DNA of 28,125 nucleotides from a virus. Both the position numbers and the translations under genes were made by a program. The notes under the pieces were generated by a model that worked only from the letters and a program-made list of their open reading frames with translations, searched no databases and was not told the origin of the DNA. Location: positions 1 through 28,125 of the IMG/VR virus record IMGVR_UViG_3300048589_001428. One strand, 5' to 3'. Shown one piece after another: positions 1 through 28,125 of this stretch. The first letter of the stretch is position 1, and each line of letters starts with the position of its first letter.

Positions 1-1
1 G

Positions 2-205
2 CTGCCTGTGGCGGTGGAGTTTGTGTGCGGGTATGGGCCGGCGGGGGGCAATGTGCCGGCGCCGGTGCGGCAGGCGATGCGCTGGCTGGTGGGGCACATG
101 ATGGAGAATCGCGAGGCGGTGAGCATGACGAATGTGCCGCCGCAGGTGATGCCGATGTCGGTGCGGTGGGCGCTGGACCCGCTGCGATTTCGCTACATCT
201 GGTAG
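2..205 (+). CDS. Head-tail connector, phiE125 gp8/HK97 gp6-like (C-terminal part)
   Basis: The frame is open from the window edge, so this is the C-terminal end of a gene that starts upstream. The visible residues match the end of the phiE125 gp8/HK97 gp6 connector family: a helix with 'PVRQAMRWLVGHMMENRE', then 'MPMSVRWALDPLRF'. These proteins form a ring under the portal that joins the capsid to the tail. It is followed after 12 bases by a tail terminator gene, which fits a head-to-tail gene order. The GTG at 8 is probably an internal codon. The family call is from recognised motifs. Confidence 0.72.
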   Translation: MPVAVEFVCGYGPAGGNVPAPVRQAMRWLVGHMMENREAVSMTNVPPQVMPMSVRWALDPLRFRYIW

Positions 206-217
206 GGGTGCGGGCGC

Positions 218-616
218 ATGGCGGCAACGGTGGAGCAGATGGTGGTGCAGGAGCTGCTGGCGACGCCGGCTGTGACGGCGCTGGTGGGCTCGCGCATCTA
301 TCCGCAGATGGCGCCGCAGAATACGACGGCCGACTACCTGACGTACGAGCTGGTGAGCGAGAAGCCGCTGCAGGACCTGGGCGGGACGGGGAGCCTGGCG
401 CGTGTGCGGCTGAGTGTGCTCTGCCATGCGGTGAGCTATGCCGGTGCGAAGGGGGCGGCGGAGGCGGTGCGGGCTCGGCTGGATGGCTTTCGGGGGACGA
501 TGCAGGGGGTGACGGTGGGCTCGCTGCTGGTGGAGATGGAGGCGGATGCGGGCTGGGACCCGGAGACGCGCATGCATGTGGTGGGGGTGGACTTTCGAGG
601 GTATGTGCAGGGCTAG
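218..616 (+). CDS. Tail terminator/completion protein, DUF3168 family
   Basis: The protein has 132 residues, the usual length for DUF3168. It begins 'MAATVEQMVVQELLATPAV', followed by 'LVGSRIYPQMAPQNTTADYLTYELVS'-type residues: a helix, then 'RIYP..AP', then a 'YLTYELVS' strand. Near the end 'AGWDPETRMHVVGVDFRGYV' matches the usual closing strands. In siphophages such proteins form the hexameric ring that caps the tail tube and joins it to the head. The gene sits directly upstream of the tail tube gene, as expected. The ATG at 218 follows a GGGGTG purine run at about 204-209. Confidence 0.8.
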   Translation: MAATVEQMVVQELLATPAVTALVGSRIYPQMAPQNTTADYLTYELVSEKPLQDLGGTGSLARVRLSVLCHAVSYAGAKGAAEAVRARLDGFRGTMQGVTVGSLLVEMEADAGWDPETRMHVVGVDFRGYVQG

Positions 617-625
617 GAGAGCGAG

Positions 626-1036
626 ATGGCCAAGTACGCGGCATTTGGGACGACACTGAAGATCGGCGGGACAGCCGGCACAGCGGTGGCGAATGTGACG
701 GAGATTGACGGGCCCGAGCTGGGCGCCGAAGAGATTGACATGACGGCGCACGATTCGGGCAGCGCCTTTCGGGAGATTCTGCCAAGCTTCCTGGACGCGG
801 GTGAGGTGAGTCTGAAGATTCAGTATGACCCGGCAGGGGCGACGCACAAGGCGCTGCTGACGAATCTGACGACACGCGCGTCGGCGAGCTATGCGCTGAC
901 CTTCCCGACGACGCCGGCGGCGAGCTGGGTCTTTACGGGGTATGTGATGGGCTTCAAGCCGTCGGCGCCGATGGATGGTGCGCTGACGGCGGATGTGACC
1001 ATCAGGGTGTACGGCGCGCCGACGCTGCCGAGCTAA
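626..1036 (+). CDS. Major tail tube protein
   Basis: This 136-residue protein has the pattern of siphophage tail tube subunits (lambda gpV / TP901-1 MTP fold). Strands include 'GTTLKIGG', 'VANVTEIDGPELGAEEIDMTAHDS', 'GEVSLKIQYDP' and a closing 'ALTADVTIRVYG'. 'ASWVFTGYVMGFKPSAPMDG' is a typical late segment. The subunits stack into the hollow tube through which DNA is ejected. An AGGAGA ribosome site lies at 615-620, six bases before the ATG. It is followed by the chaperone pair, which is the standard order. No Ig-like extra domain is present. Confidence 0.85.
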   Translation: MAKYAAFGTTLKIGGTAGTAVANVTEIDGPELGAEEIDMTAHDSGSAFREILPSFLDAGEVSLKIQYDPAGATHKALLTNLTTRASASYALTFPTTPAASWVFTGYVMGFKPSAPMDGALTADVTIRVYGAPTLPS

Positions 1037-1048
1037 TTTGGAGAGATG

Positions 1049-1426
1049 ATGGCTGAGAAGAGGGTGCTGCTGAGCAAGGCGGCGATTCTGGCTGCGCAGG
1101 ATACGCCGACGGTGGATCTCGAGGTTCCCGAGTGGGGCGGCTGGGTGCGGGTGAAGAGCCTGACGGCCTCTGAGCGGGACCAGTTCGAGAATGATGTGGT
1201 GCAGCGCAATGGGCAGAATGTGAGCGTGAATGCGCGCAACATTCGGGCGAAGCTGGTGGCGATGACGGTGGTGGGCGAGGATGGCGCGCCGCTGTTCGGG
1301 TTCACGGACATTGAGGCGCTCGGAGCGAAGAGTGCGAAGGCGCTGGATCGGGTCTTCGCCCGGGCGAGCGAGCTGGCGGGGCTGCGGCCCACCGACGTGC
1401 AGGAGCTGGCGGAAAATTTCAGCTAG
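1049..1426 (+). CDS. Tail assembly chaperone, gpG-like
   Basis: A short acidic and helical protein between the tail tube and the frameshifted T segment. It starts with 'KRVLLSKAAILAAQ', then 'DLEVPEWGGWVRVKSLTASERDQFE', a pattern typical of siphophage tail assembly chaperones. These bind the tape measure during tail assembly and are absent from the virion. Two ATGs are possible (1046 and 1049). The GGAG at 1040-1043 sits at a better distance from 1049, so that start is used. The stop at 1424-1426 lies four bases after a slippery heptamer that directs ribosomes into the downstream T frame. Confidence 0.82.
   Translation: MAEKRVLLSKAAILAAQDTPTVDLEVPEWGGWVRVKSLTASERDQFENDVVQRNGQNVSVNARNIRAKLVAMTVVGEDGAPLFGFTDIEALGAKSAKALDRVFARASELAGLRPTDVQELAENFS
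1414..1420 (+). promoter_or_regulatory. Programmed -1 ribosomal frameshift site (A AAT TTC)
   Basis: The heptamer is A AAT TTC in the G reading frame, a canonical X XXY YYZ slippery site. Slipping one base back changes AAT-TTC to AAA-TTT pairing and continues with CAG CTA GAC in the T frame. It stands one codon before the G stop. No strong downstream pseudoknot was worked out by eye. The position and direction match the lambda G/G-T arrangement. Confidence 0.85.
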
Positions 1427-1881
1427 ACCCTCGGCGGCGGTTCCTCTTTCGCCTGGCGCTGGCCATGGGGCGGACGGTGCGGGAGCTGCTGGGGGTGCTG
1501 ACGAGCCGGGAGCTGACGGAGTGGATGGCCTTTGACGCGGTGGAGCCGATTGGCGGGCGCCGGGGCGACGTGCAGGCTGCGGTGGTGGCGAGCACGCTGG
1601 CGAACGTGTGGCGAGGGAAGGACGGCCGGGCCTACACGGTGGCGGACTTTGTGCCGGAGTATGGGCCGCAGGTGCGCAGGGAGCAGCGAGCAGACGTGAC
1701 TGCGTTCATCGGCCAGCTGAGTGCAATGGGGTGGATGAATGCGAGCGGGACGGCTGCGGCAGCGGGTGACCATCGAGGCGGTGACGACGACGGCGAACCT
1801 CTACGGGGAGCCGACGGAGAGCTGGACGGTAGTGGCGGTGGTGTGGGGGGAGCTGGTTCCGCTGATGGCGGGGGCGCGTGA
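1420..1881 (+). CDS. T extension of the G-T tail assembly chaperone (made by -1 frameshift)
   Basis: This frame has no independent start near its beginning and is open from the slip site at 1420. It encodes 'LDPRRRFLFRLALAMGRTV', then 'LLGVLTSRELTEWMAFDAVE', 'GDVQAAVVASTLANVWRG' and 'GRAYTVADFVPEYG'. These match the T segment of siphophage chaperones (lambda T-like/DUF4035 pattern). The predicted fusion of G and T is about 277 residues. The last 47 residues or so overlap the next gene and are glycine- and aspartate-rich without family resemblance. The functional T part therefore probably ends near residue 'GWMN' (about 1740). Confidence 0.8.
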   Translation, partial: QLDPRRRFLFRLALAMGRTVRELLGVLTSRELTEWMAFDAVEPIGGRRGDVQAAVVASTLANVWRGKDGRAYTVADFVPEYGPQVRREQRADVTAFIGQLSAMGWMNASGTAAAAGDHRGGDDDGEPLRGADGELDGSGGGVGGAGSADGGGA

Positions 1882-2068
1882 GGCGTTTGCGCAGCAGGGG
1901 GCGCAGATGCAGGCGAAGGTGGCGTACCAGTGCAGGATGCGGGGCAGGGAGTTGTCGCCGGCTACGAACCGATTGGTCGTCGCCGGCCGGCGTTTTGAGG
2001 TGACGGGGGTGATGGACCCGGACGGGCGGGGGGTGGAGACGGTGGCGCTTTGTTTTGAGGTGCAGTGA
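1739..2068 (+). CDS. Head closure/head-tail adaptor, SPP1 gp16-like
   Basis: The 109-residue protein opens with 'MRAGRLRQRVTIEAV', the hallmark start of the SPP1 gp16 head-tail adaptor family (Hc1). 'YGEPTESWTVVAVVWGELVPL', 'RMRGRELSPATNRLVVAGRRFEVTGVMD' and 'GRGVETVALCFEV' follow in the family order. It forms the ring that closes the capsid after DNA packaging. Its place is unusual: it lies after the tail tube and chaperones instead of before the tail terminator. The gene overlaps the T frame by 143 bases. Confidence 0.85.
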   Translation: MRAGRLRQRVTIEAVTTTANLYGEPTESWTVVAVVWGELVPLMAGAREAFAQQGAQMQAKVAYQCRMRGRELSPATNRLVVAGRRFEVTGVMDPDGRGVETVALCFEVQ

Positions 2069-2078
2069 GGGGGCAGGG

Positions 2079-2543
2079 ATGGCGGGTCGGTATGTGGCGG
2101 GGAAGATTTCGATTCAGGGGCTCGACGAGGTGGTGCGCGAGCTGGAGAGGCGCGGGGCGGATGTGGCGGAGGGGCTGGAGCAGATCTGCACGGCGGGGGC
2201 GGCTCCGGTGCATGGGGAGATTGCAGGGCGGTCGAGCTCGATTGAGATTGTGACGGAGACGATGCGCAAGACGCCGACTGCGGTGACGGTGGGCGTGGGG
2301 CCGACGAAGGGGAAGATGACGAATCGGGCACGGTGGCGCGAGTTCGGGACGCGGCCGCATGTGATTCCGAAGGAGCGCAAGCGGGGGCGCAAGGTGCTGT
2401 TGCTGCCGGATGGGGCGTTCCGCCGCAGTGTGCAGCACCCCGGCCAGCGGGCGCGGCCCTTTATCCGGCCTGGGTATGACGCGTCAACGGATGAGGCGAC
2501 GGCGGCCATGGGGCGTGAGACCAAGAAGATTGTGCGGGCATAG
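2079..2543 (+). CDS. HK97 gp10-like neck/tail completion protein
   Basis: The 154-residue protein matches the HK97 gp10 family. The N-terminal 'KISIQGLDEVVRELERRGADV' is the usual opening. 'RARWREFGTRPHVIP' is the conserved F-G-T-x-x-x-x-x-P loop, and 'RPFIRPGYDASTDEATAAMG' is the conserved 'P-F-x-R-P' helix start. These proteins bridge the capsid neck and the tail. The ATG at 2079 has a GAGGGGG ribosome site at 2067-2073. It is the last recognisable neck gene before the two EAD genes. Confidence 0.85.
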   Translation: MAGRYVAGKISIQGLDEVVRELERRGADVAEGLEQICTAGAAPVHGEIAGRSSSIEIVTETMRKTPTAVTVGVGPTKGKMTNRARWREFGTRPHVIPKERKRGRKVLLLPDGAFRRSVQHPGQRARPFIRPGYDASTDEATAAMGRETKKIVRA

Positions 2544-2544
2544 G

Positions 2545-3147
2545 ATGGCGGCGCGAGACGTGGACAGGCGGCTCTCGGAGCTGCTGGCGGAGCTGTGGCC
2601 CCACCGCGAGGATGTTGTGGGGCGGGCGCGGCGGGCCGGCATTGAGCCCGAGGAGCTGCGACTGACCGGCTCGGTGGCCAATATGTGGGATGAGGTTGTG
2701 CACTATGCACGGGTGCGGGGGCTGACGGCGGCGCTGATACACGAGGCGCAGTCGGACCATGCGCTGCCGGAGCTGGAGGAGCTGCGGCGCGCGGAACTGC
2801 GGACGGGGAATCGGGCGCTGGACAGCATGGGTGAGATTATCACGGATCACCTGGACAAGATGCGGCAGGAGATGCGCGAGATGGAGAAGCGCATCTCGGC
2901 GCGCATTGACGCCGTGGAGGGCAAGGTCGACCGGTTGCAGGCGGTGAGCATCATGTACACGGCAAAGAAACGAACGGCGTGGCTGGTGGGGTTTCTTTTG
3001 TTTGCGCTGCCGTGCATGCTGCTGATCCAGGAGGTGCGGCAGGCGGTGGATCTGTCGCCGGCGGGTGCGGGGCTGGTGGTGGCGGTGGTGTGGACGGCAT
3101 CGTGCGCGCTGTTGATGTACGGGATTGGATTGTTGAGGGATTTGTGA
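2545..3147 (+). CDS. EAD1-like domain, coiled coil and two membrane helices
   Basis: A 200-residue protein in three parts. Residues about 5-78 form a helical domain with 'LAELWPHREDVVGRARRAGI' and 'TGSVANMWDEVVHYARVRG'. I read it as an effector-associated domain of the EAD1 type, known from bacterial conflict systems as an adaptor that pairs with like domains. Residues about 85-133 are a charged coiled coil. Residues 144-163 and 175-196 are hydrophobic helices. The C-terminus ends just after the second helix. The likely form is a membrane anchor that displays the EAD. The stop overlaps the GTG of the protease gene (GTGA), so the two are probably translationally coupled. It has no resemblance to tail proteins. 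The domain call is from motif memory; the paralogy to the protease C-terminus is directly visible. Confidence 0.7.
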   Translation: MAARDVDRRLSELLAELWPHREDVVGRARRAGIEPEELRLTGSVANMWDEVVHYARVRGLTAALIHEAQSDHALPELEELRRAELRTGNRALDSMGEIITDHLDKMRQEMREMEKRISARIDAVEGKVDRLQAVSIMYTAKKRTAWLVGFLLFALPCMLLIQEVRQAVDLSPAGAGLVVAVVWTASCALLMYGIGLLRDL

Positions 3148-4109
3148 GCGAGTGTGTGCTGCCGCCGCCGAGCAAAGCGCCGGACGAGACTCTGGAACTG
3201 GCGCTGCTGCGCGACAACAAGTGGCCGGAGGAGCACCGCACGATCTCGGTGCGGCTGATGACGACGGACGGGCCGCTTGCGTTCCGCGTGGCGTCGCTGG
3301 TGGCGATGCACTGGAATCGGGCGAGCGGGCTGCAGTTTGTCTTTGTGAGTACGCCCCCCTCCGACATTCGGGTGGCATTCGACTATGGCGCGAGCTGGAG
3401 TTATGTGGGGACGGACTGCCTGACCGTGGACGAGCCGACGCACACGATGAATCTGGGCATCAGCCTGGACACGCACCCCGAGAGTGTGCAGCGGACGGTG
3501 CTGCACGAGTTTGGCCATGCGCTGGGCTTTATCCACGAGCACCAGTCGCCGAACCGCAATCTGCCGTGGAACAGGGAGGCGGCGTACGAGTTCTACCGCG
3601 TGCGGGGCTGGGACCGAGAGACGGTGGACCGGCAGGTGTTTGGGGATTACCTGGACTGGGCCGAGGCGGGGGTGTATGACGTCGACTCCATCATGCACTA
3701 TGCGATTCCGGCAGAGCTCATGCTGGATGGGGTGGCACGGGGCGGCTCGCACACGTTGAGTGCGGAGGATGTGGCCATGGCGCGTTTGTGGTACGGCCCT
3801 CCCCCGGCAGAGCCTGTGGCGGCGCCCATGCTGCACCAGTTTCTGCCCGTGGTGCGCACGGACGGGATGATTGTGGATCGGCTGGCCGAGTGGTACCCCT
3901 ACGCCGAGGACGTGACGGCTGTGGCGCGGCGGGCAGGATTGCCACCTGAGCGCATCCCGATGAGCGGGAGCGTGCTCAATCGGTGGGATGCCGTGGTGCG
4001 GCACGCACGGGGCCGGGGCCAGGTGGGTGCGCTGCTGCGTGCTGCGCTGGATGTGTACGGGGCGCCGGCAGCGGATGTCGAGCAGTGGGCGCGTGAGGAG
4101 CAGGCGTGA
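3144..4109 (+). CDS. Astacin-like zinc metalloprotease with C-terminal EAD1-like domain
   Basis: The 321-residue protein carries the full metzincin zinc site HExxHxxGxxH: H121, E122, H125, G128 and H131 in 'HEFGHALGFIHEHQSP'. The Met-turn is 'SIMHY' at 182-186, the astacin (M12A) form, with M184 and Y186. 'SWSYVG' at 85-89 also fits bacterial astacin-like peptidases. No signal peptide or propeptide is seen, so a cytoplasmic enzyme is likely. Residues about 236-316 form an EAD1-like domain with 'AEDVTAVARRAGLPPER' and 'SGSVLNRWDAVVRHARGRG'. It aligns closely with the N-terminus of the preceding protein. The start is the GTG overlapping the upstream stop, with a GAGG site at 3135-3138. The role is inferred: proteolysis directed to an EAD partner, perhaps at the membrane. 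Confidence 0.82.
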   Translation: MSECVLPPPSKAPDETLELALLRDNKWPEEHRTISVRLMTTDGPLAFRVASLVAMHWNRASGLQFVFVSTPPSDIRVAFDYGASWSYVGTDCLTVDEPTHTMNLGISLDTHPESVQRTVLHEFGHALGFIHEHQSPNRNLPWNREAAYEFYRVRGWDRETVDRQVFGDYLDWAEAGVYDVDSIMHYAIPAELMLDGVARGGSHTLSAEDVAMARLWYGPPPAEPVAAPMLHQFLPVVRTDGMIVDRLAEWYPYAEDVTAVARRAGLPPERIPMSGSVLNRWDAVVRHARGRGQVGALLRAALDVYGAPAADVEQWAREEQA

Positions 4110-6430
4110 CAACTGTCTCCGAGGATTTTAGCGGGACACTCTCCAACTGGGCGCAGGACTCGGGGTCGTGGACGATCACGAGCGGCTACCTGTACCAGTC
4201 GGAGACATCCGGCGCGTATCGCAAACTGCGCTGGACGGGCGCCGCGCTCAGTGGCGACGATGTAGCGGTGCAGGCGGTGGTGCGCTCGCCGAGCAGCGCG
4301 ATTGGCGTTGGCGTCTACGCGCGCGGGACGACGGACAGCACGGTGACCTACTACGGCCTCGTCGTGTTTGCGACGGCGGGCGTCTACCTGGTGGAGATTA
4401 CGGGGGGCAGCGAGAGTGTGCTGGCCTCGTGGACGGCAAGCCCGCCGGCGGCTGATACCGATGTGACGCTGCGGCTGGAGTGCGAGGGAAGCAGCCTGCG
4501 CGGCTACGTCAACGGCACGGAGCGGCTGAGCGCAACGGACGCGACGCTGAGCAGTGGCAGCGTGGGCATGATGTCGTATGGCGGCGGGCTGGGGGGCAAC
4601 CGCGCCGACGATTGGACGGCGTATGACCTGACGCCCGCCGCGCCGACGGCGCCGGCCTACATCGGCAGCACGACCAACGGCAGCAGCACGACGGGCACAA
4701 GCCTTGCGCTGAGCCTGCCCAGTGGCGCGCAGGCGGGCGACCTGCTCGTGGCCGCGCTGGTGCACGAGAACGCGAATCCTGCGGGGCTGAGCGGGCCGAG
4801 CGGGTGGACGCCGATGTCGAGCAGCACGCCGAGCGGGACGGCGCGCGCGTTGCGGTTGACGACGTGGTACCGCGTGATGCAGAGCGGCGACACCGGGCCG
4901 TGGTCGTGGACGACGACGACGGCGTATGAGCGCGGCGGCATTATGGCCGCGTACCGCTATGCGGACGTGCCGACGGTGTGGGCCAGCAGCACGACCAACA
5001 GCAGCAGCGTCAACGCGGTGGCGCCTTCGATTACGACGGGCGCGGCCAATGCGCTGGTGCTGGTGGCGGCGTGCAGCGCGTACGGCACGACGTGGACGGC
5101 GCCGACGGACTATACGGAGCGCGCCGACTATCGCACGAGCACGGGCGCGAGCAATGTGAGCATCTCGCTGCACGAGCGGTTGCGTGCGACGGCGGGGGCG
5201 ACGGGCACGGCGACGGCGGTCGCGGCTCTTGCGGACTACTGGGTTGCGGCGCACGTGGAGCTGCCGTTCCAGGCGCCGGGCGTGGATCTGGCGGCGGCGG
5301 TGGCGGCGGGGACGGATACGCCGACTGCGGCACTGGCGGTGAGCCGGGCGGTGGCGGCGCTGGCGGCCGCGGCGACGAGTACGCCGACTGCTGCGCTGGA
5401 TGTGGCAGCGGGCAGCGAGATTGTGGTGGCCGGGGCGGCGGGCGCGTCGACGAGTACGCCCACGGCGTCGCTGGGTGTGAGCCGGGCGGTGGGCGCGGGC
5501 GTTGCCGTCGCAACCGCATCGCCCGCCGGCGCGCTGGCGGTGACGCGTGGTGTGGCGGTCGCGGCGGCGGGGATCTCGACGACGGCGACGGCGCAGCTCG
5601 CCGTGACGCGGCGAGGGGCGGCGCTGGTGGACGCGGCGACGGGTACGGCGGCGGCGTCGCTGACTGTGGTGGGGGTGGTGAGTCTGTCGGCCGCGGTGGC
5701 GGCGAGCTCGGCTGCGGCAGATGGCGGCCTCGCCGTGGCGCGTGGTGTGGCCGCGGGGATGGCGGGGGCTTCGACGACTGGAACGGCCGTTCTGGGCCTT
5801 CTGTTGCGGGTGAGCGGGGCTGCGGCCGCGGCGACGGTGACACCCACGGCGGCGCTGGCCGTGGTGCGACGGGCGAGCGGGGCCGTTGGCGCGTCGACGG
5901 CAACGGCGGAGGCGCCGCTGAGCATTGCGGGGCTGGTGGCTCTGGCGGCGGCGATGGCGGGGCAGACGGGCTCGGCGGCGACGCTGGCTGTGCTGCGCGC
6001 GGTGGCCGGGGCGGCTGCGGTGGCGACGAGTACGCCCACGGCGTCGCTGGATCGGGGGGTGGTGGCTCTGGCCCAGGTGGCGGCGCTGAGCGGGACGGCA
6101 GCGGCGGATCTGCGTGTGGCGCGGGCAGTGGGCGCGCTGATGGCGGGGCAAAGCGTGACGGCGGATGCGGCGCTCTACACGGCGGCGGTGATTGTGCTGG
6201 TGGCGCAGATGGGTGCGCTGAGCGCGACGGCGGCGGCTCTGTTGCGGGCGCAGCTGGTGGCGGGGCGGTTGCGCAGTGTGGCGGCGGCCGGTGCTCCCGG
6301 GGTGCAGGTGGTGGCCAAGGCGCCGGGCTGCATGGTGACGGGACGCGGGGCGATGGTGGCAGGGGCGGCGGCTGCGCCGGCTCTGGGGGTGACGGCAGCA
6401 CGGCCGACAGTGGCAGTGGAGGAGGTGTAG
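4106..6430 (+). CDS. Phage structural/appendage protein: LamG-like head and alanine-rich repeats
   Basis: 774 residues, starting with GTG that overlaps the protease stop (GTGA) behind a GAGGAG site at 4095-4100. Residues about 1-175 look like a concanavalin/LamG-like beta-sandwich ('EDFSGTLSNWAQDSGSWTI', 'VTLRLECEGSSLRGYVNGTE', 'GSVGMMSYGG'). Residues about 180-385 form a second beta-rich domain ('GAQAGDLLVAALVHEN', 'SGWTPMSS', 'GIMAAYRYADV'). Residues from 393 on are about fifteen repeats of 20-24 residues. The first domain could bind carbohydrate. It is probably a tail-surface or decoration protein, but the virion position cannot be read from the sequence. Confidence 0.6.
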   Translation: MTTVSEDFSGTLSNWAQDSGSWTITSGYLYQSETSGAYRKLRWTGAALSGDDVAVQAVVRSPSSAIGVGVYARGTTDSTVTYYGLVVFATAGVYLVEITGGSESVLASWTASPPAADTDVTLRLECEGSSLRGYVNGTERLSATDATLSSGSVGMMSYGGGLGGNRADDWTAYDLTPAAPTAPAYIGSTTNGSSTTGTSLALSLPSGAQAGDLLVAALVHENANPAGLSGPSGWTPMSSSTPSGTARALRLTTWYRVMQSGDTGPWSWTTTTAYERGGIMAAYRYADVPTVWASSTTNSSSVNAVAPSITTGAANALVLVAACSAYGTTWTAPTDYTERADYRTSTGASNVSISLHERLRATAGATGTATAVAALADYWVAAHVELPFQAPGVDLAAAVAAGTDTPTAALAVSRAVAALAAAATSTPTAALDVAAGSEIVVAGAAGASTSTPTASLGVSRAVGAGVAVATASPAGALAVTRGVAVAAAGISTTATAQLAVTRRGAALVDAATGTAAASLTVVGVVSLSAAVAASSAAADGGLAVARGVAAGMAGASTTGTAVLGLLLRVSGAAAAATVTPTAALAVVRRASGAVGASTATAEAPLSIAGLVALAAAMAGQTGSAATLAVLRAVAGAAAVATSTPTASLDRGVVALAQVAALSGTAAADLRVARAVGALMAGQSVTADAALYTAAVIVLVAQMGALSATAAALLRAQLVAGRLRSVAAAGAPGVQVVAKAPGCMVTGRGAMVAGAAAAPALGVTAARPTVAVEEV
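5282..6256 (+). repeat. About fifteen coding repeats of 20-24 residues
   Basis: The protein repeat has the form V-x-A-x-A-A-x-x-S-T-x-T-P-T-A-x-L-x-V-x-R-x. Examples are 'VAALAAAATSTPTAALDV', 'VAGAAGASTSTPTASLGVSR', 'VSGAAAAATVTPTAALAVVR' and 'VAGAAAVATSTPTASL'. At DNA level, short blocks such as CGACGAGTACGCC recur near 5383, 5449 and 6024. Similar alanine-threonine repeats are familiar from other phage structural proteins. Confidence 0.8.
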
Positions 6431-6431
6431 G

Positions 6432-7238
6432 GTGGGCAGCATTTCGGACTATCTCGAGGGGCAGTGGATCAACCATCTGTGCGGAACGGCGTACAGCGCG
6501 CCGGCGACTGTGTATGTGGCGCTCTGCACGGCGGACCCGACGGATGCGGGGACGGGTGCGAGCATGAATGAGTGTGCCAACAGCGGGGGCTATACGCGCA
6601 AGGCGGCGGCCTTTGGGGCGGCGTCGGCGCGTGCGATCTCGAACAGCGGGACCATCACCTTCGACCAGGCGTCGGGGAGCTGGGGGACGGTGACGCACTG
6701 GGCGCTGGTGGATTCGGCGACGTACGGGGCGGGCAATCTGCTGGCGCATGGGGCGCTGTCGCAATCGAAGGCAATTGTGGCGGGCAATACGCCATCGTAT
6801 GCGGCGGGCGCGTTGCAGGTGAGCGTGAGTGCGGGGGCGTGGAGCACGTACCTGGCGAACGCGATGCTCGACAAGACCTTCCGGGCGCAGACGTACAATC
6901 AGCCGGCGACCTATGTGGGGCTGACGACGACGGTCTGCAGCGACTCGGCTGCGGGGACGGAGGCGAGCGGCGGCTCGTATGCGCGGGTGCTCGTCAACAA
7001 GGTGGGCGGTGGCTCCCCGGCGTGGGCGGCGATTAGCGGCGGGGCGACGAGCAATGCGCAGGCGATTGCGTTTGCGGCGGCGACGGCGAGCTGGGGGACG
7101 GTGGTGGCGGCGGCGCTCTTTGATGCGTCGAGCGGGGGGAATCTGCTCTGCTACGACAACGCGATGGGGGACAACGCGGTGGCGAGTGGGGATTCGGTGA
7201 CCTTCCCGATTGGCGACTTTGACATTTCGGTGACCTAG
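6432..7238 (+). CDS. Tail fibre-type protein with a duplicated domain
   Basis: The 268-residue protein is two copies of one domain of about 130 residues. Each has a start like 'DYLEGQWINHLCGTAYSAPATVYVALCTADPTD' or 'NAMLDKTFRAQTYNQPATYVGLTTTVCSD', then 'SGGYTRKAAAFGAAS'/'SGGSYARVLVNKVGG', then 'SWGTVTHWALVDSATYGAGNLL'/'SWGTVVAAALFDASSGGNLL'. The copies end at 'GALQVSVS' and 'GDFDISVT'. This domain is common in siphophage tail or minor structural proteins. The start is GTG at 6432, one base after the previous stop, behind GGAGG at 6420-6424. The function of the domain is not known to me beyond a structural role. Confidence 0.68.
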   Translation: MGSISDYLEGQWINHLCGTAYSAPATVYVALCTADPTDAGTGASMNECANSGGYTRKAAAFGAASARAISNSGTITFDQASGSWGTVTHWALVDSATYGAGNLLAHGALSQSKAIVAGNTPSYAAGALQVSVSAGAWSTYLANAMLDKTFRAQTYNQPATYVGLTTTVCSDSAAGTEASGGSYARVLVNKVGGGSPAWAAISGGATSNAQAIAFAAATASWGTVVAAALFDASSGGNLLCYDNAMGDNAVASGDSVTFPIGDFDISVT

Positions 7239-7589
7239 ATGGCGCGCACACGGTTGGGCACAGAGGCTGTGGAGCAGTCGAGCTATGTGATTACGCTGGG
7301 CTTTCTGGATGCCGCCGGCAATCTGGTGACTCCGGACAGTGCGTCGTGGACGCTGAGCACGGCGGCGGGGACGGTGATCAACGGGCGGGAGGAGGTGACG
7401 ATCTCTCCGCTGGCGGCGACGGTGACGATTGTGCTGAGCGGGGCGGATCTGGCGCTGGTGGTGGGGGACAATGCGCCGGCGCGGCGGCTGCTGACGGTGG
7501 AGGCGACCTACTCGAGCGATGAGGGGGCGGCGCTTCCGCTGCGCGATGAGTACGAGTTTGCTGTTCGCCATTTGGCGCTGGTGGGGTAG
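7239..7589 (+). CDS. Small beta-rich phage protein of unknown function
   Basis: 116 residues starting directly after the previous stop. It reads as a single Ig-like or similar beta domain: 'SSYVITLGFLDAAGNLVTPDSASWTLS', 'VTISPLAATVTIVLSGADL', 'RRLLTVEATYSSD'. A 'D-x-x-G-x-x-V-x-P' start and alternating strands resemble domains that decorate phage surfaces. The place between a tail fibre-type gene and the tape measure suggests a minor tail protein. No specific family was recognised. Confidence 0.5.
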   Translation: MARTRLGTEAVEQSSYVITLGFLDAAGNLVTPDSASWTLSTAAGTVINGREEVTISPLAATVTIVLSGADLALVVGDNAPARRLLTVEATYSSDEGAALPLRDEYEFAVRHLALVG

Positions 7590-7603
7590 CGAGAGGGGCG
7601 GGC

Positions 7604-9988
7604 ATGGCAACCATTGGCAGGCTGGTGGTGCAGATTGGGGCGGATGCAGGGCCCCTGCAGCAGGGGATCAAGAGCGCGCAGACGAGCCTGCGCAATTTTG
7701 GCGCGAACCTGAGGGGGATGGGCACCGGTCTGTCGCTGGGGGTGACGCTGCCGCTGGTGGGGATTGCGACGGCGGCGGTGGCGGCCGGGACGGCTCTGGA
7801 TGAACGCATGGGCAATGTGCAGTCGCTGGGGCTGAGCATTGACCGGGTGAACGAGCTGAAGGCGAGCGTGCAGGCGCTGGCGATTGCGACGGGGACGGAC
7901 ACGTCGACGATGGCGGACGGGCTCTACCAGGTGATCAGCGCGTTCGGCGATTCGGCGGACACGGTGAAGATTCTGGAGATCAATGCGCGGGCGGCGGCGG
8001 CCGGGTTGGCAACGACGGAGGAGGCGATTGCGCTGACGAGTGCGGTGACGAAGGGGTACGGGGACACCTCGGCGGAGGCGGTGACGAAGGCGAGCGACCT
8101 GGCGTTTGTGGCAGTGAAGCTCGGGCAAACGACCTTTCCGGAGTTGGCGGGCGCGATGGGGCGGGTGGTTCCTCTGGCGGCGGGGCTGGCTGTGTCGCAG
8201 GAGGAGTTGTTTGCGGTAATGGCGACGGCGACGGGTGTGACGGGCGGTGCGGCGGAGGTGAGCACGCAGCTGCGCGGTGTGCTGCAGGCGTTGATGGCGC
8301 CGACGTCGTCGATGACGGGGCTGATGGAGACGTACGGCTACGCGTCGGGCGAGGCGATGCTGGAGTCGCTGGGGTTGCAGGGGACGATCGGGGCAATTGT
8401 GGCGGCGGCGGAGACGAGCGGGACGCCGCTGCAGAAGTACATTGGCAGCATCGAGGGGCAGACGCTGGCCATGGCTCTGGCGGGGCCGCTGGCCGACGAC
8501 TACACGGGCAAGCTGGGCGCGATGCAGGAGGCGGCCGGGGCGACGGATGCTGCGTTCCAGGCGCAGACGCAGGGGATCAATTCGACGGGCTTTGCGATTG
8601 AGCAGGCGAAGGCGCGCTTCCAGGTCTTCATGCAGCAGCTGGCGGCGGGGCTGGCGCCTGTGCTGACGCAGGTGCTGGAGCTGCTGGCGCCCATGGCGGA
8701 CCGTGCGCTGGAGCTCGCAAATCGGTTTGCGAACCTGGACCCGAAGACGCAGACGCTGATTGTGGGGATTGCGGCGGTGGCTGCTGCTGCGGGGCCTGTG
8801 CTGGTGGCGCTGGGGACGATGGCGACGGTGCTGGCCGGGCTGCTGAGCCCTGTGGGTGCGGTGATTGCGGTGGTGGCGGCGCTGGGCGCGGCGTGGGCCA
8901 CGAATTTTGGCGGGATCCGGGAGAAGACGGCGGCGATGTGGGCGGTGGTGCAGCCGCTGCTGCAGGGGGCGTGGGAGTGGTTCCAGGCGAAGTTGCCGGC
9001 GGCGCTGGCGACGTTGCAGGGGGTGTGGGAGGGCGTGACGACGGCGTTGACGGCGGCGTGGCAGGCGCTGAGCGATTTCTTTGCGCCGGCGATTGAGACG
9101 TTGCGCGCTGCCTTTGAGACGCTGGGGCTGCAATTCTCGCTGCTGAAGGGGCCGGCGGCGACGCTGATCGAGTCGCTGCTGACGAGCTTCGGCAATCTGT
9201 GGACGGCGCTGGAGCCCATCCTGCGGGGCATTGGCGGGATGCTTCTGGTGATTGTGGATTTCGGGATCAATCTGCTGGCCAGTGCGGTGGAGAATCTGGC
9301 GCTGATCATGACGCCCATCTTCGAGGCGATTGGCGCGACGGTGGAGGCGGTGAGCGGGATTGTGACGAGCATGGTGGAGGCGGTGACGCTGGCGCTGCAG
9401 GGCGATTTTGCGGGAGCGTGGGAGGCGGCGCAGGGGATTCTGACGAGCTTCAGCCAGGGGGTGATTGACATTCTGACGGCGCTGAAGGATTTCGTGGTGG
9501 CGATTGGCATTACGATCAGCGAGGCTGTACTGGGGACGCTGGAGGATCTGGGGATTGATGCGGCGGCGCTGCTGGAGGGGATCAAGGGGTGGTGGGAGGA
9601 GAAGTGGCAGAGTTTGGCCGACTTTGTGCAGCCGGTGATTGATGTGGTGCAGAACGTGATCGAGAAGCTGACGGAGGCGTGGCAGTGGCTGCAGGATCAC
9701 GTGTTCACCAATCCGTTCCAGGGCTGGGACCTCAACCCGTTCAACAACGCGCCGGTGGCGAATGGGGCCGGGCGCAATGCTCGGGGGACGGCGTGGTGGC
9801 CGGGCGGCCTCTCGTGGGTGGGTGAGGAGGGGCCGGAGCTGGTGCGGTTGCCGCGGGGCTCGGCGGTGTACAGCGCGCCGCAGTCGGCGAACATGGCCGG
9901 GGCGACGATCCATGTGACAGTGAACCAGGCGCTGGACTGGGAAGAGGTGCGCTGGCGCTTGCAGGACCTGGCAAGGCGGCGGGGGTAG
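7604..9988 (+). CDS. Tape measure protein
   Basis: 794 residues. The start 'IGRLVVQIGADAGPLQQGIK' and 'ALDERMGNVQSLGLSID' followed by 'LYQVISAFG' match the TP901-type tape measure core. Hydrophobic stretches lie near residues 40-65 and 385-440, and tryptophan-rich helices at about 440-470. The C-terminal 'TIHVTVNQALDW' is a common ending. The protein sets tail length inside the tube and may help DNA cross the membrane. By the usual scaling of about 0.15 nm per residue, the tail would be near 120 nm. No lysozyme or peptidase domain was recognised. The ribosome site is GAGAGGGG at 7591-7598. Confidence 0.9.
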   Translation: MATIGRLVVQIGADAGPLQQGIKSAQTSLRNFGANLRGMGTGLSLGVTLPLVGIATAAVAAGTALDERMGNVQSLGLSIDRVNELKASVQALAIATGTDTSTMADGLYQVISAFGDSADTVKILEINARAAAAGLATTEEAIALTSAVTKGYGDTSAEAVTKASDLAFVAVKLGQTTFPELAGAMGRVVPLAAGLAVSQEELFAVMATATGVTGGAAEVSTQLRGVLQALMAPTSSMTGLMETYGYASGEAMLESLGLQGTIGAIVAAAETSGTPLQKYIGSIEGQTLAMALAGPLADDYTGKLGAMQEAAGATDAAFQAQTQGINSTGFAIEQAKARFQVFMQQLAAGLAPVLTQVLELLAPMADRALELANRFANLDPKTQTLIVGIAAVAAAAGPVLVALGTMATVLAGLLSPVGAVIAVVAALGAAWATNFGGIREKTAAMWAVVQPLLQGAWEWFQAKLPAALATLQGVWEGVTTALTAAWQALSDFFAPAIETLRAAFETLGLQFSLLKGPAATLIESLLTSFGNLWTALEPILRGIGGMLLVIVDFGINLLASAVENLALIMTPIFEAIGATVEAVSGIVTSMVEAVTLALQGDFAGAWEAAQGILTSFSQGVIDILTALKDFVVAIGITISEAVLGTLEDLGIDAAALLEGIKGWWEEKWQSLADFVQPVIDVVQNVIEKLTEAWQWLQDHVFTNPFQGWDLNPFNNAPVANGAGRNARGTAWWPGGLSWVGEEGPELVRLPRGSAVYSAPQSANMAGATIHVTVNQALDWEEVRWRLQDLARRRG

Positions 9989-9991
9989 GCC

Positions 9992-11305
9992 ATGCAACTG
10001 CGCGTGACGGACGGGACGACGACGGTGGACCTGAGCGGCGGGACGACGGGTGTGCGCGGCTGCACCTACTTTCCGGCGGCGGGCGGCTCGGGCGAGTACA
10101 GTGTGACGGAGCAGGCGGAGATCATCGGCAGCGGGACGGAGGCGCAGATTCGCTCGGCCAGCCGCAGCGTGGAGCTGCTCTGCGACGCGGCGCGCCGGCG
10201 GCAGGCGCTGGGGCTGGGGACGCGCGTCTTTGTGGAGTACAAGCCGGTGGATTCGGACAACCTCTATCGGTCGGAGCTGTATGACGGCCGGCTGCTCTGG
10301 AGCGATGAGCCGGGGGCGCGGCGGCTGGGTGCGTCGGCGCCGGTGGTGAAGTATGCGTTCGCGTTTGAGCGGGCGCCGTGGTGGGAGGGGCCGGAGACGG
10401 AGCTGGCGCTGGCCGTGAGCGGGCAGGCGGCGGCGACCGGCGGCGTGACGGTGACAAACAACGGGACGGCAAACTGGTTCCAGGCGTCGACGGTGGAGGG
10501 CTCTCTGCCGGCGCCGGTGCGGGTGCAGGTGACGAATGCGACGGGCTCGGCGGCGACGTGGCGCGAGTTCTTCTGGGGCGTGAACACCTTCGGCAACCCT
10601 GCGACTTTTCAGCACTATCTGCAGGGGGAGGATCAGGAGAGCGGCTACGGGACGGACATGGCCAGTGCGCAGGCAAGCGGCGGCTATTTCAACCGCGTCG
10701 CCGTGACGACGACGGGAGCGTGGCGCAATGCGTGGCTGCTACCGACGACGATGACGGCGGTGGGCGGGCGCTGGTTCCGCCTGGTGGTGCGGGCGATGGT
10801 GGGCTCGGCGACGACGCTGAAGCTGCGCGCCGGCATCTACGATGTGGGCGGGCTGAATCTGCTCTGGCAGGGGCAGGAGGTGACCTGGCTGGGCGGCGAG
10901 GAGCTGATTGACCTGGGGGCGGCGCCGATCCCTCCGGGGTATGTGGGGAGCGGCTCGGGGCAGGTGATGCTCAAGCTGTGGAGTGAGGTGAGCACGGGCA
11001 CGTACAACCTGGACATTGATTATGTGGCGCTGCTGAGCACGGATGCATGGCGGCGGGCCAGTACGCCGGGGATGAGCTGGGGCAATGGCGATGCGGCGGT
11101 GCTGGATGAGATTGAGGGGCAGGCGTACGGGCTGAGCGGGGCGACGCGCTATCCCTATCTACTGGGCCATGGCGGGCAGCTGGTGGTGTGGCCGGGGCAG
11201 ACGAATCGCTTTGTGCAGCTGGTGGGCAACGGGACGCAGACGGGGAGCAATACGCAGGCGTACAGCGTGCGGGCGTGGTACCGGGCGCGCAGGAGTACGA
11301 TCTGA
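9992..11305 (+). CDS. Distal tail (Dit)-like protein with an inserted carbohydrate-binding-like domain
   Basis: 437 residues, directly after the tape measure as expected for a distal tail protein. The N-terminal part ('MQLRVTDGTTTVDLSGG', 'LYDGRLLWSD', 'VVKYAFAFERAPWWEG') is Dit-like: it describes the ring at the tail tip. The middle (about 140-370) holds beta-sandwich patterns ('RWFRLVVRAMVGSATTLKLR', 'YNLDIDYVALLSTD') like those of carbohydrate-binding modules. The C-terminus 'GQTNRFVQLVGNGTQTG' and 'YSVRAWYRARR' returns to a tail-like pattern. The insert could contact the cell surface. The call rests mainly on position and pattern. Confidence 0.6.
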   Translation: MQLRVTDGTTTVDLSGGTTGVRGCTYFPAAGGSGEYSVTEQAEIIGSGTEAQIRSASRSVELLCDAARRRQALGLGTRVFVEYKPVDSDNLYRSELYDGRLLWSDEPGARRLGASAPVVKYAFAFERAPWWEGPETELALAVSGQAAATGGVTVTNNGTANWFQASTVEGSLPAPVRVQVTNATGSAATWREFFWGVNTFGNPATFQHYLQGEDQESGYGTDMASAQASGGYFNRVAVTTTGAWRNAWLLPTTMTAVGGRWFRLVVRAMVGSATTLKLRAGIYDVGGLNLLWQGQEVTWLGGEELIDLGAAPIPPGYVGSGSGQVMLKLWSEVSTGTYNLDIDYVALLSTDAWRRASTPGMSWGNGDAAVLDEIEGQAYGLSGATRYPYLLGHGGQLVVWPGQTNRFVQLVGNGTQTGSNTQAYSVRAWYRARRSTI

Positions 11306-13248
11306 TGTGGAGCGTTGAGGTCTTCGACCGGCAGGGGAACCGGGTGCAGACGACGCAACTCGCGCTGAAGCCGGCGTGGGTGGCGGCGACGGCCGTGGGC
11401 GGGCCGGAACGGGCGGAGATCCGCGTGGAGGGGCTGCCCGACGCGCTCTGGCAGATTGTGGAGTGGATGCAGTACGGCGTGCAGATTCGCAACGGGGGCG
11501 GCACCCTCATTTGGTGGGGCTTTGTGGAGCGGGCGACGGTGGGCATGGCCACAGTGCAGCTGGGGCGCACGCTGGAGGGGATGGCCAACAAGGTGCAGGC
11601 CGCCTACACCTACGAGGGGACGGACGGCTCGCAGACGCGCGGGACGACGGCGTGGGTGCAGGATGGCGGCAGTGTGGGGCGCTACGGGCGCTTTGAGGAG
11701 CGGCTGAGCCAGGCCGACATGGAGCAGGCGGCGGCAGAGGCGGCGCGGGATACGGAGCTGGCGCGCCGCTCGCAGCCGCAGCCGGTGACGGAGCTGGGGA
11801 GCGACGAGGGCGGGCTGCTGAGCTGCGCGGGGTGGTGGCTCACACTGGGGCGCGAGTTCTACGCAGACGACCGGGGCGTGGAGGAGCACAAGGTTTCGGC
11901 GAACGTGGAGCATGTGATCGCGTGGCAGCTCACGGGGCAGACCAACATCGGCTTCAACGCGCAGCGCATTGATGATCTGGGCGCTCGGCTGGGGCTGGTG
12001 AAGGCACAGAACAGCCTGCGGGTGGTGGGAAGCACGTCGAATGATGGGGTGTACCTGGTGGAGAGCGGGCCGGACGCGGGGACAAGCGCGCTGAGCTACA
12101 CGAGCGACGGCATCAGCTTCGACCGCTTCGACGACATCAACGACAGCGACAATGGGCTGGGCTTCTGCAAGCTGGGCTACATGGTCTTCACGGCCGGGAG
12201 CGGGCAGACGGAGAACAGCGGCTCCTTCTGGGTGACCAAGGAGAGCGTCTACAAGCTCGAGGTGGAGCCGGCGACGATTGTCGACGAGTACGCCATCCCG
12301 CCGGTGACGATCTACCAGGGGCACGGGCTGACGGTGGACGAGGGGTTGACGCAGGAGAAGGCGGGCGCCAGTGTGAGCCTCTACCACGGCTCGAACAAGG
12401 TGGCGCAGGGCTTTCGGCTGGCCAGTGCGACGGGGTGGACGGTGCGCGAGGTGCGGCTGCAGGCGGCGAAGGTGGGGACGCCGGCGGGCAATCTGCGCAT
12501 GCGCATTTACTCGGCCAGTGGCGGCAATCCCAATGCGGTGCTGGCCACGGCGTCGCTGGCTCCGGCGGCGGTGGGGACGGAGATGGCGTGGCTCTCGTTT
12601 GACCTGGGCGCCGGTTACGCCCTGAGCGCGGGGACGGACTACTTTGTGAGCCTCGACTTGGACGGTTCGGCGTCGGCCGGCGCGTTCTACGTGGCGGGGC
12701 TCGAGTCGGGCATGGAGTATGCGCGGGGGAGCCTGAAGGTGCAGGACTCGTACAGCGGCGCGTGGGGCGCCCGGACTCCGGACGCGCAGATGCCCTTTCA
12801 ACTGCTGGGACGCACGACGACGACGGTGCAGCTGGGGGAGATGCTCGACGCGGCGCAGTGGGTGACGGCGGTGCGTGTGCGCACGGCGAGCGGCGTGGAG
12901 ACGGGCATCTTCCGGGACGGCGAGCAGCGGCTGCTGAGCGAGGTGGAGCGGCTGGTGGAGATGGGGACGAGCACGGGCGGGCGGCTGGTGGCGTACCTGC
13001 AGGCCGACCGGTCGGCGGTGGTGGAGGGTGAGGCGGTCGAGGCCCCGACGCTTGTGCTGGGGGTGGATGGTCGGGTGCGCACCTTGGCCGGGCAGCTGAT
13101 GGAGGAAGGGGTGCTGCCTGTGGGCCAGTGGGTGGCGGTGGAGGGCGCGCCGGCGGGGCTGGAGGCGCTGGGGCGCTTCTATGTGCAGCGTGCGGAGTAC
13201 GAGACGGAGGGCGGCCGGCTGCGGCTGGAGCCTCGGGGGAACGCATGA
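11305..13248 (+). CDS. Baseplate/tail-tip hub-like protein with a beta-sandwich insert
   Basis: 647 residues. It begins 'MWSVEVFDRQGNRVQTTQL' and 'VEWMQYGVQIRNGGGTLIWW', which resembles hub proteins of the tail tip. Residues about 365-475 ('GFRLASATGWTVREVRLQAA', 'GNLRMRIYSASGGNPNAVLA', 'AGTDYFVSLDLDG') form a choice-of-anchor-like beta-sandwich, a fold often used for surface or sugar binding. The end 'GRFYVQRAEYETEGGRLRLE' fits a hub domain. The ATG overlaps the previous stop by one base (TGATG), with AGGAG at 11291-11295. No muramidase or peptidase motif was found. Confidence 0.55.
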   Translation: MWSVEVFDRQGNRVQTTQLALKPAWVAATAVGGPERAEIRVEGLPDALWQIVEWMQYGVQIRNGGGTLIWWGFVERATVGMATVQLGRTLEGMANKVQAAYTYEGTDGSQTRGTTAWVQDGGSVGRYGRFEERLSQADMEQAAAEAARDTELARRSQPQPVTELGSDEGGLLSCAGWWLTLGREFYADDRGVEEHKVSANVEHVIAWQLTGQTNIGFNAQRIDDLGARLGLVKAQNSLRVVGSTSNDGVYLVESGPDAGTSALSYTSDGISFDRFDDINDSDNGLGFCKLGYMVFTAGSGQTENSGSFWVTKESVYKLEVEPATIVDEYAIPPVTIYQGHGLTVDEGLTQEKAGASVSLYHGSNKVAQGFRLASATGWTVREVRLQAAKVGTPAGNLRMRIYSASGGNPNAVLATASLAPAAVGTEMAWLSFDLGAGYALSAGTDYFVSLDLDGSASAGAFYVAGLESGMEYARGSLKVQDSYSGAWGARTPDAQMPFQLLGRTTTTVQLGEMLDAAQWVTAVRVRTASGVETGIFRDGEQRLLSEVERLVEMGTSTGGRLVAYLQADRSAVVEGEAVEAPTLVLGVDGRVRTLAGQLMEEGVLPVGQWVAVEGAPAGLEALGRFYVQRAEYETEGGRLRLEPRGNA

Positions 13249-15470
13249 CCGACCTGGCAAAGCTGGCGCGTGAGCTGAAGCCATACATTCTGCCATGGCT
13301 GCCTGGTGGAGCGGCGGGCGGGGCGTCGGGCAGCGGCGGCTCGCTGGGCGCACATGAATTGAGCGGCCCCCTGCATACGGGGACGCTGGCGCAGAGTCAG
13401 GCGCCGTGGGCGGCGACGGTGAGCGCGCTGCAGGCGCATGCGCTGAATCCGAATGCGCACCACATGGCGGCGACGGGGTCGGGTGCGGTGGCGGTGAGCG
13501 GGACGCAGGTGGTGAGCGTGGCCGTGGCGGGGCTGGGACTGAGCATCGCCGGCAGTGCGGTGACGCTGACCAGCAGTGCGGCTCCGGGGGCCAGCGAGAG
13601 CATCCTCAAGAGCACCAGTGCAGGCGGGTTGACGTTACCTACGTTCACGGCGTCAACGAGTCTCACCACGCCGAGCATCCTTGCGGCGGCGAATCTGACC
13701 ATCGCCCCGGCGGGCGACCTGTACCTGAACCCGACGGGCAACGATGTGCTGCCGACGGGGAACTACGACATCAACCTCGGCGCTATCAATCTCAAGTATC
13801 TCACCTTGCACGCCGCCGAACTGTGGGTGGAGACGCTGGTTGCGCAGGAGACGATGGCGACCATCGGCGGGCGCATTCTGGTGGGGCCGACGACGACGCT
13901 GATTGTCGATGTCGCGACAAACTTCGTGCAGATCGACGTGAAGCACAACAACCTGGCCAGCGGGGACAGAATCTACCTCGAGTCGGACGGCAAGGTTGAG
14001 TTCATGGCGGTGACTTCGGGGCCTACGGCTATCACGGGCGGCTACCGCTACAACGTGACGCGCAACCTCGATGGCAGCGGCGCCAATCAGTGGTACGCCG
14101 GCGACGCGGTCTTCAACACGGGGCAGGCGGGCAACGGGTTTATCGACCTCTACAGTCTGAGGGGCGTCAAGGCGGGGAGCGAGTACGGGCCGACGATTGT
14201 CGGCAACGTGCGCAACAGTTCGACGTTCAACGACTGGTCTCCTAGGTGGGCGGTGGGCAACCTGAACGGGTTGTACGGCTACAGTTCGACCACGTATGGA
14301 CTGGCCGCGGGCAATGCAGCAGGCACGTGGGTCGGGGCGGATGCGTCAAACGGGTTCCGGGTCATGAGTGGTTCGCTGGCCCGGCTGCTCCTGACAACGT
14401 CAGGCGATCTGGTCATTCGCAGCTCGTCCGGCTTGGACGTGATCCGGCTGGACAATGACGGCACCTCGTATTTTGGCGCGCCGATGGCGCTGGGAACCAA
14501 TGGCGGGATTTATCAGGGGAGCAGCGGGACGTTTGCAAGCCCCGGCACGGGCATGAAGCTCTTCAACGCGAGCGGGTTGGGCACGCTGCAATTCTGGAAC
14601 AGCGGCTATTCAAATGCCAACATGACGCTGGATTCCAACGGCATTCGCATCTATCAGGGGCAATACAGCAGCGGCAGTTACCCAATCTGGTCTGGGTACC
14701 GCTTTTTGAGCAATGCAAATGGTTCAGATATGGGCGGCCTGTATGCCTGGGAAGAGTCCGCCGGCAGTAGCGGCCCGCCGTTCTACGCGACGTCGTGGGG
14801 AGGCCTTGCGCTCTATGCCAAAGACCCGGGGGCGCCCAGCTCGGCCGGCCGGTTGGCTCTGAACGCCGACGAATCGATCGTAATGTATGGAGTCGCTGGC
14901 ATTGATTTGCGCAGCAATGTCAGAGCGTATTCTGGCGTCACCCTCACCAGCAGCGCGCCGACTTTGAACGTTGGCAGCGACGCGGTGAGCACGGGCACCT
15001 GCTCGCTGCAGATTGGCGACGGGCGCACGGGCAACGGCTATGCCGTGTTCGACATGGTGGGCGACGCGACGTATACGGACTACGGATTCCGCATTCTGCG
15101 CGGCAATACCGGGCCGAATACCACGACGCAGCTGCTGCACCGAGGCACGGGCAATCTGTCCATTGCGACGCAGGAGGCCGCCACGATGTTTTTCCAGACG
15201 GCGGCTACGACGCGCATGTCGATCGGCTCGGCGGGCGAGGTGGCGATTGGCACGACGCCGCAGACGGGCTGGGCGCTCTATGTGAGCGGCGCCGTGGGCA
15301 TCAACGGCGTGCTCAATGGCCAGCTGCGCCTGGTTCCGGGCACGGCGCCCACGGCGAGCACCGACTCGGCCGGCTCGCAGTGGGACATGCGCGCCGACGC
15401 GAACTACATCTACATCCGCGTGGCGACGACCGGGAACTACTGGAAGCGCGTGGCGCTGAGCACGTTCTAG
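13245..15470 (+). CDS. Tail fibre/receptor-binding protein
   Basis: 741 residues beginning 'MTDLAKLARELKPYILPWLP', a tail-attachment type start, then 'GAHELSGPLHTGTLAQSQAP', a motif common near the base of phage fibres. The middle is rich in glycine, serine, asparagine and aromatic residues with many short strands, as in trimeric fibres. The C-terminal 'MSIGSAGEVAIGTTPQTGWALYVSG' has the appearance of fibre-head repeats, and 'YIYIRVATTGNYWKRVALS' is a familiar fibre ending. The ATG overlaps the previous stop (ATGA). Base composition in the middle (about 14200-14950) is less G-rich than in neighbours, which suggests recombination in the receptor-binding part. No intramolecular chaperone peptidase was recognised. 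Confidence 0.7.
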   Translation: MTDLAKLARELKPYILPWLPGGAAGGASGSGGSLGAHELSGPLHTGTLAQSQAPWAATVSALQAHALNPNAHHMAATGSGAVAVSGTQVVSVAVAGLGLSIAGSAVTLTSSAAPGASESILKSTSAGGLTLPTFTASTSLTTPSILAAANLTIAPAGDLYLNPTGNDVLPTGNYDINLGAINLKYLTLHAAELWVETLVAQETMATIGGRILVGPTTTLIVDVATNFVQIDVKHNNLASGDRIYLESDGKVEFMAVTSGPTAITGGYRYNVTRNLDGSGANQWYAGDAVFNTGQAGNGFIDLYSLRGVKAGSEYGPTIVGNVRNSSTFNDWSPRWAVGNLNGLYGYSSTTYGLAAGNAAGTWVGADASNGFRVMSGSLARLLLTTSGDLVIRSSSGLDVIRLDNDGTSYFGAPMALGTNGGIYQGSSGTFASPGTGMKLFNASGLGTLQFWNSGYSNANMTLDSNGIRIYQGQYSSGSYPIWSGYRFLSNANGSDMGGLYAWEESAGSSGPPFYATSWGGLALYAKDPGAPSSAGRLALNADESIVMYGVAGIDLRSNVRAYSGVTLTSSAPTLNVGSDAVSTGTCSLQIGDGRTGNGYAVFDMVGDATYTDYGFRILRGNTGPNTTTQLLHRGTGNLSIATQEAATMFFQTAATTRMSIGSAGEVAIGTTPQTGWALYVSGAVGINGVLNGQLRLVPGTAPTASTDSAGSQWDMRADANYIYIRVATTGNYWKRVALSTF

Positions 15471-15477
15471 GAGGCAC

Positions 15478-15741
15478 ATGGCAAGACTGCGACTGGAGAT
15501 TGGGCCGCTGAGCGCAGAGGTGACGGCGCCCGACGCGCAGGCGGCGGAGATGTTGCGCATGTTCGCATACGCGACGGGTGCGAGTCGGCAGGCGCCAAAT
15601 CAGCAACTGGCTAATCACGTGGTGGCCGAGCTGCTGCAGTACATGCGGCTGGTGGCGCGCCAACGATTCGTGACCGACGCGGCAGAGGCAGCAGAGAGTG
15701 AGGCAGAGCAGATCATCGGCCTGGGAGGGCCTGTGGCATGA
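15478..15741 (+). CDS. Small phage protein after the tail fibre, unknown function
   Basis: 87 residues. The first part is a short beta segment ('RLRLEIGPLSAEVTAP'), and the rest is helical ('DAQAAEMLRMFAYATGAS', 'VVAELLQYMRLVARQRF'). The GGAGG ribosome site at 15471-15475 is good, and the stop overlaps the next ATG. Proteins of this size and shape are common just after fibre genes in siphophages. No function is known to me. Confidence 0.6.
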   Translation: MARLRLEIGPLSAEVTAPDAQAAEMLRMFAYATGASRQAPNQQLANHVVAELLQYMRLVARQRFVTDAAEAAESEAEQIIGLGGPVA

Positions 15742-16457
15742 GCAGAGAGCAACTGGAGAAGAGGCTGCAGGAGCTGCTGCAGGAACACGAGAAGGCCGTG
15801 GCGTTGCAGTTGCGCCTCGAGGGGGCGATTGCGGTGCTACGGGAGCTGCTGGCGGCGGAGGGGAGCGCAGGGCCGGAGAAAGACGAAGGGCCTGTGTGTT
15901 TGTTTGGGGATATGGGGGCCCCCCGGGTTTGGGGGCGGGGCCGCCCCTCTTTTGTGGGGCTACAGGCGCCAGTTGTCGGCGGGGCTGGCGCGCTTCTGGG
16001 CTTCCTGCAGGTCGACCTGGGCGAGGCGCGCGTAGATGCGCACGGTGTCGAGGGTGGCGTGGCCGAGCATGGCCTGCAGCTCGAGCAGATTGCCGCCGTT
16101 GCGCAGGAAGGTGATGGCGAAGGTGTGGCGGAATCGGTGGGGGTGGACGTTGGAGACGCCGGCGCGTTTACCGCAGGCGCTGAGCATGTTGCGCAGGGCG
16201 TCGGTGTCCATGGGCCGGCCGGTGCGGGTGATGAAGAGGGGGCGGCCGGGGCGGCGGTCGGGGTCGGCTGCGGTATAGCGCCAGAGCGCGCGGCGGGCGG
16301 TGTCGCCGAGGAAGACGTAGCGCGACTTGTCGCCCTTGCCGTGGCGGATGTGCAGGCGGCCGGCGCGCTCGTCGAGGTCGCGCAGTTGCAGGGCCGTGAG
16401 TTCGGAGGCGCGCAGGCCGGTGTCGAGCAGGGTGAGGATGATGGCGCGGTCGCGTGA
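15738..16457 (+). CDS. Coiled-coil protein whose frame runs past the terminator
   Basis: The ATG overlaps the preceding stop (ATGA). The first 50 residues or so are a plausible helical coiled coil ('MSREQLEKRLQELLQEHEKA', 'GAIAVLRELLAAE'). From about 15900 on the reading frame has no stop until 16455, but this part runs through a terminator hairpin and then antisense to the integrase gene. Its composition there (valine, glycine, glutamate) is that of a shadow. The real protein is probably about 50-60 residues with its original stop lost. Only the first 160 bases have good support. Confidence 0.45.
   Translation: MSREQLEKRLQELLQEHEKAVALQLRLEGAIAVLRELLAAEGSAGPEKDEGPVCLFGDMGAPRVWGRGRPSFVGLQAPVVGGAGALLGFLQVDLGEARVDAHGVEGGVAEHGLQLEQIAAVAQEGDGEGVAESVGVDVGDAGAFTAGAEHVAQGVGVHGPAGAGDEEGAAGAAVGVGCGIAPERAAGGVAEEDVARLVALAVADVQAAGALVEVAQLQGREFGGAQAGVEQGEDDGAVA
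15932..15953 (+). terminator. Rho-independent terminator of the late operon
   Basis: A six-base stem GGGGCG / CGCCCC with a four-base loop is followed by TCTTTT. A self-complementary run GGGGGCCCCC lies just upstream (about 15915-15925). It stands between the last late gene and the convergent integrase gene. Confidence 0.65.
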
Positions 16458-16892
16458 GGCGGAGTCGCGCGCGCGGCGCTGGGCGGTGCGGCCGGTGAGG
16501 GTGGTCCATGGGGCGACCTGATCGCACTCGGCGAGGAGGGCGGAGATTTCGACGCGGGTGAAGGGCTCGATGGCGGGCGGGTGCCAGGTGGGGCGGGCGA
16601 CGCCGCGCACGATGTGCGGCAGGCGCAGCTCGCGCTCGACCCACGACCAGAAGGAGGAGAGGGCGATCCAGAGGTTGATGACGCTCTTGGGGCTGAGGTT
16701 GTGCTCGTCGCGCATGGCGGCGAGGAAGCGGCGAATGTCGTCGGCGGTGACGGCGGCGATGGGCTGGTCGGGCCCGAGGAATGCGAGCAGGCGGGAGTAG
16801 GCGAGCTCGTAGTCGCGGGCGGTGCGGGGCGAGAGGGCGGCGCGTTTGTCGAGCCAGTATCCGGTGAGTGCATCGTGCAGAATCATGGGCAT
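15960..16892 (-). CDS. int: Tyrosine integrase (attachment-site proximal)
   Basis: 310 residues from the ATG at 16892. The N-terminal core-binding domain has 'SPRTARDYELAYSRLLAFLG' and 'SVINLWIALSSFWSWV'. The catalytic set is complete: R161 in 'TGLRASEL', K186 in 'GKGDKSR', H252 and R255 in 'HPHRFRHTF', H278 in 'LGHAT' and Y287 in 'VRIYARL'. It therefore belongs to the XerC/D-like tyrosine recombinases. The gene points away from the attachment core, with its start about 130 bases from it, the common place for a phage integrase. A longer open frame to 17021 exists but would cover the hairpin and the edge of the tRNA fragment, so it is not used. A second in-frame ATG lies at 16886. Confidence 0.9.
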   Translation of the reverse strand: MPMILHDALTGYWLDKRAALSPRTARDYELAYSRLLAFLGPDQPIAAVTADDIRRFLAAMRDEHNLSPKSVINLWIALSSFWSWVERELRLPHIVRGVARPTWHPPAIEPFTRVEISALLAECDQVAPWTTLTGRTAQRRARDSASRDRAIILTLLDTGLRASELTALQLRDLDERAGRLHIRHGKGDKSRYVFLGDTARRALWRYTAADPDRRPGRPLFITRTGRPMDTDALRNMLSACGKRAGVSNVHPHRFRHTFAITFLRNGGNLLELQAMLGHATLDTVRIYARLAQVDLQEAQKRASPADNWRL

Positions 16893-16911
16893 CCCGAAGG
16901 TTTTAGGGTCT

Positions 16912-16939
16912 GATAATACACGGGGTGATGCGCGATAAT
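16912..16939. other. Two GATAAT direct repeats before the integrase
   Basis: GATAAT occurs at 16912-16917 and 16934-16939, 22 bases apart, between the hairpin and the integrase start. TATTAT on the minus strand in the same place could serve as a weak -10 element for the integrase. They could also be arm-type integrase or excisionase sites. Both readings are guesses. Confidence 0.3.
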
Positions 16940-16948
16940 TCGGCTCCT

Positions 16949-17004
16949 GAAAAGGGTTGAGACCTGTCGGGCTGCTCTGATGAGCGGGCCCGACAGGTCT
17001 CAAC
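16949..17004 (-). terminator. Perfect 16-base hairpin, likely tRNA terminator
   Basis: GTTGAGACCTGTCGGG at 16956-16971 pairs perfectly with 16989-17004 over a 17-base loop. Read on the minus strand, the stem is followed by CCTTTT. It stands 19 bases past the CCA end of the tRNA fragment, where the host tRNA terminator would be. It also blocks read-through from the tRNA into the integrase gene. Confidence 0.7.
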
Positions 17005-17022
17005 TTGGCGTGACGCCACATA

Positions 17023-17069
<47 letters not shown>

Positions 17070-17277
17070 GTTGTCGTCGATTCGCGCCGCAGAGACCTGC
17101 TGGTTGCTCAAGCTGCCGCCCGCGCAGGTTGCAACTGCGGGGCGCCATGCGGGGGCAGCGCGTATAACAGTGCCCCCGGTACGATTATTGCTCCATGCGG
17201 CTACAGGCTATCCCGAAGGTCGCAGGGGTGCGGCCGGGACTGGCAGCCATGGTGGAATAATGCACTCTTATTCGACC
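17070..17277. other. Non-coding stretch between the attachment core and the exonuclease gene
   Basis: No convincing gene was found. TCCCGAAGGT at 17211-17220 repeats the sequence at 16892-16901 and matches the anticodon-stem side of the tRNA fragment (minus strand, 17052-17061) in nine of ten bases. The stretch may hold arm sites for recombination. It also contains the 3' end of the exonuclease transcript. Confidence 0.45.
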
Positions 17278-18138
17278 CTACTGCACGCCGACCAAGTGAA
17301 TGAAGTCGGCCTCTGTCACAATGCGAATGGGCTGGCCACCGGCGCGTAGTTGCTCGGCCTTGCGATGCTTGTTGCTGCGCTCGTGGCCGGCCAGTTTGCG
17401 CGCATCCTGGTCGCCGACGACGAGCAGGGTGGTCCGTTTGGTGACATTTGATTCCACATCGCAGCCGATGTGCGCTGCCATTTCCGCAGCGTCGCGCCTT
17501 GGCAGTCTCAATGCTCCGGTGAAAACAAGCACTTCGCCGTACAGTGCACCGGCAGGATTCCCATCCGCGACGATCGGACCTGCGTGCTCCTGGTTCAGAG
17601 GCAGCCCGACGCGCTTGAGCCAACCTTGCAGATCGAGCCCTGTTTGCTCCATGGCACGCACCACGATCTCGCCGCAGGCGCGCGCATCCTCGCACGCATT
17701 GTGATGGTCAAACTTGATGCCTAGCATCTCGGCCACGTTGGCCAGGCCGTATCCGCGCGCCTGCAACTCGGGCCAAGTGCGGCGCACGATGCGCGCCGAA
17801 TCGAGCCAGGTGCATTGCAGCTGCGGCAGCGAGTAGCGCGTCAGGGCTCGTGAGATGGCCACACGGTCGAACGGCGTGTGCGACACGACGACCTGGCCGC
17901 CGAGAAGGTCCTGCAGCGCCGGCGCTATGGTCGGCATGGTTGGCGCTTCCCGTACGTGCTCAGGGCCGATGCCGTGGATCTGCGTGAGGTACAGGTCGAA
18001 CTCATCCTCGGGGTTGACCAGCTGCTCCACGGCGATGACGTCGTCGCCCTCGTCGCTGAACTGCACGATGCCCAGTTGGCAGATGCTGGCATAGTCGGTG
18101 TTGGCTGTCTCGACATCCACTGCCACGAAGCGTGTCAT
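17278..18138 (-). CDS. DnaQ-like 3'-5' exonuclease with C-terminal BRCT domain
   Basis: 286 residues from the ATG at 18138, with AGGAG eight bases upstream. A longer frame exists but lacks a good site. The exonuclease motifs are clear: Exo I 'FVAVDVETAN' with D8 and E10, Exo II around 'VVVSHTPFDRVAISRAL', and Exo III 'HNACEDA' with the H-x4-D pair, so it is a DEDDh enzyme. Residues about 195-285 are a BRCT domain ('EVLVFTGALRLPRRDAAEMA', 'TTLLVVGDQDARK', 'KHRKAEQLRAGGQPIRIVTE'). Such fusions occur in bacteria as DNA repair or proofreading-like nucleases. It sits between the attachment core and the repressor, in the place of lysogeny or accessory genes. Confidence 0.88.
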   Translation of the reverse strand: MTRFVAVDVETANTDYASICQLGIVQFSDEGDDVIAVEQLVNPEDEFDLYLTQIHGIGPEHVREAPTMPTIAPALQDLLGGQVVVSHTPFDRVAISRALTRYSLPQLQCTWLDSARIVRRTWPELQARGYGLANVAEMLGIKFDHHNACEDARACGEIVVRAMEQTGLDLQGWLKRVGLPLNQEHAGPIVADGNPAGALYGEVLVFTGALRLPRRDAAEMAAHIGCDVESNVTKRTTLLVVGDQDARKLAGHERSNKHRKAEQLRAGGQPIRIVTEADFIHLVGVQ

Positions 18139-18185
18139 GTGATCTCCTGCAGCACAGTGGGCAAAAAGTTCCGCCCAGGTTCCCA

Positions 18186-18214
18186 TTGACGGCCGATACT
18201 TTGTGCTGTATTTT
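18186..18214 (+). promoter_or_regulatory. Sigma-70-type promoter, + strand
   Basis: TTGACG at 18186-18191 and TATTTT at 18209-18214 are separated by 17 bases. The predicted start of RNA falls in the palindrome just downstream. RNA from here would read into the small frame at 18251 and be antisense to the repressor gene's 3' end. Confidence 0.5.
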
Positions 18215-18215
18215 G

Positions 18216-18227
18216 GAACATATGTTC
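18216..18227. promoter_or_regulatory. Palindromic operator, LexA (SOS box)-like
   Basis: The perfect 12-base palindrome GAACATATGTTC fits the GAAC-N4-GTTC core of the Gram-positive type LexA box. It sits directly after the -10 element of the + promoter and 78 bases before the exonuclease start on the minus strand. It could also be the phage repressor's own operator. Confidence 0.55.
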
Positions 18228-18250
18228 TGACCAGCCGAGGAGATCCGCCA

Positions 18251-18424
18251 GTGCACTCCCCCCGTCGGCGCAACTACGCCGCTACCATCGTCGCCCTGCC
18301 GCCCAGGCAGAGACGGCAAGCCGGCAGCCTACTCGACCTCGTGCTCCGGCGCTGCCTCGCCGAGCGCAGCCTCAAGCGCAACAAACAGAGGCGCCTGGTC
18401 GCCCGTACGCGCCGCCTCGATTAG
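18251..18424 (+). CDS. Possible small basic protein, antisense to the repressor end
   Basis: 57 residues from GTG at 18251 with GAGGAG at 18238-18243, behind a promoter and operator. The protein is very rich in arginine ('MHSPRRRNYAATIVALPPRQ' at the start, 'RRLVARTRRLD' at the end) and matches nothing I know. The last 96 bases run opposite the repressor gene, so the codon pattern there may be a shadow. The signals upstream are the main support. Confidence 0.3.
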   Translation: MHSPRRRNYAATIVALPPRQRRQAGSLLDLVLRRCLAERSLKRNKQRRLVARTRRLD

Positions 18425-18850
18425 GGCCAGCATGACCTGGTCCAGCGCCTCCGGGTCCAGCTCCTGGGCAATCTGAGCCACTCGCGTTTCGATGCGCCTG
18501 ACTTCGCGTCGCTCCTCCTCATGCTCGGCAAGCGCCTGAGCCATGATGAGCAGTCGCCGTGAGTCTTCCGCGCCCAGCAACCGCATAGTCTGCACCATCT
18601 CCGCAGCATAGGCCGGGGGTGGTGGCGCATCGCGCCATATGGGTGTCGGGTCGTCGGTAAGTCCGACGAGGAAGTCGGCCGACACCTCGTATCGCCTGGC
18701 AAGGCGCGCCAAATGGGCCAGTGCACGAGGCGCTTTGCCCTCCCACTCGGACAACGTCGACCGAGCCATGCCGACCGAGTCGGCGATGGCCTCGACGCTG
18801 TAGTTGTGCGCGGCCCTCATGGCGCGCAGGCGTTCAGAGACGGTTGGCAT
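18329..18850 (-). CDS. XRE-family (cI-like) repressor
   Basis: 173 residues from ATG at 18850; a GTG six codons upstream is possible. Residues about 5-65 form a lambda repressor-type helix-turn-helix ('SVEAIADSVGMARSTLSEWE', 'RRYEVSADFLVGLTDD'). The C-terminal half is helical, with a charged coiled-coil segment ('AEHEEERREVRRIETRVAQI'), and is likely used for dimer formation. No S24 self-cleavage domain is present, so induction cannot work by lambda-type RecA-assisted cleavage. It is divergent from the strong early promoter at 18908, the standard immunity layout. Confidence 0.85.
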   Translation of the reverse strand: MPTVSERLRAMRAAHNYSVEAIADSVGMARSTLSEWEGKAPRALAHLARLARRYEVSADFLVGLTDDPTPIWRDAPPPPAYAAEMVQTMRLLGAEDSRRLLIMAQALAEHEEERREVRRIETRVAQIAQELDPEALDQVMLALIEAARTGDQAPLFVALEAALGEAAPEHEVE

Positions 18851-18907
18851 GCAAGCCCAATCTACCACGCATTCCCGCCGATTTTCCAGCGAATGTTATA
18901 GAAGTGC

Positions 18908-18936
18908 TTGACACTTGACGAAAAAGCGGATATCCT
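18908..18936 (+). promoter_or_regulatory. Strong sigma-70-type early promoter
   Basis: TTGACA at 18908-18913 and TATCCT at 18931-18936 are separated by 17 bases, close to consensus in an otherwise GC-rich window. It drives the right-hand early genes and faces away from the repressor gene, which fits an operator-controlled lytic promoter. Confidence 0.75.
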
Positions 18937-18943
18937 GTGTGCA

Positions 18944-18965
18944 GCATCCGACTTTTCGGAGATGC
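18944..18965 (+). promoter_or_regulatory. Leader hairpin over the ribosome site of the RHH gene
   Basis: GCAT-CCGA, loop CTTT, TCGG-AG-ATGC can fold with a two-base bulge. The 3' arm holds the CGGAG ribosome site (18957-18961) of the gene that starts at 18967. It would lie at the very 5' end of the transcript from 18908. Confidence 0.4.
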
Positions 18966-18966
18966 G

Positions 18967-19203
18967 ATGTGCGGGAGAGCAAGCGTGAACGGAATCACTG
19001 AGGAACAGGCCAGCATGCAGGACGTGCAAATCGGCATCCGTGCCGGGCAGATTGACCTGGAGCTACTCAAGCAACTGGCTGTGCAGGATCGCACGAGCAA
19101 CAGCGCGGTGATTCGGCGCCTGATCCATGAGGAGAGCCGCCGGCGCGGGATTCTGCCGCCCATCGTGGCTGACGTACCGGTGGCCCAGCCCATCAAGTCG
19201 TAA
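18967..19203 (+). CDS. Ribbon-helix-helix (CopG/Arc-like) regulator
   Basis: 78 residues. The pattern 'MQDVQIGIRAGQIDLELLKQ' followed by 'RTSNSAVIRRLIHEESRRRG' gives a strand and two helices, as in small ribbon-helix-helix DNA-binding proteins. The first gene of the rightward early operon, opposite the repressor, it holds the place of a Cro-like or excisionase-like regulator. The upstream GTG at 18937 overlaps the predicted start of RNA, so ATG 18967 with CGGAG at 18957-18961 is chosen. Confidence 0.65.
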   Translation: MCGRASVNGITEEQASMQDVQIGIRAGQIDLELLKQLAVQDRTSNSAVIRRLIHEESRRRGILPPIVADVPVAQPIKS

Positions 19204-19331
19204 CCTTCCGGCTGGCCCGCGCGTGACGGGATCGGGCGCCTTAGGTGGCGCAGATCTCCCCCATCTGACGCCGGGCCGGCCGCCCTTTCTGCGCAGCACC
19301 ACTGACCCCACAACCCAGCACGGAGGCCCTC

Positions 19332-19514
19332 ATGCAGCCCTATTGCCGTCAGGATCGCTGGATCGTCCGCCGGGAGTTGGCCGGCCTGCAGTGGGCTCTC
19401 AATCACACGACACGCATGCTGCGGCCGCTGATGGCCGACGCTCCGCTGCCCAGGCGACTGCCCACGGTGCGCCGCCGCCCAGCACCGCATTTGCGACGAC
19501 GACGGAGTTTCTGA
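19332..19514 (+). CDS. Small basic protein coupled to the second recombinase
   Basis: 60 residues with a GGAGG site at 19322-19326. The last base of its stop is the first base of the next ATG (TGATG). The N-terminal half is helical ('DRWIVRRELAGLQWALNHTT'), and the end is a basic arginine tail. It has no family that I recognise. The tight coupling suggests it is made together with the recombinase, perhaps as a directionality or accessory factor, but this is inference. Confidence 0.5.
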   Translation: MQPYCRQDRWIVRRELAGLQWALNHTTRMLRPLMADAPLPRRLPTVRRRPAPHLRRRRSF

Positions 19515-20584
19515 TGGTGGATTGGCAGGAGCTGGCGGGCGACTGGCTGGCAGCCAAGGGCGCCCGCTCGCAGAGCGCGCACACGCAGAAGGCGTACCGG
19601 GCCGCAATGGCGCGCTGGCAGCACTATCTGGAGGGGCTCGAGCCCTCGGTGGCTCTGTGGGATGTGGATGCATCGCACGTTCGAGGATGGCAGGCAGAGA
19701 TGCGCAGCAGGGGATTGAGTGAGGCGACCATCAATCATCAGCTCTCGTGCGTGTCGAGCTTTTACAGCTGGGTGCTGAGCGAGACGCGCCTGCGGCAGGG
19801 CGTCGAGGTGCACCTGTGGAGCGACGTCGCCGGCCGGCCGCGCACGAATCCCTTCCGGGCGCACACGGCGCCACGGGGGCGCTCGCGCTCGTATGAGCGT
19901 GCGCGTGTGCTCTCGGTGGGCGAGGTGACGCGCCTGCTGCAGTGGCTGGAGGGCGAGGCGGGGAGCGTGGCAGGCGCGCGCAATCTGGCGCTCATCATGA
20001 GCTACCTCTACACCGGCTTTCGCAGCGCCGAGCTGCTGCGCATGCGCTGGGGCGACCTGCGGGCCAGCCGCTCGCAGCCGGGCGTGACGATCTACGCCTG
20101 GCGGGGCAAGGGGGGCAAGCGCGCCGACGATGTGCTGCCGGCGCCCTGCGTGGCGGCGATTCACGCCTACCTGCGCGCTGACGGCCGTCTGGGTGAGGGC
20201 TTTGCTCCCGCCGGCGATGAGCCCGTCTGGCTGCCCGCAGCGACGCCGTCCATGGAGCAGCTGCGCCACGCGCCCGGCCCGCGCGAGGGGCGCCCCCTTT
20301 CCGAGCGCAGTGCCCTGCGTGTGCTGCGCCAGGCATTGCGCGGGGCCGGCATTGCCCGTGCCGATTCGTTCCGCATCCACGACCTGCGACACACCCATGC
20401 GCACCTCCTGCTGGAGAGTGGCCACAACATGGCGACGGTGCAGCAGCGGCTCCATCACTCGAGCCTGGCCACCACGGGGCTCTACGTGCGTGCGGTGCAT
20501 GGCCAGGAGCCGCAGGATGTGGTGACGGATGCATTTGCGCAGCTGCGGCTTCGAGCCGAGTCTGCGCCCGTTTCGGCCCATTAG
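19514..20584 (+). CDS. Second tyrosine recombinase, XerC/D-like
   Basis: 356 residues from ATG at 19514. The N-terminal SAM-like domain has 'SQSAHTQKAYRAAMARWQHY' and 'SEATINHQLSCVSSFYSWVL'. The catalytic residues are R170 ('TGFRSAELLRM'), K199 ('GKGGKR'), H289 and R292 ('HDLRHTHAH'), H315 ('LHHSSLATT') and Y324 ('TGLYVRAV'). An insert of about 40 residues (about 225-265) lies before the last active-site block. It differs from the integrase at 15960, is on the opposite strand and belongs to the early operon. It may resolve genome multimers or serve a second site. Confidence 0.9.
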   Translation: MVDWQELAGDWLAAKGARSQSAHTQKAYRAAMARWQHYLEGLEPSVALWDVDASHVRGWQAEMRSRGLSEATINHQLSCVSSFYSWVLSETRLRQGVEVHLWSDVAGRPRTNPFRAHTAPRGRSRSYERARVLSVGEVTRLLQWLEGEAGSVAGARNLALIMSYLYTGFRSAELLRMRWGDLRASRSQPGVTIYAWRGKGGKRADDVLPAPCVAAIHAYLRADGRLGEGFAPAGDEPVWLPAATPSMEQLRHAPGPREGRPLSERSALRVLRQALRGAGIARADSFRIHDLRHTHAHLLLESGHNMATVQQRLHHSSLATTGLYVRAVHGQEPQDVVTDAFAQLRLRAESAPVSAH

Positions 20585-20620
20585 CAATCAATTTCCCCTG
20601 ATTCGACGGGATTTTGCCCC

Positions 20621-20905
20621 ATGGACGCAGCAGCCCTCTACACCATCATGGCGCTCGCCGGCCTGCTCTACGCCGCAGTGGTCTACGTGCTGCGCGAGGC
20701 CGACCCCGACCACGGGCTCACGCCGTGGCTGGTGGTGGTGGGCGACGGGCTGGTGGTGGCCGGGCTCTACCTGCGGCTGGGCGCAGAGGCGGCGCTGGAG
20801 CTGCTGCTCCTGCTGGCGATTGCCGGCGTGCCGCAGATTGTGGGCTACACGGTGGCGCGCACACGGCGCCGCCGCCGTGCGGGCGAACGGCTGGAGCTGC
20901 GCTGA
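20621..20905 (+). CDS. Small membrane protein
   Basis: 94 residues with three likely membrane helices (about 5-24, 34-52 and 54-76: 'LYTIMALAGLLYAAVVYVL', 'WLVVVGDGLVVAGLYL', 'ALELLLLLAIAGVPQIVGYT') and a basic C-terminal tail 'RTRRRRRAGERLELR'. No ribosome site of note is seen before the ATG. Its stop overlaps the next ATG. Function unknown; a holin is possible but the early position is against it. Confidence 0.6.
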   Translation: MDAAALYTIMALAGLLYAAVVYVLREADPDHGLTPWLVVVGDGLVVAGLYLRLGAEAALELLLLLAIAGVPQIVGYTVARTRRRRRAGERLELR

Positions 20906-21141
20906 TGGCGCGCTACACGCCACAGGTGGGTGGCTACCGCTGGACGCAGCTGCTGGTGGGCAATCGCCAGCGCACGCGCGAGGTGGTGGAGATTCTCAAG
21001 CGCCTCCACGGCGCGGCAAGCACCGACGCCACGCGGGTGATCATCCTGCAGGCGCAGGTGATGTGCACGGAGTGCCTGGTGGAGCTTGAGCAGCTGCTGG
21101 TGATGGCCAGAGGAGGAGGTGAAAGCAGTCCAGAGCAGTAG
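20905..21141 (+). CDS. Small helical protein, unknown function
   Basis: 78 residues. It starts 'MARYTPQVGGYRWTQLLVGN', then helices 'REVVEILKRLHGAAST' and 'MCTECLVELEQLLVMARG'. The C-x-x-C pair lies inside a helix and is not a clear zinc site. It overlaps the preceding gene by one base (TGATG). Nothing recognised. Confidence 0.55.
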   Translation: MARYTPQVGGYRWTQLLVGNRQRTREVVEILKRLHGAASTDATRVIILQAQVMCTECLVELEQLLVMARGGGESSPEQ

Positions 21142-21168
21142 TGCGTTGCCTGGGAGGGCACAGAAGAT

Positions 21169-21198
21169 GGCCGCTGCGTCGGCGACTACGCAGCGGCC
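21169..21198 (+). other. Perfect 11-base inverted repeat in the gap before 21242
   Basis: GGCCGCTGCGT and ACGCAGCGGCC flank an eight-base loop. No T-run follows. It could be an attenuator, an RNA processing site or an operator between the first early genes and the rest. Confidence 0.45.
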
Positions 21199-21241
21199 TG
21201 TGAACACATCTCACGACATGTTTCACAGGAGCATAGCACAG

Positions 21242-21910
21242 ATGAGCACAACAATCAACGCAGAGATCGTGGACTGGAGAACAGCGGACGGGCGGCTGGG
21301 CGCCGAGTGGCTGCAGAGCCACGCGCGCCTGTATGCCGAGCGGCTGGCCGAGCAGGAGCAGGCGGCGCGCCGCTGGGCCGAGGAGTGGACGGCGCAGTTC
21401 TGGCGCCCGTGGGCGGGCTGGCTGGTGCGCTATGCGCCGGTGATGCCGTCGCTCGACGCGGAACTGGCCGACGCGCTGATTCAGGAGATTCTGATTCTCG
21501 ACGAGCTGCAGAGCGTGATTGCGCAGAGCCCCGGCGCTTCGGTGCAGGCCGTCTCGCTGCAGGGGCGGCTGCACGAGAAGGTGATCGGCGCATTCATCGA
21601 CGCGGAGCCGGTGGAGTTTGCCGAGCCGAGCATCAACGGGTGGCGGCCCTACCACGAGTCGTACAAGGCGCTGACGCACAACGGCAGTTACAACTGCAAC
21701 GTGCCGCCCGGCACTCCTCCTCCACCCCCGCCTCCGCCGTACCCACCGAGCTGGTACGACTACCTCAGCGAGCAGCGGCCCGATCTCGCCAGGAACTGGG
21801 CAGAGGTCGTCGGCGTCGAACGCATTGCACGCAGCAGCGGCGAGGAGCTCGCCGAGCTGTCAAGCGTGCGGGACCTGGGCTGGAACCTGCGCAAGTCAGG
21901 AGGGCAGTGA
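21242..21910 (+). CDS. Unknown early protein with a proline-rich linker
   Basis: 222 residues from ATG at 21242 with AGGAG at 21227-21231; a longer form from 21119 is possible but less likely. The first 130 residues are helical and charged ('RLYAERLAEQEQAARRWAEE', 'DALIQEILILDELQSVIAQS'). Then comes a run of prolines ('PPGTPPPPPPPPYPPSWYDY'), then a short acidic helical end ('LSEQRPDLARNWAEVVGVER'). The linker joins two small domains. No family was recognised. Its stop overlaps the next ATG. Confidence 0.55.
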   Translation: MSTTINAEIVDWRTADGRLGAEWLQSHARLYAERLAEQEQAARRWAEEWTAQFWRPWAGWLVRYAPVMPSLDAELADALIQEILILDELQSVIAQSPGASVQAVSLQGRLHEKVIGAFIDAEPVEFAEPSINGWRPYHESYKALTHNGSYNCNVPPGTPPPPPPPPYPPSWYDYLSEQRPDLARNWAEVVGVERIARSSGEELAELSSVRDLGWNLRKSGGQ

Positions 21911-22491
21911 TGCGACCGGAATTCAGCGGAGAGATGCACTTCAGCGCCAATGGCGACGCCGCCGACCTGCTGGTGCGGCTGAGCAATTTCGTGGCCGAGA
22001 TGCAGCGGCTGGGCATCGACCTGCGCACGACGGTGACGCTGGCCGCCACGGCGCCTGCAGAGGCCGCAGAGGCTGCGCAGGAGGCCGCCACGGCGCCTGT
22101 GGACCCTACGCCGGCGGCACGGCCCAAGCGCAAGCCGAGCGAGCCGCCGGACCCTGCGCAGTGGGATCTGACGCCCAGGGCGGGCAAGCGGCCGCCGCAA
22201 TCGCGGGGCAAGCGGCCGCCGCAGCCGACGATCTCGCAGGAGATGGTGGATCAGACGATCCTCGCCTTAGCCGAGGGCGCGCAGTTTCCCGACCAGGAGC
22301 GGGAGATGCGCGAGGAGATCGTGCTCCAGTTCGGCGCAAGCCTCGTCGAAAAGCTGGGGCGGGCGCCCAAGCAGCAGGAGTTCGACGACGCCCGGCCCGA
22401 GTGGATGCCGTCGGCCAGCTCGATCACCATGACCTGGGAGCGGCCCTGGGCGGAGTTGCAGGCCGCATTCGTGTCGCTCGCCGAGAGATGA
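21910..22491 (+). CDS. Protein with disordered linker and a homing-endonuclease-associated-repeat-like end
   Basis: 193 residues. Residues about 1-60 are a small domain ('MHFSANGDAADLLVRLSNFV'). Residues about 60-105 are rich in alanine, proline and basic residues and are probably disordered. The C-terminal part has 'GRAPKQQEFDDARPEWMPSA' and 'SSITMTWERPWAELQAAFVS', which resemble the DNA-binding repeats found beside homing endonucleases ('g-r-x-P-t-x-x-e-f-d ... p-S-x-x-t-i ... F-g-s-W'). A DNA-binding role is likely if so. The resemblance is weak to moderate. Confidence 0.5.
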   Translation: MRPEFSGEMHFSANGDAADLLVRLSNFVAEMQRLGIDLRTTVTLAATAPAEAAEAAQEAATAPVDPTPAARPKRKPSEPPDPAQWDLTPRAGKRPPQSRGKRPPQPTISQEMVDQTILALAEGAQFPDQEREMREEIVLQFGASLVEKLGRAPKQQEFDDARPEWMPSASSITMTWERPWAELQAAFVSLAER

Positions 22492-22637
22492 CCTGTCTGG
22501 CCTGCGGCAACACGTTTGCCGAGGGGCGCCGCTGCGAGGCGTGCACCACGGACGACAACGGCCACCGGCTGAAGGTCACGCCGCCCGCCGTGCCCACCAT
22601 CTCTTACCTGTATGCAGAGGAGTACGAGCTGGCATGA
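22488..22637 (+). CDS. Small zinc-ribbon-like protein
   Basis: 49 residues. 'CLACGNTF' and 'RRCEACTT' give two C-x-x-C pairs, as in a small zinc ribbon. The gene overlaps both neighbours by four bases (ATGA), which supports real translation. The tail 'AVPTISYLYAEEYELA' has no known motif. Possible nucleic-acid or protein binding. Confidence 0.6.
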   Translation: MTCLACGNTFAEGRRCEACTTDDNGHRLKVTPPAVPTISYLYAEEYELA

Positions 22638-22984
22638 GTCTGCAGATGACACCCCGGCAGATGGACCTGTTCGCAGCCCGTGGCAAGGGGCTGGAGGAGC
22701 AGTTTTGGGATTTCCACATGCAGAATCCCGAGGTGTACGAGGAGCTGCGCTCTCTGGCGCTGCAGATGCGCCGGCGCGGCGTGGAGCACTACGGCATCGG
22801 CGGCCTCTTCGAGGTGCTGCGCTGGCATCGACGCATGCAGACGGTCGACCAGGCGAGCGATTTCAAGCTCAACAACAACTATCGCTCATTTTATGCCCGC
22901 CTGCTCATGGAGCGGGAGCCCGAGCTCGAGGGCTTTTTCGAACTGCGCACGCTGCGCTGGCAGAGCTACGAGATGAACTCATGA
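22634..22984 (+). CDS. Conserved phage protein of unknown function
   Basis: 116 residues, helical. 'FWDFHMQNPEVYEELRSLAL' and 'GVEHYGIGGLFEVLRWHRRM', then 'FKLNNNYRSFYARLLMEREP', followed by 'ELEGFFELRTL', form a pattern I know from many phage and prophage genomes near replication genes. No activity is established. It overlaps both neighbours (ATGA on the left, ATGA on the right). Confidence 0.65.
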   Translation: MSLQMTPRQMDLFAARGKGLEEQFWDFHMQNPEVYEELRSLALQMRRRGVEHYGIGGLFEVLRWHRRMQTVDQASDFKLNNNYRSFYARLLMEREPELEGFFELRTLRWQSYEMNS

Positions 22985-23244
22985 ACCTCTCTGATGGCAT
23001 GAACGCGCAGCGGCAGGAGCTCAAGGCGCTGGTGGATGGTGGGACGCATTTGCGCCTCACCATCCCCATGCGGGGCGCAGTGTGGCTGGCCAACAGCGCG
23101 CTGCCCGGCGAGGCCGGCCCCGTTTACGCCCTGCGCCTGGCGCCCTACCAGCAGCGCAGCCGGCAGCTGCTGAGCACGAAAGATTTCCTCGAGGCATGGC
23201 AGCGCCTCGAGGACGAGATTGAACGATTGATGGAGGGACTCTGA
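22981..23244 (+). CDS. Small unknown early protein
   Basis: 87 residues. It has a short beta-like part ('GGTHLRLTIPMRGAVWLANS', 'GPVYALRLAPYQ') and a helical end ('FLEAWQRLEDEIERLMEG'). The frame is supported by four-base overlap with the gene before and one-base overlap with the gene after. No family recognised. Confidence 0.55.
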   Translation: MNLSDGMNAQRQELKALVDGGTHLRLTIPMRGAVWLANSALPGEAGPVYALRLAPYQQRSRQLLSTKDFLEAWQRLEDEIERLMEGL

Positions 23245-24290
23245 TGGCCAAGGGCCGCATTTTGAGCACAAACGTTGCACGCGACCCCGAGCTGAACGCG
23301 CTCACGGCGGAGGCCATGCTGCTCTACCTCATGGCCGTGCCGCACCTGGATAGGGACGGGCTCATGGACGCGGATCCCACGCTGCTGTGGGCCACGGTGG
23401 CTCCGCGCCGCATGGACCTGCTGCCGATGGCCGAGGCCATCATCAATGAGTGGGTGCAGAGCGGCCTCGTGATTCGCTACGAGTGGAAGGACGGCCAGGT
23501 GCTGTTCTTCAAGGGCTTCCCGCGCCACAACGCAAACATGGCCTACAAGCGCGAATCGCCGAGCCGATTTCCGGCCCCGCCGGGATTCATTCGCACGAAG
23601 GTGGGGATAACTCCGGGGAAAACCGAGCTCGCGCTGAGCTGGGCGGAGAGCGTGAATCCCAAGAGCGAGTACTACGCCGAGCTCATGAAGTGCGCAGGGG
23701 TGTGCATGCAGGATGCAGGAAGCGCGCAGGAGGAGTACAACGACACCGGCGATGGCGTGCATGACGACTGCATGAGCAGTGCAGGAGTTGCTCATGCACG
23801 CATGAACGGGCGTGCAGGAAGGAGTCATGCTGAAGATCAAGATCAAGATCAAGATCAAGATCAAGATCAAGGGAACATTGGTGGTGATGCTGATCATCTC
23901 ACCACCACTCGTTCTGGCGATGGGGGGAGTGCAGAGGGGGGGGAGCCGCTCAACGGCGTCGCAGCGCCGCAGCACTTGATGTACGCATTCACCGAGGACC
24001 AGCTGCGCATGGCCGCCTACGAGCTGGGCTCCTACCTGGGGCTCCACGTGGAGTGGACCGGCTACGAGCGGTGGCTGGCGAAACAGCCGGCGGCCACGCT
24101 CGTGGTGCTGCTGGAGTGGATCCACTTCTACTGCGACCTGCCCGAGGCGAGCCTGCAGCGCATTACGTCGCTGACGGCCATCATCCGCAGCAATCTCAAC
24201 AATGGCACCAGGGCGCCGCTCAATGGCGCGCAGCGGCGCAGCCTGGCGGTGGCAGTGGAGCGTGCCGTCAACGTACCCCAGGAGGTTTGA
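23244..24290 (+). CDS. Phage replication initiator (DnaD/O-like) with an internal repeat
   Basis: 348 residues. The N-terminal part ('ILSTNVARDPELNALTAEAM', 'LLYLMAVPHLDRDGLMDADP', 'WVQSGLVIRYEWKDGQVLFF', 'GFPRHN') is the winged-helix domain common in phage replisome organisers. The middle (about 145-245) is low in structure and contains D-Q repeats. The C-terminal region ('LRMAAYELGSYLGLHVEWTG', 'LEWIHFYCDLPEASLQRITS') is helical and could bind a helicase loader. The encoding DNA in the middle holds iteron-like repeats, as in lambda O. No helicase or loader gene was recognised in the window. Confidence 0.68.
   Translation: MAKGRILSTNVARDPELNALTAEAMLLYLMAVPHLDRDGLMDADPTLLWATVAPRRMDLLPMAEAIINEWVQSGLVIRYEWKDGQVLFFKGFPRHNANMAYKRESPSRFPAPPGFIRTKVGITPGKTELALSWAESVNPKSEYYAELMKCAGVCMQDAGSAQEEYNDTGDGVHDDCMSSAGVAHARMNGRAGRSHAEDQDQDQDQDQDQGNIGGDADHLTTTRSGDGGSAEGGEPLNGVAAPQHLMYAFTEDQLRMAAYELGSYLGLHVEWTGYERWLAKQPAATLVVLLEWIHFYCDLPEASLQRITSLTAIIRSNLNNGTRAPLNGAQRRSLAVAVERAVNVPQEV
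23707..23871. repeat. Candidate replication origin: iteron-like and hexamer repeats inside the initiator gene
   Basis: TGCAGGA occurs four times (23707, 23714, 23780, 23813) and GCATGA three times (23759, 23770, 23800). They are followed by six tandem AAGATC units (23833-23868), a GATC-dense, comparatively AT-rich run. The arrangement of direct repeats followed by an easily melted stretch in the initiator gene is like the lambda origin. The repeats are visible; the function is inferred. Confidence 0.5.
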
Positions 24291-24291
24291 T

Positions 24292-24504
24292 GTGGCGACC
24301 ATCAACAATCCGTTTGTGTCTGGCCGCAGCGATGCGGAGGCAGGCAAGAGCTGGAAGCAGGCGCCCTACCCGAAAAACTCGAGGGACTGGGTGCGCTACA
24401 TGAGCGGCTATCAGGGCGGCCTGGATGCGAAGCGCAAGGCCGAGCGGCTGGCGGCCCGTGCGGCGGCTCAGCAGGTCGCGGAGGCTGTGGAGGGGGCGCA
24501 GTGA
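24292..24504 (+). CDS. Small RMF/CrpP-like protein
   Basis: 70 residues from GTG at 24292 with GGAGGT at 24281-24286. The pattern 'FVSGRSDAEAGKSWKQAPYP' with 'RDWVRYMSGYQGGLDA' (G-x-x-D-A-x-x-G-x6-P-Y ... W-x-x-Y-x-x-G-x-x-x-G) resembles the small ribosome modulation factor/CrpP-like family. An alanine-rich basic helix follows. Function is not proven. The next gene overlaps its stop (GTGA). Confidence 0.5.
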   Translation: MATINNPFVSGRSDAEAGKSWKQAPYPKNSRDWVRYMSGYQGGLDAKRKAERLAARAAAQQVAEAVEGAQ

Positions 24505-24803
24505 CCGAACTGGACATGGAGCACGTTTACCCGCCTCGGAAGCACGCAGAGGCGGCCGCAGAGCCGCAGCCGATGCCACTGTGGACAACGGTGGAGCTGC
24601 TCAACGCCAACCATGCTGCGTTGCAGGAGCGCGTTGCCGTGCTGGAAGCGCAGCGGGACGCGATTCCGTGGGGCATGATTCGCGCACTGGCAAACAACGC
24701 GTACAACCGCAAAATCGGGCGCCCCACATACCTTGATTTTGACATGGTGCTGCCGCCCATCTACGCATGGCTGGACACGCACGCGCCGGAGGTGCAGCCG
24801 TGA
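24501..24803 (+). CDS. Unknown early protein with a coiled-coil segment
   Basis: 100 residues from GTG overlapping the previous stop. It contains a helical segment ('TVELLNANHAALQERVAVLE') followed by 'GMIRALANNAYNRKIGRPTY', then a hydrophobic end 'DMVLPPIYAWLD'. No family recognised. The overlap with both neighbours supports the reading. Confidence 0.5.
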   Translation: MTELDMEHVYPPRKHAEAAAEPQPMPLWTTVELLNANHAALQERVAVLEAQRDAIPWGMIRALANNAYNRKIGRPTYLDFDMVLPPIYAWLDTHAPEVQP

Positions 24804-25066
24804 TGCCCCATACCGCCGACCTACTCCGCTTGCTGCGCGAGAACAATGAGACGACGTGGACGAGTGGATCGCCTGCGCTGTTGCACGAGTTGGTCAAAAG
24901 TCTGGTGGCGCAGACCGACGAACTGCGCCGACGCGGCGCCGACGAGAAGCAGATTGACCGCGTGCACGCGCTGACCATTGAGGCTCTCGTCGAGCTCATC
25001 GGCGTGTGCAATCAGTACCTCGCACAATATCACAGCCTGGGGCCGGGTGACGAGGTGCAGCCGTGA
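24803..25066 (+). CDS. Small helical protein, unknown function
   Basis: 87 residues from the ATG at 24803 (overlap TGATG). It is almost fully helical ('TADLLRLLRENNETTW', 'LLHELVKSLVAQTDELRRRG', 'RVHALTIEALVELIGVCNQY'). No motif recognised. Its stop overlaps the ATG of a very short membrane gene. Confidence 0.5.
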   Translation: MPHTADLLRLLRENNETTWTSGSPALLHELVKSLVAQTDELRRRGADEKQIDRVHALTIEALVELIGVCNQYLAQYHSLGPGDEVQP

Positions 25067-25173
25067 TGCCGTGGGAGCCGCCCGACACCGCCGCCGTGCT
25101 CGCCGCTCTGGCGCTCATGCTCATTGCGGCAGCCGTCGTCTACGCCGCCCTCGTCGCGGCGGGCAGGGAGTGA
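25066..25173 (+). CDS. Very small single-pass membrane protein
   Basis: 35 residues ('MPWEPPDTAAVLAALALMLI' then 'AAAVVYAALVAAGRE'). It is one hydrophobic helix with an acidic N-terminus. The ATG overlaps the previous stop (TGATG). The tight spacing to the next GTG (four bases) fits the operon. It resembles small phage membrane peptides, but no function can be given. Confidence 0.55.
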   Translation: MPWEPPDTAAVLAALALMLIAAAVVYAALVAAGRE

Positions 25174-25177
25174 GCGC

Positions 25178-25630
25178 GTGACAAAGTTCCTGTTGGGCTT
25201 TGGCCTCGCCGTGGTGCTCGTCGCGTGGATCGCAACGAGCGGCGAGACCGTGCGCTTTGCGCGCCAACCAGAGCAGGCAACCGCCTACCAGGTGCAGCTC
25301 GAGCAGCAGCGCCATGAGCAGCTGATGGAGCGCCGCGCCACGCGCCTCGCATCGGCCATCACGCTGCTCAGCTACGCAGGCATGGCGCTCTTCGGCGCAG
25401 GCATCCTGTGGCTGCTCGCACAGGCGAGCCTGCTCATGGGCGCCGCACTGGCCACACGCGCCGAGCGCAGAGCAGAGGCGCCGCCGCGCATCGTCGAGCG
25501 CATCGTGTACATCGAACGTGTGCCCGATGACGAGAGCATCACCGGCCAGTGGCGCGAGGTGAGCAGCGGCCTCGCCGTGCGGCCCCACCACATTGAGCGC
25601 AGCAGAGAGGATCGCCATGTTTGGCAGTAG
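25178..25630 (+). CDS. Membrane protein with two helices and a coiled segment
   Basis: 150 residues from GTG at 25178. Helix one spans about 3-21 ('KFLLGFGLAVVLVAWIAT'). A charged linker follows ('YQVQLEQQRHEQLMERRATR'), then helix two at about 67-95 ('LLSYAGMALFGAGILWLLAQ'). The tail ('RIVERIVYIERVP') is charged. The layout is that of a membrane-anchored protein with a periplasmic or cytoplasmic linker. No family was recognised. Confidence 0.55.
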   Translation: MTKFLLGFGLAVVLVAWIATSGETVRFARQPEQATAYQVQLEQQRHEQLMERRATRLASAITLLSYAGMALFGAGILWLLAQASLLMGAALATRAERRAEAPPRIVERIVYIERVPDDESITGQWREVSSGLAVRPHHIERSREDRHVWQ

Positions 25631-25952
25631 CCGCCGCCGCATCCGCGAGCTGGAGCAGAAGATCGTCATGCTCAGCGCCTATATCCGCGAGCTCGAGGCC
25701 GCGCTTGGGCAGCGGCCCACACGGCGCGCCGTTTACGATCCATTCGTCGACGTTGTGCGCGACGACGTGCAACGCGATGACTACGTGCAGGACGCGCCGC
25801 CCGCGTACTCCTATCACAGCGGCAGCGCAAACGGATTCGACTGGGCCGCGACGGCGCAAGCAGGTGCGGGCGTTGACGTGGCCTACAACGCGGCGCCCGC
25901 CTCCGGCCTGAGCAGCGGCGCCCAGCCCAACACCTGGAGCGTGAGCGCATGA
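25617..25952 (+). CDS. Unknown protein with a short coiled coil and a disordered end
   Basis: 111 residues from ATG at 25617, 14 bases inside the previous gene, with AGAGAGGA at 25602-25609. 'RRIRELEQKIVMLSAYIREL' is a coiled coil. The rest is rich in alanine, serine, glycine and aspartate and is likely disordered. Overlap with the next gene by four bases (ATGA) supports the frame. No function recognised. Confidence 0.5.
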   Translation: MFGSSRRRIRELEQKIVMLSAYIRELEAALGQRPTRRAVYDPFVDVVRDDVQRDDYVQDAPPAYSYHSGSANGFDWAATAQAGAGVDVAYNAAPASGLSSGAQPNTWSVSA

Positions 25953-26689
25953 ATCGCTACGATAGCAGCGCGCGCTTTGTGGCCCCGACCCTCGACGGCG
26001 ACCCGGAGTTTGGCCGCTACGGCACCACGCCCGAGCCGACAGTAGGCGGGCGCATGGCCGTCGCCGTGGGCCACCTGCTCACGGCTCTGGCCGTCGTCGC
26101 ATGCGCGGGCGCGGCCATGCTCACGATTTACGCGCTCTGGTATCTGTTCACCGGCACGAGCGTGGCCATCGTCGTCGCGCTCTTCCTGGGCTGTGCATTC
26201 CTGTGGGCGTTCGGCCTCGTCGCCGTGTGGCGCACCACGCTCGACGAGTGGGCCATCCGGCACGATCAGCGCATGTGGCACGCGCTGCAGCATCGCCTGC
26301 GCAACGCGCAGCAGGAGCTGGCCGCGGCGCAAGAGCGCGACGCGACGGCGCGCGACACCATTGCATCCCTGCGCGCGGAACTGGCCGAGGCACGCGGCGC
26401 CCTCTTCAAGGCCACATTCACCGGCACAACCGCCCGCCACATTCCGGCTGTGCCCCCCCCAGATGATCCTGTCCTTGCCGACGCCAAACGGCTGGCCACG
26501 CAGTACTACGAGCACGGCCAACGCATCAGCAGGCGACGCGCCACGTCGGTGCTGGGCTGGCCCGAGTCGCGCTATCAGCAGGCGTGGCACGTGCTCAAAC
26601 TGGCCGGCGTCGTGGGCGACAAGGACTGGCACGATCTCACGCTCGATGAGGCGCTCGCGCTGCTCTCACCACCCCAGGAGATTCCATGA
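25949..26689 (+). CDS. Membrane protein with coiled coil and winged-helix-like end
   Basis: 246 residues. Two membrane helices (about 32-58 and 67-92: 'LLTALAVVACAGAAMLTIYA', 'SVAIVVALFLGCAFLWAFGL') follow a 30-residue N-terminal tail. Residues about 108-155 are a long coiled coil ('RNAQQELAAAQERDATARDT'). Residues about 175-240 look like a winged helix ('RRRATSVLGWPESRYQQAWH', 'LKLAGVVGDKDWHDLTLDEA'). A membrane-anchored DNA- or partner-binding protein is suggested. It overlaps the Csf1-like gene by four bases, so it may be made with it. Confidence 0.55.
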   Translation: MNRYDSSARFVAPTLDGDPEFGRYGTTPEPTVGGRMAVAVGHLLTALAVVACAGAAMLTIYALWYLFTGTSVAIVVALFLGCAFLWAFGLVAVWRTTLDEWAIRHDQRMWHALQHRLRNAQQELAAAQERDATARDTIASLRAELAEARGALFKATFTGTTARHIPAVPPPDDPVLADAKRLATQYYEHGQRISRRRATSVLGWPESRYQQAWHVLKLAGVVGDKDWHDLTLDEALALLSPPQEIP

Positions 26690-27402
26690 GCATCAGCGCC
26701 GCACAACTACTCCGCCGCGGCATGGGTTGGGGGCCGCTCGACAAGCCGCCCCAGCCCTGCACCGCCCACTGCGCAGTCACGGGGCTGGCCATCACTGCCG
26801 GCTACCCGGCACACGCAATCATCCCGTCGAGCACAGGCAACATGCTCGATATCCTGCCCGGCGGCGCGGCCGGCTGGCTCAGCGAGGATGCAGCCATCTG
26901 CTACGCCAACGATTTCCGCATGGGCGGGCGCCTCATCTTCGAAGATGGCACGATGCACTACCCGCTCATTGATGCCAAAGCCGCCGCCGAGCAGGAGCGC
27001 CCATGTTGGCGCACGCTCATTGCCCGGGAGCTGCCGGCGCGCGTCGGCCAGCGCCACCTCTGCTTGCTCAACACCGACTACAAGAAGCGCGTCTGGCCGC
27101 GTACGCCCGTCAGCGCCGTCGGCCCCACCATGCGCTGGCACATCAACGATGCGAGCCGTGGCGTACAAGCCGTGGTGCAGCTCAATCTGCAGCACCTGCT
27201 CTCCACACTTGCGTTGGTGGAAGAAGTCTACGAAGCCTACCCCAAGCCGCGCATCGAGCGCGGCCTGTGGGATGCAAAAATGCCCAGCGGCGTGACATGG
27301 CCGCAAATGCAGCAGTGGGAGCGCGCCTTGCGCTCCGCACGAACAACCCCGGAGTTTGCAGTCGCGATTATCGTCGCGCAGAAAGGGCAGCAGAATGTTT
27401 GA
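26686..27402 (+). CDS. Csf1-like protein (type IV CRISPR large subunit-like)
   Basis: 238 residues. An N-terminal zinc-finger-like part has C25, H28, C29 ('CTAHCAVTGLAITAG') and later C72 ('AAICYANDF'). The middle has 'RPCWRTLIARELPA' and 'LCLLNTDYKKRVWPRTPVSA' with a D-x-K-K-R-x-W-P core. The end has 'LLSTLALVEEVYEAYPKPRI', then 'RGLWDAK' and 'RTTPEFAVAIIVAQK'. I associate this layout (zinc finger, 'KKRxWP', then a helical end with 'LVEEVYE...I..GL' and 'TPEF') with Csf1 proteins of type IV CRISPR systems. It is followed at once by a Cas7-like gene, the same order as csf1-csf2. This is a motif reading without database support. Confidence 0.5.
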   Translation: MSISAAQLLRRGMGWGPLDKPPQPCTAHCAVTGLAITAGYPAHAIIPSSTGNMLDILPGGAAGWLSEDAAICYANDFRMGGRLIFEDGTMHYPLIDAKAAAEQERPCWRTLIARELPARVGQRHLCLLNTDYKKRVWPRTPVSAVGPTMRWHINDASRGVQAVVQLNLQHLLSTLALVEEVYEAYPKPRIERGLWDAKMPSGVTWPQMQQWERALRSARTTPEFAVAIIVAQKGQQNV

Positions 27403-28125
27403 TGTCGAGCTCCTGCTCACCGCCACCCAGCCAATCAGCCACAACGATGCCGGCGCAGGCGACACCGGCAACGTGCTCACCTTCAATCGCCGCAAGCAAC
27501 TTCTTGAGCGCGAGGCAGGCGACGCGCTCAGCCAGGAGGAGATCACGCGCTTCTGCGCGGCCCACCCCGTTCCCGCCGAAGTGTGGGAAGTCTTGCAGCA
27601 CATCTCGTTTGCCGAGTATGTTGCGGCGTCGATGGCCGCAGAGCTGATTGGCGTCTACGGCGGCGGCGACGGCTACGGCTTGCTCACCGGCGTGAGCCGC
27701 TACGAGATGCTCGAGCGCAAGCTCTCCAGCGCAGCCATTGTGAGCAGCACGCTGCCGCGCATGTGGAGCGCGCTCTGCAACAGCCTGCTGCTGCCCATTC
27801 ACCCCGCCGCGCTCGACGAGCGGCTCATGCAGTACTGGGCGCTCTCCCCCTCGGTGCAGAGCGCGGTGATTGCCACGTGCGTGGAGCAAGCGCGCTCCGT
27901 CGTGAGTGTGGCGCGCTTCTGGAGCAGCCAGGCGAAGTTGCGCAGCGAGAGCTACGCCAAGCGCAGCGGCGCAGAGGTGGCCACCGGCGAACTTGTTGCG
28001 CCAACCTATCGCGCCGAGGAGCAGCCGGCCATCGGCACGCTGATCGCCGATGTGCCCACGATCAGCAGCAACGGCACTCGCCACCAGATCGTGCGCACAC
28101 CGGCATGGGCGCACCTGACGCGCCT
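27395..28125 (+). CDS. Cas7 (Csf2)-like protein, cut by the window end
   Basis: 243 residues are visible, with no stop before the edge. The start at 27395 overlaps the Csf1-like stop by eight bases. The N-terminus 'MFDVELLLTATQPISHNDAG' followed by 'GDTGNVLTFNRRK' looks like the first strand and loop of a Cas7 RRM fold. 'VPTISSNGTRHQIVRTPAWA' at about 220-239 matches the 'P-x-I-S-x-N-x-x-R' motif of Csf2-like backbone subunits. A helical stretch of about 180 residues lies between the two motifs, longer than I would expect, and may be a distinct insert. The rest of the protein and any csf3, cas6 or array would lie beyond the window. Confidence 0.52.
   Translation, partial: MFDVELLLTATQPISHNDAGAGDTGNVLTFNRRKQLLEREAGDALSQEEITRFCAAHPVPAEVWEVLQHISFAEYVAASMAAELIGVYGGGDGYGLLTGVSRYEMLERKLSSAAIVSSTLPRMWSALCNSLLLPIHPAALDERLMQYWALSPSVQSAVIATCVEQARSVVSVARFWSSQAKLRSESYAKRSGAEVATGELVAPTYRAEEQPAIGTLIADVPTISSNGTRHQIVRTPAWAHLTR

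Follow-up and report, generated by a model that had tools for sequence, protein, structure and literature searches.

Subtype IV-B CRISPR systems, such as those of Mycobacterium sp. JS623 and a Rhodococcus jostii RHA1 plasmid, comprise csf1, cas11, csf2 and csf3 along with a cysH-like gene. In the IV-B complex, a Csf2 filament and a minor filament of Cas11 are formed on RNA, with each Cas11 located at a Csf2-Csf2 interface; when expressed in E. coli, the complex assembled on heterogeneous non-CRISPR RNA (PMC7937560). Subtype IV-A encodes Csf1, Csf2, Csf3 and Csf5 together with DinG. Cas7-11, the effector of subtypes III-E and III-I, links several Cas7 domains and Cas11 in a single polypeptide (PMC12669027). 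Type IV systems are known in phages, prophages and archaeal viruses (PMC11656645, PMC10848311), and the Bathyarchaeia virus 'Fuxiviridae' carries type IV-B, reported with the typical components of this subtype (PMC10848311).

The stretch of DNA analyzed here (hereafter, the window) is an entire virus record of 28125 bp, from a temperate-looking tailed phage in which a major tail protein, a tail tape measure protein, an integrase and a replication initiation protein were recognized. The last two ORFs of the window, encoding P0001 and P0002 (denoted csf1L and cas7L; Table 1), very likely represent the 5' part of a phage-borne, type IV-B-like CRISPR effector operon in which Cas11 is contained within Cas7. 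The start of csf1L overlaps the upstream ORF by 4 nt, and the ATG of cas7L (27395) lies ahead of the csf1L stop codon (27400-27402), resulting in an overlap of 8 nt. The record ends at 28125 without a stop codon in cas7L; therefore, P0002 is truncated and the record gives no access to the downstream genes. No contig reaching past the window was identified. By inference from the relatives, the C-terminal half of Cas7, a CysH-like gene and csf3/cas5 are expected past the contig end.

Table 1. Features of the csf1L-cas7L pair in the window (coordinates in nt; residues are those of the encoded protein)
Feature	Coordinates	Strand	Basis
csf1L (P0001), Csf1/Cas8-like large subunit, 238 aa	26686..27402	+	AF2 model, fold, hhalign, relatives
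cas7L (P0002), Cas7/Csf2-like backbone subunit, N-terminal 243 aa	27395..28125	+	PADLOC typeIV_Cas7, relatives, family alignment
Cas7 N-terminal strand and H-x-D...N...FNRxKQ motif, residues 1-38	27395..27508	+	alignment
Helical insertion, about residues 39-215 (~180 mostly helical residues)	27509..28039	+	family-level Cas11 homology
Core of the Cas11-like segment, residues 103-190 (RYEMLERKL to SESYAKR)	27701..27964	+	alignment to L058
Cas7 palm motif VPTISSNGTRHQIVR, counterpart of the canonical 'yvsGNsvRGrLRR'	28052..28096	+	PADLOC best stretch, residues 217-240

Neither P0001 nor P0002 matched any family in Pfam or NCBIfam, and searches with the single sequences (against the PDB and viral, genome, phage and plasmid collections, and by peptide-pattern scans) yielded nothing useful. 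The first PADLOC search produced one match, typeIV_Cas7 to residues 217-240 of P0002 (E 7.6e-4). When the single sequences were compared to our first Csf1 and Csf2 profiles, P0001 did not score above shuffled controls and P0002 was marginal. Because single-sequence scores did not clearly exceed those of the shuffles, we based the assignments on family profiles and folds. Full-length relatives were retrieved from viral contigs with a degenerate DNA pattern for the H-x-D...N...FNRxK motif, and an alignment of these first relatives led to additional loci in viral contigs, Chloroflexota genomes and whole-genome searches. Altogether, 11 distinct full-length cas7L relatives (452-478 aa) were identified, with 27-43% identity to the half protein of the window. 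E-values to the window copies ranged from 3e-53 to 2e-27 for cas7L and from 7e-52 to 2e-15 for csf1L. The family is rare, being detected in 2 of 400 genomes drawn by phylum and in 6 of 396 drawn by class, with two of these six encoding only distant Cas7s. Adjoining csf1L-cas7L homologs with 27-43% identity to the window proteins are present in 10 other loci, which disfavors a chance pairing.

P0001 is a Csf1-type large subunit, as expected of a type IV system. Its AlphaFold (AF2) model, built from 11 sequences, has a pLDDT of 90.6, and the only two significant PDB matches of this model, 7xg1_A (E 5.0e-6) and 8rc3_G (E 4.7e-5), are solved type IV-A Csf1 chains. Comparison of the csf1L family with a profile of 19 Csf1 sequences using hhalign gave probabilities of 96.7 in local and 98.1 in global mode; the other families did not exceed 0.2. 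An intact zinc finger, previously proposed from sequence alone, was rejected: the zinc-binding cysteines are mostly lost, with Cys29 of P0001 being the sole invariant cysteine among the relatives and the other canonical Csf1 cysteine positions replaced.

P0002 is the N-terminal half of a Cas7/Csf2-type backbone protein, the second feature that places the pair in type IV. Four PADLOC typeIV_Cas7 models match the 11 full-length members (E about 1e-25 to 1e-34, the best being 1.3e-34); PDLC01572 matches all 12 cas7L proteins, the window copy included, and TIGR03115 matches the relatives, though only below its cut-off. The AF2 model of cas7L is of moderate quality (pLDDT 78, pTM 0.60), and its PDB matches are Csf2 of IV-A and IV-B as well as Csm3. 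The S, H, D, N, F and R positions of the N-terminal motif are invariant in the 12 sequences, and so are the P, S, N, R, H and R positions of the palm motif across the family. In a Cas7 tree constructed with the insertion (see below) removed, the family forms one clade (100/100) among IV-B-type sequences, split from IV-A with 100/100 support. The clade sits on a long branch, and its exact sister is unsure. This places the Cas7 of the family with IV-B and apart from IV-A. The tree did not include the truncated window copy, which does align with the family.

A helical insertion that separates the first strand of the Cas7 fold from the palm motif very likely makes the Cas7 of this family a single polypeptide carrying a Cas11-type domain, with homology established at the family level. 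PADLOC PDLC01695 (typeIV_Cas11) matches the insertion in 5 of the 12 members (best E 4.3e-7), and a Cas11 profile that we built from eight IV-B-type loci matches it at E<=0.05 in 8 of the 12. The hhalign comparison of the insertion with IV-B Cas11 yielded a probability of 83-91 (P 1e-6) and a score of 44.4; 120 column shuffles reached 17.8 at most, and 120 block shuffles 34.4. The insertion of the window copy alone has no significant Cas11 match and was placed through alignment to the family: its residues 103-190 align with residues 120-205 of the L058 protein, which match PDLC01695 at E 7.3e-6. In the loci with the insertion, our Cas11 profile detected no separate cas11 gene, the only match being inside cas7L, whereas in the sister locus L070/L072, Cas7 lacks the insertion and the same profile found a separate cas11 ORF (PADLOC E 1.6e-31). 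Plasmid IV-B-type Cas7s align solely to residues 212-465 of cas7L. Among viral proteins, the one closest in fold to the cas7L model has 137 aa (target TM-score 0.68, E 0.045); this is also the length of the Cas11 of Skermania phage SPI1, and whether the two are the same protein is unconfirmed.

The preliminary description of the window had proposed two overlapping ORFs in the csf1-csf2 order, quoting motifs for both, and had interpreted them as Csf1-like and Cas7-like proteins, the latter with a helical stretch that might mark a distinct subtype. The ORFs, their order, the overlap and the motifs were confirmed, both identities held on the fold and profile evidence above, and the idea that the helical stretch sets a distinct subtype apart was borne out, the stretch being a Cas11-like domain.

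In the relatives, csf1L adjoins cas7L on every contig with room for both genes, and most of these contigs also encode a CysH-like protein and a Csf3-like protein. The typical gene order is csf1-cas7-(winged helix)-cysH-csf3. The csf3L products match PADLOC typeIV_Cas5 (E 3.6e-29 to 2.6e-24); the CysH-like genes, frequent in the family loci, match PAPS_reduct (PF01507, E 4e-20) and also the DndC and BrxP profiles. In L057, the small gene between cas7L and cysH encodes a winged helix protein; csf1L of L056 carries a fused helix-turn-helix. The family loci contain no recognized nuclease or helicase, and no DinG was noticed in the ORF lists of the relatives, which were inspected without a DinG profile. 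In L054 (2075-3361), a radical SAM/B12-binding-type protein replaces the CysH-like one, and in L064 (1410-5342) cas7L is separated from csf3L by two CysH-like genes and a ParB-like gene.

The module is shared by phages that are otherwise unrelated and by Chloroflexota contigs. On the contigs of L054 and L056-L059, terminase, portal or DnaC-like genes are encoded nearby. Among 26 window proteins compared to the module-bearing contigs, only csf1L and cas7L had matches, and the neighboring membrane-protein genes showed no similarity there. The possibility that the module is a fixed part of the tail-gene relatives of the window was rejected, given its absence from 19 of these, many of which are fragments.

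Compared to subtype IV-B, the family shares Csf1, Cas7, Csf3/Cas5 and CysH-like components, the placement of Cas7 among IV-B-type sequences in the tree, and phage members in which no array was found. It differs in having no separate cas11 gene, the Cas11-like domain being inside Cas7; in the loss of most Csf1 zinc cysteines; in gene order; and in that one member, L074, encodes Cas6 and arrays. The Csf1 and Csf2 folds are shared with subtype IV-A as well, but the relatives lack a recognized DinG and their Cas7 falls outside the IV-A clade. Similar to Cas7-11, Cas7 and Cas11 are combined in one polypeptide; unlike Cas7-11, there is a single Cas7, with Cas11 inside its fold, so that many copies would still be needed. 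The presence of type IV-B-type genes on a virus is shared with 'Fuxiviridae' (PMC10848311) and with Skermania phage SPI1, which, in contrast to the family, encodes Cas11 separately from a Cas7 without the insertion (orf40-44). In that isolated phage (KR011061; L090:3840-7473), Orfs 40-42, annotated as hypothetical, are type IV Csf1, Cas11 and Cas7, orf43 is probably Cas5 and orf44 is CysH-like, together a type IV-B-type system. Phage-borne type IV is thus already known, and what appears to be new is the Cas11-in-Cas7 variant of a type IV-B-like system. We found no report of Cas11 inserted into a type IV Cas7 in the literature searched, but that search did not include key type IV surveys, and an earlier description is not excluded.

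The preliminary description had also suggested searching past position 28125 for csf3, CysH-like genes, cas6 and a repeat array. The first two are present in relatives and unreadable in the window. Neither the window nor the examined phage records yielded a CRISPR array; two arrays and cas6 are present in L074, a 7.7-kb contig of a Chloroflexota metagenome-assembled genome (MAG) that encodes csf3L, csf1L, cas7L, a CysH-like protein and Cas6 (E 5.9e-16). The arrays (2722-3334 and 7176-7504) have two different 37-nt repeats, and their spacers had no full match among the loci compared. CRISPR linkage is shown in one member only and rests on this single contig. A possible mini-array downstream of the module in G033 (L081; at about 40685, period 73) was rejected as a 73-nt tandem duplication spanning about 40640-40810.

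We propose that Cas7L subunits would polymerize along a guide RNA, an assembly inferred from the family, with each subunit bringing its own Cas11 domain, such that one protein would supply both the backbone and the minor filament at a fixed 1:1 ratio. Csf3L would hold the 5' end of the RNA and Csf1L would cap the complex. Guides are inferred to come from host CRISPR arrays or, in L074, from its own arrays. Guide use is uncertain because no array was found in the window or phage contigs and because the solved IV-B complex bound non-CRISPR RNA (PMC7937560). The complex would most likely act by binding, as no nuclease or helicase was recognized in the loci, and would thereby silence a competing element or a gene of the host. 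Silencing itself is slightly more apt to prove wrong than right. Neither the molecule bound by the complex nor its target is proven, and use against competing phages or plasmids, as suggested in the preliminary description, has not been shown.

Among the alternatives, the one that survives best, a minor but viable possibility, is a non-CRISPR ribonucleoprotein that coats non-specific RNAs and, with the CysH-like PP-loop protein, serves in nucleic-acid modification or another phage function. Assembly of the solved IV-B complex on heterogeneous non-CRISPR RNA (PMC7937560) speaks for this explanation, as do the frequency of CysH-like genes and their DndC and BrxP profile matches. However, L074 ties the same genes to CRISPR arrays and Cas6, and in L054 the CysH-like gene gives way to a radical SAM gene. 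An improbable alternative is a decoy, that is, an anti-CRISPR acting by mimicry, which would soak up host crRNAs or compete with host Class 1 effectors and in this way shield the phage, without any targeting of its own. The phage contigs found without an array, the lack of a recognized nuclease or helicase gene nearby and the mimicry proposed for a phage Cas9 (PMC10910872) speak for such a role; a complete Csf1-Cas7-Csf3 set with a CysH-like protein exceeds the needs of a sponge, and one relative (L074) retains arrays and Cas6. It is still less plausible that the insertion is an unrelated helical domain that resembles Cas11 by coincidence of helix composition: single-sequence Cas11 matches are short and weak, block-shuffled controls reach a score of 34.4 and the window insertion alone is not significant, but several independent Cas11 models match the same place, the hhalign score depends on column order, and loci with the insertion have no separate cas11 gene, while those without it have one. 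Finally, that the pair are ordinary phage early genes unrelated to CRISPR, as the lack of Pfam and NCBIfam matches might suggest, is practically ruled out by the fold and profile matches of both proteins and of their neighbors in the relatives.

Under the preferred reading, that of a type IV-B-like effector with Cas11 inside Cas7, the family would represent a route to a Cas7-Cas11 fusion independent of type III. The function of type IV-B is an open question, and the family, shared among unrelated phages and with a Cas7:Cas11 ratio that would be fixed in one chain, provides a tractable system with three or four small proteins, a natural CRISPR repeat and a clean comparison to the uninserted sister locus. 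A bolder reading, which we consider no more than possible, is that this is a mobile effector of a distinct subtype exchanged between unrelated Chloroflexota phages, a compact RNA-guided silencer that would borrow host crRNAs against rival elements, with some members having arrays of their own.

Several additional observations were made in the course of the analysis. A Chloroflexota prophage (L072:1872-4555; G459:C108) carries an ordinary type IV csf1-cas11-cas7-csf3 locus, with terminase and portal genes following a few kb downstream; this locus is a natural control without the insertion for the cas7L family. Similar-looking proteins of 252-256 aa, without a PHROG match, are encoded beside two different type IV loci, L074 (3413-4174, minus strand) and L072 (5049-5819, plus strand). 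In the tail-gene region of the window, the protein encoded at 2979-4109 contains a zinc metallopeptidase-like HEFGHALGFIHEH motif, and the adjacent tail-module protein (4106-6430) is long, repetitive and Ala/Thr-rich.
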